Source: an uncultured Clostridia bacterium (lineage in GTDB: Bacteria > Bacillota > Clostridia > Saccharofermentanales > Saccharofermentanaceae). From it: a stretch of DNA of 64,000 bases. This document shows, one piece after another, positions 1-64,000 of this stretch. A model generated the notes under the pieces. It saw only the letters and a list, made by a program, of their open reading frames with translations. It searched no databases and was not told the DNA's origin. The position numbers and the translations under genes are program-made. Location of the stretch: NCBI GenBank assembly GCA_947167045.1, contig CAMVGO010000004.1, positions 29,533 through 93,532 of the forward strand, read 5' to 3'. Within the stretch, counting starts at the first letter, position 1, and the number at the start of each line of letters is the position of its first letter.

Positions 1-598
1 TCGGAGATCCCTTATAGAAGATGCTCTGGAGTACCGAGCTGGTAACTTCAGAATCGAAAGTGACTACGTTTTCCTGTGAAAGGAGCTCATCGAGCCTCGT
101 ATGTCTCTCTATGAGGATAAGAGCACCCGTATATGTCCTGGACATTTCTTTGCACGCGGAGCTTATCTCCTTGATGAACGAGGTAAGTTCTTCCTTCGTC
201 ATTACGGACTCGCTGTGCCTGAAAGGGTTTGCGGCATTCGAAGTCCTGAGTCCGACCGTCTCGAGAGCTCTTCTGAGCTCGGGCTGGAACAATACGACGA
301 AGAGAATCGCGATGATATAGAGAAGGCGGTTAAACAGGAACCCGACCATGTCGAGTCCGATAAGACCGCAGAAAGCTACAAATACAAGGATCAGAACGAT
401 ACCTTTGATAAGCTGCCATGCCCTTGTCTGCCTGATGAACATCAGGAGCGTGTAGAAAAGGAATGTTACGAGGATGATGTCTATCGCATATCTGACAAAG
501 TCCCACGGAGAGCCAAAGAAGAGCTTGCCTTCGTCAAGGCTTTTAAAAAGCTCCAATAAGAACTCGTATATCTGGCTGATGATAGATGTATCGGACAT
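1..598 (-). CDS. cdaA: Diadenylate cyclase CdaA (5' part of gene, runs off the left edge)
   Basis: Membrane enzyme that makes cyclic di-AMP from two ATP. The ORF track misses it because its stop lies outside the window. Translating the minus strand from the ATG at 598 gives about 199 residues: three hydrophobic segments near residues 36-103, then QPELRRALE and GALILIER, which are hallmarks of the CdaA/DisA_N family. The DGA and RHR active-site motifs would lie beyond the edge. An AGAAGG ribosome site precedes the ATG, and an extended -10 promoter lies just upstream. In Bacillota this gene usually leads a cdaA-cdaR-glmM operon; that part is not visible. The family call is firm. Confidence 0.9.
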   Translation of the reverse strand, partial: MSDTSIISQIYEFLLELFKSLDEGKLFFGSPWDFVRYAIDIILVTFLFYTLLMFIRQTRAWQLIKGIVLILVFVAFCGLIGLDMVGFLFNRLLYIIAILFVVLFQPELRRALETVGLRTSNAANPFRHSESVMTKEELTSFIKEISSACKEMSRTYTGALILIERHTRLDELLSQENVVTFDSEVTSSVLQSIFYKGSP

Positions 599-632
599 CA
601 ACGGGACCTTCTTCCCTATGCTTATCTTATTT

Positions 633-659
633 AGTATAACATAAGGACGCGAAAATCAA
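633..659 (-). promoter_or_regulatory. Likely promoter of cdaA
   Basis: On the minus strand TTGATT (659-654) is followed after 15 bases by TATACT (638-633), with a TGn extension directly before the -10. It lies about 35 bases upstream of the cdaA ATG. The spacer is short, so the extended -10 probably carries most of the strength. Confidence 0.5.
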
Positions 660-702
660 TTTGGTAAATATGTGTGAAGGAGCCGTTCTTTTGCGGCCTG
701 TG

Positions 703-2022
703 TTATGTGGTCTCGGACGAACCGTAAGTCTGTCTGGTGGACTCGATCATGTAGGCTTCATACTGAGCCGGCGTCATGCCCTTGTCCGAACCCTTGAGAA
801 GCGATTCGATGACGATGAACGCAACGCAGTTTATCCTTATCTGAAGCCTGTCTCCGGAGCAGTCTATCTCGCCGTCGCCGTTGCGGTCATAATCATCTTC
901 CACGAGAACGGAATCAAGATAGTAGGAACAGTCCGCAGGCGTTCCCCTGATGATACCGCCGTAATCCTGAAGGCTAAGGTTCTTTGTCTCCTTCATCTGG
1001 TCCATGGAAGTGAAATTGTATTCGTAACTCTCGAAATAAACGATCGGGATCATCCTGTCGTCGAAGACCTTATAGTCCGATATCGTTTTCGGCAGTTCAT
1101 TGAAGATATCCCTGATGCCGTCGTCATTTACGTCGGCCTTAACACCGGATTCATTGTAATAGAGATCGAAGCCGTAATTTGTGTACAGAGTATTCGAAAA
1201 GCATACGTCATAAGCCTGATACAGCTTTCTTCTCATCTCGTATTTCCTGCTGGAGATAAGTGATTTGAAGCCTGAAGATGCATACACCTTGTCGCCGGCA
1301 TAAAGGCTGTCGACATCGTACATTACATCGATCGAGTTCTTCTCGTCGTAACTGAGCGACTGATAAAAGGCTTCCGCGCCCGTGAAGTTGTCGGTACCGG
1401 CACCGAAGAAGACAAAGCATACGTCGTAAGCGATGTTCTTGTAGTCTTTGAAAGCCCTGAGAGCCGTAAGGATGCAGGCTGTGCCTGAAGCGTTGTCAGA
1501 GATGCCGTCAAAGACGAACTTAGGTGCTTCCGTAGGCTCTGCATCCTCCTCGCCTTCTTCCTCCTCATCTTCCTCATCTTCTTCATCCTCATCGGATTCT
1601 TCAAGATAGTCCGGAAGTATGGCAGCGTCATAATGCGTGCCTATAAGGGCTGTCCTGTGCTCGAGTTCGAAGGTCCCGTCATCTTTTGCGACATAGAAAC
1701 CCGTTCCCTCGACCTTAACGATATAGTTGTTGGAAGTGCCGCCGTCAGCGCCCTGAAATGTCTGTACTTCAGGCGTATACCCCAGTTCCTTTATCTTCTC
1801 TTCGATATATTCGCCGGTCTTTTTCTCATCGGAAGAATATGCTTTTCTTCCGGGGAAATTCGTTGCGATCTCACGCGCTATATCGGCACCGTAAGTACCG
1901 TAATCAGCGGGCTTGTCAGAAGACTTGTCCTTTTTTTTGCACGAAGACAGGACCATCGGTTCCGCAAGAACCAACAGGCATGTGACGGCAGCTATTATCC
2001 TTTTTCCAAGATCTCTGTTCAT
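703..2022 (-). CDS. M28-family peptidase-like lipoprotein, probably catalytically degenerate
   Basis: The 439-residue protein begins with a lipoprotein signal (lipobox LSSC, Cys28), so it should be anchored outside the cytoplasmic membrane. Two M28 aminopeptidase landmarks are present: THYD near residue 130 and SDNASG near 176. The paired glutamates normally found in the GAEE motif (general base and zinc ligand) align with Gly-Thr in FFGAGTDNFTG. The late HTxxD histidine aligns with Phe in YNFTSMD. A very acidic Glu/Asp run (residues about 141-163) is inserted between the first two metal motifs. It lies 17 bases behind the dehydroquinate-synthase-like gene, likely in one transcript. It may bind ligand or peptide without cleaving. 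Confidence 0.7.
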   Translation of the reverse strand: MNRDLGKRIIAAVTCLLVLAEPMVLSSCKKKDKSSDKPADYGTYGADIAREIATNFPGRKAYSSDEKKTGEYIEEKIKELGYTPEVQTFQGADGGTSNNYIVKVEGTGFYVAKDDGTFELEHRTALIGTHYDAAILPDYLEESDEDEEDEEDEEEEGEEDAEPTEAPKFVFDGISDNASGTACILTALRAFKDYKNIAYDVCFVFFGAGTDNFTGAEAFYQSLSYDEKNSIDVMYDVDSLYAGDKVYASSGFKSLISSRKYEMRRKLYQAYDVCFSNTLYTNYGFDLYYNESGVKADVNDDGIRDIFNELPKTISDYKVFDDRMIPIVYFESYEYNFTSMDQMKETKNLSLQDYGGIIRGTPADCSYYLDSVLVEDDYDRNGDGEIDCSGDRLQIRINCVAFIVIESLLKGSDKGMTPAQYEAYMIESTRQTYGSSETT

Positions 2023-2039
2023 AACCCGCTAATTATACC

Positions 2040-3140
2040 CTAAGACTCTCCGTTTTTTGCGGCAATCGCAGAAGAGCTTCCGGCGATGTGGCCCAAACGC
2101 TCCTCAAGTATCGAAAGAGCCTCTTCCCTGGAAGGATCCTTTATGGCCCAGGTGCCCTTGCCGCCCACTTCCTCATAACAAACGAGGGGTTTTCCGGCGG
2201 AATGGCCTTTGCCGTATGTATCCTTAAGGGAATTCATTATCGAATTGAAGCTTACGTCCTTCAGTTCGGTGGGAAGATTAAGCTTCGTGTAGATCGCGGT
2301 AAGCGCGGTCCTGGCCTTGTCGGGGACCGTGGCGAAAAGGCTTAAGGCAAGAGCCTCGCCTTCCGAATAGTTCATAAACCTGAAGTATCCCTCGATAGCC
2401 TCCGACAGTTCGTTGCCGAGCGTCAGGAGAACGGGATTCTTCCTGTCGATAGCAGCTCTCGCGGCATAGACCCTGTTAAGGAAAACCCTGATATCGGAAG
2501 GGCTCGAACCCGCTATGTTGAGCAGATCCGTGAGCAGACCGAAATCAGCAAGCAGCGCATATCTGATTATCTGGGCATATCCGTTGGGAATATACTTTTT
2601 CGGTATCGTCGAAAGGAAGACCGGATCGATGAACACAGCGCTCTGGGAAACCTTAACGGAAGCCGTATTCTTGCGGCTTCCTGAATTTGTATAGACCTTA
2701 TCGGCGCAGCATGTCTCCGCCATTGACGAGAGTGTCGTAGGGACAGCGATAAAACGGGAACCTCCCGAATAGAGCGCAGAAGCAAATCCAGCGATGTCTA
2801 TTACGGAACCGCCGCCGAACGCGATCACCCAGTCGTTGCTGCCGAGACCGAACTCCGTGAACTCCTTGATAACATTATTGACCTGTGAGAGATTTTTGTT
2901 CTGCTCACCCTCTTCAACAGTGATAAGGCATGTCTTGACATTTCTTATGACGAACTGTTTCTCAAAAGCGTTGTAATAGTAGCCGCTGACCTGTCTGTCG
3001 GATATTATCGCAGCCTTGATCTCCTGGTCTCCGAGATCTTTGTTGCCATATTGCTCGAGAATAAAACCTGCCACGAATTCGTCTGCGATACCGCTTCCGG
3101 TAAAGCAGTCGTAGCTCCGGTTGCAATCAAGTCTGTCCAA
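2040..3140 (-). CDS. 3-dehydroquinate synthase-like protein lacking the zinc ligands
   Basis: The fold is recognisable as dehydroquinate synthase/sugar-cyclase: an AFGGGSVIDIAGF nucleotide motif, VPTTL, and FIDPVFLSTIP followed by a degenerate GxAEVIKYG. The three expected metal sites are changed: the AEVIKYG glutamate reads AQIIRYA, GHTFGHAIE reads GNELSEAIE, and HGEAVA reads EGEALA. Canonical AroB activity is therefore doubtful. The ORF track starts at 3188 (GTG). I prefer the TTG at 3140: it follows GAAAGGAGC, leaves the usual short lead before RSYD, and keeps clear of the divergent gltX promoter. The family is fairly sure; the substrate is unknown. Confidence 0.65.
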   Translation of the reverse strand: MDRLDCNRSYDCFTGSGIADEFVAGFILEQYGNKDLGDQEIKAAIISDRQVSGYYYNAFEKQFVIRNVKTCLITVEEGEQNKNLSQVNNVIKEFTEFGLGSNDWVIAFGGGSVIDIAGFASALYSGGSRFIAVPTTLSSMAETCCADKVYTNSGSRKNTASVKVSQSAVFIDPVFLSTIPKKYIPNGYAQIIRYALLADFGLLTDLLNIAGSSPSDIRVFLNRVYAARAAIDRKNPVLLTLGNELSEAIEGYFRFMNYSEGEALALSLFATVPDKARTALTAIYTKLNLPTELKDVSFNSIMNSLKDTYGKGHSAGKPLVCYEEVGGKGTWAIKDPSREEALSILEERLGHIAGSSSAIAAKNGES

Positions 3141-3174
3141 AGGTTTTAAGGCTCCTTTCGCTGCAAAAGTCAAT

Positions 3175-3202
3175 TTGTATATTACCACAAAAGTGATAAA
3201 AT
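3175..3202 (+). promoter_or_regulatory. Likely promoter of gltX-glnS
   Basis: TTGTAT (3175-3180), a 16-base spacer and TAAAAT (3197-3202) lie 34 bases before the gltX ATG, which is preceded by an AGAGG ribosome site. The position overlaps the N-terminal extension of the divergent gene predicted by the ORF track and so argues for that gene's shorter form. Confidence 0.5.
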
Positions 3203-3236
3203 AAACGCTCAGGAAATTTATTAATAGAGGTCACAT

Positions 3237-4688
3237 ATGAAAATAAGAACGAGATTCGCACCCAGTCCCACGGGTTTTATGCATGTCGGAAATCTCCGCA
3301 CCGCGCTTTATGAATACCTTACCGCAAAGCACGAAGGCGGCACTTTTGTACTGAGGATCGAAGATACCGACCGTGAACGTTATGTGGAGGGCGCAACTCA
3401 GGTAATATACGACACGATGAAGCTCGCCGGCCTTGAGCACGACGAAGGTCCGGATATCGGCGGAGAGTACGGACCATATGTCCAGAGCGAGCGACTTCCT
3501 ATGTATAAGCCTTACGCCGAGCAGCTCGTGGAACAGGGCAAGGCTTACAGATGCTTCTGCACCAAGGAGCGCCTTGAGGCTCTTAAGGAGAATGCACCTG
3601 AGGGTACAGGTTACGACCGTCACTGCAGAGACTTATCTCCTGAAGAGATCCAGAAGAACCTGGACGCAGGCATGCCCTATGTCATCCGTCAGAAAATGCC
3701 CCTTACAGGCTCTACTTCTTACCATGACCTGGTTTACGGAGACATCACATTCCCCAACGAGGATCTTGACGATCAGGTATTGATCAAGACTGACGGCTTC
3801 CCTACTTATAACTTCGCCAACGTTATCGATGACCACACAATGGGAATTACACACGTTGTAAGAGGATCCGAGTACTTATCTTCAACACCTAAGTACAACC
3901 TCCTCTATGAGGCATTCGGCTGGGAGATCCCCACATACATCCACCTGCCGCTCATCATGGGCAAGTCGGTTGACGAGGAAGGCAACGAAGTGATCTCCAA
4001 GCTTTCAAAGCGTCACGGCTCCACAGGTTTCATGGATCTCGTTAACGAAGGTTACCTCCCTGAGGCTATCATCAACTATATCGCACTCTTAGGCTGGGCA
4101 CCCAAGGATACAAGGGAGATCTTCTCCCTGCCCGAGCTTATCGAAGCATTTGATATCAACGGCATTTCCAAGTCACCTGCCGTATTCGACTACGACAAGC
4201 TCTCATGGGTAAACCAGGAACACATCAAGGCCATGTCCGACGAGGAGTTCTTGGAGCACGCAAAGCCCTTCTACGATGAGGCAGGCGTTGATCCTTCATG
4301 CTACGCTCTGCTCGCAGAGCTCCTGAAGCCCAGGATCGCAAAGTTCACTGAGATCACCGAGAAGCTTTCCTTCATAAAGGAATACGGTGATTTCGATCTC
4401 GGGCTTTTCGAGCACAAGAAGAGCAAGTCAACACTGGAGTCTTCAAAGCAGATGCTCGAAAAGGCTATCCCCGTTTTAGAGAACTTAGACTGGGACAGAG
4501 AAGCCATCACAGAAGCTATGAAGACGCTGGCAGAGAGCCTTGAAGTCAAGAACTCTGTCGTTATGTGGCCTGTAAGGATCGCTGCCGCAGGAGTTGCGGT
4601 CACCCCCGGCGGATGCGCTGAGGTCATGATCCTTCTGGGCAAGGAAGAATCTCTTAAGAGAATTAAATACGCTTATTCAAGACTTTGA
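3237..4688 (+). CDS. gltX: Glutamate--tRNA ligase
   Basis: Class I aminoacyl-tRNA synthetase that charges tRNA-Glu with glutamate in the cytoplasm. The 483-residue length is normal for bacterial GluRS. The N-terminus [18 protein letters not shown] carries the HIGH-type signature (HVGN), and [10 protein letters not shown] near residue 255 is the KMSKS-type loop. The anticodon-binding helical region fills the C-terminus. AGAGG precedes the ATG. The stop is 17 bases before the glnS start, so the two synthetases are almost certainly co-transcribed. Confidence 0.96.
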
Positions 4689-4705
4689 TCGGGAGAATAC
4701 TAGAA

Positions 4706-6367
4706 ATGGCTGACAGCAAGAATTTTATCGAGCAGATCATTGACGAGGAACTTAAAGAAGGCGGAAGAGTCTACGGCAAGAAGATCCATACGAGATTCCC
4801 GCCCGAACCGAACGGCTACCTTCACATAGGTCACGCAAAGGCATTGGAGATCGACTTCGGTACCGCTGAAGCATACAACGGCCTGTGCAACCTCAGAATG
4901 GACGACACGAACCCCACCAAAGAGGATGAGGAATACGTTGAGGCCATCAAGGAGGATATCCACTGGTTAGGTCACGACTGGGATGACCGGTTCTTCTATG
5001 CTTCCGAGTATTTCGAGAAGATGTATGAATTCGCCATCGAACTCATCAACAAGGGCCTGGCTTACGTTTGCGAACTTACGCCCGACCAGATGAGAGACAT
5101 GAGAGGCGACACAAAGACTCCCGCTGTCTCCCCTTATCGTGACAGACCCATCGAGGAGAGCCTTGATCTCTTTAAGAGAATGAGAGCCGGTGAATTTGAA
5201 GACGGAAAGATGACTCTCCGTGCGAAGATCGACCTCGCTTCCGGCAACTTCAACATGAGAGATCCCGTTATCTACAGGATCAATCATCTCCCTCATCACA
5301 GAACAGGCACAGAGTGGTGCATCTACCCCATGTACGACTTCGCTCATCCAATCGAAGACGCTTTGGAAGGCATCACACACTCCCTCTGCTCATTGGAGTT
5401 CGAAGCTCACAGACCTCTTTACGACTGGGTGGTAAACAACATTTCCGTTGAGTGCAAGCCCCGTCAGATCGAGTTCGCAAGACTCGGAATCACACACACG
5501 GTCCTTTCCAAGAGAAAGCTCCGTGCCATGATCGAAGCAGGCATCGTATCAGGATGGGATGACCCCAGAATGCCTACACTCTGCGGTCTCAGAAGAAGGG
5601 GTTATACTCCCGCTTCCATCCATAACTTCAGCGCGCGTAACGGTGTAGCCAAGGTCAACTCCGTTGTTGACTTCGCTTTCCTCGAATACTGCCTCCGCGA
5701 AGATCTTAACGATCACGCTCAGAGAGCTATGGCTGTATTAAAGCCCATCAAACTCATCATCGACAACTATCCTGAGGGACAGACCGAAGAGTTCGATGTC
5801 GAGAATAATCCCAAGGACGAGAACGCAGGCACACGTAAGGTATCCTTCTCCAGAGAGCTCTGGATCGAAGAAGAAGACTTCATGGAAGTTCCCGCTCCCA
5901 AGTATTTCAGATTATACCCCGGCAACGAGGTGCGCCTTAAGTCCGCTTATGTCGTTAAGTGCGTATCCTGCGATCACGATGCAGAAGGCAATGTAACCGC
6001 AGTCCACTGCACATACGATCCGGATTCCAGAGGCGGCAACACTTTGGACGGCAGAAAGATCAAGTCCACCATTCACTGGGTTGACGCTAAGACAGCCGTT
6101 GACGGTGAGATCAGACTCTACGACAGGCTCTTTACGACAGAGCAGCCCGACCTCGCTGACTGCAACTATCTCGATTTCATCAATCCCAATTCCCTGGAGA
6201 TCATCAGGGGCGCCAAATTAGAAGCATTCCTTGCTGACACAAAGCCCGCTGACAGATTCCAGTTCTTAAGGACCGGTTACTTCTGTGCCGACTCAAAGGA
6301 TTCAACACCTGATCATCTGGTATTCAACAGAGCAGTATCTTTGAAGGATTCTTATAAGCCGGAGTGA
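4706..6367 (+). CDS. glnS: Glutamine--tRNA ligase
   Basis: Class I synthetase that charges tRNA-Gln directly with glutamine. [15 protein letters not shown] is the HIGH motif, VLSKRKL the KMSKS loop, and the C-terminal half shows the GlnRS beta-barrel anticodon domain. The ORF track starts at a TTG at 4685, but GGGAG at 4691-4695 places the start at ATG 4706, giving 553 residues, typical of GlnRS. A true GlnRS is patchy in Bacillota, many of which use the amidotransferase route instead. A strong terminator follows. Confidence 0.95.
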
Positions 6368-6393
6368 TTCTCTAAAAATATTGCAGATTAAAC

Positions 6394-6432
6394 AGATCCC
6401 GGCTCTTTCACAAGTACCGGGATCTTTATTTA
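6394..6432 (+). terminator. Rho-independent terminator of gltX-glnS
   Basis: AGATCCCGG (6394-6402) pairs perfectly with CCGGGATCT (6417-6425) around a 14-base loop and is followed by TTATTTAT. It lies 27 bases after the glnS stop, between convergent genes. Confidence 0.85.
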
Positions 6433-6459
6433 TCACTTGAAGTTTTTCTCGTAGGTCGG

Positions 6460-7194
6460 CTACTCGTGCAATGTCTTTCCCAGAAGCGTCATAGCCTGCT
6501 TCGGACAATGATCTATGCATCTGTAGCACATCGTGCATTTTGAAGAAGCGACCGCTTTGCCGTCTCCTATCCTGATGTTTTGCGTAGGGCAGTTCTTCGC
6601 GCAGATCCCGCACCCGATGCACTTTGACGGATCGATCTTAACCTTATCGGTATAGCCTGTCGTCTTATTGTAGAACCAGAGCCTCTGTCCGAATAATCCG
6701 GCAAGGTGCGCTGCAAATGACAGCCCCTCTTTGGGATAGCTGCCTTCCCTCATCTGTTTGGCGGCTTCGGCAACGCGTTTGTCGGCCTTTTCTATTATCG
6801 CCTTATTCTGTTCTTTAGATTTCTTTAGAGCCTTGCAGTCACCGATGGAATCAGGCATCACTATCTGAAGGCCGCCCGTGATCTCCGCACCGTACTTTTT
6901 GAGAAGCCTGGCAGCACACCCGGTTCCGTCACCAGAAAACAGTCCCATGGTCGTTATCAGGAATATCTTCTTCCCTTTCCAAAATGCTTCATGAGTGTTT
7001 ATGAAGTCTCTTACAAGATACGGAATGTTCGAAAACATCGTCGGATAAGCCAGGATGATCTCATCGCCTTCCAAAGCTTTCATTGCATCTTCTGACTCGA
7101 TAGGCACTGCAATCCCGTTTCCGCCAAGCTCATCCAGAAGCAGAGTCACTATATGCTTTGTATTGCCGGAACCGCTTAAGTAGACCGCATTCAT
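6460..7194 (-). CDS. EFR1-type flavodoxin/ferredoxin fusion
   Basis: Predicted cytoplasmic electron-transfer protein of 244 residues. The N-terminus (AVYLSGSGNTK) is a flavodoxin FMN-binding loop. The C-terminal 60 residues hold two [4Fe-4S] ferredoxin motifs, CIGCGICAKNCP and CTMCYRCIDHCP. This order matches the EFR1 family. The ATG overlaps the stop of the upstream TetR gene (ATGA), so the two are translationally coupled and the TetR protein probably controls it. The redox partner is not known. Confidence 0.85.
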   Translation of the reverse strand: MNAVYLSGSGNTKHIVTLLLDELGGNGIAVPIESEDAMKALEGDEIILAYPTMFSNIPYLVRDFINTHEAFWKGKKIFLITTMGLFSGDGTGCAARLLKKYGAEITGGLQIVMPDSIGDCKALKKSKEQNKAIIEKADKRVAEAAKQMREGSYPKEGLSFAAHLAGLFGQRLWFYNKTTGYTDKVKIDPSKCIGCGICAKNCPTQNIRIGDGKAVASSKCTMCYRCIDHCPKQAMTLLGKTLHE

Positions 7195-7799
7195 AAAACA
7201 CCGTCCAAAAGCATCTTGAATGCTTTCTTCAGATACTCTTCTTTAGTCATTTTGAATCTGAGTTTAATGTACTCTTCCTTGTCGTTTGCCATCGAGATTA
7301 TCCCCGATATCGACGACCACATCATTATGACCGCAGGATAGATGTCGATGTCTTTTCTGACAATGCCCTCTTCTATGCCGCTTCTGATAAACTTTGCGAT
7401 CTCCTCATTGGTCTGTTCGCCGATATCGTAGATCTTCTTATAAAGCTCTTTATCTGTGTCTACAGAGATCTTTCCCAATGTACCCTTGCAGAACAACGGG
7501 TGCTTTTCGAACTTATCTGCAATGTCAAAACAGAGCTTGTAGTACCTTTCCTCAAAACTGCCGTCGCTTTCTGCAGCTTTCTTCGCATCGCCCAGGATCT
7601 GCTCCATATACCTGCATACGATGGAATCCCAGATCGTCTGCTTGCTATCGAAATAAACATAGAGTGTGGATCTGCTGATCCCCGTGCATCTTGCTATGTC
7701 ATCTATCGAAGTCGACTCATATCCCTTTGCTTCGAAAAGCTTTTCCGATGCATTCAAAACGGCTTCATTATAGATCTCGACCGCCAAGTCTTTACGCAT
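7191..7799 (-). CDS. TetR/AcrR-family transcriptional regulator
   Basis: The 202-residue protein has the N-terminal TetR helix-turn-helix: GYESTSIDDIARCTGISRST followed by LYVYFDSKQTIW. The C-terminal ligand domain is unlike anything I can name. The ATG has GGAGG eight bases upstream, and the gene overlaps the flavodoxin/ferredoxin gene by four bases. Tandem palindromes overlap its own promoter, which suggests autorepression that also covers the redox partner. The inducer is unknown. Confidence 0.9.
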   Translation of the reverse strand: MRKDLAVEIYNEAVLNASEKLFEAKGYESTSIDDIARCTGISRSTLYVYFDSKQTIWDSIVCRYMEQILGDAKKAAESDGSFEERYYKLCFDIADKFEKHPLFCKGTLGKISVDTDKELYKKIYDIGEQTNEEIAKFIRSGIEEGIVRKDIDIYPAVIMMWSSISGIISMANDKEEYIKLRFKMTKEEYLKKAFKMLLDGVL

Positions 7800-7849
7800 A
7801 TCTTCCTCCTCAAATACATATCCTTGATTCCCTATTTTCGTACTGCTAA

Positions 7850-7905
7850 TTCGATTTTCGAACTATCAGTACGATTATCGTACTATCAATTCGATTTTAT
7901 GTCAA
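7850..7905 (-). promoter_or_regulatory. Promoter with tandem palindromic operators for the TetR operon
   Basis: On the minus strand TTGACA (7905-7900) and TACGAT (7882-7877) are 17 bases apart. The -10 lies inside a 17-bp palindrome, AGTACGATTATCGTACT (7868-7884). A second palindrome, TTCGATTTTCGAA (7850-7862), lies just downstream. Further TTCGATTTT and TCGTACT half-sites repeat on both sides. This layout suits autorepression by the TetR protein. Confidence 0.7.
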
Positions 7906-7978
7906 GAATACCCTGCCGGGTAAAACACGAAATTTTAAACCCGGGCGAAAATAAGTATTTGTAAGAGCTGAAAAAGTA

Positions 7979-8737
7979 TCAGTAACCGGCCAGGAAAGCT
8001 TTGGTTCTTTCCTGCTGGGGATTTGTAACGAGATCGTACGCGTTGCCTTCCTCAACGATCACTCCGCCACTCATGAATATGATGCGGTCGGCAACGTCTC
8101 TGGCAAAGCTCATCTCGTGGGTTACGATAACCATCGTCATCTTTTCTTTTGCGAGTTCCTTGATAACGGTCAGAACGCCTTTGGTGAGCTCGGGATCCAA
8201 AGCGGATGTGGGCTCATCGAAGAAGATGATCTCAGGATTTGTGGCCAGGGCCCTTGCTATGGAAACTCTCTGCTGCTGGCCGCCCGAGAGATTGCAGGGA
8301 TAAGCGTCAGCCTTTTCGACGAGGTCCATCTTCTTTAAGAGTCCGTCGCAGATCGCGTCGGCTTCTTCCTTACTCATTTTATGCACATGTATGAGGGCTT
8401 CCGTTATGTTCCTGCGGACTGAAAAATGCGGGAAGAGATTGAAATTCTGGAATACCAGGCCGAATTTGGAGCGGATTTCCTTTTCTAGCTTCTTGTCGCA
8501 GTATTTTCCTTCATCACACAGAACGTCGCCGCCTATCACGATCCTGCCGTAATCGACGGTCTCGAGTGTCGTGGCGCATCTGAGCAATGTGGATTTTCCG
8601 CCGCCTGAAGGACCGATAACGGCCACTACCTCACCGCGCTTTACTTCCATCGAAATGCCTTTTAAGACCTCAAGGTCACCGAAGGATTTCTTTATGTTCT
8701 TCATCTCAAGAACGATGTCGTTTTTTACGTCTGCCAT
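7979..8737 (-). CDS. Polar amino acid ABC transporter, ATP-binding protein
   Basis: ATPase subunit that powers uptake of an amino acid. All motifs are intact: Walker [10 protein letters not shown], signature LSGGQQQR, Walker [15 protein letters not shown] and the switch VTHEMSF. The 252-residue length and the DPELTKGVL sequence after Walker B fit the GlnQ/HisP group. It starts 13 bases after the permease stop with a GAGG ribosome site. The substrate cannot be read from the sequence. Confidence 0.92.
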
Positions 8738-8750
8738 CGGGATAACCTCA

Positions 8751-9422
8751 TTAAGAATAGTAGGACATGGATTTTTCCACGCGGTTCAGTATCGTCTCGA
8801 CAATCAGGTTCATAGCATAATAGAAAGCGCCCGCAACTATGAACGGCATTACCGATACCTGTGCGGATGCGGCAGCTGATGCCTTGGTGAACATCTCGGT
8901 AACCGAGAGGACCTGGGCAAGCGAAGTATCCTTTACAAGCGTGATTACCTCATTCGAAACAGAAGGCAGCACTCGCTTGATGACCTGCGGGAGTATTATC
9001 TTGAAATATGTCTGCATCTTCGTAAATCCGAGGACCGTCGCAGCTTCGTACTGTCCCTTGGACATAGACTGGATGCCGCCTCTGAATATCTCGGCGAAAT
9101 ATGCCGCATAGTTCAGCGAGAATGCGATTATCGTTGCGATAAATCTGTAGTTGAAAGGACCGATCTGTATGCTTCCAAGGTTTACTCCGAAGATGTAATA
9201 AGGTCCGAAATACACCAGCAGGAGCTGGAGCATGAGAGGCGTGCCTCTTAATATCGAGATGTAGAGTTGGAAAACAAGAGAAACGATCTTGATCTTGGAC
9301 ATCCTGCCCTTTGAAACGAGGAGTCCCAACGGGATCGAAAATATCAGCGTAAAGAAGAAGATCCCGAATGTAAATCCGAAGCCCTGCCACAGCTGGATCA
9401 ATGTCGACTGAAAATTACCCAT
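8751..9422 (-). CDS. Polar amino acid ABC transporter, permease
   Basis: Inner-membrane permease of the HisM/GlnP group, 223 residues with about five membrane segments. The coupling (EAA) loop reads [24 protein letters not shown] (shown here only as the family landmark). One base separates it from the small lipoprotein gene upstream, and the ATPase gene follows. A single permease gene suggests a homodimeric channel. Confidence 0.9.
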
Positions 9423-9423
9423 A

Positions 9424-9846
9424 TCAATACCCCGGCATGCTCCATAAAGATTCTATCTCGGAATCGCCCTTGATGTGCCAGGTTACCTCATGCGCAGAGG
9501 CATCAACATTGAACTTATCGATAAAGCCTCCTTCAACACTGCCGTAACTGTATGTCTTCAGGACTCCTCCTAAACCGTTCAGAGCATCCGAGCGCTCTTT
9601 ATCGGTCATGTTCTTATAGTAATCGCTCTTTCCGAACTGTTCGAAAACCGTCACAGTGAATTTCATCGCGAACTCGTCACTGCTCATGTTACCGTACTTG
9701 GCTGCCGGCATCAGTATCCTGCATTCGTCAACAAAATCCGGAGCGGAAAATGCCTTGTTCTCATCCTTATCTGCCGAAGAACAACCGGCAAAAAGAACAA
9801 GTGACATAACGGCTATCAGAATGTAAGAAATTACTCTTTTGAACAT
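9424..9846 (-). CDS. Small lipoprotein of unknown function within the amino acid transporter operon
   Basis: The 140-residue protein starts with a lipoprotein signal peptide ending in the lipobox LFAGC, so it should be anchored on the outer face of the membrane. The rest is soluble and resembles no family I recognise. It lies directly upstream of the permease with a one-base gap. This tight placement suggests a part in the transporter, perhaps as an accessory or regulatory subunit, but that is inference from position alone. Confidence 0.75.
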   Translation of the reverse strand: MFKRVISYILIAVMSLVLFAGCSSADKDENKAFSAPDFVDECRILMPAAKYGNMSSDEFAMKFTVTVFEQFGKSDYYKNMTDKERSDALNGLGGVLKTYSYGSVEGGFIDKFNVDASAHEVTWHIKGDSEIESLWSMPGY

Positions 9847-9912
9847 AGCACCTATTTTAGCATAAACAAAATATCATCGAGGTCATTTTCGCAAGACTAC
9901 TTAAAACATAAC

Positions 9913-9940
9913 TAAAAGACTGCCGCAAAAGCGCGGCAGC
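9913..9940 (-). terminator. Terminator between the binding-protein gene and the rest of the transporter operon
   Basis: On the minus strand CTGCCGC (9939-9933) and GCGGCAG (9926-9920) form a perfect 7-bp GC-rich stem, followed by TCTTTTAG. It lies 32 bases after the binding-protein stop. It should limit read-through into the lipoprotein, permease and ATPase genes. Confidence 0.75.
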
Positions 9941-9971
9941 CTTTCCGAATAAGCTTATCTGATCTTAAGCC

Positions 9972-10748
9972 TTATTTGCCGAGGATGGTAACATCGGCAC
10001 CGAACCACTTGTTGGAGATCTGTGCCATCGTTCCGTCAGCAGCCATGTCATCCATAGCTTTCTGAACTTCATCACGGAGAGCGGTATTTCCCTTGAGGAA
10101 ACCTACGCCGTACTCTTCGGATGCGACTGCCTCGTCAAGGACCTTGAAAGCCTTGCCTGATGTCTGGATCTCATAACGCGCAACGATCTCGTCCATTACG
10201 ATGGCATCAACGCTGCCCATCTCAAGTTCCATCATGGCATTGAGATAGGAATCCATCTCGATGAGGTCACCGAATGAATCCTTGAGAGCCGCATTGTCTT
10301 CGAGAGCTGCAAGACCTGAAGAATCCTTCTGTACAGCTACAGTCTTGCCTGCAAGATCTGCAAGTGAAGCGATAGCAGAATCGTTCTTTACTACAACTAC
10401 CTGGTCATTGCTCATGTAAGCCTTTGTCCATGTGTATCCGTCTTCTCTGCCGCTGATGGTAAAACCGTTCCAGATGCAGTCGATGTTGCCTGTAGCGAGT
10501 TCCTGATCCTTGGAATCCCATGCGATGGGCTGTGCCACGAACTCACGTCCCATACGCTTTGCTGCTTCCTTTGCGAGATCAAGATCGAATCCTACATATG
10601 AACCGTCGTCTGCGACGAAGCCCATAGGCGGGAATTCCTGGTCGAAACCTACGACAAACTTCTTGTCATCCTTCTTTCCGCAGCCTGCAAAAGCAAGTGC
10701 CAGTGTGGCAACCGCCATAACAGATGCCACGATCTTCTTCATAACCAT
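9972..10748 (-). CDS. Amino acid ABC transporter substrate-binding lipoprotein
   Basis: Captures an amino acid outside the cell and passes it to the permease. The protein has a signal peptide with lipobox AFAGC, then the periplasmic-binding-protein family 3 pattern (VGFDQEFPPMGF, then DLDLAKEAAKRMG). The track starts at a GTG at 10754; the ATG at 10748 sits ten bases after GGAGG and is more likely. The 30-base gap from upp suggests shared transcription with it. The downstream terminator would give more binding protein than membrane subunits, as is common for such systems. Confidence 0.9.
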   Translation of the reverse strand: MVMKKIVASVMAVATLALAFAGCGKKDDKKFVVGFDQEFPPMGFVADDGSYVGFDLDLAKEAAKRMGREFVAQPIAWDSKDQELATGNIDCIWNGFTISGREDGYTWTKAYMSNDQVVVVKNDSAIASLADLAGKTVAVQKDSSGLAALEDNAALKDSFGDLIEMDSYLNAMMELEMGSVDAIVMDEIVARYEIQTSGKAFKVLDEAVASEEYGVGFLKGNTALRDEVQKAMDDMAADGTMAQISNKWFGADVTILGK

Positions 10749-10779
10749 AAACACTTTTCCTCCGTTTGTTTTGGCTTAA

Positions 10780-11424
10780 TTATTTGGTGCCGAAAATACG
10801 GTCACCCGCATCTCCCAGACCGGGGAGAATATACGCGTTTTCATTGAGTTCCCTGTCTACGTTTCCGACATAAATATCGATATCGGGATGAGCCTTTGCA
10901 AGTCTCTCGATACCGACGGGAGCAGCGATGATGCACATGAACTTGATGAGCTTTCCGCCGTGCGCCTTGATGGAATTGATGGCATCGACTGCAGAACCGC
11001 CCGTAGCGAGCATAGGGTCGACGACAACGATGAGACGCTGATCGATGGGATCAGGGAGCTTGCAGTAATAATCGTGAGGCTCGTGTGTCTCGGGATCCCT
11101 GTAAAGACCGATGTGACCGACTTTTGCAAGAGGAGCCAGAGCCTGAACGCCGGGTACCATACCGAGTCCTGCACGCAGGATCGGAACGATGGCAAGCTTC
11201 TTGCCGTCGATCATGGGAGTCATGCACTTCTCAAGAGGAGTCTGGATCTCCACATCCTTTAACGGAAGGTCTCTCAATGCCTCATAGCCTTCAAGCGTGG
11301 CGATCTCCTCAACGAGCTGTCTGAACTCATAAGTGCCGGTGTTAACGTTTCTTAAGAGTGAGATCTTATGCTTGATGAGAGGGTGATCCATTACCTGAAC
11401 ATTCGTAAAATCTTTGTACTGCAT
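10780..11424 (-). CDS. upp: Uracil phosphoribosyltransferase
   Basis: Salvages uracil to UMP using PRPP. The 214-residue protein shows the PRPP-binding site [13 protein letters not shown] and the uracil-specific C-terminal segment [23 protein letters not shown] precedes the ATG. uraA, encoding the uracil permease, is divergently transcribed from the adjacent 190-base region, so uptake and salvage sit back to back. The binding-protein gene follows on the same strand. Confidence 0.96.
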
Positions 11425-11572
11425 AGCAATCTCCTTTTCGCATCAAAAGTGCCTGAAAGAATAATCTCCTGATTATTTTAGTTGAATGATTTTTTAAGTC
11501 AATAAAACTCACGCGCTACTTGTAAATATTACAGACAAATGTCATTTTGATTGCTTGAATTTTACGCATTAG

Positions 11573-11581
11573 TGCTATGAT
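11573..11581 (+). promoter_or_regulatory. Extended -10 promoter of uraA
   Basis: TGCTATGAT is a TGn-extended -10 box 33 bases before the uraA ATG. The only -35-like hexamer, TTGAAT at 11555, is 15 bases away and weak. I saw no convincing PyrR-binding structure in the short leader. Confidence 0.45.
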
Positions 11582-11614
11582 AGATTAAATTCCATAACAA
11601 CGGAGGGCTTGTCT

Positions 11615-13108
11615 ATGAGTAAATCCAACCTTCAGGATGGAGCGGTCTACGACGCGAAAACTCTGGGTGCCGGTCGTATCGTCGTACTCGGTTTCCAACA
11701 CATGTTCGCCATGTTCGGATCAACTATCCTGGTTCCTGCTCTCACCGGACTGTCGGTGTCAGCCACACTTCTTTTCGCAGGTCTCGGAACACTTCTCTTC
11801 CACCTTATCTCAAAGAGAAAAGTACCTGCATTCCTCGGTTCATCTTTTGCATTCCTTGCCGGTTACTTCGCCATTGCACCGAACGGCGAACGTGAACTGC
11901 TTCCCTACGCCTGCTTCGGCGTTGCGTGCGCAGGTCTCATGTACCTCATCCTGGCAGGACTCATCAAGGGATTCGGCGTAAACCGTGTACTTAAGTTCTT
12001 CCCGCCTATCGTAACAGGCCCTATCATCATCGCGATCGGTCTCTGCCTTTCAGGCACCGCCATCAACAGTTGCTCCACCAACTGGATCGTCGCTGTCGTA
12101 GCGATCATCATCATCGTCATCTGCAACATCTGGGGTAAGGGAATGGTCAAGATCACCCCTATCCTCCTCGGTGTCATCGGCTCATGCGTACTCTGCATCA
12201 TCCTCATGCTCGCCACAGGCCGTCCTGACGGAAACGGCTACTATGCAATCATGGGCAATCCCGACTTCCAGTTATTCTCGGAAGCCAGCATAGAGAACAT
12301 CAAGAACGCCGCATGGCTCGGACTTCCTTTCAAGTATCAGGATACAGTTCCCGCCATCTTCACCGGCGGCAATCTCGACAAGGGTCTCCTTGTAACCGCG
12401 ATCGCAACCATCGTTCCGATCTCCCTCGCGACCATCGTTGAGCACATCGGCGACATCTCCGCCATCTCCTCGACAGTCGGACGTAACTTCATTCAGGATC
12501 CCGGACTTCACAGAACACTCATCGGTGACGGTCTTGCAACAACAGTCGCTTCCCTCTTCGGCGCTCCCGCCAACACAACATACGGCGAGAACACGGGCGT
12601 TCTTACTCTCTCCAAGGTATTCGATCCTATGGTAGTAAGACTTGCGGCTCTCTTTGCGATCCTCTTCTCTTTCTCACCCAAGCTCGCTGCATGCATCTCC
12701 GCTATCCCGACTCCTGTTATCGGCGGTATCTCGCTCGTACTCTACGGCATGATCTCCGCTGTCGGCGTAAGAAACGTAGTTGAGAACAAGATCGACTTCT
12801 CCAAGACGAGAAACGTCATCATCGCAGCTCTCATCCTCGTTCTTTCCATCGGCGTCACATACAGTTCCGCCGGTGCGATCAACATCCCCTGCGGTGCTTT
12901 CGTGATCTCCCTTTCCGGTCTCGCAGTAGGTTCTCTCGTAGGCATCATCTTCAACGCCGCACTTCCCGGCAAGGACTATGTTTTCGATGACAACCGCGAA
13001 GCAGCCGAAAGCAAGAACTCCAGCATAAAGCCTGAACCTGCAGGCAAGTTCCTTGTACTGGACAAAGACAAGGAAAAGGAAAAGAGCAAGGGAAAAAACA
13101 AGAAGTAA
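11615..13108 (+). CDS. uraA: Uracil permease (NCS2/UraA family)
   Basis: Membrane symporter that imports uracil. It has about 12-14 hydrophobic segments, the N-terminal FQHMFAMFGSTILVP motif of the NCS2 family, and the substrate-site region AFGAPANTTYGENTG-like (read here as FGAPANTTYGENTGV). The track start at 11609 (TTG) is less likely than the ATG at 11615, seven bases after GGAGGG. The C-terminal tail is highly charged and lysine-rich (DKDKEKEKSKGKNKK) and presumably cytoplasmic. upp lies divergently upstream. Confidence 0.93.
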   Translation: MSKSNLQDGAVYDAKTLGAGRIVVLGFQHMFAMFGSTILVPALTGLSVSATLLFAGLGTLLFHLISKRKVPAFLGSSFAFLAGYFAIAPNGERELLPYACFGVACAGLMYLILAGLIKGFGVNRVLKFFPPIVTGPIIIAIGLCLSGTAINSCSTNWIVAVVAIIIIVICNIWGKGMVKITPILLGVIGSCVLCIILMLATGRPDGNGYYAIMGNPDFQLFSEASIENIKNAAWLGLPFKYQDTVPAIFTGGNLDKGLLVTAIATIVPISLATIVEHIGDISAISSTVGRNFIQDPGLHRTLIGDGLATTVASLFGAPANTTYGENTGVLTLSKVFDPMVVRLAALFAILFSFSPKLAACISAIPTPVIGGISLVLYGMISAVGVRNVVENKIDFSKTRNVIIAALILVLSIGVTYSSAGAINIPCGAFVISLSGLAVGSLVGIIFNAALPGKDYVFDDNREAAESKNSSIKPEPAGKFLVLDKDKEKEKSKGKNKK

Positions 13109-13136
13109 TTCCTTAAACAGTTCAGATAATTTCCGG

Positions 13137-13174
13137 GGCTGACTCATAAACGAATGAGTCAGCCTCTTTCTTTT
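13137..13174 (+). terminator. Terminator of uraA
   Basis: GGCTGACTCAT (13137-13147) pairs with ATGAGTCAGCC (13154-13164) around a six-base loop and is followed by TCTTTCTTTT. It lies 28 bases past the stop. Confidence 0.88.
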
Positions 13175-13355
13175 GATCTGCAAAGATCAGCTTTGCGTCG
13201 GATTGCATGATCCTGATCCTCTGAAAGGACAAAAAGGGGTGAAAATATGCAAATTCCAAAAGCTTGCAAGTTTTTGACCCTTTTAGGGGTGGAAAAGGGT
13301 TGAAAAGACGCACCGGGGAAAAACCGATATTACGAAAGCAAAGTACTGGCCAGAT
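13175..13355. other. Non-coding stretch with short inverted repeats between convergent genes
   Basis: No convincing ORF is present. ACCCTTTT and AAAAGGGT (about 13277-13300) form an 8-bp stem around a G-rich loop. An AAAAAGGGGTGAAAA block near 13230 partly complements the TTTTTGACCCTTTT further on. Neither looks like a standard terminator, although the minus-strand gene ending at 13356 needs one. Confidence 0.3.
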
Positions 13356-13931
13356 TCAGAGTAATGCCAAGAGCGCGATCCCCGCTGTCTCAAGCACTAT
13401 GACGATTGCTAAAAGAAGCACGTACATCTTGAGCTTTGCGACATCCGTGACTGAAACGGAAACTGTCTGCCGGGGAGTTGCGGAATCAGTCTCTACCCCG
13501 CTGAAAGCGTCGGCTATGTAATCAGATGAAGCCGCCTTATCCTCTTCGGCGATAAAAAACGGCTGTTCGGATTCCTTAACAGGCTGCTTTATCTTTGCCC
13601 TGACTTCCTCAGTATCTATCTCGGGAACGAATATCCTGCTCTCCACCTTTGCAGCGCCCGTCTTGATACCTGTTGCCCTGGGCTTTATTTCACCCTTAAG
13701 GAGAGCCGTATCCTCAAACGGATTCATGGCATTGGCGGACTGCTCGGTAAACTCGGGAGTGTCCGAATCTCTTACGAAAGCCATCTGCTCGGCATCGTAA
13801 TGGATATTAACATCCACCCTGTCGAGCCTGGTAATGGGAACATGACGGTCGGGATCAAGTCTCCCCGGCCGTTCGTAAAGCGGTGTCTGTTCCGCATTTC
13901 TATTGATAAAACCGTTGCTTTCGTTTTCCAT
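13356..13931 (-). CDS. Uncharacterised protein with a C-terminal membrane anchor
   Basis: The 191-residue protein is mostly polar, charged and probably disordered. A single hydrophobic segment (about residues 168-189) sits at the very C-terminus, so it is likely a tail-anchored membrane protein with its bulk in the cytoplasm. I recognise no domain. It lies 77 bases downstream of the large DUF4011 helicase gene. It also has its own extended -10 only seven bases before the ATG and no visible Shine-Dalgarno site. Confidence 0.7.
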   Translation of the reverse strand: MENESNGFINRNAEQTPLYERPGRLDPDRHVPITRLDRVDVNIHYDAEQMAFVRDSDTPEFTEQSANAMNPFEDTALLKGEIKPRATGIKTGAAKVESRIFVPEIDTEEVRAKIKQPVKESEQPFFIAEEDKAASSDYIADAFSGVETDSATPRQTVSVSVTDVAKLKMYVLLLAIVIVLETAGIALLALL

Positions 13932-13938
13932 GTCGGTG

Positions 13939-13947
13939 ATTATACCA
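13939..13947 (-). promoter_or_regulatory. Extended -10 promoter giving a probable leaderless mRNA
   Basis: TGGTATAAT on the minus strand ends seven bases before the ATG at 13931. A transcript starting the usual 6-8 bases after the -10 would begin at or next to the start codon. No Shine-Dalgarno sequence fits in between. Confidence 0.5.
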
Positions 13948-14008
13948 CAATTCCGCGAAGGACATTTCCCTGGTCCTTCCTATCAGTTTTCCGAAAACCT
14001 GATACCCG

Positions 14009-17000
14009 TCATTCGCCCTTCACGAACAGATCGTCATCCATTACCAGCAGTTCCTGACGGATGCAGTAATCGACAGCCCTCTTTCCGAGCATGTAGTTAT
14101 CGGAATCCTCCGAAGCTCTCGAAAAACCTAAAGCCTTGCAGGTCTCGACAATAAGGCTCGCATAAGGCATGCCGTACTGTGACCTCGCCAGATAGTTGGC
14201 TGCGCACGCAGCTTCCTGAACAGGGATATCAGCGGCTTTACGCGGCTTCGTTCCTTCGGCAGGCGTCCTGTAGAAGTCCATGACCTTACCGATCTCGGTA
14301 CCGTCCTTCCAAAGAAAGATGACTTCCGAATCATCATCTTCGGATGCCAGGTCGAGCTTCTGCGTCGTGTAATGGAGCTTCACGTTCTTCTCTATGCTCT
14401 TTACGAGATAGGAACAGCGGTCGCGCAGCTTCGGCGTCATCTTTGCAATGCCTGCAAGTGTGATGAGTTCTTTTGCAAGGACATCGGCACTGACAGGCGA
14501 TTCCTGCTCCACGATAGCCATTACGCATTCCTGCAGATACTTGGTGTTAAGAGCATCGCAGAACTCCGCCGAAGTCATGGACCTCGGCTTAAGATCTGCA
14601 GCCTTATATGTTATTGAAGGACATCCGTTTGAGGTTATGTCTGCGTCAGCCGTTTTTTTTTGCGTCTGATCTTCAGCGCTGTCTGTTGAGGCCTGTTCTT
14701 CAGCTCCGTCTTCAGGCTCATCCTGACCGTATATCACTACTGTCGGACCGTTGCCGTCTTCTTCGGGAGATACAGCATCAGCGCTGTCTGAAGGTGCATC
14801 AGCAGAAGCATCCGCATCTGCTGCCGGAGTTTCTTCATCAGACTTGCTTTCCGCCTCACAGGCTTTCTTCGCGTCTTCTATCAGAGCCACCAGTTTTTCA
14901 AATACGCTGTCGGGATTCTCCCACCACTCGAGAGACCATATCCTTACAACGTTCCAGCCGAAGCTCTTGAGCATCGACATCTGGGATACTTCTCTTGATG
15001 TTGTCGTACCCGATGCCGCGTAAACTGGACCGTCCAAAAGGATGCCGAGGCAATACGTTCCGTCCTTCTCGGGAGATACGACGCCGATGTCGATCTTGAA
15101 TCCGGACTTTCCGACACCCTTATCGGTGTCATAACCCATTGCCTTGAATCTTGCGCAGATATCGTCCGCGATACCCGTGAATGCGGCGCTGCGGTCAATA
15201 AGCGGCGTGTTCGAATTATCCGATGAATTGCCTGTGGCGGCGATATCCTGATCCCAGACAGTGCTGCCTGCGGCATACTGAAGGAATCTCTTGAATGCCT
15301 TTACGCCCTCCGAAGACGTGTCATTGATGCGGATCTCTTCGGGCGAGATCGACGAGAACACTTTCATCTCGATCCTTGATCTGGTTACGGCAACATTAAG
15401 TCTTCTCCATCCGCCGTCCCTGTTCAGAGGACCGAAGTTCATTATCAGTCTTCCGGTCTCGTCCTTGCCGTAGCCTACCGAGAACAAAATGACGTCGCGT
15501 TCGTCACCCTGTACGTTTTCGAGATTCTTGATAAAGACGGGTTCCTCGCTGCCGAATGCCCACTTCTCGAGAACGGGATCCTTGCTCGCAGCCTCATCAA
15601 GAAGGTCTTCAATGAGCGACTGCTGCTGGATGTTGAACGTAACTACGCCGACGCTGTATCTTGAGAGCACGGGATCGTGAGCACGGTTTACGAGCTCATC
15701 AATAACGGCCTGGGCTTCAGTCTTATTCGTCCTTGTCTTTCCGGAATCGAACGAACCTCCGCAGTCGACCATAGTAACCTTTGATTCCCTGTCGTCAGGC
15801 GACGGGAACGTAAAGAGCCTTCCCTCATAGAAAGACTTATTGGAGAACGTGATGAGGCTTTCATGACGGCTCCTGTAGTGCCATGCCAGGAACATCTGCG
15901 GCATGCTTATCGCAAGGCAGTCGTCCAAGATGCTCTCAAGATCATCTGTCTCAAAAGCCTCTTCCTCATTGACCTGTTCCGTAAAGAATGACGTAGGCGG
16001 CATCTGCTTCGGGTCGCCGACGATAACGGCTTCCTTGCCTCTTGCTATAACGCCTATGGCTTTGCATGTCGGCAGCTGGCTCGCTTCGTCGAATACAACG
16101 ATATCGAACATTCCGCTCTTATCCGGATCGAGATACTGTGCGCATGAAAGAGGGCTCATGAGGACACAGGGACAGAGCTTTAGGATAAGGTCGCCGATCT
16201 GCGAGAAAAGGGTTCTTATCGACACGCCCCTGCCGCCTGACTTGATCGCATGCTGCAGGATGCCGAGTGCCGACGATACGTTCGCGTCCTTGCTGAGGTC
16301 AGGCAGATTCTTTGCTATCCTCAGGTAGATCTCCTGTCTCGTAAGCTTTTCGAACTCATCGTTGACCTTTGAAAGCTCATCTATCTTCTTCTCGAAAACA
16401 AGGCCCGAGAAAGATCTCAAGACTTCACTGTTATCGATTATCTGCGAAATGAGCAGACTGCTGTATGCCTTGCGGAACGAACCGATCATGCCGTCAGCCG
16501 TGACAGCGCCGCTGTCATAACCCTTTACGAGATTTGAGACCTTATACTCATCGCATCTTGATGCCATGAGATTGAACTGCATCCTGTCTCTTAAGAATTC
16601 GCTGTCATCGATAAGCGTCTGAGCCATCTGCTTCTTGGTCTCGAAAAGATCTTCGCCGGGCTCGAAACTTCCGTATGCAAAACCGTATACTGCATTAAGT
16701 TTTTCATAAGCATCCTTATATGCTGCTGCCTTGCGGTTAAAGTCGTTAACAGCTGTAACGGCGGTAACGTCACCGCTGCCTATCAGTTTTCTAAGAGTGC
16801 CTGTCGGATCAACGGGCGCGAACTCCGCAAATGCGGCATGCGCACTTTCATTGAGTGTTTCAACGGCTGCCACGTCAAAGCCCGGGAAAGCAACACCCGG
16901 ATTATAGAGTTCACCGAGATAACCTCTTGCGGAAGTAATGAATGCCAGAGCATTCTGAACTGAATTCCTGTAATCTGAGAGCGCCTTGAAATCCTGCTCA

Positions 17001-19294
17001 AGGACATCTTTTCTGTTACCTTTGATGTCGTATGCCCTGACCTTTTTGTAGACATTGCCTTCAGCCATTCCGCGCATCAGAGCATTCTTGGCCTTTGCGG
17101 TCATGAGCTCGCTTAAGAGCGAGGCGCCGTCAAGATCGAGGAAACCGGGCTGCCATACGGAAAGAAGAGCGTCCCTCTTTGCGAGAGCGTCCTTGCAGCT
17201 TACTATCATGTCTCTTAAGGCAAGATAAGCACTTTCGGTGTCATCAGCGCAGATAAGGCCCTTCGGGATGTTAAGGTTCTTGAGCTTCAGTATGGCGACA
17301 CCGCAGTAACTGAGACCCGAGATCCTCTTTATGGTTCCGACATCACCTGCCGCCCTGCAGCTATAACCTGCAAGGAGTTTTTCAAATTCACCTATGCTTG
17401 CGGCAAACTCATCGTATGCTGCGATCATAGCCATGGCTAGCGGTGAAAGCTGATTCTTTGCCTCCTGTGAATATCCCGAAGACCTTACGAACGGGAGCTT
17501 GCCTTCGAGTTTTCCTGAAGAAGCCACCAGTTCACCTAACGCTGTTTCGGTCTCTTTCAATCTGTCCGGCGTAAGCTGTTCTATAAATCCGTCGTCAAAA
17601 GCACCGCAGTCGGCAGCATCCTGATTTGCGGCATAAACGTTTATGAGTTCATAGAGTGACAATCCGCATCCGCGCTTTACGTGAAGTTCGTTTGCATACT
17701 TATCGAGTTCTCTTCTCTTGTTTGCGATGTCTTCAAGCGACTTCTCGTAATCGCCGTCGACCTTGATGTTCGATCTGACTTCGCTTGCGACCTTCAGCTG
17801 ATCGAGCACGTAGCTCTTTCTGACTTTGTTGGAATGAAGCTCCAGGCAGAAAGGCGCAATGCCTATCTTTTCCAAACGCTTGTAAACAACATCCAGCGCG
17901 GCCTTCTTCTCGGCGGCGAAAAGCACTTTTCTGTTGTTTGCGAGGCAGTTTGCAATTATCGAAGTAATGGTCTGTGACTTGCCCGTTCCCGGAGGACCGT
18001 GGAGAACGAAGCTGCAGCCTTCACCGGCGCGTTTTATTGCAGCGAGCTGGGAACTGTCGGCGACGATAGGCAGGAATACATCCTCCTCATTAACTTTGCC
18101 GTCAGACAACTTCTCTTCTTCGCTCCACTGTCTCTGCTGCTCGATAAAACACTCGTCGAGGCCGCCGTTGATGAGGCTCTTTACGATCTTGTTCTTTGAG
18201 ATCGAATCCCTGTGGCTGTGCATGTCATTCCACATGACGAACTGGGAGAATGAGAACAGTCCCAAAACGCATGCCTCGATGACTTCCCAGCCCTTGAGAG
18301 CGCCTACGACTTCCTTTACCTGGTCGAATACCTTCTTAACATCGATGCCGTGTTCATCCGTCGGAAGCGTCTTGCTGAACTCATCGAATTCGATCTTGAA
18401 ATCCTGTCTTAACTTCTCTGATACGGTGACGTTGAACTGGACATCCTCGTCCCTTCTTCTCATCGTGTACTTGATGCCGAACTTCTTGACGAGCTCGACC
18501 GGGATCAGGAGCAAAGGAGCATAACAGGGCTCTTTCCTGTCCTTTTCGTACCACTTTAAGAAACCGCATGCAAGGAACAGCGTATTGGCGCCGTTCTCTT
18601 CCATCGAAGTCCTCGCGCCTCTGTAGAGTGTCTTGATATTCTTGTCGAGAACGGCTTCCGTAACAGATGAGACGAGCACGCCCTTCTCGTATTTCTTCTC
18701 GATGAATTCCCTGAATTCGTCTATGTGAGCCAGATCTTCAATGGAGTAATCTTTCGCGGGAACACCCTTGACCTTTTTGGTCTTCTTTGCGGGAGTTGAA
18801 GCAGCCGCTTCAGTGGCAGCCTCCTTTGCGGGAGTTTCAGTTGCTACAGTTTCAGCTGCAGGCGCAGCAGGTTCCGCGGCAGGTTCTGCAGGTGTCTCTT
18901 CAGTTGTCTCCGCAGATTCAGCCTTCTCTGCATTATCAGCAGGCTCAGCAGCATTTTCTTCTGCTTTTGCGGCTTCTATCTCATCGACAGGCTTAATGGC
19001 ATCCGGGACTTCCTTGGGTTCGGTCTCCTCAGCCTCTTTCTCTGCCTCATCTTCCGCGCCGCGCGAGATTATCGAGAAATTCTTCTCCTGGGCTATGAGG
19101 TCCTCTATGTTGGCGCATTCAGGCACGAAAAGAGGAATGGAAGAACCTTTTATCCTAAGGTTCAAAAGAGAATTACGTGTACTTAAGTCAAGGAGTTTGC
19201 GTTCCCAAAGATCGAATTTGACAGTGCTTCTGCTTGGATCGACCGAACCGTTCTGCTGATCGTTACCGGTGTTTTCAAGATTGACTTCACTCAT
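14009..19294 (-). CDS. Large DUF4011 / SF1 helicase / Vsr-like nuclease / DUF3320 protein
   Basis: A 1761-residue multidomain protein. The N-terminus (FDLWERKLLDLSTRNSLLNL) is the DUF4011 signature. A Pro/Ala/Glu-rich linker follows at about residues 85-180. The helicase core has Walker A GPPGTGKSQT (about 433), Walker B VVFDEASQL (about 1073), GDPKQMPP, and the C-terminal NVAVTRSR. Residues about 1395-1470 (FKIDIGV, LLDGPVY, GWNVVRIWSLEWW) resemble a Vsr/REase-fold nuclease, and a DUF3320-like segment comes later. Proteins of this architecture have been proposed as anti-phage effectors (Hhe-like); that is family-level knowledge and not shown here. It has its own TATAAT promoter and an AGGAGG site. 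Confidence 0.8.
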   Translation of the reverse strand: MSEVNLENTGNDQQNGSVDPSRSTVKFDLWERKLLDLSTRNSLLNLRIKGSSIPLFVPECANIEDLIAQEKNFSIISRGAEDEAEKEAEETEPKEVPDAIKPVDEIEAAKAEENAAEPADNAEKAESAETTEETPAEPAAEPAAPAAETVATETPAKEAATEAAASTPAKKTKKVKGVPAKDYSIEDLAHIDEFREFIEKKYEKGVLVSSVTEAVLDKNIKTLYRGARTSMEENGANTLFLACGFLKWYEKDRKEPCYAPLLLIPVELVKKFGIKYTMRRRDEDVQFNVTVSEKLRQDFKIEFDEFSKTLPTDEHGIDVKKVFDQVKEVVGALKGWEVIEACVLGLFSFSQFVMWNDMHSHRDSISKNKIVKSLINGGLDECFIEQQRQWSEEEKLSDGKVNEEDVFLPIVADSSQLAAIKRAGEGCSFVLHGPPGTGKSQTITSIIANCLANNRKVLFAAEKKAALDVVYKRLEKIGIAPFCLELHSNKVRKSYVLDQLKVASEVRSNIKVDGDYEKSLEDIANKRRELDKYANELHVKRGCGLSLYELINVYAANQDAADCGAFDDGFIEQLTPDRLKETETALGELVASSGKLEGKLPFVRSSGYSQEAKNQLSPLAMAMIAAYDEFAASIGEFEKLLAGYSCRAAGDVGTIKRISGLSYCGVAILKLKNLNIPKGLICADDTESAYLALRDMIVSCKDALAKRDALLSVWQPGFLDLDGASLLSELMTAKAKNALMRGMAEGNVYKKVRAYDIKGNRKDVLEQDFKALSDYRNSVQNALAFITSARGYLGELYNPGVAFPGFDVAAVETLNESAHAAFAEFAPVDPTGTLRKLIGSGDVTAVTAVNDFNRKAAAYKDAYEKLNAVYGFAYGSFEPGEDLFETKKQMAQTLIDDSEFLRDRMQFNLMASRCDEYKVSNLVKGYDSGAVTADGMIGSFRKAYSSLLISQIIDNSEVLRSFSGLVFEKKIDELSKVNDEFEKLTRQEIYLRIAKNLPDLSKDANVSSALGILQHAIKSGGRGVSIRTLFSQIGDLILKLCPCVLMSPLSCAQYLDPDKSGMFDIVVFDEASQLPTCKAIGVIARGKEAVIVGDPKQMPPTSFFTEQVNEEEAFETDDLESILDDCLAISMPQMFLAWHYRSRHESLITFSNKSFYEGRLFTFPSPDDRESKVTMVDCGGSFDSGKTRTNKTEAQAVIDELVNRAHDPVLSRYSVGVVTFNIQQQSLIEDLLDEAASKDPVLEKWAFGSEEPVFIKNLENVQGDERDVILFSVGYGKDETGRLIMNFGPLNRDGGWRRLNVAVTRSRIEMKVFSSISPEEIRINDTSSEGVKAFKRFLQYAAGSTVWDQDIAATGNSSDNSNTPLIDRSAAFTGIADDICARFKAMGYDTDKGVGKSGFKIDIGVVSPEKDGTYCLGILLDGPVYAASGTTTSREVSQMSMLKSFGWNVVRIWSLEWWENPDSVFEKLVALIEDAKKACEAESKSDEETPAADADASADAPSDSADAVSPEEDGNGPTVVIYGQDEPEDGAEEQASTDSAEDQTQKKTADADITSNGCPSITYKAADLKPRSMTSAEFCDALNTKYLQECVMAIVEQESPVSADVLAKELITLAGIAKMTPKLRDRCSYLVKSIEKNVKLHYTTQKLDLASEDDDSEVIFLWKDGTEIGKVMDFYRTPAEGTKPRKAADIPVQEAACAANYLARSQYGMPYASLIVETCKALGFSRASEDSDNYMLGKRAVDYCIRQELLVMDDDLFVKGE

Positions 19295-19328
19295 TAGTGA
19301 TCCCTCCTGATCAGGCTTTTATCAAATT

Positions 19329-19334
19329 ATTATA
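19329..19334 (-). promoter_or_regulatory. -10 box of the DUF4011 helicase gene
   Basis: A perfect TATAAT on the minus strand, 34 bases before the ATG, which has AGGAGGGATC in front. The -35 is not clear. The gene can therefore be expressed separately from the metallopeptidase gene upstream. Confidence 0.5.
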
Positions 19335-19385
19335 ACTTATTTAGGGAAAACTTGCTTGAGGAAGGTTTGAGGAAAAGCTGTCTTT

Positions 19386-20099
19386 TTACTTGTTGTTCAG
19401 TTTTTTACGGAGCGACTTATAATCCGGCACATATTCGCCGACAATGGCCCAGAACCGGCTGGAATGATTAGGCTCTATGAAATGCGCAAACTCATGGATG
19501 ACAACGTATCTTATGATCTCCCTGTCCTTTTCAAAGAGCCTGTAGCTGAACTTGAGTTCGCCCCTTTTCGAGAAACACTCGCCCCAGAAAGACTTGTATT
19601 CACCCAGAGTTATCTTTTTCGGCGGCGCTACGCCCTTTTGGGCAAACAGCGGATACACCTCGCCGCACAGATCGACGATCACGCTCCTGATGCAGTTCCT
19701 TCTCCATTTCTCGAAGGTCATGTATTTCGAGCGGTAATCTGACACATCCTTAACGGTCAGCGTGATGATGCCGTTCTCCGCGCCGCACGTGTTTTTCGCG
19801 CCGCTTTCGACCTTGAGGATAAAGGGCTTTCCGAAAACATCGAATATCTCGCCGTCAACAAACTGCCTTGCCCTGACCCTGGTACGGTCTTCGTGCACGG
19901 TGTCATCAATCGCCTTGAGGAGATAGTCCTGCTTTGAGATTATGAATCTCACGGCCTCATTGATGTCGACGCCGTACGGGATCGAGCAGTATAAGGTGCC
20001 GTCGCGCCTTACGCGTACGTTGATGTTTCTTATGCGTTTGCGTTCAAACTCGACACCGATAACACGACTGCCGAGGGTTAGTTTTCTGATTTCCGACAT
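19386..20099 (-). CDS. YgjP-like (DUF45) zinc metallopeptidase-domain protein
   Basis: The 237-residue protein carries the zincin motif HEFAHFIEPNHSSRFW near the C-terminus. This is the typical HExxH followed by the distal NHSxxFW of the YgjP/DUF45 family. The N-terminal strands (RKRIRNINVRVRRDGTLYCSIP) also match it. It lies eight bases behind the acyl-CoA ligase gene and probably shares its transcript. Family members often sit near restriction or helicase genes, but the biological substrate is not established. Confidence 0.85.
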   Translation of the reverse strand: MSEIRKLTLGSRVIGVEFERKRIRNINVRVRRDGTLYCSIPYGVDINEAVRFIISKQDYLLKAIDDTVHEDRTRVRARQFVDGEIFDVFGKPFILKVESGAKNTCGAENGIITLTVKDVSDYRSKYMTFEKWRRNCIRSVIVDLCGEVYPLFAQKGVAPPKKITLGEYKSFWGECFSKRGELKFSYRLFEKDREIIRYVVIHEFAHFIEPNHSSRFWAIVGEYVPDYKSLRKKLNNK

Positions 20100-20107
20100 A
20101 GGACCTG

Positions 20108-21976
20108 TCAGCGGTTCGCTTTGATGAGCTTATCGAAGTTCTTGCCGTTTACGTCATACATGGTGTGACCCAGCTCGGCAAGGCGTGATTCGATGTGTTC
20201 CTGCTCCTTGGGACGCTTGATCTTAAGCGTCGTCGTCTTGATCATCTCTTCTTCGGAGAATACGTAGTTGCGTACTATCTTATACTGGGGCATCGTGTGG
20301 TTTGCGTAGTGGACCTTATCGTTCAGATATGCCTCGACCTGACCGTCATCAGCTTCGGTGGCAAGACCAAGCTCGGCGCCGATAACCTTACGGTTGATAA
20401 GGAGCTTGGCGCAGATGTCGATGGCCTCACGGTCGTTCTTGTTGCCCCAGACGAAAGCCTCGGTAACACCTTTGATCTCTGTAAGGACTGCCTCGATCTC
20501 CTCGGGGAAAGCCTTCTTGCCGTTTGTAAGAACGATCATGGACTTAACACGGCCGGTGATGTGGATGGAACCTGTCTTATCGATGTATCCCATGTCGCCC
20601 GTATGGAACCACCCGTTCTCATCGATGGCTTCCTTCGTGGCTTCCTCATTCTCATAGTAACCGAGCATGACGCACTCGGACTTGGTAAGGATCTCGCCTA
20701 CTGCCTTTGGGCCAGTGCCCTCGGCGTCTATCGCGACAGTGATGCCTGCCATAGGTCGTCCGACGGAGCCGTGAACGTCGCAGACTTCAGTATTGACCGA
20801 GATAACGGGCGAAGTCTCGGTAAGACCATAACCCATATAGAACTGGAGACCGAAATCCGTAAAAGCGTCAACATACTTCTTGTCGATGCCGGCGCCGCCG
20901 ATAACGACCATACGGAAATTGCCTCCGAGCTTATCCAGGATGTCCTTGAAGACATTCTTCCTTATGTCTATGCCGCACTTTCTAAGGAAACGCGTGACCG
21001 GCCTTGCAATTGCAATAACCCTCTCCTTGCCTGATGCCTTGATGCCGTCTTCGATCTTTTCATAGATATTCTCGAAAAGCAACGGCACGGAAATGCAGAC
21101 ATCCGGCTTCCATTCCTCCATATTCTTAACGATATATCTCAGACCGTCACACATGCAGATGCACGCACCGCATGACAGAATGAAGAAATCGCACGTATTC
21201 TCGAAAGTGTGATGCAGCGGCAGGATCGAAAAAGCCCTGTCGCCCCTTCTTACGTCGAGAGTCTGTGCTATGGCATAAACATTTGAGACTATGTTGTTGT
21301 GAGAGAGCAGAACGCCCTTGCTCATCGACGTCGTGCCCGAAGTAAAGAGGATTATCTTTGCCTCATTGGGATCGATCGTCGTATCCATGAACTTATTGTC
21401 ACCGGCCTCAATGAAGACATTGCCTTCCTTTATGAGGTCGTAGATATCGGCAAAGCGCTTATCGTCTTCAGGCCATGTATCGTCCTTGCTCTTGCCGGAA
21501 AGTCCTTCCTTATAGAAGATGACGAACTTTTCGAGCGGTATGTCGAGCTCGCCGGACTTGATCTTGGCAGCAATCGAAAGCATCATCTTGTGGTGCTTGT
21601 GATGATAAAAGATAACGCGGCTCCTGGACCTGATAAGGAGCTGGATGAGCTCATCTTCAGGAAGAGCCCTGTCTAAAGGAACTCCGACGGAACCAGATGA
21701 AAGGATCGCGTTATAAGAAACAAACCACTCGTAAGCATTCTCGCCTACGACGGCAAGTCTGTCTCCTGCATACTCACTGTTAAGGATATATGTGGCAAGG
21801 CCTTTGATATCATTGCCATATTCGAAGAAGCTCCGGTGGACCTCGGAAAGCTTCGGAGAACGTCTGAAGATAAACGCATCAAGTTCAGAATACTTGGAAC
21901 AGGTACGGACAACGAGATCTCTTAAGTCCGTAAATCTCTCAGCTGTAAATACAGGCGTACCCTGAACAGGATTCAT
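20108..21976 (-). CDS. AMP-forming long-chain acyl-CoA ligase
   Basis: Adenylates a fatty acid and transfers it to CoA. The 622-residue protein shows the ANL-superfamily motifs ILFTSGTTSMSKGV (P-loop, about residues 211-224), GYGLTETSPV, and the hinge region HTGDMGYIDKTGSIHITGR. The length and motifs fit the FadD15-like long-chain group. GGAGG precedes the ATG. A divergent plsC starts 156 bases away, so the product may feed phospholipid synthesis. The exact chain-length preference is unknown. Confidence 0.88.
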   Translation of the reverse strand: MNPVQGTPVFTAERFTDLRDLVVRTCSKYSELDAFIFRRSPKLSEVHRSFFEYGNDIKGLATYILNSEYAGDRLAVVGENAYEWFVSYNAILSSGSVGVPLDRALPEDELIQLLIRSRSRVIFYHHKHHKMMLSIAAKIKSGELDIPLEKFVIFYKEGLSGKSKDDTWPEDDKRFADIYDLIKEGNVFIEAGDNKFMDTTIDPNEAKIILFTSGTTSMSKGVLLSHNNIVSNVYAIAQTLDVRRGDRAFSILPLHHTFENTCDFFILSCGACICMCDGLRYIVKNMEEWKPDVCISVPLLFENIYEKIEDGIKASGKERVIAIARPVTRFLRKCGIDIRKNVFKDILDKLGGNFRMVVIGGAGIDKKYVDAFTDFGLQFYMGYGLTETSPVISVNTEVCDVHGSVGRPMAGITVAIDAEGTGPKAVGEILTKSECVMLGYYENEEATKEAIDENGWFHTGDMGYIDKTGSIHITGRVKSMIVLTNGKKAFPEEIEAVLTEIKGVTEAFVWGNKNDREAIDICAKLLINRKVIGAELGLATEADDGQVEAYLNDKVHYANHTMPQYKIVRNYVFSEEEMIKTTTLKIKRPKEQEHIESRLAELGHTMYDVNGKNFDKLIKANR

Positions 21977-22132
21977 ACATTACCTCCATCGGCCCCGCCT
22001 CCCCTTTTACGGGGAAACAGCGCAACTAAAAAAATATATCATATTTGAGAATGAAATGGCAATAAGTCGCTAAATTCACATTTTGTGTTATATTAGTTGC
22101 GGATTATAGTCAGAAACCTTTCAGGAGCATAT

Positions 22133-22912
22133 ATGTCTGAAGAAGAAAAAGCAATAAATAAAGAAGAAATTACATCCAAAGACACAGAGTCCAAGATGTC
22201 CCGTGCGGATCACCATAAGCATCTGGACGAGAAATACCCCACGAAACGCGGTTTCTGGGACGTTGTAGCCAAGGACGGCTTCCTGCTCCTGACTCACATC
22301 CTCTGCGACATGAAATGCATAGGCAAAGAGAACTTCCCTAAGAACAATCCATACGTCGTCGCTTCCAACCATCAGAGTTATCCTGACGGCGTCCTTATAA
22401 TCGATTATCTGCCCAAGGGCCACTTCAAGTGGATGTGCTGCCTCGCAGCTTCCGACCTTGAGACCAATCACGGCAAACTCGGCCGTCTCATAATGAGAGT
22501 AGGCAGAGGCATCGCGGTTGACCGTTACGGAAATCCCGTCAGAGGTCTCATCAAGGCCAAAAAGGAAGTCGAGAAAGGCAATATCTGCTTCGTCTTCCCC
22601 GAAGGCACGAGATCCCACACGGGCAAGCTCGCCGAGATGAAGGACGGAGCCGCTTACCTTGCGATCAAGGCCGGTGTTCCCATGGTCCCCGTCTATATCG
22701 CCGGCGCATACCAGATCTGGCCGAGAACATCCAAGAAGCCTCATCCGCTCAACGGTTTTCACCGCCGCAAGATCAGGATCTACGTCGGCGAACCCATGCA
22801 CGGCGAGGATTATGACAATGATGCGCACAAGATGACCGAAGCTTTGTCAGCCTGGATGCACAAACACGAAGATCTCTACTGGGATCCCGAGACAAATTTC
22901 GAAGCAAAGTAA
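22133..22912 (+). CDS. plsC: 1-acyl-sn-glycerol-3-phosphate acyltransferase
   Basis: Membrane-associated enzyme making phosphatidic acid from lysophosphatidic acid. The catalytic motif NHQSYPDG (the NHxSxxD form) and FPEGTRS are both intact. The track starts at 22097, but AGGAG at 22123 points to ATG 22133, giving 260 residues. The first 40 residues are highly charged, which is unusual for PlsC. It is divergent from the acyl-CoA ligase gene, and a hairpin terminator follows. Confidence 0.9.
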   Translation: MSEEEKAINKEEITSKDTESKMSRADHHKHLDEKYPTKRGFWDVVAKDGFLLLTHILCDMKCIGKENFPKNNPYVVASNHQSYPDGVLIIDYLPKGHFKWMCCLAASDLETNHGKLGRLIMRVGRGIAVDRYGNPVRGLIKAKKEVEKGNICFVFPEGTRSHTGKLAEMKDGAAYLAIKAGVPMVPVYIAGAYQIWPRTSKKPHPLNGFHRRKIRIYVGEPMHGEDYDNDAHKMTEALSAWMHKHEDLYWDPETNFEAK

Positions 22913-22940
22913 AACATAAATAAACCAAACAAAAGGAAGC

Positions 22941-22984
22941 TGCCTCACAAGTGAACGATCCACTTAAGAGGCAACTATTTATTG
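22941..22984 (+). terminator. Terminator of plsC
   Basis: TGCCTCACAAGTG (22941-22953) pairs with CACTTAAGAGGCA (22961-22973) except for a two-base internal loop, followed by ACTATTTATT. It sits between convergent genes. Confidence 0.65.
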
Positions 22985-23009
22985 CCTGATCACCCGATTT
23001 CCGGGATTA

Positions 23010-25670
23010 TTACGAATAAAGTCCTCCGAGGAACTCCGTTGCAAACTGTATCTTGGTCGGACTGAACACTTCCCTGCTCTCCTCGGTCGGATAGATGAAG
23101 AACGTGTCATCATAGGTAGACAGCGTGACACACGGTCCGAACTTTCCCCTGTAATCGTATTCTGTGTGGATCGATACCATGGACTTCGCCGGGAACTTCA
23201 GTGTCTCGTACTTTTCGGTCCTGTAGTTATTGAACGACAGTGCAAATCCGTCTTTATCATGAACGAGCCTTCCCTCACCGCAGTCTATGAAGTTTACGGC
23301 ATTGGGCAGAGCCTCGACCCTTACGGGTATGTCGAGCTTATAAGTGCCGTTTCTGATCTCGTCATGGACAAAACCTCTCTGCCACTCGTACCAGTCGGGA
23401 ATGTGGATCTTTTCACCCGCAGAAGAATGAAGGACGCCAAGCTCATCCATCTCGTATGAATCGCCGCAGCATGAACAGAGTATCCTGCTGCCTTCAGACC
23501 TCATCGCGAAATCAGTTCCGCACTTCCTGCATCTGTACAGCGGATAGTGCAGACCTTCGGCTCTCCATTCGTCATCGATGACGATCTTGTTTTCGAGCTG
23601 ATACTTATACTCATCGTAAGTGAGTTCTTTGGAAATGCGGGACAGGATCTCGTCCACGGAAAGCTTACCGATCTCATCCTGAGTAACGACGCATTTTAGC
23701 TCGGCATGGAGACGCGCACCCTTTCTCTCCTTGAGATTCCATATCGGCTGCTGGAGATAGTTGCCCTGCATGTTCAATGTGACGACGGGAACCTTCAGCA
23801 TCTTGGCGAGCTTTGCTATGGACGGCGTAAGGTGTGAATTCGTACCGACATTCGCATATCGGGCCTCAGGATAGATGACCATGATGTCGCCGCGTTTTAT
23901 GACGCGCGCTATGTTCCTTATGAGCGACTGGTCGTTAATGAACTTGCGCGTTCCGAGGCATCCTGCCTGACGGTATATCCACTCACCGAAATTCTCGAAT
24001 CCTTCGAGCTCGGAAATGTAGTTCGCGCGGTAAGGCTTAAGCGCCAGCGGAGTTACGTAGAAATCCATAAAGGAATTGTGAGAGCCGTATACCAGGAACG
24101 GAGGCTTGATGCCTTCCATGTTCTTCTTCTCGATCTTGAGCTTATAAGGAGATACGGCAAGCTTGCAGAGCAGCCACATCAAAGGCAGGAAGATAATGTT
24201 CTGCCTCGGCGGCACCTTCGCTCTGTCAAAGGGCTTCTTATCCGGGCTCGCATAAGTGTCTCTTCTTACATAGCGGCGGATACCCGGGATCTTGCAGAGT
24301 AGATAGTACAGTATCGCCGTAAAGAACAGTGACGCGCCCGTGGGAGTCAGCATGAAGAGTATCTTGTTGTGAACGACGCTCTTGATCGGGTCGTAGATGA
24401 TAAGCGAGAACGCGAAGCCCAGCGCTAGGCAGACCGCGCCTACAATATTAAATCCCTTGGAATATACATATGCGTTGTGGCCTTCCTCTTCATAAGCGCT
24501 CTTAAGGTCGATCTTCTGTTTTCTTACGAAGAAGAAGTCAACGAAGAGCAGTGCGGCAAGAGGCGCATAAACGCATGCACTTATCGTAAGGAAGCTTCCG
24601 AAATATTCTTCGATCTTCCCCCATACGCAAAGGATGCCGACATAAAGACCGAGTACGAGCACGAGCACTTTATAGGACGATTTCTTGAATGTGGATTTGA
24701 GCATTACGCCGTAGATATATGAACCTACAGCCTGTGTACCGATGTTCGCGAAAGCTACCAGAAGGAGCGACGCAAGCGCAAGGATCGGAGTTGATAACGT
24801 AGCCAGCATGAGCGTAGGGTCCTCAACCATCTGGCCTGTTACATACTGCATCGCGATGGCCATGACGGCACCGACAACAACGAAGAAGGATCCGGCGGCG
24901 CCCTGTCCGAGAACGCCCGCGTAATAACCTGATTTCTCTGACTTGCAGAGTCTCGGAACTTCGGCCATGCCTCCGACAAGCGTTATGACGAAAGCAAAAT
25001 TAGCTTCAATATTGAGCACATAATTAACCGTCTTGTCAGCATCACCCGCGAGCTCCGGCTGGTAATTCCAGATGACATCCATTGGCACGGAAGTAAAGCC
25101 GACAACGACGACTGCCACACCTACGAGAAGGAGGAGCGGCACAAGGATCCTCGTGGTCCATGTGATCGTTCCAACACCCCTTAACGCGATGACCGTTCCG
25201 ATTATCACGCAGGAAAGACTGAGCACTAAATGCGCTCCGTTAAAAAGATGCACGCCGAACAGCGCAAGCAGGTTTTCCATCGAACTTGCGAAAAGTTCAC
25301 AGCACACCGCATACCAAGGGAAATTAACGATAATGATAATGACCGTTACGATCTTAACACCCTTTGTTCCGAACACGCTTCGGAGCCATATCCATATGTC
25401 TATTCCGTATCTGACTGACATGATTACCGGAAGCTGGTAGATCATGAGCATGAATATCGCTGCGAGGAATGCACCGATCAAAAGCTGCTTAAATCCGACG
25501 AGTGTTGCAAGGTAGGAACCCTGCGTGTAACTCCATGTTGCGATGCAGTATCCCGAAAGCACCAGGAGAGCATCGATAAATCCGTATTTGCGTTCTTTCG
25601 GAAGAACCGGCAAGGTCCCGCAATAGACCTCATTCTCTATTTCTTTGTTTACGTCATGCTTACGGCTCAC
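23010..25670 (-). CDS. NCS1-type transporter fused to a PlsC-like acyltransferase with zinc ribbon
   Basis: An 886-residue fusion. Residues 1 to about 480 form a multi-pass transporter resembling the nucleobase:cation symporter-1 (CodB-like) family, for example GFIDALLVLSGYCIATWSY near the start. Residues about 490-690 are an acyltransferase: SHNSFMDF keeps the HxxxxD catalytic pair, and YPEARYA corresponds to the PEGTR site. A zinc ribbon (CRKCGTDF, then CSCCGDSY, about 713-738) and a beta-rich tail end the protein. The C-terminal half matches the separate 424-residue protein at 32042. The GTG start overlaps the stop of a 51-aa ORF (GTGA), with AGGAGG in front. The transported and acylated substrates are unknown. 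Confidence 0.85.
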   Translation of the reverse strand: MSRKHDVNKEIENEVYCGTLPVLPKERKYGFIDALLVLSGYCIATWSYTQGSYLATLVGFKQLLIGAFLAAIFMLMIYQLPVIMSVRYGIDIWIWLRSVFGTKGVKIVTVIIIIVNFPWYAVCCELFASSMENLLALFGVHLFNGAHLVLSLSCVIIGTVIALRGVGTITWTTRILVPLLLLVGVAVVVVGFTSVPMDVIWNYQPELAGDADKTVNYVLNIEANFAFVITLVGGMAEVPRLCKSEKSGYYAGVLGQGAAGSFFVVVGAVMAIAMQYVTGQMVEDPTLMLATLSTPILALASLLLVAFANIGTQAVGSYIYGVMLKSTFKKSSYKVLVLVLGLYVGILCVWGKIEEYFGSFLTISACVYAPLAALLFVDFFFVRKQKIDLKSAYEEEGHNAYVYSKGFNIVGAVCLALGFAFSLIIYDPIKSVVHNKILFMLTPTGASLFFTAILYYLLCKIPGIRRYVRRDTYASPDKKPFDRAKVPPRQNIIFLPLMWLLCKLAVSPYKLKIEKKNMEGIKPPFLVYGSHNSFMDFYVTPLALKPYRANYISELEGFENFGEWIYRQAGCLGTRKFINDQSLIRNIARVIKRGDIMVIYPEARYANVGTNSHLTPSIAKLAKMLKVPVVTLNMQGNYLQQPIWNLKERKGARLHAELKCVVTQDEIGKLSVDEILSRISKELTYDEYKYQLENKIVIDDEWRAEGLHYPLYRCRKCGTDFAMRSEGSRILCSCCGDSYEMDELGVLHSSAGEKIHIPDWYEWQRGFVHDEIRNGTYKLDIPVRVEALPNAVNFIDCGEGRLVHDKDGFALSFNNYRTEKYETLKFPAKSMVSIHTEYDYRGKFGPCVTLSTYDDTFFIYPTEESREVFSPTKIQFATEFLGGLYS

Positions 25671-25822
25671 AGGAAGAAACCTCCTATTATCCCCAACAGG
25701 GAGATGAGCGTAATGACCGCCGCGATTATGTAATCTTTTTTGGTCATGCGGGGAATGATGTTTTCCTTCTCCGCCTTAAGGACCGCCTCTATTCTTGAAT
25801 CAAGTTCTTTATTCCCGTCCAT
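25667..25822 (-). CDS. 51-residue single-pass membrane protein coupled to the transporter-acyltransferase gene
   Basis: Too short for the ORF track. ATG 25822 to TGA gives MDGNKELDSRIEAVL, a charged helix, then one hydrophobic segment (DYIIAAVITLISLLGIIGGFF) reaching the C-terminus. GAGG precedes the ATG. Its stop overlaps the GTG of the 886-residue fusion gene, and the fusion's AGGAGG site lies within its last codons, so translation of the two is coupled. It may be a small subunit or regulator of the fusion; no family is recognised. Confidence 0.7.
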   Translation of the reverse strand: MDGNKELDSRIEAVLKAEKENIIPRMTKKDYIIAAVITLISLLGIIGGFFL

Positions 25823-25840
25823 ACAATACTCCTCTTATTC

Positions 25841-26341
25841 TTAGTAAACTTTGTCACCGTTTGCCTCGATCGACGGGAAATAGACCTTCATCTCATCCCA
25901 GAAATCGCAATTGGTAACTTCTATGAATTTATCTCTGATACTGTTTTCGCTGTCATGGGGTTCATCGATAGGCGCTTTGTTGTGCTCTAACTGTGTTCCG
26001 TCATATCTCAGATATGTTCCGTCCTCAAGTTCCATCTCGATGCCGAAATGATCAGCCCACCAGTAGTTCTTGAATTCGAGCGTCTGAAGCTCCATCGAAT
26101 CGAGCTTGTCCAGGAATCCGTCAAGATCATCCGGATCAAGTTCCTCGAAATGATATACCGGCTCATCCTCGTCTCTCGAGCCCTCATAATAATCACTGTA
26201 ATACCTTACTGACACTACGGGACTGTCTGTCAGATAAGTCGTAAGTTTCTTTTTTGTCTTCTGTGGCTCGAAAAGGAAACAGCCGCTCAATGCAACCGCC
26301 ATGACCAGTGTCAGGCTCAAGGAAATCAAACGTTTAAACAT
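25841..26341 (-). CDS. Uncharacterised lipoprotein
   Basis: The 166-residue protein has a lipoprotein signal (MFKRLISLSL onward, lipobox ALSGC) and an acidic soluble domain with many Tyr, Asp and Glu residues. No domain is recognised. It lies 18 bases upstream of the 51-aa membrane ORF on the same strand, so it is probably the first gene of a three-gene unit with that ORF and the transporter-acyltransferase. This suggests an envelope role shared by the three. Confidence 0.75.
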   Translation of the reverse strand: MFKRLISLSLTLVMAVALSGCFLFEPQKTKKKLTTYLTDSPVVSVRYYSDYYEGSRDEDEPVYHFEELDPDDLDGFLDKLDSMELQTLEFKNYWWADHFGIEMELEDGTYLRYDGTQLEHNKAPIDEPHDSENSIRDKFIEVTNCDFWDEMKVYFPSIEANGDKVY

Positions 26342-26433
26342 AAAAGATACCCCCGGACAAAAAGCATTGTTTTTTGATATCTAAACGATAACACAAAGGG
26401 CCGTTATCTCGATGCACTTACCCGGTAATATCA

Positions 26434-26464
26434 GGGGCTGCCTTTTTTGAATTAAGGCAGCCCC
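26434..26464 (-). terminator. Terminator-like hairpin after the PadR/DUF1700 operon
   Basis: GGGGCTGCCTT (26434-26444) and AAGGCAGCCCC (26454-26464) pair perfectly around a nine-base loop. No clear U-tract follows on either strand, so intrinsic termination is likely but not certain. Confidence 0.5.
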
Positions 26465-26491
26465 TCATCTATCCCGATATCCCTTAAACGA

Positions 26492-26671
26492 TCAATCTCC
26501 TAAATCCTGAACCTGTTCGGTCATCTGACTGAAAGCACCCTTCCAGTCGTATTCGACGGCCTTGCCGCCCAGTTTTATTCCATAAAGCGCGAGCGTGATT
26601 ATTCCCAGAAAACAAGCCAGGAAAAGAGCTACTGCACCGGTAATCGACAGTTTAATATCACCTTTACTCAT
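26492..26671 (-). CDS. 59-residue membrane protein in the PadR/DUF1700 cassette
   Basis: One residue short of the track cut-off. ATG 26671 has GGGGGAGG nearby. The product begins MSKGDIKLSIT and has one long hydrophobic segment (GAVALFLACFLGIITLALYG), then a charged tail. It starts one base after the DUF1700 gene stop, so it is the third gene of the operon. DUF1700/PadR cassettes often end with a small membrane or DUF4097 protein; the role is unknown. Confidence 0.75.
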   Translation of the reverse strand: MSKGDIKLSITGAVALFLACFLGIITLALYGIKLGGKAVEYDWKGAFSQMTEQVQDLGD

Positions 26672-26672
26672 A

Positions 26673-27245
26673 TCAGTCCTCCCCCAAGCCGTAGTTCCAT
26701 ACGTGCTTGTTCCATCTTATGTATGACTTCAGACCCTTTGCGTAGTACTTGACGCCGAGTATGACCAGCGCGACAAGGAATACTGCGACACAAACAAGTG
26801 TAAGTACGAGGAAGATGCAGGGAACCAAAAACTCCGTGATCTTGCCCATGATCATTGATGCGACCAATACTCCGATAATACCAAGATCTGCCGCAAGGAA
26901 CATGAATGCCGCAATGACTGCCGCCAGAAGGACGAGCCAGCATTCGATACCAACAAATGCGTTAAATACGATAACAAAAATCCTGCCTCTTCCGTCAGGT
27001 CCTTTAAATGAATCAGCCATTCTCTTGCGCTTCTTCATTATCTGATTGAACTTGGCGCCGTCCTTGAATTCGTTCGCAAGTTCCTTGGGATCGCCAAGGC
27101 TTGCCGCGATCTCTTCTTCGCTTCTGCCTTCCCCCAAACCTTCGTCAAAATGCTCTTCTATCGATTGGATGATATCCTTGACATCACCGTAAGGCATGTG
27201 CCCCAATTCATCGCTGAGCCTTTTAAGATATTCAGTCTTATTCAT
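26673..27245 (-). CDS. DUF1700-family membrane protein
   Basis: The first 80 residues (MNKTEYLKRLSDELG, then DVKDIIQSIEEHFDEG and LGDPKELANEF) are the cytoplasmic DUF1700 helical domain. Three or so membrane segments follow. The track start (27281) is replaced by ATG 27245, eight bases after GGAGG. The gene overlaps the PadR stop by eight bases. DUF1700 proteins are typically found beside PadR regulators and are thought to act in envelope stress control, which is a family association. Confidence 0.88.
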   Translation of the reverse strand: MNKTEYLKRLSDELGHMPYGDVKDIIQSIEEHFDEGLGEGRSEEEIAASLGDPKELANEFKDGAKFNQIMKKRKRMADSFKGPDGRGRIFVIVFNAFVGIECWLVLLAAVIAAFMFLAADLGIIGVLVASMIMGKITEFLVPCIFLVLTLVCVAVFLVALVILGVKYYAKGLKSYIRWNKHVWNYGLGED

Positions 27246-27570
27246 CGGCTTTTCCTCCAGTCTCCTCGCTGATAATTCCATTTACTTCCCCGCAGAACTT
27301 TATCCACTCTTCACGTTCCGCATTCAACTTTTTGCGTCCTGCATCAGTAAGATGATAGTATTTGCGCGGCGGCCCGTTTTGTGATTCTTGCAGGTACGTC
27401 GAAACGATACCTTCAGAAGCGAGCTTGCGCAGTATCGGATAAACAGTACCGTCTGCTACTTCGACTTTACGTGCCAGGCTACCTGCGAGGTCGTAGCCGT
27501 AACTGTCGCCCTTCTCCAATAAGGCCAGCACGCACAGATCGAGAATGCCCTTCTTGATTTGGCTGTTCAT
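27238..27570 (-). CDS. PadR-family transcriptional regulator
   Basis: A winged-helix regulator. The core reads MNSQIKKGILDLCVLALLE, then GDSYGYDLAG and DGTVYPILRKLASEGIV, a textbook PadR domain, and KYYHLTDAGRKKL forms the wing. ATG 27570, with AAAGGGG upstream, is preferred over the longer track form and gives 110 residues, the usual length of the short PadR class. It overlaps the DUF1700 gene and probably represses the shared promoter. Confidence 0.92.
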   Translation of the reverse strand: MNSQIKKGILDLCVLALLEKGDSYGYDLAGSLARKVEVADGTVYPILRKLASEGIVSTYLQESQNGPPRKYYHLTDAGRKKLNAEREEWIKFCGEVNGIISEETGGKADE

Positions 27571-27644
27571 TGGCAAATCCCCTTTCATTCCGATTTGACG
27601 GGCCGGAAGCGCCCTTATTCCCAAGCGCCCCACCGTCAGTATCA

Positions 27645-27673
27645 GTTATAGCACACTACTGTTTATTGTTCAA
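27645..27673 (-). promoter_or_regulatory. Promoter of the PadR/DUF1700 operon
   Basis: On the minus strand TTGAAC (27673-27668) and TATAAC (27650-27645) are 17 bases apart, with a TGC extension before the -10. This is one of the best promoters in the window and lies 75 bases before the PadR ATG. Confidence 0.65.
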
Positions 27674-27719
27674 TACTAAATCTTGAGTAATTCCGTAATC
27701 GATATGTACGTCGTACCGT

Positions 27720-27751
27720 GTGCCGGATCCTCACAGTGCCGGATCCTCACA
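27720..27751. repeat. 16-bp perfect tandem duplication
   Basis: GTGCCGGATCCTCACA occurs twice head to tail (27720-27735 and 27736-27751) in the region upstream of the amidase gene. It includes a palindromic GGATCC. Its role, if any, is unclear. Confidence 0.8.
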
Positions 27752-27811
27752 CGGATCGGCCTCTCAAAGGGAGAGATTTTGGCACAGGATATTTGTTATG
27801 AAACAGTTTCT

Positions 27812-27839
27812 TTGTCCAAATTACAAAGAATGATATTAT
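27812..27839 (+). promoter_or_regulatory. Promoter of the amidase gene
   Basis: TTGTCC (27812-27817), a 16-base spacer and TATTAT (27834-27839) lie 17 bases before the ATG at 27857. The gap still leaves room for the GGAGG site. This supports the shorter protein over the longer ORF in the track. Confidence 0.55.
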
Positions 27840-27856
27840 CAGTATCGGAGGTCACC

Positions 27857-29308
27857 ATGCCAGAAGACAATCTCGCACAATTTAAGCAGATAATAGCGAA
27901 GCTCCCCGAAGATAAAAGGAAGCTTTTATATAAGCGTCTTCACGACATGCCGACTTCGGAAAGAGAAGCCTTCATCGGCGAATTTGTAAAGAAATACAAC
28001 TCAACAGCAAAGAAACCTGTCAGCGGTTCTGCGAAAAAGACTTCAGCAAATGCTCCCGTTTCAAAGTCAGACAAAAAGCCTGCTTCGCAGGGAGCCCCCT
28101 CCACTGCCAAGTCCGGAAAGAAACCCGCTCCTCAGGGCGGTTCTTCCGCAGTCAAGTCCGGTAAAAAGCCTACTTCTCAAGGTTCATCATCCGCCGCCAA
28201 TTCAGGCAGGAAACCTTCTGCGCAGGGTTCTGCTGCACCGGCCTCCAAAAAGGCCCAACAGCAGTCAAAGAACGTTCCAGCAAAATCAGAACATTCAACC
28301 GAACACAAACAGGAAAAGGCTCAGGAACACAAACCGGAGCAAAAACAGGAAAGCAAAAAGCACCTGGCTGAACACATACCTGAGCACAGACCCGAGCCTG
28401 AGCAGGCACCGGAGTCCGAACCCAAAAAGGCATCGTCTTCCCAGAGCATCATACTCGGCATCATCGTCGCGGTATTCCTGGTAGGGGCTTTATATTTCGT
28501 ATATCTTTTTAACAAACAGAATATCGACAATAAGTTCAACGAGGCATTCGGAATGCCGGCTTCCGAGACCACGGAAACAACCGAAGAGTCAGACGGCATA
28601 ATGGGACCCGAACCACGCCACTTCCCTATCAACACACCGACTCCCATACCGGCCACGCCCACACCCGCACCTGTCGTACTCAGGGATGACCATCCCGATC
28701 TGTCAGGTCTCGTAATAGTCTTGGATCCCGGGCATCAGGCCGAATACGATCACGAACTCGAGGAATCCATCCCCGGCACCACCGCCGAGAAAGAACGTGC
28801 CACAACAGGAGCGACCGGCATCGACAGCGGCGCAAAGGAATATGAGATCACTTTGAGATATGCTCTGATAATGAAAGAATACCTTGAAGGATGCGGTGCC
28901 GAAGTCATTCTCACGAGAGAAGAAAATGAGGTAAACATCTCCAACATCGAGAGAGCAAACATCGCGGTGGAAAACAACGCTGATTACTTCATCAGGATCC
29001 ACGCGGACAGCGCACCCGACAGCGAGATAAGCGGTGTAAAAGTATATGTTCCTTCCACAGGAAAGTATTCTTCCAGTGCAGTTTCAGACGGTAAGGATCT
29101 TGCGGAAAAAGTTGCCGAAGCCATCGGTTCGACTTCACTCGGTGTTGTACAGTCGAACATGTATACCGGACTTAACCATGCGGATTCCGTAAAGTCTTAT
29201 CAGCTGGTCGTAGGTTATCTGTCGAACAGCGACGACGATGCGCTTCTCGGAAAGGAAGAAACCGCCTATAACACCGCAGTTGCAGTTTCCGAGTTTTTGG
29301 CAGAATAA
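27857..29308 (+). CDS. Membrane-anchored Amidase_3 protein with altered active site
   Basis: Family: N-acetylmuramoyl-L-alanine amidase, a cell-wall hydrolase. The ATG at 27857, five bases after GGAGG, gives 483 residues; the track form adds 58 unlikely residues. Residues 1-55 are a charged helical cytoplasmic domain. A Lys/Pro/Ser/Ala/Glu-rich linker of about 130 residues follows, then a membrane segment (about 196-215), a Thr/Pro-rich spacer and the Amidase_3 domain (about 285-483). The zinc ligands LDPGH, the glutamate in AKEYEITLRYA and RIHAD are present. The later catalytic Glu (ELGFLSN in relatives) reads VVGYLSN. It may bind peptidoglycan without cutting it. Confidence 0.82.
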   Translation: MPEDNLAQFKQIIAKLPEDKRKLLYKRLHDMPTSEREAFIGEFVKKYNSTAKKPVSGSAKKTSANAPVSKSDKKPASQGAPSTAKSGKKPAPQGGSSAVKSGKKPTSQGSSSAANSGRKPSAQGSAAPASKKAQQQSKNVPAKSEHSTEHKQEKAQEHKPEQKQESKKHLAEHIPEHRPEPEQAPESEPKKASSSQSIILGIIVAVFLVGALYFVYLFNKQNIDNKFNEAFGMPASETTETTEESDGIMGPEPRHFPINTPTPIPATPTPAPVVLRDDHPDLSGLVIVLDPGHQAEYDHELEESIPGTTAEKERATTGATGIDSGAKEYEITLRYALIMKEYLEGCGAEVILTREENEVNISNIERANIAVENNADYFIRIHADSAPDSEISGVKVYVPSTGKYSSSAVSDGKDLAEKVAEAIGSTSLGVVQSNMYTGLNHADSVKSYQLVVGYLSNSDDDALLGKEETAYNTAVAVSEFLAE

Positions 29309-29396
29309 CAGTCTCAATTATTCCGCAATGAAAATTGCGAAATGTTTGTTATAGTAAATGCACGGATACAAATAAAGAATTTGGAGGTAGATAATT

Positions 29397-29981
29397 ATGG
29401 CGGACATCGATCCTATGACACTCAAGAGTATGGCTAAGCTCAAGAATGCAAATGAAGCTGACGAGCTTATACGCGGCATGAAGGAACCCGGAAACGAGAG
29501 CGAGATCAAGGGCGAATACCAGGCGCTCAAGGAAGTTGAAGAATTGAAAAAGCTCGTCGAAAAGCAGACTTATCTGCTCCACGCTTTCTGGATCATGCTC
29601 AAAGAAAAGGGCGCTACGAACGAAGAGCTCGACAAGGCTCTCAATGAGGCAATCCTCTTCTCAAAAAGGAAGGATTACAAGACAGCAAGCGTCTGCCCCA
29701 GCTGCAACAAGCCGCTTCAGTCTATGGAGAACAAGCCCTTCACATCGAAGTGCTACTATTGCGGAACTGAGATCCTCGAGAATCCTTACAGGAAATTCGA
29801 TGGGATCGATCCTTATCAGACAGGCTATCCCCAGAATGAATCTACTGCACCGGCAGGACCTTATGTTTCGGATTCGGAAGCAGACGAGCAGGAGTTCAAA
29901 TCAGCTCAGGACGTTATCAGCCAGAGCTTTGAACCTTACGATGTAACGAAGGATCTTCATTTCGACGACGAGGAGACTTGA
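29397..29981 (+). CDS. Uncharacterised zinc-ribbon protein
   Basis: The 194-residue protein has a helical N-terminus (KEVEELKKLVEKQTYLLHAF) and a four-cysteine zinc ribbon, CPSCNKPL then CYYCGTEI (about residues 99-126). An acidic tail ends in DDEET. GGAGG precedes the ATG. It looks cytoplasmic and is not a named family to me. The ssrA promoter overlaps its stop codon, and a strong hairpin lies between it and ssrA. Confidence 0.75.
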   Translation: MADIDPMTLKSMAKLKNANEADELIRGMKEPGNESEIKGEYQALKEVEELKKLVEKQTYLLHAFWIMLKEKGATNEELDKALNEAILFSKRKDYKTASVCPSCNKPLQSMENKPFTSKCYYCGTEILENPYRKFDGIDPYQTGYPQNESTAPAGPYVSDSEADEQEFKSAQDVISQSFEPYDVTKDLHFDDEET

Positions 29982-30005
29982 ATTTCTCCTGATTGATTGT
30001 ATAAT
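29978..30005 (+). promoter_or_regulatory. Likely ssrA promoter
   Basis: TTGAAT (29978-29983) and a perfect TATAAT (30000-30005) are 16 bases apart. The -35 overlaps the stop of the zinc-ribbon gene. Expected start of transcription is near 30012, about 57 bases before the mature tmRNA 5' end. Confidence 0.6.
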
Positions 30006-30019
30006 CACGCATAAGCTTT

Positions 30020-30061
30020 ATTGCTTCGGTCACATGTTGTCGTGACCGGAGCAATATTTTT
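30020..30061 (+). terminator. Terminator-like hairpin between the ssrA promoter and mature tmRNA
   Basis: ATTGCTTCGGTCAC (30020-30033) pairs with GTGACCGGAGCAAT (30042-30055), with one G-U pair, and ATTTTT follows. It would end transcripts of the zinc-ribbon gene, but it also lies inside the expected ssrA precursor leader. Confidence 0.75.
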
Positions 30062-30068
30062 CAGATCT

Positions 30069-30448
30069 GGGGATGTACCGGTTTCGACGGGGCTTCTGAG
30101 GTCGGGAAAGCGGGTGGAGGATCCTCGTTGTGCCTCCTTAAAAAACGGGGAATTGCAAGTAATTGCAGACAACACAGAGCTCGTAGCAGCCTAAGGCTAC
30201 CGTCCTTCCGCCTATCTTCTCGCGGGAGTGTACGTACACCGAAGACCTCGCCTGAGAGAGGTTAAGCAGGCAGTCCTACCGGTTAAGCTTTGCGCCGGAT
30301 AGCGACTTAAATCTTTATGAAGCTACAGGAACCGCAATCTGTCAGCAGATGACGCGGGAATTGGAATAATTCAAATACTGACTGCACCCGGAGATTGTCC
30401 CGGAGGAAGAGGTTTCGGACAGGAGTTCGATTCTCCTCATCTCCACCA
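30069..30448 (+). ncRNA. ssrA: Transfer-messenger RNA (tmRNA)
   Basis: Rescues stalled ribosomes and tags the nascent protein for degradation. The 5' end GGGGATGTACCGGTTTCGACGG and the 3' end GTTCGATTCTCCTCATCTCCACCA (only family landmarks quoted) form the tRNA-like acceptor; CCA is encoded. The tag frame GCAGACAAC to TAA (30165-30194) encodes ADNTELVAA, ending in the hydrophobic VAA expected for ClpXP recognition. The resume triplet follows GTAATT. Length is 380 bases. A terminator follows three bases later. Confidence 0.96.
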
Positions 30449-30450
30449 AG

Positions 30451-30484
30451 AACCGCTCAACCACAAAGGTTGGGCGGTTTTATT
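30451..30484 (+). terminator. Terminator of ssrA
   Basis: AACCGCTCAACC (30451-30462) pairs with GGTTGGGCGGTT (30468-30479) around ACAAA, followed by TTATT. It starts three bases after the encoded CCA. Confidence 0.88.
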
Positions 30485-30487
30485 ATG

Positions 30488-30535
30488 AAGAGAACCCCTG
30501 AAGTTTGACTTGCTTCGGGGGTTCTCTTCTTTTCA
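30488..30535. terminator. Second, bidirectional terminator
   Basis: AAGAGAACCCCTGAAG (30488-30503) pairs with CTTCGGGGGTTCTCTT (30513-30528), with one G-U pair, followed by CTTTT on the plus strand. It lies between ssrA and the convergent PASTA gene and probably serves both. Confidence 0.75.
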
Positions 30536-30557
30536 AGCCTTTTGTTTTTTTACCGGC

Positions 30558-30956
30558 TCAGTTACCTGTTTTGGTAACGAAATCAGGCGCCTGCTCACCT
30601 GCACCGAGCAAGATAACCACATCTCCGTCATCCGCAGTAATAACTGTACCGGGAGCAGGATCAATACGGGTGATCTTGGCATTCATTTCAGGATCATAGT
30701 TGTATTGATCCCAATAGTAAGTGACATGTACATTTTTCAGACCGGATGCATCAATTTCAGCTTGGACACAGTCTACGGCCGTACTGAAATACAAGCCTCT
30801 TACATCAGGCACAGTAAAAGTTCCCGGGTTGGAAACCACTTCCGATGTTTCCTCAGTAGTTCCGTTACCGTGTAACGGCGGAAGGAACTGAGAGCACCTT
30901 GCCAACGTTAATGTTGACAGCATTGAGATTGCAATTAAAACAGCTGCGACTTTCAT
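30558..30956 (-). CDS. PASTA-domain secreted protein, possible lipoprotein
   Basis: The 132-residue protein has a hydrophobic signal ending LTLARCSQF. Arg just before Cys makes a poor lipobox, so it may be secreted or simply anchored. One PASTA domain follows: VPDVRGLYFSTAVD, then RIDPAPGTVI and GDVVILLGAG. PASTA units bind peptidoglycan fragments or mediate envelope contacts and are usually on Ser/Thr kinases or PBPs; here the domain stands alone. No kinase is near. Confidence 0.8.
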   Translation of the reverse strand: MKVAAVLIAISMLSTLTLARCSQFLPPLHGNGTTEETSEVVSNPGTFTVPDVRGLYFSTAVDCVQAEIDASGLKNVHVTYYWDQYNYDPEMNAKITRIDPAPGTVITADDGDVVILLGAGEQAPDFVTKTGN

Positions 30957-31225
30957 ATATTATCCCCCTTGATAAAAATATAAATATATTTTACACCTTA
31001 TGGGCATTAAATAAACCTTCTCATTCTCCCCTTACATGCAGCCGGGTGTTAATGACCAATGTATAGTTTGTGAATTTACTTTGACTATCAAACTATTGCC
31101 TCATGTTTGCCTTAATCACTTCTACTGCAAAATAAATAAAGACGATATTATGACGGCAGATGAACCGGTATCACAAGTCAGACGTAAACGCCGGCAACAT
31201 CTGCTCAAAAAACGAGGTGCATACT

Positions 31226-32017
31226 ATGAATTACAAGATATATAACAACAATTCGAAGGAATGGGTCTTACTGATCCACGGACTTGGCGGAAGCATAAAC
31301 ACATGGAAATACCAGATCGAGGACCTGAACGAATATAACGTACTGGCAGTAGATCTTGAGGGACACGGCGGTTCCGCTTTCGAGAAGCGCAGACGTCTTC
31401 TTACAAGATCGGCTTCAGAGATCAACGAGATACTCGAGAGCGAGAACATCGAAAAAGTCCATGTCATCGCACTTTCGCTCGGCACACTGGTCGCAATGGA
31501 ATTCGCTTATCTCTATAAAGAAAAGGTAAAGTCCATATTACTCGCTGGATTCGTACTCAACATGGGCATAGGATACAAGTCTCTTCTGGCAATCCTCGAA
31601 GGCATCAAGTACTTCGTTCCCAAGAAGGTCTTCTACCCCGTATTTGCCAACCTCATGATGCCGCGCAAGAACCACAAGAAGTCAAGGGACATCTTCATCA
31701 GGGAATCCGTAAAGATGAAGTCAGTCGCTTTCAGGATGTGGCTCAGCGAATTGTTCAGGACTCAGTTCAAGCTGAACGAATACCTGATATCCATCGAAGA
31801 GAGCAAACTTCCGGTCATGTTCATTTCGGGCAAGCAGGATTATTTCTTCGTCAACAGTGTAAAGAGAACCCAGAAGAAGATAAACGACGCTTCACTGTAC
31901 TTCATCGAAAAATGCGGACACGTCTGCAGCATCGAAAAGCACAACGAGTTCAATTGCCTCATGATCGATTTCCTGCACGAAATAAGCAAGCGCGAATACT
32001 ATCCTTCAGCAGCCTGA
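31226..32017 (+). CDS. Alpha/beta-hydrolase
   Basis: A 263-residue alpha/beta-hydrolase of unknown substrate. LLIHGLGG is the oxyanion loop, ALSLGTLVAM holds the nucleophilic Ser in an AxSxG elbow, SGKQDYFF carries the acidic residue, and KCGHVCSIEKH the catalytic His. The ATG at 31226, eight bases after GAGG, is preferred to the longer track form. The 269 bases before it are AT-rich and hold no clear gene. It converges on the zinc-ribbon acyltransferase gene, so an esterase or lipase role is possible but unproven. Confidence 0.85.
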   Translation: MNYKIYNNNSKEWVLLIHGLGGSINTWKYQIEDLNEYNVLAVDLEGHGGSAFEKRRRLLTRSASEINEILESENIEKVHVIALSLGTLVAMEFAYLYKEKVKSILLAGFVLNMGIGYKSLLAILEGIKYFVPKKVFYPVFANLMMPRKNHKKSRDIFIRESVKMKSVAFRMWLSELFRTQFKLNEYLISIEESKLPVMFISGKQDYFFVNSVKRTQKKINDASLYFIEKCGHVCSIEKHNEFNCLMIDFLHEISKREYYPSAA

Positions 32018-32041
32018 AGACTAAAGACATAAGAAGCCTTA

Positions 32042-33316
32042 TCAGGATTCAGAGGAAGTCTTCCCTTTAGAAAGTTTATAGAGCTCTTCGGCGGCAAGTC
32101 TCGTCTTGGCAACGATGTCCCCTTCCTTCGGGAAGCAGAAATACAGGCAGTCGTTGGTACCGATGGAGACTATGTCGCCGATCTCATACCAGTAGTAATC
32201 CGAATTGACGCTGTAGGATGCGCCCGGAGACTGCTCGTAATGAAGCTTCCCGTCACAGCCGTCGAGAACAAAGCCGTTTACATCATGATGGAGTTTTCCG
32301 CTCCCCACCATGTACAGAGCTTTGGAGTCCTTTAATATCGCTATGTCGCAGTTTACATCGAGCTTGTAAGTTCCGTCCTCTATCTCTTTCTTGATCTGTT
32401 CCCTTTCCCAGGCGAACCAGTCAGGAATATGCGTGAACTTAGGCTCAACATTGATGCCATTGAGCCTGCCTAATGTATCGAGTTCATACTCGGCCCCACA
32501 TTCCTCACACTTAAGGAGGATCCCCTTGCCTATGGTCTTTCCTTCCGTCATGCAGTGAGGACATTTATAAAGGATCCTGTTAAGACCGTCAGCCCTGAAA
32601 GGCTCGTCGATCTCTATGTTATTGTCCTGCTGCCACTTGAAATAATCGAGCGTGAATTCCCTGTCAAGGATCTCGTCTATCTGCCTTACTTTGGTATTTG
32701 CAAGTTCTTCCGGAGTAAACAGACACTTCATCACACAGGATACTTTCACGTCACGCTTTTGCAGATTGTTATAGAGCGGATCTCTCGAAAAGGCACCGTA
32801 TGTGGTGATCATGACTACAGGGTGCTTGAGTTTTTTCAGGAGAACCCCGAGTCTTCTCGGGATCCTGGTCCCCGTTCCGTCAAGCGAATAGCCGGCTTCA
32901 GGATACATAAGGACACTTGCTTTATTGACGTTTAAGGCATGGTCCATATCCGAAATAAGAGTCATGTCCGAAACGAACTTTCTCGTCGGAATGCATCCTA
33001 AGGATCTCATCAGTCCCTCTTTTCCGACCAGGGCATCAGATGTACAGACGATGCTGAAAGGACGGCCTTTAAGGACTTCAAATGCTATGGCAAGATCCGT
33101 AAAGCTGCAGTGGTTCATGAGGATCATCCACGGACCGTCGCCCGCTCTTTCCATATCCTTTTTCTCACATGTGAAGCTGACCTTCTTAAGCTCGCCGCCT
33201 AAAGCGATACGTGCTATGCCTGCAAGAAGTCCGGATGGCTTTTTTGGCTTTTTATGTTCCCAAGAAGGCAGCGCCATGACCGCTTCGTAATCCATCGTCT
33301 TTGTCTTTATCTTCAT
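32042..33316 (-). CDS. PlsC-like acyltransferase with zinc ribbon
   Basis: Stand-alone paralogue of the C-terminal half of the 886-residue fusion at 23010. NHCSFTDL (about residue 68) keeps the HxxxxD pair and YPEAGYS (about 138) is the second motif. A zinc ribbon (CPHCMTEG, then CEECGAEYELD, about 249-275) and a beta-rich tail (HIPDWFAWE, DGTYKLDV) follow. The HIPDW and GTYKLD stretches match the fusion almost exactly. It is the last gene of a methyltransferase-TPR-acyltransferase operon. GGGG lies eight bases before the ATG. The acyl acceptor is unknown. Confidence 0.82.
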   Translation of the reverse strand: MKIKTKTMDYEAVMALPSWEHKKPKKPSGLLAGIARIALGGELKKVSFTCEKKDMERAGDGPWMILMNHCSFTDLAIAFEVLKGRPFSIVCTSDALVGKEGLMRSLGCIPTRKFVSDMTLISDMDHALNVNKASVLMYPEAGYSLDGTGTRIPRRLGVLLKKLKHPVVMITTYGAFSRDPLYNNLQKRDVKVSCVMKCLFTPEELANTKVRQIDEILDREFTLDYFKWQQDNNIEIDEPFRADGLNRILYKCPHCMTEGKTIGKGILLKCEECGAEYELDTLGRLNGINVEPKFTHIPDWFAWEREQIKKEIEDGTYKLDVNCDIAILKDSKALYMVGSGKLHHDVNGFVLDGCDGKLHYEQSPGASYSVNSDYYWYEIGDIVSIGTNDCLYFCFPKEGDIVAKTRLAAEELYKLSKGKTSSES

Positions 33317-33352
33317 TGATAATTCCCCTGTTTGTCTTTCATATTGAAAGGA

Positions 33353-34234
33353 TCATGCATTCTGCATTTCTTCCTCGAGTCCCAAATGCACCTGATATTG
33401 CTTATAGATGAAACTCATTAACTCTACGAAATCGCCGGTTACCAACTTTTCCATCTTCTTAAGAGCGGCAACAGCCTCCTGCCGTTTTCCGAGATGAAGA
33501 TCGAATTCAGCTTCGATGTAATACCTTGTATAAAATCTCATCGCTGCCTCTGAATCCATGGCCAGTACTTTATTAAGGTATTCCTCTGCCCGTTCATAAT
33601 TACCCAGCAGCATATAGTAATTGTAGTAGATCGCATATGTTGAAACAGTAAGCACATCATTCTTAAACTGCGAATCAAGCAAAGGCTTGGCACGTTCGAT
33701 GAGCTTTATGGCATTTTCTCTGTCGTTCAGGCCTTTGTATGTATCGATATAACAGCCGTAGTACATAAGAGCCGATGTTCCGTAGTCTATAAAGCGAACG
33801 CTCTTACCGGTGAAATCACTTTCATTAAGGAGCGAGAGAAGCTGGAGCGACTTGTCATATTCGCCTTTCATGTTGTGGTAATCCACGGTAAACAGGACAA
33901 AGTCCTTAAGATATACGGGGTCTATTTTCTCTCCGTTTTTATATGCATCTATTGCTTTTCCGGCAAGCTCGAAATACCTGTCGGTGTAACCATGCGTAAA
34001 GACCTCCCTGCGGAATTCGCTGTAGACCTTGCTGTACGGTTTGTTCTTTTCTGATATGAGCATGATCTTAAAAATGATCAGCGCAACAGGGATCGCAGCC
34101 ACAAGGATTATCACGACAGCAATAAGAAAATTGAATTTGATAAAACTGTGCACCAGCCTGGTTACGGATCCGGCAATAAGAACGGTCAGAAGATACAAAA
34201 GACCGTATGTCTTGATATAGACTTTCTTATCCAT
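33353..34234 (-). CDS. TPR-like membrane protein
   Basis: The 293-residue protein starts with two membrane segments (about residues 10-27 and 36-58). The rest is helical and shows degenerate tetratricopeptide-type repeats, such as YERAEEYLNKVLAMDSEAAMRFY, with about four to five units. It probably anchors a cytoplasmic protein-interaction surface at the membrane. GGAGG precedes the ATG. It lies between the methyltransferase (14-base gap) and the acyltransferase (36-base gap). No named family. Confidence 0.78.
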   Translation of the reverse strand: MDKKVYIKTYGLLYLLTVLIAGSVTRLVHSFIKFNFLIAVVIILVAAIPVALIIFKIMLISEKNKPYSKVYSEFRREVFTHGYTDRYFELAGKAIDAYKNGEKIDPVYLKDFVLFTVDYHNMKGEYDKSLQLLSLLNESDFTGKSVRFIDYGTSALMYYGCYIDTYKGLNDRENAIKLIERAKPLLDSQFKNDVLTVSTYAIYYNYYMLLGNYERAEEYLNKVLAMDSEAAMRFYTRYYIEAEFDLHLGKRQEAVAALKKMEKLVTGDFVELMSFIYKQYQVHLGLEEEMQNA

Positions 34235-34248
34235 CAGTATTCCTCCAT

Positions 34249-35064
34249 TTACTTTTTCGAGGCAATGACAAGAAAATGAGGACTTATGCCCATCATGGTC
34301 TCCTCATGTTCTGTAGCCCTTATTATCGTAAGAAGGCGTTCTCTTCTACCCTCATCTTCCCATTTCGAGGCAATATCAGGCGCTATCCACGAGCACCCTT
34401 CAACGGCAACGTTTTCCATGACTTCAAAGCCCGAATCCGTTACCTCATCCCTCAGTCCGTCAATCGTATGGAAATAAGCGTCGGAGATGATGTAAGGATA
34501 CTCCCTGGGTTTGATGTGCTCACCAGTCGACATCTCGCGCTTAAGCATATCCATGTAGATGTCATCATCGATAAACGCGTTGCCGTTGCCGTATACGGAC
34601 AGCGCCCATGTAGCAGAACTGAACTTCGATATTCCCGCAGCGACCAGAATGCCGCCTTCTTTAAGGACTCGGTTCGCTTCAGATAAAGTCTTCATCCGGT
34701 CTTCTCTTGTCAGCAGATGATACAGAGGTCCCATGAGAAGCACCATGTCGGCGCTGTTGTCCGGAAGCTCCAAAGAACGTGCGTCGCCTGTTTCAGCCTT
34801 ATAGGGAACGGTCATATGCTCTTTCGCGTAATCCACGGCAACGGGCGCAAGCTCGATCAGAGTAACGTCATGCCCCTTCCCGGCCAGCCATTCGGCATAT
34901 CTGCCGATCCCGCCGCCTACGTCATAGACGGTAAGCTTTCCTTTAAGATATCTTTCTATTATCTCCTTGGATCTGTAAAACTCCACGATCCCGAGACCAC
35001 GCTCAAGACGGCCGATCTCGGCGCCGCCGTTATAAAACTCATATACGTTATCAATGCTTTCCAT
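34249..35064 (-). CDS. Class I SAM-dependent methyltransferase
   Basis: A Rossmann-type methyltransferase. VYDVGGGIGRYAEWLAGKG (about residues 53-71) is motif I, LIELAP holds the acidic ribose contact, and ADMVLLMGPLYHLL corresponds to the post-II region. ATG 35064, six bases after GGGGG, is preferred to the track start and gives 271 residues. First gene of the operon with the TPR and acyltransferase genes. The acceptor is unknown; small molecules are common for this type. Confidence 0.85.
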   Translation of the reverse strand: MESIDNVYEFYNGGAEIGRLERGLGIVEFYRSKEIIERYLKGKLTVYDVGGGIGRYAEWLAGKGHDVTLIELAPVAVDYAKEHMTVPYKAETGDARSLELPDNSADMVLLMGPLYHLLTREDRMKTLSEANRVLKEGGILVAAGISKFSSATWALSVYGNGNAFIDDDIYMDMLKREMSTGEHIKPREYPYIISDAYFHTIDGLRDEVTDSGFEVMENVAVEGCSWIAPDIASKWEDEGRRERLLTIIRATEHEETMMGISPHFLVIASKK

Positions 35065-35084
35065 GGTCATCCCCCTTTCGGACA

Positions 35085-35093
35085 ATTATACCA
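35085..35093 (-). promoter_or_regulatory. Extended -10 promoter of the methyltransferase operon
   Basis: TGGTATAAT on the minus strand lies 20 bases before the ATG at 35064. The -35 is not obvious. There is room for a normal Shine-Dalgarno leader. Confidence 0.5.
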
Positions 35094-35239
35094 TTACGTT
35101 ACGGCCGTTCCCGATCTCATCAGGCACTGCAAAAGAATAGGCACAACACCGCCGGTCCATGCCCTGTCGTATTGTTTGTTTTTCTTGCCGTTTCAGGACC
35201 AAAAACAGTCAATGCCTTTATTTTAGGGAATGATTTGAC

Positions 35240-35245
35240 TAAAAT
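35240..35245 (+). promoter_or_regulatory. -10 box six bases before the MATE gene start
   Basis: TAAAAT ends six bases before the ATG at 35252, and no Shine-Dalgarno sequence lies in reach. A transcript from it would be essentially leaderless. A weak TTTATT is spaced 17 bases upstream. Confidence 0.4.
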
Positions 35246-35251
35246 ACGCAC

Positions 35252-36610
35252 ATGCAAACAGGAAATGACACATCTTTCAGAAAGAAGCTCCTCTCACTGA
35301 TACTCCCGATGACGCTGCAGAACTTCGTGTTCGCGCTCGTTCCGGTATCAGATGCCATCATGCTTCTTTTTCTGTCCCAGGAATCAATGGCGGCAGTATC
35401 TTTGGCAACCCAGGTTGTCCTCGTACTGACGCTATTTGTCATGTCCATAACCGCTGGCGGTTCAATGCTCGCTGCACAGTACTGGGGCAAGGGCGACACA
35501 AGCTCCATCGAGAAAGTATTCGGTTACATGTTCACCCTGTCGCTCCCCGTCATGATAGTCTTCTTCGGCTGCGCGATGTTCATGCCCGAAGGTGTAATGA
35601 GGGTATTCACCGATGTGCCTGAACTGATCGAAAACGGCGTGCCATACATCAGGATTGCTTCTTTCTCATATGTTTTCATGACTCTGGCATCCGTATTCGA
35701 GACACTCCTCAAGAACGTCGGCTTCGTCAAGCAGTGCACCATCGCGAGCGTGGTCATAGTCTTCCTTAACATAGTACTCAACGCGGTATTTATCTTCGGC
35801 CTTCTCGGCGCTCCCGAGATGGGCATCGCCGGAGCTGCGCTCGCCACCGCCATATCAAACGGTACAGGCTTTATACTCTGTCTGATATTCAACCTGAAGC
35901 TCACCAAGTTCAGACTCAGGCTGAAGAACATATTCCACATCGACATGGATCTCCGGCAGAGATTCTCGAAATACACTCTTCCCTACCTACTGAACCAGCT
36001 CCTCTGGGGCTTCGGCTTCACCATGATCACGGTCATCATGGGACATCTGGGCACTGATGCCGCAACGGCAAACGGCATAGCGGCCATAGTAAAAGATCTC
36101 GTATCCTGTCTCTGCTTTGCAATAGCCGGCGGAAGCGTCATCGTCATAGGAAACGAACTCGGCGCCGGAAGGCTCGACACTGCGAAAGAATACGGAGACA
36201 AACTCTTAAAGATAACCATAATCTCTGGAATAATACTGGGGGTCGTCGCGGCAGCTTCGGCTCCTGTGATACTGTATTTCGTGCATCTTACCGAGACTGC
36301 GGAACACTATCTGCTGATAATGCTCCTCATGTGCAGTTATTACATTTTGGGAAGATCCATCAACTCCACACTGATAGGAGGCATCTTCTCCGCGGGCGGA
36401 GATACAAGATTCGGTTTTATCTGCGACACACTGACGATGTGGGCATTCATTGTACCTTTCGGGTACCTCTCGGCATTCGTATTCAACTGGCCGGTAATGG
36501 TGGTCTACTTTATCCTGAACCTTGATGAGATCGTAAAGATCCCGGTAGTCATACTTCACTACCGCAAATACAAATGGGTAAAGAACATCATCAACGAAGA
36601 GATGAAATAA
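35252..36610 (+). CDS. MATE-family efflux transporter
   Basis: A 452-residue membrane antiporter with about 12 hydrophobic segments. The N-terminus (ILPMTLQNFVFALVPVSDAIML) and AAVSLATQ with QYWGKGD are characteristic of the MATE/NorM group. It probably exports cationic drugs or metabolites using Na+ or H+. The first residues are taken from the ATG at 35252, which lacks a Shine-Dalgarno site; no better internal start was found. It converges on the HD-GYP gene with a 10-base gap. Confidence 0.9.
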   Translation: MQTGNDTSFRKKLLSLILPMTLQNFVFALVPVSDAIMLLFLSQESMAAVSLATQVVLVLTLFVMSITAGGSMLAAQYWGKGDTSSIEKVFGYMFTLSLPVMIVFFGCAMFMPEGVMRVFTDVPELIENGVPYIRIASFSYVFMTLASVFETLLKNVGFVKQCTIASVVIVFLNIVLNAVFIFGLLGAPEMGIAGAALATAISNGTGFILCLIFNLKLTKFRLRLKNIFHIDMDLRQRFSKYTLPYLLNQLLWGFGFTMITVIMGHLGTDAATANGIAAIVKDLVSCLCFAIAGGSVIVIGNELGAGRLDTAKEYGDKLLKITIISGIILGVVAAASAPVILYFVHLTETAEHYLLIMLLMCSYYILGRSINSTLIGGIFSAGGDTRFGFICDTLTMWAFIVPFGYLSAFVFNWPVMVVYFILNLDEIVKIPVVILHYRKYKWVKNIINEEMK

Positions 36611-36620
36611 ACTCCGCAGA

Positions 36621-38414
36621 TTACTTTACGGGAATGCTGAAATCGGAACGTTCCTTATTGCGGCCGTACTCCGTCTTCTCAAATGACTCGTAGAGCTGGA
36701 TAATCTGGGGCTTGAGCGAGATAAAGATGCGTCCGAGGTGCGGATCGAAATGGTGACCCAGTTCCTGTCTGATGATCTCGAAAGCCTCATCATAGGACAT
36801 CGGTTCCTTGTAGTATCTGCGGCTGGCAAGAGCATCGAAAACGTCTGCCAAAGCCATTATCCTTGCCTCGAACGGGATGTTCTCGCCTCTTAACTTATCG
36901 GGATAACCCGTGCCGTTATACTTCTCGTGGTGATAGTGCGCGACATTTGCAGCTACCTTGACGAATTCCTTGTCATCAACATCGGCGAGGACCTTATTCA
37001 TGATCTGGGCGCCGTATTCTGCATGCGTCTTCATCTTCTCATATTCATCTTCGGTAAGTCCTGTCGGCTTCCTCAGGATGGCATCATCAACGGAGATCTT
37101 TCCGAGATCGTGGAGAGGTGCCGCATAGATTACTGAATCCCAGTAATTCTCGCTCATGTTGTAATCGTCCAACGTTCTCAGGTGTTCAACGAAAAGAGCC
37201 ACACACTCTGATGTCCTGTTGATGTGACCGCCGGTGGAATTGTCGCGGGATTCGATCATGGCCGCCATTCCGAGGATGGTCGACATCTGCATCGACTTGG
37301 CCCTCTTTGTCTGTCTCTCGACCTCACGCTTTAAGGACTCGCCCCTGAAACTCATGGACTCGATCATGTTATGCTGGTCCGTATCGTCGATGATCTCAAC
37401 GAGGTAGCCTGATACGTGATTCTCAAGACCGAAATGGATAAAGCTCATCTCACACTCGAGGAAACGCCTGTCGCTCGGGCTCCTGTCGTTGATGGTGATA
37501 GACTTCTTATAATTTCCCGTCGTCTTCTTTGCTTCAGAAGCTTCGGTAGCATTCTTTGTAACCCACTTCAGGAGATCCTTAAGCGCATAGTCCTTGGCGA
37601 TGATCTTCGAATCGATCCTGGCTTCCTTTATCTCCGGGAAGAACTTCTCTGCCATGGGGTTGCTTCCGACATATCTGAACTTTCTGTCAAAAACAAGATA
37701 ACCGTATGAGCTGAGCTCATCTATCTTTTCCTGAACACTCAGATTGACGTTATAGATCGTCGTTCTGGTAACGACATAATCGAGGACCAGGGAGTATACG
37801 AGGAACAGGAAAGGTATCATATCGTATTTGAGTTCGAAGAAACTCTTGCAGATGTAGATAACAACCGCACCGATCATGGAACCGGCATAAATCATCATCA
37901 CTCTGAACGAAGCATTACGCTTGCCGAGATATGTAAGTATGGTGAAGAACCCTACCAGGCCCAGCTCGACCGCCAGTACGATAAACCTGATGTAGTAGAT
38001 CGGACCGGGTTCCATTACGATCTCGGCCGGAGGGCCGCTGACCAAACGGGCCGTGGCATAATACATGGGAACCCTGTCTGTAACGATGACCGACAGGAAT
38101 ATGAATATATTCAGCGCCAGGATTATCGAAGAAAACCAGAAAGGAACCTTTGAACCCGAATAGTCAACAAGTATGTAAACAACCAGAAGAGGAAGGAATA
38201 TGCCGCCTACATAGGCCAGTGCATTTGCAAGAAGCGCTTCATGGATATTGCGCGAACATGAAAGGACATAATATCCCACATTGCTCATCATTATGCAGAC
38301 CGAGACGAGAATCTCAAGCGTGTTAGCGCCTCGCCTCGATAAGAGTACGAGCGCAAATGTAGAGATCATACTTGCCAGCATAACAACAGCCAGCACTATA
38401 GAATATGTACTCAT
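36621..38414 (-). CDS. HD-GYP phosphodiesterase with N-terminal seven-helix membrane sensor
   Basis: Predicted membrane-bound cyclic-di-GMP phosphodiesterase. The first about 230 residues form roughly seven membrane helices, like the 7TM domain of some histidine kinases. A PAS-like region (about 240-350) follows, and then the HD-GYP domain: PLHDLGKIS (about 433), KTHAEYGAQIM, and HHEKYNGTGYPDKLRG (about 501) are all intact. ATG 38414, with AGGGTGA upstream, replaces the longer track start. The ligand sensed is unknown. No diguanylate cyclase lies in the window. Confidence 0.88.
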   Translation of the reverse strand: MSTYSIVLAVVMLASMISTFALVLLSRRGANTLEILVSVCIMMSNVGYYVLSCSRNIHEALLANALAYVGGIFLPLLVVYILVDYSGSKVPFWFSSIILALNIFIFLSVIVTDRVPMYYATARLVSGPPAEIVMEPGPIYYIRFIVLAVELGLVGFFTILTYLGKRNASFRVMMIYAGSMIGAVVIYICKSFFELKYDMIPFLFLVYSLVLDYVVTRTTIYNVNLSVQEKIDELSSYGYLVFDRKFRYVGSNPMAEKFFPEIKEARIDSKIIAKDYALKDLLKWVTKNATEASEAKKTTGNYKKSITINDRSPSDRRFLECEMSFIHFGLENHVSGYLVEIIDDTDQHNMIESMSFRGESLKREVERQTKRAKSMQMSTILGMAAMIESRDNSTGGHINRTSECVALFVEHLRTLDDYNMSENYWDSVIYAAPLHDLGKISVDDAILRKPTGLTEDEYEKMKTHAEYGAQIMNKVLADVDDKEFVKVAANVAHYHHEKYNGTGYPDKLRGENIPFEARIMALADVFDALASRRYYKEPMSYDEAFEIIRQELGHHFDPHLGRIFISLKPQIIQLYESFEKTEYGRNKERSDFSIPVK

Positions 38415-38491
38415 GGTCACCCTGATCCAAGATATAATAAAGCACTTTACCATCAATATTTTACCGCATTTCGGTGCAAAGTGATATTATT

Positions 38492-38524
38492 TTTGTTAAC
38501 TATAAAAAATAAACGGTTAACCGC
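38492..38524 (+). promoter_or_regulatory. BirA-box-like operator upstream of birA
   Basis: TTGTTAAC and GGTTAACC are arranged as GTTAAC-N15-GTTAAC (38495-38521) with an AT-rich spacer holding TATAAAAAAT. This resembles the BirA operator of other Bacillota and overlaps the likely promoter, suggesting autoregulation by biotin. Confidence 0.6.
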
Positions 38525-38550
38525 AGGTAAAGAAACTGGAAAGGACCTAA

Positions 38551-39549
38551 ATGCTTAAAGACGACGTTCTGAAGCTTATCTCAAGGGAGAGGAATTACAT
38601 CTCCGGCGAGTCCATAAGCCGTACTCTCGGCGTATCACGCGCCGCAGTAAACACAGCCGTTAAATCACTGAGAGAAGACGGCTTCGATATTGTCTCATCC
38701 ACCAACAAAGGTTATCTCCTCAAGAACAGACCGGACATCCTCGCCTGGGGAACCGTGGCAGCCGTCCTTCCCGACAGCCGGAGCACTGACATCCATGTTT
38801 TCGATTCTGTCGATTCGACAAACAATGTATTGAAAGACCTGGCTTCAAAGGGAGCCCCTTCAGGTACGGTTGTTATCGCCGACCAACAGACCGGAGGCAA
38901 AGGGAGGCGCGGAAGGAGCTTTGCATCTCCTTCAGGAGCAGGCATATACTTCTCCTACCTGCTTAGACCCGAAGCGGGTTTCGAAAAGATATCGGATCTT
39001 ACGAGCTGGACGGCGGTCGCCGTTGCGGACGCGATCCGGAACACATACAGGATGGACGTAAGGATCAAGTGGGTTAACGATCTGATAATGAACAAAAAGA
39101 AGATCTGCGGGATCCTGACCGAGGTTTCCGGAGAGGGCGAGAGCGGCCTTATCGACACCTGCATTATCGGTATCGGCATCAACGTTAACGATGAACCGTC
39201 GGACTTTCCGCCCGAGATAGCGGACATAGCTACTTCAATCTCGATGGAGAACGGCGGTAAAAAGTTCCTGCGCTATGTTCTCGCAGCAGAACTGATCTAT
39301 TCCATGGACAAACTCGCAGCAGAGTGGCCGTCATCCCCTTACTATCTGGAACGTTACCGTGAGCTCAATATCACCGCGGGAAGCAGGATCACGGCTTTTC
39401 CCCGCATGCTCGAAGACGGCGAAGGCCGCACAGGTACCGCCGTTGCCATAAACGATGACTTCTCACTGAAGGTGGAATTTGACGACGGTTCGGTTCAGGA
39501 CTTAAGGAGCGGCGAGGTCAGCGTCAGGGGCCTTTACGGCTATACGTGA
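38551..39549 (+). CDS. birA: Bifunctional biotin--protein ligase / biotin repressor
   Basis: Attaches biotin to carboxylase subunits and represses biotin genes. Residues 1-60 form a winged helix-turn-helix (GESISRTLGVSRAAVNTAV). The ligase core has TGGKGRRGRSFASP (biotinyl-AMP loop) and IKWVNDLIMNKKKICGILTE. The C-terminal SH3-like domain is present. At 332 residues it is full length with the DNA-binding domain. GAAAGGA precedes the ATG, and a BirA-type box lies upstream. Convergent with the ComEA-like gene, one base between stops. Confidence 0.94.
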   Translation: MLKDDVLKLISRERNYISGESISRTLGVSRAAVNTAVKSLREDGFDIVSSTNKGYLLKNRPDILAWGTVAAVLPDSRSTDIHVFDSVDSTNNVLKDLASKGAPSGTVVIADQQTGGKGRRGRSFASPSGAGIYFSYLLRPEAGFEKISDLTSWTAVAVADAIRNTYRMDVRIKWVNDLIMNKKKICGILTEVSGEGESGLIDTCIIGIGINVNDEPSDFPPEIADIATSISMENGGKKFLRYVLAAELIYSMDKLAAEWPSSPYYLERYRELNITAGSRITAFPRMLEDGEGRTGTAVAINDDFSLKVEFDDGSVQDLRSGEVSVRGLYGYT

Positions 39550-39550
39550 C

Positions 39551-40303
39551 CTATACGCAGATATAGTCTTTTATCCTGTTGTATTCCGAATCGCCTATTC
39601 CCGACACGTTCCTGATATCCTCTATCGTTTTGAACGGATTATTCTTCCGGTAATCCACGATCGCCTGCGCCGTCACGTCGCCTATACCCGGCAGGCTCTT
39701 CAGTTCTTCTGCCGTCGCCGTATTGATGTTGACCATCAGGGTATTCCTTTCTGATCCTGTAGAACCCTGACCGCCATCAGCACCCTGCGACGTCCCCCAG
39801 ACATAAACTCCGTCCTGTCTTATGATGTCGCCGCCGGTAAATCCTTCCCTGATCTCATCCGCGGACGGGATATAGATCGACATGTTGCATTCGATCTGAT
39901 AGACGAGATTGATGTAATCGGCTGACGCATTATCCGTAAGTCCTCCTGCATCCTCTATTATGCTGTTGAGCATGACTCCTTTAGGAGCTTCGTATATTCC
40001 GGGTCGGTTTATCTCGCCGCAGATATATACGCTTACTTTCTGTATGGTTACCGCAGTTTCATCAGCCGTCTCCAAAGCGCTCTCATACGCTGTCTCAGAG
40101 CCGACCGCTATCTCTGAAGAATATTTCCCATCCGTGCTTTCAGAAGCGAGCATGGCTGTTTTACCGCTCTTAAAGGCCGTAACGGGGACATCAGCGTTTC
40201 CTTTGAACACAAGCTTATATACGGCACTCAGGATCACTATCAGGATGAATGCCGCAGGATATATCATCTTTTTTATCTTGGCTGTAGTGCTCTTCTTCAA
40301 CAT
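39551..40303 (-). CDS. ComEA-like DNA-binding protein with SLBB and helix-hairpin-helix domains
   Basis: Probably a membrane-anchored DNA receptor for uptake. One membrane helix near the N-terminus (MIYPAAFILIVILSAVYKL) is followed by a variable stretch, an SLBB domain (VYICGEINRPGIYEAPKG) and a C-terminal helix-hairpin-helix pair (NINTATAEELKSLPGIGD, then IRNVSGIGDSEYNRI). This is the normal order for Gram-positive ComEA. ATG 40303 gives 250 residues; the track start adds an unlikely leader. Neither comEB nor comEC is adjacent. comF is elsewhere in the window. Confidence 0.85.
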   Translation of the reverse strand: MLKKSTTAKIKKMIYPAAFILIVILSAVYKLVFKGNADVPVTAFKSGKTAMLASESTDGKYSSEIAVGSETAYESALETADETAVTIQKVSVYICGEINRPGIYEAPKGVMLNSIIEDAGGLTDNASADYINLVYQIECNMSIYIPSADEIREGFTGGDIIRQDGVYVWGTSQGADGGQGSTGSERNTLMVNINTATAEELKSLPGIGDVTAQAIVDYRKNNPFKTIEDIRNVSGIGDSEYNRIKDYICV

Positions 40304-40325
40304 AGTGAAAGCATAGCACCCCTGT

Positions 40326-40364
40326 TTGTCGGTTTTTACCGACAAAATACGACAAAACCGACAA
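40326..40364. promoter_or_regulatory. Palindrome upstream of the ComEA-like gene, possible operator
   Basis: TTGTCGGT-TTTT-ACCGACAA (40326-40345) is a perfect 8-bp-arm palindrome, and a third ACCGACAA half-site starts at 40357. It lies 23 bases before the ATG. It lacks a terminator U-tract, so a protein-binding site is more likely. Confidence 0.5.
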
Positions 40365-40436
40365 GGATCAACCCTGCCGGTTTCGAACATTACTTTTAAA
40401 TAAATTACTAGAACCCGCGCATCCGCGGATCAGTGA

Positions 40437-40775
40437 TCATTCTTCCTTTTTCTTGGTCTCCCAGAACTTTTCGATGTTATAGTTCTCTCTTTCTTCCCTG
40501 CCCATGACATGTACTACGACATCCTTGTAGTCGAGAAGGATCCACTTGTCGCCGGAACGGCCCTCAATGTGATCGGGAACTATATCGAAGTCCTTTTTGA
40601 GCACAAACTCGACCTCATCTGCAAGAGACTTGATCTGAGTCGTGGAATTACCGCTTGCGAGAACAAAATAATCTGCAAGAACGGTCTTTCCCGTCAGATC
40701 TATTGTCTCAATATCGATACCCTTCTTCGAATCGAGTATCTCGGTGATCTTAGCGGCTAATTCTTTGCTGTCCAT
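40437..40775 (-). CDS. rsfS: Ribosomal silencing factor RsfS
   Basis: Binds ribosomal protein L14 and blocks subunit joining in nutrient limitation. The 112-residue protein matches the family in length and sequence: DLTGKTVLADYFVLASGNST, GRSGDKWILLDYKDVVVHVM. AAAGGAG precedes the ATG. It follows nadD-yqeK on the same strand, the order common in Bacillota. Confidence 0.94.
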   Translation of the reverse strand: MDSKELAAKITEILDSKKGIDIETIDLTGKTVLADYFVLASGNSTTQIKSLADEVEFVLKKDFDIVPDHIEGRSGDKWILLDYKDVVVHVMGREERENYNIEKFWETKKKEE

Positions 40776-40886
40776 GTATTTCTCCTTTGGTTTAGTGATA
40801 TTTCAAGTATAGCATAATAAATGGCAACAGCGCTTGAGTTCACACTTATTTAGCATTCACGGCACTGTGCATTCTCTTCAGGTTAC

Positions 40887-42107
40887 TTACATTCCCAGAT
40901 CTTTCATCATCAGCTGAGTCAGAGGATGGATATCCCGGCCCTGCGAAACGAACTTGTCCCTTACTGCCGCTGCGGTCATGCGCATGGCACTGTCGAGGTC
41001 CTTTTCGGCGGCTGCCCTTATCGGTGAGAGATCGGTATAATTGCGTGCCGGCTCGATCTTATCGGCAAGATATACGATCTTCTCGAGCGTTGACATTCCG
41101 CCCTTTCCCGTTGTGTGGTAACAGATCGCGTCAAGTATCTCTTTATCCTTTATGCCAAACTGTTCGGAAGCGAACGTGGCGCCCGCGGGTGAATGAAGGA
41201 GCTTCTTCTCGGTGAAAAGGTCACCTGAATATTTCCTTGCAAGCGCAGACTGTTCTTCCAAAGGCAGTTCCTTTGCACAGTCGTGAAGTGCTCCGGCTAT
41301 AAGCGCTTTATCCTTGTCACAACCGAACACGTCAGCCAGATGTGCCGAAAGATAACCGACATTGAGTGTATGCAGGAGGCGCTTTGCTCCGAGATAGTGA
41401 TACATCCAGACGGCACTCTCATAGAACTGTTTCAAAGCATCTTCGGACACGCCTTCGAGTTTTGTGTTTTCAGTATATAGTGCGTGGAGCTTTATAAAGT
41501 CACGGGCTGGTTCCGGAACCATCGAAAAATCGCCTGAAGCCGTTATTCCTGAAGATGAGCAGTCAACACCGTCGAGCCTGAATATCTCAACCCTTCCTCC
41601 GAGATTCTTCCTTATGGAATCAGCGGCCTTATCAACATCGGTATCATCACCGGGTCTTACCGCAGCAAGGAGCGAAGCATAATTCAGGATCTCACCCGGC
41701 TTATACCAGGTCTCGAAAGTCCCGAGCGTGTCAGAACCCATTATCCAGAAAAACTCATGGTGCTCTTCAGCCTTCTTGCGCTTTACGCCGTTGGCTGTAA
41801 GGAAGCCCTGAATATATTCATCGGAAGTGAGCTTTGCCAGGACGACTGCGGTGTAGCTTACGCCTTCGATGCCGTATTCCACATCACTTACGAAAACATT
41901 CTTGAGTTCCAGACCTTCCACGGTCTCCTTCATCATGTAGAGACGGTACGGGGGCGGAAGTTTGTTGGCATAGAGCTTAAAGGAATTGCGTACCGAAGGT
42001 ATAACTATCACGCAATCGATAAATCCGCTCTTTAAAGCGGATTTGATCATTGCTATGTGGCCGTTATGAACTGGGTCGAAAGACCCGCCGTAAACGCCGA
42101 TCCTCAT
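40887..42107 (-). CDS. nadD: Nicotinate-nucleotide adenylyltransferase fused to YqeK HD hydrolase
   Basis: Two enzymes that are often neighbours are here one 406-residue chain. Residues 1 to about 205 are NadD (GVYGGSFDPVHNGHIAM), which makes nicotinate adenine dinucleotide. Residues about 230-406 are a YqeK-type HD domain (ALHDCAKELPLEE, near 274; ICYHTTG), a predicted Ap4A hydrolase. The late NadD motif ISSTxIR reads SSSGITAS, so the usual Arg is not obvious. It starts three bases after purD and precedes rsfS. Confidence 0.9.
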   Translation of the reverse strand: MRIGVYGGSFDPVHNGHIAMIKSALKSGFIDCVIVIPSVRNSFKLYANKLPPPYRLYMMKETVEGLELKNVFVSDVEYGIEGVSYTAVVLAKLTSDEYIQGFLTANGVKRKKAEEHHEFFWIMGSDTLGTFETWYKPGEILNYASLLAAVRPGDDTDVDKAADSIRKNLGGRVEIFRLDGVDCSSSGITASGDFSMVPEPARDFIKLHALYTENTKLEGVSEDALKQFYESAVWMYHYLGAKRLLHTLNVGYLSAHLADVFGCDKDKALIAGALHDCAKELPLEEQSALARKYSGDLFTEKKLLHSPAGATFASEQFGIKDKEILDAICYHTTGKGGMSTLEKIVYLADKIEPARNYTDLSPIRAAAEKDLDSAMRMTAAAVRDKFVSQGRDIHPLTQLMMKDLGM

Positions 42108-42110
42108 TTA

Positions 42111-43364
42111 TTATCCGAGTGTCCTTCCTATATCGTGACGGAAGTGCATATCCTTGAAGCTTATCTTTGCAACGCCTTCATATGCGCCGTCAATGGCCTC
42201 ATCAAGTGTATCTGCTTCATCGTAAACACAGAGAACGCGTCCGCCGCTCGTAACGAGCTTGCCGTCCTTAAGAGCTGTGCCTGCCTGGAATACGATCTTG
42301 CCGCAGGTATCGATGCCTGTGATCTCGTAACCCTTTGCATAGCTCTGCGGATATCCGCCCGAAGCCATGACAACAACGCAGGAACACTTATTCTTCCACT
42401 TGAATTCGACCTGATCGAGAGTTCCGTCGATGCATGCATCAACTATATCGAGAAGACTGTTCTCGAGGAGCGGCAAAACAGCCTGTGCCTCAGGATCACC
42501 GAAACGTGCATTATACTCAACAACCTTCGGTCCTTCAGGTGTAAGCATAAGGCCGAAGTAGATAACACCCTTGAACGGTCTTCCCTCTTTTTTGAGTGCT
42601 TCGACAGTAGGTGTGATGATCTCATTCTGAATGCGTGCCTTAAGCTCATCAGTCATGTCAGCACCGGGAGTAACCGCGCCCATGCCTCCTGTGTTAAGGC
42701 CTTCGTCGTGATCGTATGCTCTCTTATGGTCTCTTGAAGATACCATGGGGATGCAGGTGTTGCCGTCAGAGAAAGCAAGTACAGTAAGCTCGGGACCTGT
42801 CATGCATTCCTCGATGACGATCGTGGAGCCTGCATTGCCGAACTTCTTATCTTCCATCATGTCCTTAACGGCCTGCCTAGCCTCATCGAGGTTCTGTGCA
42901 ATGATAACGCCCTTACCTAATGCAAGGCCGTCGCACTTGATAACGATAGGCATAGGCTGTGTCTCAAGGTAATCGAGAGCTTTCTGCTCATCTTCAAAGA
43001 TCTCATACTTAGCAGTGGGGATCGAATACTTCTTCATGAGCTGCTTGGAGAAAGCCTTTGATCCTTCGATTATCGCAGCGTTTGCCTTGGGGCCGAAGGC
43101 TCTGAGACCTGCTTCTTCCATCCTGTCGACCATACCGAGTGCGAGCGGATCGTCGGGAGCAACGAATACAAGATCAAACTGCTCTTTCTTCGCATACTCG
43201 ACCATGGAATCCAGATCTGTAGCCTTTATATCAACGCATGTGGCGATAGAAGCAATGCCGCCGTTACCCGGAGCACAGTAGAGATCAGTTACCCTGGGAT
43301 CCTGCTTGAGCTTCCAGCAGATAACATGCTCTCTTCCGCCGCCACCAACTACTAAAACCTTCAT
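42111..43364 (-). CDS. purD: Phosphoribosylamine--glycine ligase
   Basis: Second step of purine synthesis: joins glycine to phosphoribosylamine with ATP. The 417-residue protein shows the N-terminal KVLVVGGGGREHVICWKL, the ATP-grasp region (PIVIKCDGLALGKGV) and the active-site motif YNARFGDPEAQAVL. GGAGG precedes the ATG. It lies 29 bases behind hom; no other pur gene is in the window, so it is separate from a main pur operon. Confidence 0.96.
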   Translation of the reverse strand: MKVLVVGGGGREHVICWKLKQDPRVTDLYCAPGNGGIASIATCVDIKATDLDSMVEYAKKEQFDLVFVAPDDPLALGMVDRMEEAGLRAFGPKANAAIIEGSKAFSKQLMKKYSIPTAKYEIFEDEQKALDYLETQPMPIVIKCDGLALGKGVIIAQNLDEARQAVKDMMEDKKFGNAGSTIVIEECMTGPELTVLAFSDGNTCIPMVSSRDHKRAYDHDEGLNTGGMGAVTPGADMTDELKARIQNEIITPTVEALKKEGRPFKGVIYFGLMLTPEGPKVVEYNARFGDPEAQAVLPLLENSLLDIVDACIDGTLDQVEFKWKNKCSCVVVMASGGYPQSYAKGYEITGIDTCGKIVFQAGTALKDGKLVTSGGRVLCVYDEADTLDEAIDGAYEGVAKISFKDMHFRHDIGRTLG

Positions 43365-43393
43365 ATGTTATCCTCCGAATCTTTTCGACTTGA

Positions 43394-44581
43394 TCACTTA
43401 AGATAGTGCATCCAGAAAGATGCCTCACTTGCACTTACGAGTGCAGCGATATCCTTATGCTTTATGCCCTTGACGAGGATAGCCTCATCGGAAAGGACTT
43501 CACACTCATAACCTTCTGCCGCGCCGAGCACCTTGGCAGGAACATCAGCCCTGACAACGATGTCGGCAGAGATCTCGTCATAAGGTGTGATCTCAGCACG
43601 TTCTTCAGTCCATACGCGGTTCTCCGCGGGATTGCCGAGAGCTGCCTCGATGATATCTCCGCAGACTGCGGATGCCGTAGGCATCGTGCCTGCGCCCTGA
43701 CCGTAGAACATAGCCTGTCCAAGGCTGTTGCCTTCTACCATTACAGCATTGAATACACCGTTGACGTTATAGAGCAGATTGCTCTTGCCGACCAATGCCG
43801 GTGCTACATAAACGACAGGTTTATCATCACCGCACTCATAGAGAGCGATGAGCTTGATGTCACAGCCGATGGAAGAAGCAAACTTCATGTCGTCCACGGT
43901 GATCTTTGAGATGCCCTCAGCATTGATCGAATCAGGTGCAATATATTCACCGTCAGAAGCGATCGTTGAGAGTATGGAAATCTTTCTCTGAGCGTCGATG
44001 CCGTCGATGTCAGCTGAAGGATTTGCTTCCGCAAAGCCGTTGTCCTTAGCCTGCTGCAGTGCCGTATCGAAATCAATGCCCTCATCCTTCATCTGTGAGA
44101 GGATGTAGTTTGTGGTACCGTTTACGATACCTGCGATCCTCGTGATCTTGTTTGCCGCAAGACACTTGTACAAAGGTCTGATTATCGGTATACCGCCGCC
44201 TACAGCTGCTTCGAACAGATAGCAGCAGTTATTCTCCTGAGCGATCTTAATGAGCTCGGGACCGTGTGTAGATACGAGTTCCTTGTTTGAAGTAACAACG
44301 CTGATGCCCAGTGACAGAGCGCGCTTCGTGTATTCATAAGCGATCCTTGCGCCGCCTATGGTCTCTACCGCGATAAGAATGTCGCTTTCGAAAACCTCGT
44401 CAGCGTTATGAGTTACGAGAGAAGCGAATCTGCTCTCGGGGAAATCCCTGATATCAAGGATATACTTGACGTTGATCTCTTCGCCAACGCGCTTCGTGAT
44501 CGCATCCTTATTGATGTCCAGCGTCTCGGCCACGCCTGATCCGACAGTACCGAAACCCATGATCGCAACATTGATTGCCAT
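43394..44581 (-). CDS. hom: Homoserine dehydrogenase
   Basis: Reduces aspartate semialdehyde to homoserine, the branch point to threonine and methionine. GFGTVGSGVAETL is the NAD(P)-binding loop, GGGIPIIRPL and GIVNGTTNYIL are catalytic-domain signatures, and NPSADIDGIDAQRK is intact. At 395 residues it lacks most or all of the usual C-terminal ACT domain. A separate ACT-domain protein lies directly upstream (21-base gap) and could supply regulation. Confidence 0.94.
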   Translation of the reverse strand: MAINVAIMGFGTVGSGVAETLDINKDAITKRVGEEINVKYILDIRDFPESRFASLVTHNADEVFESDILIAVETIGGARIAYEYTKRALSLGISVVTSNKELVSTHGPELIKIAQENNCCYLFEAAVGGGIPIIRPLYKCLAANKITRIAGIVNGTTNYILSQMKDEGIDFDTALQQAKDNGFAEANPSADIDGIDAQRKISILSTIASDGEYIAPDSINAEGISKITVDDMKFASSIGCDIKLIALYECGDDKPVVYVAPALVGKSNLLYNVNGVFNAVMVEGNSLGQAMFYGQGAGTMPTASAVCGDIIEAALGNPAENRVWTEERAEITPYDEISADIVVRADVPAKVLGAAEGYECEVLSDEAILVKGIKHKDIAALVSASEASFWMHYLK

Positions 44582-44602
44582 TTTACTTTGTCCTAACCTT
44601 TC

Positions 44603-45049
44603 TTATTCCCTGCTCAGTATCATGCACTTGCGCACACCTGCGAGCTTAGAGATGTCGTTAATTATATCGTCAACAGTTCCGTACATTGACACTGTCTCAA
44701 TCGAGATCGAGATGTCTGCAAGGCCGTTGATCGGGATATTCTGATTGATTGTCAGAATATTCGCGCGTGATTCCGCGATAGTTCGTATGATCTCTGACAG
44801 GATACCCTGGAAGTTCTCTACGGACAAAAGAAGCGTAACCTTCTTGCCGCTTGCCGCCTCATAGAACGGCAGTACGGAATCCTTGTACTTATAGTAAGCA
44901 CTCCTTGAAAGCCCTGTCTTTCTGACCGCCTCGTTTACCGAAGTGGACTCTCCCGTGTTAAGACGCTGCTTTACCTCCATAACCTTGATGAAGACTTCAG
45001 GCAGTACTCTCTTGTCGACGAGGAAATATTCGGGGTTATCCTGGGGCAT
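44603..45049 (-). CDS. ACT-domain protein (UPF0735/PheB-like)
   Basis: The 148-residue form starts at ATG 45049, ten bases after AAAGG, and begins MPQDNPEYFLVDKRVLPEV as in relatives; the track adds six residues. The N-terminal half contains a helix-turn-helix-like segment (VNEAVRKTGLSRSAYYKYKD) and the C-terminal half is an ACT domain (VTLLLSVENFQGILSEIIR, NILTINQ). These proteins often precede hom and probably sense an amino acid. Its ligand is not known. It leads the hom-purD-nadD-rsfS run. Confidence 0.88.
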   Translation of the reverse strand: MPQDNPEYFLVDKRVLPEVFIKVMEVKQRLNTGESTSVNEAVRKTGLSRSAYYKYKDSVLPFYEAASGKKVTLLLSVENFQGILSEIIRTIAESRANILTINQNIPINGLADISISIETVSMYGTVDDIINDISKLAGVRKCMILSRE

Positions 45050-45356
45050 AAAGTCAAGACCTTTCATACAAGTTTAGCGCTGTCACTATACTTCCTGTGA
45101 CGGACATTTGTACGCGCCTGACAATATTATCACGATTAAGAGGGCATTTCAACGAAAAAGGGGCTTAAATAAAGCATCGCACAGAAACCTTCGCGAAAAC
45201 CGCGCAATAACGGCATGGACAAGGCAAAAAGCACTTGCACTTTTCCGTCACAAAACCCACCGATTCCATGACATCTTCATGCAATGCACAGTAAAGAGGC
45301 CGCCTCACATGAGTGAGACAGCCCCGTATGATACGATCAATTGATCCGCCGCAAGT
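45050..45356. other. Intergenic region between the ACT gene and the LRR protein
   Basis: The 307-base stretch holds the terminator of the LRR gene, described separately, and the upstream region of the ACT-hom operon. TATAGT (minus strand, 45090-45085) is a possible -10, and GTCAC/GTGAC arms flank it. I see no gene; the 78-residue plus-strand ORF has no ribosome site and an unlikely sequence. Confidence 0.5.
45291..45323 (-). terminator. Terminator of the LRR/cell-wall-binding gene
   Basis: On the minus strand GGCTGTCTCAC (45323-45313) pairs with GTGAGGCGGCC (45308-45298) with two G-U pairs, followed by TCTTTAC. It lies 34 bases after the stop. Confidence 0.75.
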
Positions 45357-47585
45357 TTATGGATTCAGGCAGACACCGTTCGAATCGAAGATATAGGTCT
45401 TGCCGTTTATCTTCTTCGTGCCGGTTACCATTGCGCCGGAGGAAGGATCAAGGTAATACCAACTGCTGCCAATTTGTAGCCACCCGGTGTGCATGATACC
45501 GTTATTTTTGAAATAATACCATTTACCACTGATCTTCTGCCATCCCGTTACCATTTTTCCGTCAGGAGCAAAGTAGTACCAGATGCCACCCATATCTTTC
45601 CAACCGGTAGTCATTACGCCTGAAGAGTCCATGAAATACTTCGCTCCGTTATACATGATCCAACCGACCTGCATAACGCCTTTATAATTGAAGCAATACC
45701 ATTTGCCATTTTCTTCAAGCCAGCCGGTAAGCATGATTCCGTTATTTTGGAAATAATACCAATCACCATTGATCTTCTGCCATCCCGTTACCATCTTTCC
45801 GGAAGGATCGAAGTAGTACCAGATGCCACCCATATCTTTCCAACCGGTAGTCATTACGCCTGAAGAGTCCATGAAATACTTCGCTCCGTTATACATGATC
45901 CAACCGACCTGCATAACGCCTTTATAATTGAAGCAATACCATTTGCCATTTTCTTCAAGCCAACCGGTAAGCATGATGCCGTTCTTTTCGAAATAATACC
46001 AAGCGCCATTGATCTTCTGCCATCCCGTTACCATTTTTCCGTTAGTACCGAAGTAGTACCAGATGCCACCCATATCTTTCCAACCGGTAACCATCTGACC
46101 TGAATTGTTCATGAAATACTTCGCTCCATTATCCATGATCCAACCGACAAGCATTTCACCTTTATCATTGAAGCAATACCATCTGCCACCTAAATTAAGC
46201 CAACCGGTAACCAGATCATTGTTTAAGACATAGTACCAATTTCCCTGAATCATATTCCAACCTTCAGAAACGACAAGCAGAGAGCGGTCAATAGCCAACT
46301 GGTTCTGATTCGCATCCCGATAGTAAGCAGCAGTAGCAGGCAGCGCTGCCCATCCGGAATTTTCCCCTGATTCATAAGCAGATACCAGACTGGGACTATT
46401 ATAGATATTTATCAACTTAAGGGGATTGGAATAACAAAGCAAACCATATAGTTTTGTATTCTTACTGATATCCAAAGTGTCAAGCGAATTATTATTACAA
46501 ACCAGGAATTGAAGATCTGCACACGCACTGATCAAAAGATTATCAATCTTGTTATCAGAGCAATTGATCTCGTATATATCCGTACAGTTACTGAAATCCA
46601 GGCTTGATAAGAGATTACTATTGCAGTAAAGATTGTACAGCGACTTTAACTTACTGATATCAAGATCTTTTATCTGATTATTGCTGCAGTCAAGGTATGT
46701 CAGATCAGTACACATACTGACATCGATTTCTGTCAGCTGGTTGCCGGCGCACCTGAGAGAATTCAGTGAAAGATTTTTGCTCACGTCGATGCTCGTAAGC
46801 TGGTTGTTGCTGACACGTAATTCTTTAAGAGCATCATTAGCTTTAATGTCGATGCTTGTAAAAAGATTGTTTTCGCACCATAAATATTGAAGCTCAGAAT
46901 TTTTGCTTACATCGATATCATTAAGCTGGTTTCCGTTGAAACTGAGTTCAAACAGATCTTTACAATTGCCGACATCAAGACTTGTAAGCTGGTTGCTGTC
47001 ACACATAATTATTGTCAATGCAGTATTATTGCTGACATTAAGGCTGGTCAGTTTGTTCTTACTGCAAGAAAGCTCTGTCAGGGCAGTACAGTCACCGATA
47101 TCAAGACTTGTCAGCTGATTACCTTGGCATGAAAGCTTTGTCAGGGCAGTACAGTTGCTGACATTAAGGCTTGTCAGTTTGTTGTTGTAGCAAGCCAGGG
47201 ATTGCAACGAAGTATTCTTGCTCACATCAAGACTTGTTAACTGATTGTTGTGACATTCCAGATTAACAAGAGATGGAAAATACTCAATACCCGTTAAGTC
47301 TGATATCACTTTTTCCGGTTTTGAAAAATAATTTGAAACATCAAGGCGTTTTACGCCGCTTACTTCCTTCTGAGTCAGAAAACCGTCTTTATCTTTGTCA
47401 TAACCCTGAACAATGGTTCTGAAATTGTCATCAGGGAAATTAGTATCATCGATCTCAACGACAAAATCGGCATTAACAGCCTTTACTGCCCAAGGCAGAT
47501 TGGATAATACCGAAAAGCCTACTGCGGCAGCAAACGCACCCAGCATTATCTTGCCTGCGATCTGTTTAATTCTTCCGTTCGCCAT
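45357..47585 (-). CDS. Secreted leucine-rich-repeat protein with choline-binding-type wall repeats
   Basis: The protein is exported: MANGRIKQIAGKIMLG starts a Sec-type signal of about 38 residues. ATG 47585 (GAGG seven bases upstream) gives 742 residues. An EF-hand-like loop (DKDKDGFLTQKEV) precedes about 14 LRR units of 21 residues each (pattern LTSLDVSKNTxLxxLxCxxN, about residues 98-395). The rest is about 15 GWxxxxGxWYYF wall-binding repeats (about 440-742). No LPXTG motif is seen; it is probably held non-covalently on the surface. Likely roles are adhesion or glycan contact. Confidence 0.85.
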   Translation of the reverse strand: MANGRIKQIAGKIMLGAFAAAVGFSVLSNLPWAVKAVNADFVVEIDDTNFPDDNFRTIVQGYDKDKDGFLTQKEVSGVKRLDVSNYFSKPEKVISDLTGIEYFPSLVNLECHNNQLTSLDVSKNTSLQSLACYNNKLTSLNVSNCTALTKLSCQGNQLTSLDIGDCTALTELSCSKNKLTSLNVSNNTALTIIMCDSNQLTSLDVGNCKDLFELSFNGNQLNDIDVSKNSELQYLWCENNLFTSIDIKANDALKELRVSNNQLTSIDVSKNLSLNSLRCAGNQLTEIDVSMCTDLTYLDCSNNQIKDLDISKLKSLYNLYCNSNLLSSLDFSNCTDIYEINCSDNKIDNLLISACADLQFLVCNNNSLDTLDISKNTKLYGLLCYSNPLKLINIYNSPSLVSAYESGENSGWAALPATAAYYRDANQNQLAIDRSLLVVSEGWNMIQGNWYYVLNNDLVTGWLNLGGRWYCFNDKGEMLVGWIMDNGAKYFMNNSGQMVTGWKDMGGIWYYFGTNGKMVTGWQKINGAWYYFEKNGIMLTGWLEENGKWYCFNYKGVMQVGWIMYNGAKYFMDSSGVMTTGWKDMGGIWYYFDPSGKMVTGWQKINGDWYYFQNNGIMLTGWLEENGKWYCFNYKGVMQVGWIMYNGAKYFMDSSGVMTTGWKDMGGIWYYFAPDGKMVTGWQKISGKWYYFKNNGIMHTGWLQIGSSWYYLDPSSGAMVTGTKKINGKTYIFDSNGVCLNP
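45541..46020. repeat. Two near-identical 240-bp tandem repeats in the wall-binding region
   Basis: The blocks 45541-45780 and 45781-46020 align base for base. The lines 45601-45720 and 45841-45960 are identical, and differences are confined to short ends. A third, more divergent copy follows at 46021-46260. Each unit encodes four wall-binding repeats. Confidence 0.9.
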
Positions 47586-47691
47586 TCTTTTACCTCTTCT
47601 TCCTTTTTTAAATTGCTTATTTATGAATCCGTACAATGCTAACATTTTCCAATCATCTGTCTTAACGTTTTTCTGAAGCCTGAATATCTTA

Positions 47692-48297
47692 TCAAATTTC
47701 AGATCTCAGTTTCTCTGCCATTGCTCTTGAAGCCTTGCCTCTGTGGCTGATGGAATTCTTCTGTTCCTTTGTCATCTGTGCGGTGGTCATGCCGAATTCG
47801 GGAACATAGAAGATAGGGTCGTAACCAAAGCCGCCGTCACCTGCAGGTTTCTCATGGAGAACGCCGCAGACCTCTCCCCTGACCGTGAATTCGGACCCGT
47901 CGGGACGTACTACTGCGATGCTGCATACGAACTTTGCGGTGCGCTCTTCTTCGGGAACGTCTTTAAGCATCTCGAAGATCTTTTTGAACTTCTCGGGATA
48001 TGTGGAATCCTCGCCGCAGAATCTGGCGGAATAGATGCCGGGAGCACCGTCAAGCGCATCGATGCAGAGGCCGGAATCGTCTGCCATGACATATGCGCCT
48101 TCGGTAAGTGCATGCACCGCTCTGGCCTTGATGAGAGCGTTTTCTTCAAACGTCTTGCCGTCTTCAACGATGTCCGGATCAAGACCTTCCTCGCGCATGG
48201 ACACGACCTTGAAAGGCGTTCCGTCCAATATCTCGCCGATCTCTCTTACCTTGTCCTTGTTAAATGTGGCGAGTATAAGTTTCATTTCCTTGCTCAT
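47692..48297 (-). CDS. rdgB: XTP/dITP pyrophosphatase (RdgB/HAM1 family)
   Basis: Hydrolyses non-canonical purine nucleotides such as dITP and XTP. LILATFNKDKVREI, DDSGLCIDALDGAPGIYSARF and GFGYDPIFYVPE are the family motifs. ATG 48297 is five bases after GGAGG and is preferred to the track start; it overlaps the rsmF stop (ATGA). At 201 residues the length is normal. Last gene of the argS-pepF-rsmF-rdgB run. Confidence 0.94.
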   Translation of the reverse strand: MSKEMKLILATFNKDKVREIGEILDGTPFKVVSMREEGLDPDIVEDGKTFEENALIKARAVHALTEGAYVMADDSGLCIDALDGAPGIYSARFCGEDSTYPEKFKKIFEMLKDVPEEERTAKFVCSIAVVRPDGSEFTVRGEVCGVLHEKPAGDGGFGYDPIFYVPEFGMTTAQMTKEQKNSISHRGKASRAMAEKLRSEI

Positions 48298-49724
48298 ATA
48301 AGCCTCCATGCTTTTGGATACATATTTTTTGCTGTTGTTCCGTTGATCTTTGCAAAACCGAGCGGATAACTGCCAATTCCGGCAATTATCAGGCCCGAAT
48401 TCTTGATTCCGTCTTCCTGCGAAACAGATATCGTCTCGCCTCTTAAGTACTTAAGGAGCCTGTCATCGTCTCTTGAAAGAGCAAGATAAGAATCATCTCT
48501 TATGTCGTCTCTGCTTAATGCGAGCGCGATGCTGTTTGACGGTTCGAAGACCGTCTTTCCCGACTTGAGCGGCTTGATGTCGCCTACGTAAAGGCCTGTC
48601 TTTACGACCTTAAGGCCTTTGAATATCCTCTCGTCAAATGTCATCTGGAATATGCCCGTTCCGTGTGTCACGAACCTGCCCTTTAAGAGCGCTTCCTTTC
48701 CTTTGGCGGATAAGACTTCATCGAGAACGTTCATCGCGGCTTCGATGTTCCTGTCCCTGCGCTTTTCATCACCGTCAGAAAGAATTTCTTTCGCTGAATT
48801 CAGTTCCTGTTCCGCGCCTTTGACGAGATGCACGCAGAAGTGTCCGTCACCTTTTGAGAGATGAGGCCATATCCTCATGGAACCGGGAAGTATGGAACCT
48901 TCCCCGCCGTGTGTAACCCCCAGAATCTCAGGATGCGGCTTCACATGGTATTCGGGATGTCTTTCAATGAAGCGTGCTATCTGATTCTCATCTTCTTCCA
49001 CGCAGAAAGTACAGGTGGAATAGACGATCGAGCCGCCGTCTTTTAAGCATTTATGAGCAGCTTCCAGAATAGATTCCTGCAAAGGAACGCATACCTTGGG
49101 ACCGTAGTTCATGTAGCTTTTGACCGCACCGCTGTCCCTTCTGAACATGCCTTCACCGGAACACGGCGCATCGATGAGGATCTTGTCAAAGAAAAGCGGA
49201 AGTCTTTCAGCGATGTTTTCGGGCGTCTCGTTAAGGATGACGAGCCCTTTTATTCCTGAACGCTCGATGTTGCGGAGCAATGCCTTGGAGCGCTCGAAAC
49301 TTATCTCGTTTGCGACCAGGAGGCCTTCACCTTTCATGTCTTCGCCCAGTCTGCATGCCTTGCCGCCTGGAGCCGCGCAGAGATCAAGTACGATCTCGCC
49401 GGGCTTTGCGGACATAACCTGTGCCGGAAGCATGGCAGAAGGCTCCTGCGGATAGTAGACTCCCGCATGATAAAGGGCTTCCCTGCCGCTCGATTCGTTC
49501 TTTGTATAGTAACCGCCGCTGCACCACGAAACGGGATCTGCGGTTTCTCCCAATTCTTCTAAAAGTATTCTTTCCTCTTCAACAGAAGATATCTTCGATC
49601 TGGAGAACCTGATGCCTTTTAACGGCTCCTTGTCAAAGCTCTCATAGAAACCTTCCTCAGACACAGACGTCTGATGAGAGAAGAATGAATCCATCTCGTT
49701 GATAAAGTCTTCGGGAAGATTCAT
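48294..49724 (-). CDS. RsmF-like rRNA cytosine-C5 methyltransferase
   Basis: Predicted SAM-dependent 5-methylcytosine RNA methyltransferase of the NOL1/NOP2/Sun group. LDLCAAPGGKACRLGE is the SAM site, DAPCSGEGMFRRD holds one catalytic Cys, and VYSTCTFCVEEDE the other. The C-terminal about 150 residues form an extra RNA-binding part as in RsmF/YebU types (476 residues in all). Gap to pepF is seven bases. The exact rRNA position cannot be read. Confidence 0.88.
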   Translation of the reverse strand: MNLPEDFINEMDSFFSHQTSVSEEGFYESFDKEPLKGIRFSRSKISSVEEERILLEELGETADPVSWCSGGYYTKNESSGREALYHAGVYYPQEPSAMLPAQVMSAKPGEIVLDLCAAPGGKACRLGEDMKGEGLLVANEISFERSKALLRNIERSGIKGLVILNETPENIAERLPLFFDKILIDAPCSGEGMFRRDSGAVKSYMNYGPKVCVPLQESILEAAHKCLKDGGSIVYSTCTFCVEEDENQIARFIERHPEYHVKPHPEILGVTHGGEGSILPGSMRIWPHLSKGDGHFCVHLVKGAEQELNSAKEILSDGDEKRRDRNIEAAMNVLDEVLSAKGKEALLKGRFVTHGTGIFQMTFDERIFKGLKVVKTGLYVGDIKPLKSGKTVFEPSNSIALALSRDDIRDDSYLALSRDDDRLLKYLRGETISVSQEDGIKNSGLIIAGIGSYPLGFAKINGTTAKNMYPKAWRLI

Positions 49725-49731
49725 CTTATCC

Positions 49732-51444
49732 TCACAGATTAAGAAATTCAGAGCACCTGTATGCCAGGGTCTTCATTACGTCGACTTTGAACGGTGATTC
49801 AAGTCCGGAGCGCTTGATGAGATTTAAGAAGGTGTCGCTTCCGCCCAGCTGGCAGAGCGTGTTGTACTTCTCAAGTGCGACCTTGAGGTCAGTTCTGGAT
49901 TCATCCCAGAGTTCCAATGCACAGATCTGGGAAAGACAATAATCGATGTAATAGAAAGGTGTCGTGAAGATGTGATCCTTCTTCATCCAGGCACCGCCCA
50001 TCGCGTGGAAAGGCGTGTCTTCCTCATCGTATTTGATGAAGGGCTGATATGTCTCTTCAAGTTTCTTCCAGGCCTGATGGCGCTCTTCGGGCGTCATGTC
50101 AGGATTGTCGTAAACGATATGCTGGAACTCGTCGACCATGCAGCCGTAAGGCAGGAACAAAAGCCCGTCGGTCATGTGAAGTTCGCAGTACTGCTCAGCG
50201 CGCTTGCCGTAGAAGATATCCATGAAAGGATATGACATGTATTCCATCGATGTGGAGTGGATCTCGCACGTCTCGAGCGTGGGAGACAGGCACTCAACGA
50301 AGGGTGAGGACTCTGCACCGGCAAGCGCGGCATAAGCGTGTCCGCCCTCATGGATGACAGTCGCAACGTCGTCAAAAGTGCCGTTGCCGTTCATGAAGAT
50401 GAACGGTATGCAGTAATCCTCAAGATACATGCAGTAACCGCCCGTGGACTTGTTCTGGCGTGACAGGAGATCCGTATATCCGTGGTCGGTCAGGACATCG
50501 AAGAAGCTCGGCGTCGCACCGAACATAGTCCTGAAGAACTTGCCTGCCGCATCCTTATATGTTTCCTTGCTTACGACGGGGGCAGGATTGCCGTCGGCAA
50601 AAAGACAAGGAAGATCGTGGAACATTAGTTCGTCGACCTTTAATCTTTCCTGCTGCAGTTTTCTTATCTGCGTTGTGAGCGGAACGATATATCTTTTGAT
50701 GTTCTCTCTGAAGGAAGCAACGTCTTCCCTGTTGTAGTCGTAGCGCTCCATGCGCTTATAGCCGAGCTCGGTAAAACTGCTGTATCCGAGCTTCTTTGCA
50801 GCCGTCGTCCTGACCTTTACGAGGTCGTCGTAGATTTTGTCGTAAGTTTCTTTTCGTGACATGTAGTAGGAATCGAGAGCCGCATGAGCGCTGCGTCTGA
50901 CGTTCCTGTCCGTCGATTCGAGATAAGGCTGGATGAGACTCAAGTTCAGAGTCTTCTTTCCGAGCGTGATCTCTGCTTCCGACTGCTTTTGAGCGTATTC
51001 GTTTTCGAGCCTGGATTCCTCTGTAAGGTCGTCTATAACCTCGCTCGAGATGATCTCACGCTGGTTCTTTGCCTTGCGGAAGATCATGGAGCCGTACTTG
51101 ACCTTCAGTGAATCCGCACAGGGACACGTGAGAAGGCCCGAGAGGACCGCTGATGAGAGTTCCTGGACTCTGGCTCCCGCCTCGTCGAAGAACTCCATCT
51201 CCTTGTTGTAGAAATCGTTCGATGTGTCCAGGTCGTGAAGTATCTGGCAGAGGGCGTACTGCGTATCGAAGGAACTGATGGCGATCTCATACTCGCCGAG
51301 GGCTTCATCTGCCGCCTCGAGAGTCTTGGCGGTCATGAGCCTGAGTCTTACGTTCCTTACGGTCTCCGTGAACTTGTCAATATCAGGTCTCGTGTAGTTA
51401 AGGTCCTTGAAATCCGGTACCGAGCTGTTCGCTGTATTATCCAT
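49732..51444 (-). CDS. M3-family oligoendopeptidase (PepF-like)
   Basis: Cytoplasmic zinc metallopeptidase that degrades oligopeptides. The zinc motif VIHEGGHAYAAL (HExxH) with the downstream glutamate region (PTLETCEIHSTSMEYM) is clear. At 570 residues it fits the shorter M3 oligoendopeptidase group. AAAGG precedes the ATG, and the gene lies 21 bases behind argS. Confidence 0.9.
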   Translation of the reverse strand: MDNTANSSVPDFKDLNYTRPDIDKFTETVRNVRLRLMTAKTLEAADEALGEYEIAISSFDTQYALCQILHDLDTSNDFYNKEMEFFDEAGARVQELSSAVLSGLLTCPCADSLKVKYGSMIFRKAKNQREIISSEVIDDLTEESRLENEYAQKQSEAEITLGKKTLNLSLIQPYLESTDRNVRRSAHAALDSYYMSRKETYDKIYDDLVKVRTTAAKKLGYSSFTELGYKRMERYDYNREDVASFRENIKRYIVPLTTQIRKLQQERLKVDELMFHDLPCLFADGNPAPVVSKETYKDAAGKFFRTMFGATPSFFDVLTDHGYTDLLSRQNKSTGGYCMYLEDYCIPFIFMNGNGTFDDVATVIHEGGHAYAALAGAESSPFVECLSPTLETCEIHSTSMEYMSYPFMDIFYGKRAEQYCELHMTDGLLFLPYGCMVDEFQHIVYDNPDMTPEERHQAWKKLEETYQPFIKYDEEDTPFHAMGGAWMKKDHIFTTPFYYIDYCLSQICALELWDESRTDLKVALEKYNTLCQLGGSDTFLNLIKRSGLESPFKVDVMKTLAYRCSEFLNL

Positions 51445-51465
51445 GCCTTTACCTTTCTAAGTTGC

Positions 51466-53214
51466 TTACATCTTCTCGACTACGCCGATGCCGAGCATAT
51501 CAAGACCTGACTTAAGACAATAGCTTACGGCCTTGCAGAGCATGAGACGTGCTTCCCTGCTCTCCTGCGTATCGGCATTGATGATCCTCGAGTTATTGTA
51601 GAAGCGGTTGAAATTCCTTGCGATGAGGGAGATCTGGCGCGAGATCATGAAAGGTTCATAGCTCTCGGCTGCCTTGACTACCGCATCCTTGAAATCAGCA
51701 AGGCTTCTGATGACGGCATATTCGTCTTCTGCGGTAAGCTCTGATGCAAGATTGAAATCGTCGTTTATGATGTCCGCGTCATGCGCTTTTCTCAGGATGG
51801 ACTTGATCCTCGCATATGTGTAGATGAGGTAAGGAGCCGTATCGCCTTCGAAATCGAGCATGTCATCCCAATCGAAATAGATGTCCTTCTCTCTTCCGGA
51901 CTTGAGGTAAGTGTATGTGACCGCACCAAGACCGACCACTTCGGAAACCTCGGCTATCTGCTCATCGGTCATGTCTCCGCCTCTGAGCTCGCTGTTCTTC
52001 CTGATGATCTCGGCAGTCTTCTCAGTCGTCTTGTCAAGGAACTCGTCGAGCTTGATGATATTGCCCGCACGTGTGGAGAAAGCCCTGTTGTCCTTAAACT
52101 TGAGGAGCCCGAAGCCTACGTGTACGCAATCGTCTGCGAAGTCGTAGCCTGCCTTCTTGAGCACAGCGAACACCTGTCTGAAGTGCAGCTGCTGAGGAAG
52201 TCCTACGACGTAGATATTCTTGTAGAAGTTGTATTCCTCGTGTCTGTAGAGCACTGCGGCAAGATCTCTTGACGCATAGATGGTGGTACCGTCGCTCTTT
52301 ACCACGAGGCACGGAGGAAGGCCCTCATCGTCGAGCTTTACGACCTTTGCGCCTTCGCTCTCTTCCAAAAGGCCCTTGTCCTCGAGCATCTTTACGACAC
52401 TGGGGATCATCGGCGAATAGAAAGATTCACCGTTATAGTTGTCAAATTTGATGCCCATTCTGTTATAGGTCTTCTCGAAAACCTGAAGGCTCAGATCCCT
52501 GAAACGCTGCCAGAGCGCGACTTCCTCAGCCTCGCCCTCCTCGAGCTTTCTGAAGTTGTCCCTTGCCGTATCTTCGAGTTCCTTTTCCTTTTCGGGGCTT
52601 ACTTTGCACTCATCGTGGAACTTGACGTAGATCCTAGTAAGCTCGTCTATGGGGTTCTCCTGCATTGCAGCCTCATCACCCCAGAGCCTGTAAGCCGTGA
52701 TGAGTTTGCCGAACTGGGTGCCGTAGTCGCCCAGATGGTTGAACCTTATGACGTTATATCCGAGTCTTGAATAGATATTCGAGAGTGAATTGCCAAGGAT
52801 GGTCGTGAAGGCATGGCCCACGTGGAAAGGCTTGGCGATATTCGGGGACGAGAACTCAATGATGACGTTCTTTCCCTCGCCTATGTTCCTGTCGCCGTAG
52901 TGGTCTTCAGCCTCGTAGATCTCAGTGAGAACGTTCCTTGCGAGAACACCCCTGTCTATCTTGAAGTTGATGTAAGGCCCGGCCGCATCGACCGTGACAG
53001 CGCCGTCAAAACCCTTTACGAGTTCTTCTGAAGCCATGAGTTCGTTGGCGATCATGGGCGGAGCCTTATGAAGCGTCTTTGCGAGCACGAAGCACGGGAA
53101 AGCATAGTCACCCATCTCGAGCTTCGGCGGTATCTCTATGAGACCCAGTATCTGTTCTTTATCAAGGCCTGTGCATTCATGCAGATTGGAAGCGATCAAA
53201 TCTTTGTAGTCCAT
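51466..53214 (-). CDS. argS: Arginine--tRNA ligase
   Basis: Charges tRNA-Arg. SPNIAKPFHVGHAFTTILGN is the extended HIGH motif. KFKDNRAFSTRAGNIIKLDE occupies the KMSKS position in the degenerate form typical of ArgRS. The N-terminal Add1 domain and C-terminal DALR domain are present, and 582 residues is normal. AAGGAG precedes the ATG. First gene of a four-gene run. Confidence 0.96.
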   Translation of the reverse strand: MDYKDLIASNLHECTGLDKEQILGLIEIPPKLEMGDYAFPCFVLAKTLHKAPPMIANELMASEELVKGFDGAVTVDAAGPYINFKIDRGVLARNVLTEIYEAEDHYGDRNIGEGKNVIIEFSSPNIAKPFHVGHAFTTILGNSLSNIYSRLGYNVIRFNHLGDYGTQFGKLITAYRLWGDEAAMQENPIDELTRIYVKFHDECKVSPEKEKELEDTARDNFRKLEEGEAEEVALWQRFRDLSLQVFEKTYNRMGIKFDNYNGESFYSPMIPSVVKMLEDKGLLEESEGAKVVKLDDEGLPPCLVVKSDGTTIYASRDLAAVLYRHEEYNFYKNIYVVGLPQQLHFRQVFAVLKKAGYDFADDCVHVGFGLLKFKDNRAFSTRAGNIIKLDEFLDKTTEKTAEIIRKNSELRGGDMTDEQIAEVSEVVGLGAVTYTYLKSGREKDIYFDWDDMLDFEGDTAPYLIYTYARIKSILRKAHDADIINDDFNLASELTAEDEYAVIRSLADFKDAVVKAAESYEPFMISRQISLIARNFNRFYNNSRIINADTQESREARLMLCKAVSYCLKSGLDMLGIGVVEKM

Positions 53215-53327
53215 AGTATTTTCTCCTTATAACAAGAGATTATGTTAACACATTTGGCCAACAGTGACGAGTAAATCGGCTCCATTTATTGAACTATTTC
53301 ACATTTTTATTAGATTTATCCATAAGG

Positions 53328-53333
53328 TATAAT
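53328..53333 (+). promoter_or_regulatory. -10 box of the MraY-like gene
   Basis: A perfect TATAAT, 39 bases before the ATG at 53373. The -35 is AT-rich and poorly defined. The longer ORF in the track would start upstream of this promoter. Confidence 0.5.
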
Positions 53334-53372
53334 GCAGATGTCGATCTAAACCTTATGAGTGAGGTCAATTTA

Positions 53373-54404
53373 ATGTATTTTATCATCAAGATGGCTGTCG
53401 GACTGGTTGCCGGTTTTGCCATTACGCTTATACTTCTCAAGTTCCTTCCCGGCGAAAACATCCTTATGGGACATGACCGCGGACGCAAGTTCGCGCAGGG
53501 CTCCGAAGTAAATATCGGAAAACCTACCGGAGTAGGGTTCTATTTCACTCTGGTCTTCCTCATCCTGTCGGCTATACTCTGCTTCTTCATAAATCCCGTC
53601 ACTTCCGGCAAGGGATTCTTTGAGAGCGGAAATGTCGTTACGGGCCTTGGCCTTGGCTTGTTTTGCATCTTTGCCGAGATGGTCACCGGCTGGCTTGATG
53701 ACCGTTCGAAAAAGCCGTGGGACGAATATATCAAAGGCGCTCTCGACGTAGTGATCTCACTTATCGCTGCTTTCTTCTGCCTTCACTTCTTCGGCACGAG
53801 AGTCTATATCGCGATAACGGGCGCTTACATCGATATCCACCCCGTTCTCTTCTATATACTCTGCGTGATCCTCTTCATCGTATCCATCAATGCGACCAAC
53901 GCTACGGACGGTATCGACGGTCTTTCCGGCACACTCTCCATACTCGCGGTATTCACGACATTCCTCATGGGCTTTATGGCAGAGTCTCTCTTTGACAGGA
54001 ACTCGATAATACTTACCATCGTATTTATCGCTACGCTACTGGCTTATCTCATGTTCAACTTCAACCCTTCAAAGATGCTCATGGGCGACGCGGGTTCCAG
54101 ATCGCTCGGACTCTTTATCGCCTTCTTCCTGGTCTACTGCAGGGTACCGTTCCTTTACTTCATAGTAGGACTTCCGTTCCTCTGCGACGGCGGCATCTCG
54201 ATCCTTAAGATCACCGTTGGAAGACTTACAAAGAAAAAGATCATTCTGTTCAAGAACATCATCACGCCTCTGCACGATGAGCTCAGGAAGAACAGAAAGT
54301 TCAGCGTCAAGCGCGTCTGGCTCGTTCTCGTGCTCGCCGCAGGCATGATCGACTTCTTATACGTCTTTGTATCCACTCTGCTGAGAGTTTCCGGAACGGT
54401 CTGA
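53373..54404 (+). CDS. MraY/WecA-type prenyl-phosphate sugar-phosphate transferase
   Basis: Multi-pass enzyme of the family that transfers a phospho-sugar to undecaprenyl phosphate. ATG 53373, eight bases after GAGG, gives 343 residues with about ten membrane segments. WLDDRSKK holds the DDxxK metal site, INATNATDGIDGLSG matches the NLTDGLDGLA signature, and MLMGDAGSRSLG the catalytic MGD motif. The C-terminal MraY motif HHHFEL is only partly recognisable (PLHDELRKN). It could be the cell-wall MraY or a paralogue for another polymer. Confidence 0.82.
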   Translation: MYFIIKMAVGLVAGFAITLILLKFLPGENILMGHDRGRKFAQGSEVNIGKPTGVGFYFTLVFLILSAILCFFINPVTSGKGFFESGNVVTGLGLGLFCIFAEMVTGWLDDRSKKPWDEYIKGALDVVISLIAAFFCLHFFGTRVYIAITGAYIDIHPVLFYILCVILFIVSINATNATDGIDGLSGTLSILAVFTTFLMGFMAESLFDRNSIILTIVFIATLLAYLMFNFNPSKMLMGDAGSRSLGLFIAFFLVYCRVPFLYFIVGLPFLCDGGISILKITVGRLTKKKIILFKNIITPLHDELRKNRKFSVKRVWLVLVLAAGMIDFLYVFVSTLLRVSGTV

Positions 54405-54438
54405 TCCGCTCACGGCTCTCCTTAAATATCGGATGAGG

Positions 54439-56814
54439 TTACATCTCCCTGATATATTTGGTCGTCCTGTCATTCAGATATCTGACAACATCGTCCAAAG
54501 ACCGGTCGCCGGCATAATACGGAGCGACTTCTTCCATAACAAACCCGGTGATCTTAGGATCACCGTAATAGTATGTGGACACCGTTGACATGCTGCTCAG
54601 GAAACTCTCTCGCATATCATCCGTTGCATATTTATCGCCATATGCCCTTTCCACGCTCGGAGGCACCCTTATCACGCCGCTCTCCTTTGAACCCAGATAC
54701 AGTTCAAATGCCTCGTTGTTGCGCAGCGTAAGGGTTTCGATGTTTCTGTTCATGATATCCCTGTTAGTTACGAGATTCCTGAATTCGCATACATCGTGAT
54801 CGTAAGCGCTGCCCGAAAACAGATAATTAATAAACTTCCTGCAGCCCTCCTTCACATCGGTGACCGCCGACACTGAAACAGTCTCAAGAGCAGTAAATCT
54901 GGGACCTGATGCATCAACCGAAGGTGTTCCGATAATGGCATAGTGTCCGTCCTGATCGTTGAGGATATGTACAAACTCCAGATAATCGGTGATCTTTAAA
55001 TAACAGCATTCTCCTTTATGTCTGGAGTCAGAATCATATAAATACTCAACAGGCACACTATCGTCATCGTCATAAACGAAGTTTTCATTCGCATATTCCA
55101 CTGCGGAACGGAACTGCTCTGTTCCGAAATCAACATCCTCACCTTCGATCGCACTCTTCGTATCTATGCATGAAAGGATAAAAGAGAGTTTGTCGCAATA
55201 CAGCGAGTCAGGATAGTCATACGGTGAAAAGCCGTTAAGCTCCTCTTTTACCATCCTGTCGAAGTCTTCAAACGTTATTCCTTCCGCACCGTCTTTGAGC
55301 AGTTCTGTATTTATAACAAGCCCCTCCAGTTCCAGAGTTACCGGCAGGAAATAAAGTTTACCGTTGTACCTTCCGGCCTCGATGATATTGGCATATTGTT
55401 TATCCATGACCTCAGGATCAAGGAAATCCGTCAGATCCATAAAGACATCATCGCGCATCGCATAATTCTGCTGGATACTGATGACAAGGTCCGGAGCCTC
55501 GTCACCTTTCAAGTCCTGGATCATCTCATACATTTCCGTTTCTTTTTCGTCAGCATTCGGGACCATTCTTCCCAATGTGAATCCGCTCTTGTACTTATCC
55601 CATACCCTTATGAGATACCGGTCATCCGTCTTATTGAATTCATATACGGCTTTTGCCAGATAATCCGAGATCCCTTCAGAATAGACCGGCACAGCAATTT
55701 CTATGATCTCTTTTCCAGCATGAGGATTCTTTTCTGCCTTTTCGAGAACGGTAACATATTCATAGGTGTTCTGATCATCAATTCCGTAGGATACATTTAC
55801 CTGGTCAAGTATGACTGTCCTTGTCTCGGTACAGCTCAGGATATAGGAATTGGTCAAAAGATAACTTGACCGCGTAGGATGGAAGAACGGCGTATACCAG
55901 TTAGTGTCGACCATTGTCACGGGAGTCATTGTTTCGGCATCTATCTTCATGACATTGCCGAGCGAATCGAGTTTGCACAGATCGCCTCTGTCCGTTGCCG
56001 TATATTCCGACAAGTCAACCGTCTTATCATCCGACTCGCCGGGACTTTTCTTGCTCTTGAACTTTCCGCTATTGATATCGAATGCCAGGATGACGATATC
56101 GCCGTATTCATAGCCTGTGACATACAAAGAATCCGATGAAAGATCCAATGAAAAACCTTCAAAGAAATAATTGATGTTTACTGTCGAGGTATCAAGTTCA
56201 CCGACAAGTTCCGAATCTTTGAACAATAAAAGCGAAAAAGAAACTTCCGCAGTTCCGGTACTGTTATTTAATGTCACAACGGCATAGTCGCCGATAATGT
56301 CTATAGCATAAACATCATTGTAGAAGGTGTTTCCCTTATTCAATACGTTCTTTATGTTCGATACCGTTCCTGTCTCAGTATCGATATCGATAAACGCCTG
56401 AAACTGTTTTCCGGAAGAATTGAGGTAAACAGCTGCTTTTACGGTCTTTCCGTCAGGATCCGCGCTTACAGAATAAATACTCTGAACACGGAAACCGTCA
56501 GGACAGGAGAGCTCCTTCCGCCCGAGCAGGTTTCCTTCAAGATCATAAGTATCAAGAACCGTTCTGCACGAACCCCAATGATCCTTTGACAAAGGATAAA
56601 CGGAAAACACCCGGTCGCTGCCAGTACAGATCCCAGTATTCCCCAATTGTTCATATTGCCGTATGTCTTTTTCGATCTTGAACTTGGTCAAATCATACCA
56701 CGGATCATCTTCTTTGACCGTATTGTTTCCTGTCTTTCCCGGGGAACAGGACGCAAGCACCGGCAACAGCAAAATGACTGCCATGGCAAATGCAACTATT
56801 CTTGTTTTTTTCAT
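54439..56814 (-). CDS. Lipoprotein with propeller-like N-terminus and solute-binding C-terminus (copy 1)
   Basis: A 791-residue lipoprotein (lipobox LASC). Residues about 40-360 contain repeated beta-strand units with recurring YDLEG, DIDTETGTVSNI and FDINSGK phrases, suggesting a beta-propeller. From about residue 366 (EIIEIAVPVYSEGISDYL) it reads like a family-1 extracellular solute-binding protein: RYLIRVWDKY, DAPDLVISI-like (EAPDLVISIQ), NGKLYFLPVTLELEG. It ends in a helical C-terminus. No permease or ATPase lies beside it. The neighbour at 56886 is a close paralogue. Sugar or peptide sensing is plausible but unproven. Confidence 0.8.
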   Translation of the reverse strand: MKKTRIVAFAMAVILLLPVLASCSPGKTGNNTVKEDDPWYDLTKFKIEKDIRQYEQLGNTGICTGSDRVFSVYPLSKDHWGSCRTVLDTYDLEGNLLGRKELSCPDGFRVQSIYSVSADPDGKTVKAAVYLNSSGKQFQAFIDIDTETGTVSNIKNVLNKGNTFYNDVYAIDIIGDYAVVTLNNSTGTAEVSFSLLLFKDSELVGELDTSTVNINYFFEGFSLDLSSDSLYVTGYEYGDIVILAFDINSGKFKSKKSPGESDDKTVDLSEYTATDRGDLCKLDSLGNVMKIDAETMTPVTMVDTNWYTPFFHPTRSSYLLTNSYILSCTETRTVILDQVNVSYGIDDQNTYEYVTVLEKAEKNPHAGKEIIEIAVPVYSEGISDYLAKAVYEFNKTDDRYLIRVWDKYKSGFTLGRMVPNADEKETEMYEMIQDLKGDEAPDLVISIQQNYAMRDDVFMDLTDFLDPEVMDKQYANIIEAGRYNGKLYFLPVTLELEGLVINTELLKDGAEGITFEDFDRMVKEELNGFSPYDYPDSLYCDKLSFILSCIDTKSAIEGEDVDFGTEQFRSAVEYANENFVYDDDDSVPVEYLYDSDSRHKGECCYLKITDYLEFVHILNDQDGHYAIIGTPSVDASGPRFTALETVSVSAVTDVKEGCRKFINYLFSGSAYDHDVCEFRNLVTNRDIMNRNIETLTLRNNEAFELYLGSKESGVIRVPPSVERAYGDKYATDDMRESFLSSMSTVSTYYYGDPKITGFVMEEVAPYYAGDRSLDDVVRYLNDRTTKYIREM

Positions 56815-56885
56815 GATATTATCCCCACATTAAACTTCAACTCCAAATATAAGAGTTGCTTAAGAGTGTTCAGTTCCCGCTGAGT

Positions 56886-59285
56886 TCACATCTCTCCCAG
56901 GTATTTTTCCGTCCTGTCATTCAGGAACCTGATAGCATCGTCAAGCGAACGGTCACCGACATAATAAGGTGAGATCTCTTCAAACACGAATTTTACGATC
57001 TGCATATCTTCATAATAGTAAGTGGAGATAGTCGACATACTGTAAAGGAAACTGTCGCACATTTCGTCAGTTGATTCCTTATCACCCGTTGCACGCTCGT
57101 AAGCCGGATTCGGAATTATCGCCGCGCTTTTCTTGGCGGCCTGATACAGTTCAAATGCTTCGTTGTTATTCTTTGAAAGAGTTGTTACGTTCTTTTCCAT
57201 GATCTCCCTGTTCGTAACTATCTCCATGAAGTCACATTCTCCGGAACTTACTGCCGCGCCCGAGAAAAGATAGTTTATGAATCTCCTGCAGCCTTCGGTC
57301 ACATCTGTGGTTGCAGATACGGATATCGTCTCAACGGCCCTGAATCTCGGTCCAGACGCATCAACGGAAGGTGTTCCGATAATTACATATTGTCCTTTGG
57401 ACGAATAGCACGCATGCACATAATCAAGATAATCGTTGATCCTTTCGTAATAGCATTCCGTTCTTTCCCTGTGGTCAATATCGTTAATATATTCCTGAGG
57501 AGTGCTGTTCAGATCGTCATACGCGATATTCTCATTTGCATATTCTACTGCTGTACGGAACTGCTCCGTTCCGAAATCAACCTCCTCACCCTCGATAACG
57601 CTTTTCGTATCTATGCATGACAAGATAAAATCACGTTTGTTATAGACCTTTGAGTACTGATGATCATAAGGCGAAAAGCCGTCCAGATCCTCTTTTATCA
57701 TCTTGTCAAATTCTTCGAATGTTATCCCTTCAGCACCGTCTTTCAAAAGATCGGAATTCGTGACAAGTCCTTCTATTTCCAAAGTTACCGGGAGAAAATA
57801 CAGCTTTCCGTCGATCTTTCCTGCCTCAAAGATATTAGTGTATTGCTTCTCTGCGACATCAGGATCGATAAATCCCGTCAGATCCATAAAGACATCATCA
57901 CGCATTGCATAATCCTTCTGAATGCCTATGGCGATATCAGGTGCACCGTCATCTTTAAGATCCTGTATCATCTCAAATAATTCAGTCTCGTTCTCATCGG
58001 CATTGGGAACCATCATTCCCAAAGTTGTTCCGTTCTTATACTTATCCCACACACGCAGGATGTATTCACTGTCTGATCTGTTAAATTCATATATTGCGCT
58101 CGCAAGATAATACGACACGCCGGAATTGACCGGCAGAGCCAGTTCGATTATCTGTTTGCCTGCATGAGGGTTCTTATCAGCCTTTTTCAACACACGGATG
58201 TACTCAGTGAACTTGTAATCGTTATCGCCGTACGATCTCGACTCACATTCGATGATAATGGTCCTGTCCTCGTTGCAGCTCACGACACCTGCACTAAAGC
58301 CGATCCTGTCATCACTTAAGACACCTAACGACGCAGGAAAAAACGGAGTATACCAGTTGGTATCGACAATGGTCTGAGGAGTCATGCTGTTTACGTCGAG
58401 CTTTACGATATTCCCGAATGAATCCAGCTTGCACATATCACCGTCTGACGTTGTGGTATATTCCGCCAGATCATCCGTCGCGCCTTCTGCTCCCTGTATG
58501 TTGATCTTATCTTTCAGTTGTCCGTTGTTAATATCAAACACCATGGAAATTATGCCGTTAGTTTCAAGACCTGTAGCGTGTAAGGTGTTTGTAGATTCAT
58601 CAATAGATAAACCACCCAGAAAATAAAACAGATTAAGTGTCGACATATCAAAATCGGTTACAAATTCACGGTCCTTGAACAGCATCAGTTCCCACTGCGA
58701 ACTCCTGCCGCCGTTATAATCTCCGATCAGCTCAACGACTGCGTAATCCCCGATAAATGAAACATTGGATAATGAACCGCTTGTACCTGTCGCGGCTTTT
58801 ACTTTTTTGCTTATGACTTCCTGTATGTTTGATATCACTCCGGTCTCCACATCTATATCCGCAAATGAAAAACTTCCCCTTCCGCTGTAATTAAGGAAAA
58901 ACACGGCACTTAAAGTCTTTCCTTCGGGATCGGAACCGACAGCATAAATATCCTGAACACGAGCCCCGTCAGGGCTGGTGACTTCAGTATGCTTGATGCG
59001 TTTTCCGTCAAGATCGTATGTATCGAGGATCATCTGTGATGTTCCCCATCTGTCCGGACTCTTGGAATAGATCGAAAAGATCAAGTCTCCGCTGGTACAT
59101 TCCACGGATCTGCCAAGTTCCTCGTATGGCTTCAAGTTTTTCTCCAGTTCAAACCTTGTCGATTCGTACCAGGGATCGTCTTCTTTGACAACATTAGTCT
59201 TTTTCTTAGCCGGTGAACAGGACATCAGCATCGGTGTAAGCATAACGACAGCCATGAAAATAACTACAGGTTTGATTTTTCCCAT
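56886..59285 (-). CDS. Lipoprotein with propeller-like N-terminus and solute-binding C-terminus (copy 2)
   Basis: Tandem paralogue of the 54439 gene, with the same order: signal peptide and lipobox LMSC, the shared VKEDDPWY segment after it, propeller-like strands, then the solute-binding part from about residue 373. Many stretches are identical, for example IDTKSVIEGEEVDFGTEQF against IDTKSAIEGEDVDFGTEQF, and DASGPRF. ATG 59285, after GGGG, gives 799 residues; the 81 extra residues of the track form lack a signal and are rejected. 71 bases separate the two genes. No transporter subunits are adjacent. Confidence 0.82.
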   Translation of the reverse strand: MGKIKPVVIFMAVVMLTPMLMSCSPAKKKTNVVKEDDPWYESTRFELEKNLKPYEELGRSVECTSGDLIFSIYSKSPDRWGTSQMILDTYDLDGKRIKHTEVTSPDGARVQDIYAVGSDPEGKTLSAVFFLNYSGRGSFSFADIDVETGVISNIQEVISKKVKAATGTSGSLSNVSFIGDYAVVELIGDYNGGRSSQWELMLFKDREFVTDFDMSTLNLFYFLGGLSIDESTNTLHATGLETNGIISMVFDINNGQLKDKINIQGAEGATDDLAEYTTTSDGDMCKLDSFGNIVKLDVNSMTPQTIVDTNWYTPFFPASLGVLSDDRIGFSAGVVSCNEDRTIIIECESRSYGDNDYKFTEYIRVLKKADKNPHAGKQIIELALPVNSGVSYYLASAIYEFNRSDSEYILRVWDKYKNGTTLGMMVPNADENETELFEMIQDLKDDGAPDIAIGIQKDYAMRDDVFMDLTGFIDPDVAEKQYTNIFEAGKIDGKLYFLPVTLEIEGLVTNSDLLKDGAEGITFEEFDKMIKEDLDGFSPYDHQYSKVYNKRDFILSCIDTKSVIEGEEVDFGTEQFRTAVEYANENIAYDDLNSTPQEYINDIDHRERTECYYERINDYLDYVHACYSSKGQYVIIGTPSVDASGPRFRAVETISVSATTDVTEGCRRFINYLFSGAAVSSGECDFMEIVTNREIMEKNVTTLSKNNNEAFELYQAAKKSAAIIPNPAYERATGDKESTDEMCDSFLYSMSTISTYYYEDMQIVKFVFEEISPYYVGDRSLDDAIRFLNDRTEKYLGEM

Positions 59286-59321
59286 ATTAATACCCCACTT
59301 TATTCTTATTATCCCGATATC

Positions 59322-59327
59322 ATTATA
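59322..59327 (-). promoter_or_regulatory. -10 box of the copy-2 lipoprotein gene
   Basis: TATAAT on the minus strand 36 bases before the ATG at 59285; TTCATA lies 15 bases upstream as a weak -35. It could serve both tandem genes. Confidence 0.45.
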
Positions 59328-59397
59328 CATCTGACTGAAGGATATGAATAAAGAAATATCTGCTGCCGGTTTGTGTAATCTGCAACCGTGTTTCCCG

Positions 59398-60207
59398 TCA
59401 GAAAGTCTCCGCGTTCTTAACTGTCCTGTTTCCTGCAAGAGCAACGCACAAGACTTTTGAGGCTCCTGCTTTGTACAAGGCTTTGGCAGTCTCATGAAGA
59501 GTCGCACCCGTCGTAGACACGTCATCAACGGCCATTACAGTAAGGCCTGTCACATCCCATTTGTCGCTTACCGCAAACGCGTCCTTTATATTGTCCGCCC
59601 TTCTGAAACTGTCCTTCATATCGGTCTGACGTCCGGTGTCCCTCGTTCTGATCAGGCAATCTTCGACAAACGGTATCCCGCAAAGCTTGGCAACCGGATA
59701 AGCGATCTCGGAGGCCTGATTAAATCCTCTTTCCTCAAGTCTTTCCGCGGACAGTGGAACCGGAACGACAATATCAGCTTTTATATCCTCACCGCAAAGA
59801 GATGACCCCAAAAGACAACCGAAGAATCTTGCAAGTTCTGTCTTTTTCGAGAATTTTATCTTGGGAATGCATTTCCCGACCGTACCCTGATACGGAAATG
59901 GCATATAAAGTGCGAGACCCGGGCAGGGATCGTTCTCGACAGGGTTCGAAAGGCACAGGAACCATCTCCTTGTCTGATCCTGCAAACCGATATGCGAGAG
60001 GCATTTGCCGCAGATATGAAGACCTGACTCGCCGCCGTATAAAGAGCGGTACAGTTCATCGTATCCTCCGAACCTGTCCTCCGTATCGGAGACGCTGCCG
60101 CAGACGGCGCACTTGTAAGGAAGAATAAGATCCACGGCCCCTTTTAACGCTTCTCTTATCTCTCCCGGTACAACAGTGCTGTGAAATCTGCAGCGGGAAA
60201 TACCCAT
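59398..60207 (-). CDS. comF: ComF-family protein
   Basis: Competence-associated protein with a phosphoribosyltransferase fold. The N-terminus carries a zinc-binding pair, CAVCGSV then CGKC. VMAVDDVSTTGATLHETA near the C-terminus is the PRPP motif, and VPVPLSAERLEERGFNQA is the conserved central signature. At 269 residues it is somewhat longer than typical ComFC. Its ATG overlaps the recD2 stop by one base (TAATG), so expression is coupled. ComF acts in DNA uptake in transformable bacteria; the ComEA-like gene is 20 kb away. Confidence 0.9.
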   Translation of the reverse strand: MGISRCRFHSTVVPGEIREALKGAVDLILPYKCAVCGSVSDTEDRFGGYDELYRSLYGGESGLHICGKCLSHIGLQDQTRRWFLCLSNPVENDPCPGLALYMPFPYQGTVGKCIPKIKFSKKTELARFFGCLLGSSLCGEDIKADIVVPVPLSAERLEERGFNQASEIAYPVAKLCGIPFVEDCLIRTRDTGRQTDMKDSFRRADNIKDAFAVSDKWDVTGLTVMAVDDVSTTGATLHETAKALYKAGASKVLCVALAGNRTVKNAETF

Positions 60208-62555
60208 TACTTTTTTCTTCTGTGATCGACCGTCTTAAGAAGGTCTCTTAAGCAGGTCTCCCTCGTCTCGCCCTTGGGCGCTCTTAAGAACCTTCCGAGA
60301 GTGCCGTCGTATTCGACTATGGTAACGTTCATCTTGCCTCTAGTGACGGCCGTGTAGAGCAGATTGCGCTTATAAAGGAGCGCATTCATCTTTCCCAGTG
60401 CGATTATTACCCTGTCGAATTCGCAGCCCTGTGATTTATGCACGGTGACCGCATAAGCCAGGTCGATGTTTTCGAGGAGCTTGCCCTTGTATTCGGCGGT
60501 CTTCCCTTCATCAAAGGTTATGGTAACGGTGCCTTTCAAGGGGTCTATGTCAGTCACCGTTCCGAGTTCGCCGTTAAATATGCCCTGCACCGTTTCACCT
60601 GTCAAAGGATCGGTGCATTCTGTGGAGTAGTCATTCCTGTTCTGCATTATCTTATCGCCGATGTGAAGGACAAGGCTCTGGCCTCTTCTGATCATCTTCT
60701 CATCATCTTCCTTCACAAGGAGCGACTGTATCATCTTGTTGAGCTGCACGGTACCGAGAGCCACGTTCTCGTTCTTGGTGGGAGTAAGACAGATTATGTC
60801 CTCGTCCTTATGCTCCATTACGAGTCTCGCGATGATCTCCTGGGCTTCCTCCTCGGTCTTGCAGCTGATGACCTCAAAATCCTCACCCTCGCATTTAGGC
60901 TCCTGTCCTTCAAGGATAAGTCTTGCGTTGGCAGCTATCGTACCGTTGTCGTCCTGTCTGTGAAGGGCATCTAGCGTAACCTTCGGGATGGATCCGCAGG
61001 ATATGAGATCGCTTAAGATATTTCCACATCCGACTGACGGGAGCTGATCGGGGTCGCCTACCAATATTATCGAAGTGCCTTTATCGACGGCATCGAGAAG
61101 CTGCCTGAACAGCATCGTATCGACCATCGACATCTCGTCTATCACGATAACGCGCGCACTTAGAGGATTATCCTTTCCGTGTACGAAAAGAAGGCTGTTG
61201 TACTGTCCTGCCCTGTCAGGCGGGAGCTGGTCTTCCTCGTCAGGATCCATGGTCATCTTCACGCCCAAAAGTCTGTGAATGGTTGAAGCATCGCTCCCGC
61301 AAGCCTCCGACAGTTTCTTCGCAGCCCTGCCGGTCGGTGCCGCATAAAGGCACTTTATGTTATTCCTCTTGAAGTATTCACCCAAAATGCCCATGATGGT
61401 GGTCTTGCCCGTTCCCGGGCCTCCCGTGATGACGCTTATCGGACTGTACATGCAAAGATATAGAGCCTCTAACTGCGACCTGTCGGGAATGATGCCCATA
61501 TCGGATGCTACTTCATTCATTATCCTGTCGCTCTCGTCTTTATGCGGAGGCATAAGCTTGGAGTTAAGCATCCTGTTGACGCGTCTTTCTATCTCGAGTT
61601 CAGACGCGAAATAACTCATCGTGGCAAATCTCGCCTGCTCATCCTCAACATCACATACCGCGCATTTTCCGGAATCGTATTTATATACTGCTATCTTCTT
61701 TTCTTCGATCGCAAGAGAAACACCCGCCCTGAAAACGGCGGAAAACTGATCTGATGTGAGCTTGGGCTCGTTGCGGTTTACGTATTCCAACGCCTTGCAT
61801 CTGACGTCCACGGGTTTCAGCGCAGTTGACTTTGTATCTTCATGAAGATTTATGCATGCCTGGTAAAGAGCTGCGGCTATCCTCTCCGTTGCAACAGTAG
61901 ATAAACCCTCACCCATGGCTATCCGGTCCAGGAGTTCAAAACCCACGATACCGTGACCCATAAGGGAATAAGGTTCCTTCCTGATCTTCTCCAAGTCAAG
62001 TAATCCGAGATTATTTAAAAGCTTTATCTGAAGCTGGGAAAACCCCATGAGCTTGGCCTCGAGTCCGCGCGTATAGAAATCAAAGTCCTCGGTAAGCTGA
62101 TCGCAAATTGCGACCGCTCTTTCGGAGGATAAGCCCTTGATTCCCGAAGCTGCCTGCTCAGGCGTCTCGGTCAGGACCTTCAGAACATCCGCGCCGAATT
62201 TCTCCGCAAGGGCATCAGCAGTTACCTTTCCCAAACCGTCTATGTTGTCGGCAAGAAAAGAAGCTATAAGCGGCGTCACGCCCGCATCCTCGTCTTCCCT
62301 TATCTTCTTTAACGTTATCTGAGGCCTGTTGTTCCATTCCGTGACTTTGCCGGAGATGAAATAAGTTCCGCCCTCCACGATGTCCACCTTTGACTTGCCG
62401 GCAACGGTAAACCTGCCATCGCAGAGAAAAGACACAAAACCGTTATCTTTCCTCGGGCAGAACACCTTTATGCAGGTGACCTTAGCGTCTTCTATCTCTT
62501 TGCCTACATCAGCCGTCGTCAGTGTCAGAGGCTTGTCTTTGGGTTCTTTTTTCAT
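60207..62555 (-). CDS. recD2: RecD2-type ATP-dependent DNA helicase
   Basis: SF1B 5'-3' helicase in DNA repair, not part of RecBCD. The N-terminus has an OB-like region and helix-hairpin-helix segment (NIDGLGKVTADALAEKFG). Helicase motifs: ITGGPGTGKTTIMG (about residue 380), VIDEMSMVDTML, LVGDPDQLPSVG, YAVTVHKSQGCEFDRV (about 705) and LLYTAVTRGK. ATG 62555, after GGAAG, gives 782 residues. Upstream metK is separated by a terminator; comF overlaps downstream. Confidence 0.93.
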   Translation of the reverse strand: MKKEPKDKPLTLTTADVGKEIEDAKVTCIKVFCPRKDNGFVSFLCDGRFTVAGKSKVDIVEGGTYFISGKVTEWNNRPQITLKKIREDEDAGVTPLIASFLADNIDGLGKVTADALAEKFGADVLKVLTETPEQAASGIKGLSSERAVAICDQLTEDFDFYTRGLEAKLMGFSQLQIKLLNNLGLLDLEKIRKEPYSLMGHGIVGFELLDRIAMGEGLSTVATERIAAALYQACINLHEDTKSTALKPVDVRCKALEYVNRNEPKLTSDQFSAVFRAGVSLAIEEKKIAVYKYDSGKCAVCDVEDEQARFATMSYFASELEIERRVNRMLNSKLMPPHKDESDRIMNEVASDMGIIPDRSQLEALYLCMYSPISVITGGPGTGKTTIMGILGEYFKRNNIKCLYAAPTGRAAKKLSEACGSDASTIHRLLGVKMTMDPDEEDQLPPDRAGQYNSLLFVHGKDNPLSARVIVIDEMSMVDTMLFRQLLDAVDKGTSIILVGDPDQLPSVGCGNILSDLISCGSIPKVTLDALHRQDDNGTIAANARLILEGQEPKCEGEDFEVISCKTEEEAQEIIARLVMEHKDEDIICLTPTKNENVALGTVQLNKMIQSLLVKEDDEKMIRRGQSLVLHIGDKIMQNRNDYSTECTDPLTGETVQGIFNGELGTVTDIDPLKGTVTITFDEGKTAEYKGKLLENIDLAYAVTVHKSQGCEFDRVIIALGKMNALLYKRNLLYTAVTRGKMNVTIVEYDGTLGRFLRAPKGETRETCLRDLLKTVDHRRKK

Positions 62556-62604
62556 GCATATTCTTCCGTGTAAAGACTTTTTCAAATGCTAGCAGAGATA
62601 TTTC

Positions 62605-62649
62605 CCGAAAACAACACGCCCGGTTAAAGTTGAGACTGAAACCGGGCGT
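62605..62649 (-). terminator. Terminator of metK
   Basis: On the minus strand ACGCCCGGTT (62649-62640) and AACCGGGCGT (62625-62616) form a perfect 10-bp stem, followed by GTTGTTTT. It lies 33 bases after the metK stop. Confidence 0.85.
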
Positions 62650-62681
62650 TATGAATTATATTGTTCTATGAACGGAAGTTA

Positions 62682-63872
62682 TCAGATGCCTGCGAGCTTC
62701 TTTATCTCCTCGGCCTTGTCGGTCTTCTCCCAGGGCAGGTCGATATCAGTCCTGCCGAAGTGACCGTAGCTTGCAGTCTTCGCATAGATGGGTCTTCTGA
62801 GATCCAGATCCCTGATGATGGCTGCAGGTCTTAAATCGAATACCTTATTGACGATCTCAGTGATCTTCTCATCATCGATCTTTCCCGTTCCGAACGTATC
62901 GACCATGACCGATACCGGCTTTGCAACACCGATAGCATAAGCAACCTGTACTTCACACTCCGATGCGACTCCTGCCGCAACGATGTTCTTTGCGATATAA
63001 CGCATCATGTAGCATGCGGAACGGTCGACCTTCGTGGGGTCCTTTCCGGAGAAGCATCCGCCGCCGTGACGCGCAAAACCGCCGTATGTGTCGACGATGA
63101 TCTTTCTTCCGGTAAGACCGGAGTCTCCCTGAGGTCCGCCAACCACGAATCTTCCCGTAGGATTGATGTAGATCCTCGTGTTCTCATCGATGAGCTCCGC
63201 AGGGATAACGGGCTTGATGACGTTCTCTTTGATGTAATCCTCAAGGTATTCGAGAGTCACGTCTGCGCTGTGCTGAGTAGAGATGACTACCGCGTCGATC
63301 CTCTTCACCTTATCGTTCTCATACTCTACGGTTACCTGTGACTTACCGTCAGGCCTTAAGAAATCCGCACCGTTCTTGCGAACTTCGGTAAGGCGGATCG
63401 TAAGCTTGTGTGCAAGAGATATCGGCATCGGCATAAGCTCGGGTGTGTCATCGTTTGCATAACCGAACATCATGCCCTGGTCGCCTGCACCGGTATCGAG
63501 TTCCTTCTCGCCGCCGTGACGAGCCTCATATGACTCGTTGACGCCCATTGCGATGTCGGGGGACTGCTCATCGATCGATGTGAGCACCGCGCACGAATTG
63601 CTGTCGAAACCCATATCGCTGGAGTTGTATCCGATCTCTTTGATCTTGTTCCTTACTATCGAGGGAATATCGACATAAGCCGATGTTGAGATCTCGCCCA
63701 TGACGAGTACCATACCCGTAGTCGTGCAAGTCTCGCATGCGACTCTTGCCGTGCTGTCCTGCTCAAGTATCGCATCGAGCACGCTGTCAGAGATCTGGTC
63801 GCAGATCTTGTCGGGATGTCCCTCCGTAACGGATTCAGAAGTGAACAGCCAATTTCCTTTTTTATTTCTCAT
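62682..63872 (-). CDS. metK: S-adenosylmethionine synthetase
   Basis: Makes S-adenosylmethionine from methionine and ATP. The motifs [24 protein letters not shown] and [22 protein letters not shown] are intact and the 396-residue length is normal. AAAGGAAAG precedes the ATG. A SAM-I riboswitch with its terminator lies in the 127 bases upstream, so high SAM should switch the gene off. Confidence 0.97.
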
Positions 63873-63906
63873 TGTCTTTCCTTTCCGTTCAATGCCTTTG
63901 TTAAAG

Positions 63907-63933
63907 AAAAAACCTTCCCCTGAAAGGAGAAGG
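63907..63933 (-). terminator. Expression-platform terminator of the SAM-I riboswitch
   Basis: On the minus strand CCTTCTCC (63933-63926) and GGGGAAGG (63920-63913) pair with one wobble around TTTCA and are followed by TTTTTT (63912-63907). Confidence 0.85.
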
Positions 63934-64000
63934 CCAACGTCTTTTTATAAACGATCCTCATCTTTCAGGTTTCCCTGCCGGAATTGGCACCGCTGCTTTC
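63907..64000 (-). promoter_or_regulatory. SAM-I (S-box) riboswitch, 3' part, upstream of metK
   Basis: On the minus strand GCGGTGCCAATTCCGGCAG carries the GGTGCYAATTCC hallmark of the SAM-I aptamer, followed by GAAAGATGAG, the 3' side of the P4/P1 region. The 5' half of the aptamer lies past the window edge. A terminator (63907-63933) follows as the expression platform. This is the expected arrangement for a SAM-repressed metK. Confidence 0.85.

Follow-up and report, generated by a model that had tools for sequence, protein, structure and literature searches.

Tandem lipoproteins with a predicted beta-propeller and a CUT1-type solute-binding domain as probable binding proteins of a sugar-type ABC importer encoded elsewhere in the genome

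We propose, at a probability of roughly two in three, that W1 and W2, two neighbouring lipoproteins of an uncultured Clostridia bacterium, are anchored at the cell surface and bind ligand for a sugar-type ABC importer that is encoded elsewhere in the genome. Relatives of the pair lie beside a conserved malF-malG operon, most genomes of the genus carry one such MalF, and the four that lack the protein family also lack this MalF; W1 and W2 are thus most likely importer binding proteins and not sensors that lack a transporter. Within the window, by which we mean the whole 64,000-nucleotide stretch of DNA that was analysed, the two genes and their parts are as follows.

54439 to 56814, minus strand: W1, lipoprotein with a predicted propeller and a solute-binding domain, 791 aa
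56746 to 56814, minus strand: signal peptide and lipobox of W1 (LASC, Cys23), read from the sequence; Cys23 is invariant in 13 paralogues
56695 to 56709, minus strand: DDPWY motif of W1; Trp39 is invariant in 87 of 87 aligned relatives
55729 to 56727, minus strand: N-terminal domain of W1, residues 30-362, modelled as a beta-propeller of about six sheets
55711 to 55728, minus strand: inter-domain motif NPHAGK of W1 (residues 363-368), kept throughout the family
54442 to 55710, minus strand: CUT1-type solute-binding domain of W1, residues 369-791, from profile and fold matches
56886 to 59285, minus strand: W2, tandem paralogue of W1, 799 aa, 57% identical to W1
59217 to 59285, minus strand: signal peptide and lipobox of W2 (LMSC, Cys23), read from the sequence
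58173 to 59198, minus strand: N-terminal propeller-type domain of W2, by alignment to residues 30-362 of W1
56889 to 58172, minus strand: NPHAGK motif and solute-binding domain of W2, by profile match and alignment

The genes are separated by 71 bases and both products carry the DDPWY motif. Aligned over their whole length they are 57% identical; the propeller regions share 45% of their residues and the binding regions 66%, a likeness that is, as a matter of sequence comparison, far beyond chance. The sequence-only reading had described two lipoproteins of about 795 residues with the same domain order and many identical stretches, and this description holds. Each protein has a lipobox cysteine at position 23. 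The open reading frame called mechanically for W2 (window 56886-59528) begins at a TTG within the comF-like gene; the start of the gene is likely the ATG at 59285, where the lipoprotein signal begins.

The whole-protein AlphaFold2 model (87 sequences) consists of two parts, with a mean pLDDT of 80.5 and a pTM of 0.85; the predicted propeller spans about residues 40 to 361, ahead of the binding domain. Modelled alone, the 333 residues from 30 to 362 of W1 give an all-beta structure (AlphaFold2, mean pLDDT 84.7, pTM 0.84), whose matches in the PDB are propellers of unrelated families, namely TYW4, WDR91, sialidases and NHL proteins, with E values of 1e-7 to 3e-6 and TM scores of 0.2-0.6. The N-terminal 330 or so residues of W1 are accordingly predicted to form a beta-propeller, a closed ring of mostly four-stranded sheets; strand counting gives about six blades, an uncertain number. 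By sequence, neither W1 nor W2 matches a Pfam propeller family at E values up to 1, and we treat the propeller as a predicted fold because sequence searches assign neither protein to a propeller family. The propeller-like domain anticipated from the sequence is thereby upheld at the level of fold prediction. One full-length relative from another family (L230:3312-5717) matches PQQ_2, the BamB-type propeller repeat, at an E value of 3.5e-5, just below the cut-off.

For the C-terminal part, the best support comes from fold matches to CUT1-type sugar-binding proteins (7bvt, 7x0i and 5ysf, E about 1e-11), which substantiate the solute-binding domain originally suggested for both proteins. This part of W1 is predicted to adopt the two-lobed CUT1-type binding fold, with carbohydrate as the putative ligand. 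Against the SBP_bac_8 profile W1 scores 24.7 bits and W2 22.1 bits, both just under the cut-off of 27, and several paralogues and relatives score above the Pfam cut-off for SBP_bac_8 or SBP_bac_1. The motifs GKLYxLP and GxPSxDxxGP are kept in the binding domain among paralogues. In every one of the 78 paralogue pairs of this genome the binding part is better conserved than the propeller part (mean identity 37% versus 24%), and the faster divergence of the propeller fits a variable recognition role, or alternatively may reflect relaxed constraint.

W1 and W2 belong to a family defined by a lipoprotein anchor, a propeller-like domain, an NPHAGK-type linker and a CUT1-type binding domain. This genome (G000; 2.58 Mb, 79% complete) encodes at least 13 full-length members, W1, W2 and 11 others, as well as one further member truncated by a contig end. 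These genes are spread over eleven contigs; a lipobox is found in all of the products, and a PW[FY] motif in all but one, which has TWY. The family is present in 31 of 35 genomes of the genus, most of which hold several copies, up to at least 18, all such counts being lower bounds from 17 candidates scored per genome. Outside the genus it is sparse: a class-wide draw of 391 genomes, with two candidates scored per genome, gave matches in 23, of which 11 were from this genus. Named relatives are mostly rumen or gut MAGs labelled Saccharofermentans, Ruminococcaceae or Clostridiales; two named carriers of the family, Ruminococcaceae bacterium AB4001 and YAD3003, appear to be isolates. Close family members also turn up in MAGs whose records bear the names Dehalococcoidales, Paludibacteraceae, Mogibacterium and Butyrivibrio (L043, L084, L053 and L081 respectively), where mislabelling or misbinning is possible. 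The loci of relatives were found with a closer subset of paralogues, and lean to the main subfamily rather than to that of the window.

Our proposal draws on the genomic context of these relatives. A cassette of conserved order, malF-malG-HlyD-like-MacB_PCD-like, recurs in the genus, and in nine genomes (G001, G003, G010, G012, G017, G019, G028, G030 and G034) malF is immediately preceded by one to four family genes in the same orientation. In a further genome, G009, a member of the window subfamily that is 52% identical to W1 is divergent from a malF-malG pair. With the MalF of G009 as query, a single orthologue was found in each of 29 of the 35 genus genomes, at 60-72% identity. The four genus genomes that have no family member also gave no malF match (Fisher p = 3e-4, shared ancestry ignored); two more, G014 and G025, have the family and no malF match, and both are incomplete MAGs (80% and 84%). 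The cassette permeases and MacB_PCD proteins score above their Pfam cut-offs. The HlyD match is weak in G000; in G001 it passes the cut-off for HlyD_3, and in f25 those of several HlyD-type models. The MacB_PCD-like cassette proteins gave no match to an ATPase domain.

The same association extends to other families. Operons of the order malF-malG-HlyD-MacB_PCD-family, with the family gene last, are found in f3, f42 and f29; three genomes of f3 have a single family gene as the fifth gene of the cassette operon, and the binding protein in f42 and f29 is of the 800-residue type. The operon of f110 runs family-malF-malG-HlyD-MacB_PCD-UgpC, and so includes a UgpC-type ATPase, while f67 has a more divergent version of the cassette. 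Going by gene content, the propeller is an optional part of this conserved cassette, because the cassettes of f25, f90 and f159 carry a propeller-less binding protein of 457-498 residues. Two relatives outside the genus, L212 and L213, have no adjoining malFG. At one locus (L236:4324-14688) a cassette with a UgpC-type ATPase and a propeller-less binding protein adjoins genes for VanR, VanS and a VanI-type D-Ala-D-Lac ligase, and similar two-component genes lie beside the cassette at L234 and L235.

Several genus genomes, including G000, have the malFG operon alone near pyk with no adjoining family gene. The orthologous pair in G000 is on contig C50, where SBP_bac_8 has no match anywhere on the contig. 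The pairing of W1 and W2 with this permease rests on relatives, because no copy of the family in G000 lies near it. Two other sugar permease pairs of this genome, on C11 and C36, were considered as partners and set aside, as each seems to own a binding protein (in the case of C36 by inspection only). A single OB_MalK ATPase was found in G000, on C52, the pattern to be expected of a multitask ATPase shared by several importers. ATPases of this kind, common to several bacterial type I sugar importers, are established (PMC7658222).

At the window locus itself, the W1-W2 array is flanked by comF, recD2 and metK on one side and by an mraY-like gene, argS and pepF on the other. The arrangement metK-recD2-comF-[family]-mraY-like-argS recurs in other genomes of the genus: G007 and G008 have a single family copy there, G005 has two and G033 three, and a window-type locus in G020 holds at least three copies at a contig end. 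The window subfamily occurs in 14 of the 35 genus genomes, and has five tandem members on one contig of G025. Between 50 and 64 kb of the window we recognised no gene for a permease, an ATPase or a kinase; the closest BPD_transp_1 permease in the window lies at about 8.8-9.3 kb. The claim that the two lipoproteins stand without a transporter is thus correct for their immediate surroundings. It does not extend to the family: relatives adjoin malF-malG, the orthologous pair is present in G000, and a cognate permease operon elsewhere, named beforehand as the result that would refute the claim, was found in relatives of W1 and W2. Also conserved are arrays with two to four members of the family that follow tuf and precede both an XRE regulator and a potABCD operon of the polyamine type (L047, L051, L052, L054, L059 and L066; tuf itself was seen in all except L051). 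This operon was rejected as the partner of the arrays; it owns a PotD-like binding protein, and an opposite-strand gene and the XRE regulator separate it from them.

The sequence-only reading had also suggested a surface sensor or co-receptor, and its proposed search of other genomes for the same fusion and its linked genes gave a mixed answer: permease pairs in nine genus genomes, in G009 and in other families, and M56 peptidases in some. In five genus genomes a gene for a BlaI-type repressor is immediately followed by one whose product joins an M56 peptidase of the BlaR1 type to a C-terminal family protein (G004; G005, with two fusions; G023; G032, with more than one; and G033, where the fusion is divergent). 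The M56 domain (PF05569) scores 85-98 bits in the four fusions tested, the BlaI-type repressor of G005 scores 103 bits against PF03965, and both G005 fusion proteins have the HExxH zinc motif. Fusion loci with a BlaI-type repressor before each include L028:8065-11310 and 12261-15545, L029, L030:953-4207, L155:6228-9326, L156:5775-9020 and L158, most of which have an operator pair. In a FastTree tree the fusions are spread over more than one clade, and a single origin for all of them is unsupported. At L105:3597-8141 the same parts are encoded one after another by three unfused genes with an operator pair ahead, first a BlaI-type repressor (PF03965, 96.7 bits), then an M56 peptidase (117.7 bits) and last a family lipoprotein, a possible forerunner of the fusions. 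Predicted paired operators with the pattern GTNNACNNNNGTNNAC, mostly 31-38 bases apart, precede the blaI genes of the fusions and of L105 as well as other blaI genes. The M56 fusions point to a possible non-antibiotic input for a BlaR1-type switch.

On this evidence one might suppose that W1, W2 and other free copies likewise act as sensors or co-receptors that relay ligand binding to a separate membrane protein, for example a histidine kinase or a stand-alone M56 peptidase. The fusions, the L105 gene order and the BlaI-like neighbours at nine loci (a count that includes some overlapping loci) speak for such a role, and some free copies may signal instead of serving transport because certain relatives use the family protein as the sensor part of a fusion. 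Yet the link is confined to derived relatives, fused or, at L105, adjacent. W1 and W2 have no M56 domain in Pfam searches, no histidine kinase was recognised beside them, and their locus has no BlaI-type repressor or operator. A search of the available sequence within about 250 bp upstream of 206 family genes found no BlaI-type operator, and none lies upstream of W1 or W2, which leaves control of the free lipoproteins by the BlaI switch unsupported. The permease operon, by comparison, is a widespread context both inside and outside the genus, and we consider it unlikely that the free copies are sensors. Two divergent paralogues of this genome have regulatory genes in their vicinity: L022 (G000:C24) has two-component genes nearby, and the neighbours of L024 (G000:C10) are a response regulator and ABC genes.

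We regard as more improbable still that the proteins are surface adhesins or glycan grippers, in which the propeller would keep substrate close to the cell and the binding domain would have ceased to feed a transporter. The very large copy number, the fast divergence of the propeller and the scores of the window copies below the SBP_bac_8 cut-off would all suit such proteins. However, the binding domain is the better conserved part in every paralogue pair and retains GKLYxLP and GxPSxDxxGP, which would be unexpected had its role been lost.

If W1 and W2 are indeed importer binding proteins, they and the other dispersed copies would pass their ligand to one and the same MalFG complex, that of C50, with import driven by the sole MalK-type ATPase found, that of C52. 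The faster-changing propeller may capture or position differing extracellular targets, plausibly plant glycans in a rumen bacterium, while the slower-changing binding domain would keep its docking surface and hand over the ligand. The HlyD-like and MacB_PCD-like proteins may be part of the same machine. The binding protein has multiplied, to at least 13 copies in this genome, into tandem arrays at fixed places such as the window locus, the genus keeping one such MalF per genome. A more elaborate version, which we put forward tentatively and hold to be possible rather than probable, is a composite importer of a distinct kind. In it MalFG and a UgpC-type ATPase would be in physical contact with an envelope assembly of the HlyD/MacB_PCD type and would receive ligand from at least a dozen interchangeable binding proteins that bear propellers, with the same module re-used as a BlaI-M56 sensor, so that it would serve both uptake and gene control.

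Several parts of this system are familiar. CUT1-type (MalE-like) binding proteins that work with MalFG and the multitask ATPases MsmX/UgpC share the lipoprotein anchor, the CUT1 fold and, in relatives, MalF/MalG and a UgpC-type ATPase; the present family differs in adding an N-terminal propeller-like domain of about 330 residues, in having HlyD-like and MacB_PCD-like proteins in the same operon, and in its many dispersed binding proteins per permease pair. HlyD-like adaptors and MacB-like core domains are parts of assemblies of the MacA-MacB and YknX-YknYZ type, and such adaptor parts are normally found in exporters. The cassette shares the HlyD-like adaptor and the MacB-like periplasmic core domain with these assemblies, whereas its versions accompany an importer-type MalFG. 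The BlaR1/MecR1 and BlaI/MecI systems (PMC7593790) resemble the fused relatives in their repressor, M56 peptidase, extracellular C-terminal sensor and paired promoter operators; the sensor of the relatives, however, is a propeller with a solute-binding domain rather than a beta-lactam-binding domain, and the arrangement is absent at the window locus. Pneumococcal Ami, in which five binding proteins use one permease (PMC11192437), offers a parallel in its several lipoprotein binding proteins, the sharing of one permease being our inference for the present family. Ami is an oligopeptide system with no propeller described, in contrast to the putative sharing by at least 13 copies here. Relative to known importers, the family differs in its propeller, its HlyD/MacB_PCD companions, its copy number and its re-use in a BlaR1-type receptor. 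The open-access papers searched, outside which most subscription journals lie, describe neither the cassette nor the M56 fusion, the propeller or the copy number.

If our proposal is correct, one importer would be served by at least 13 binding proteins, compared with five in pneumococcal Ami, and the variable propeller would be a way to broaden the range of targets without new permeases. More generally, the cassette unites importer permeases with exporter-type adaptors, and so poses a direct structural question.
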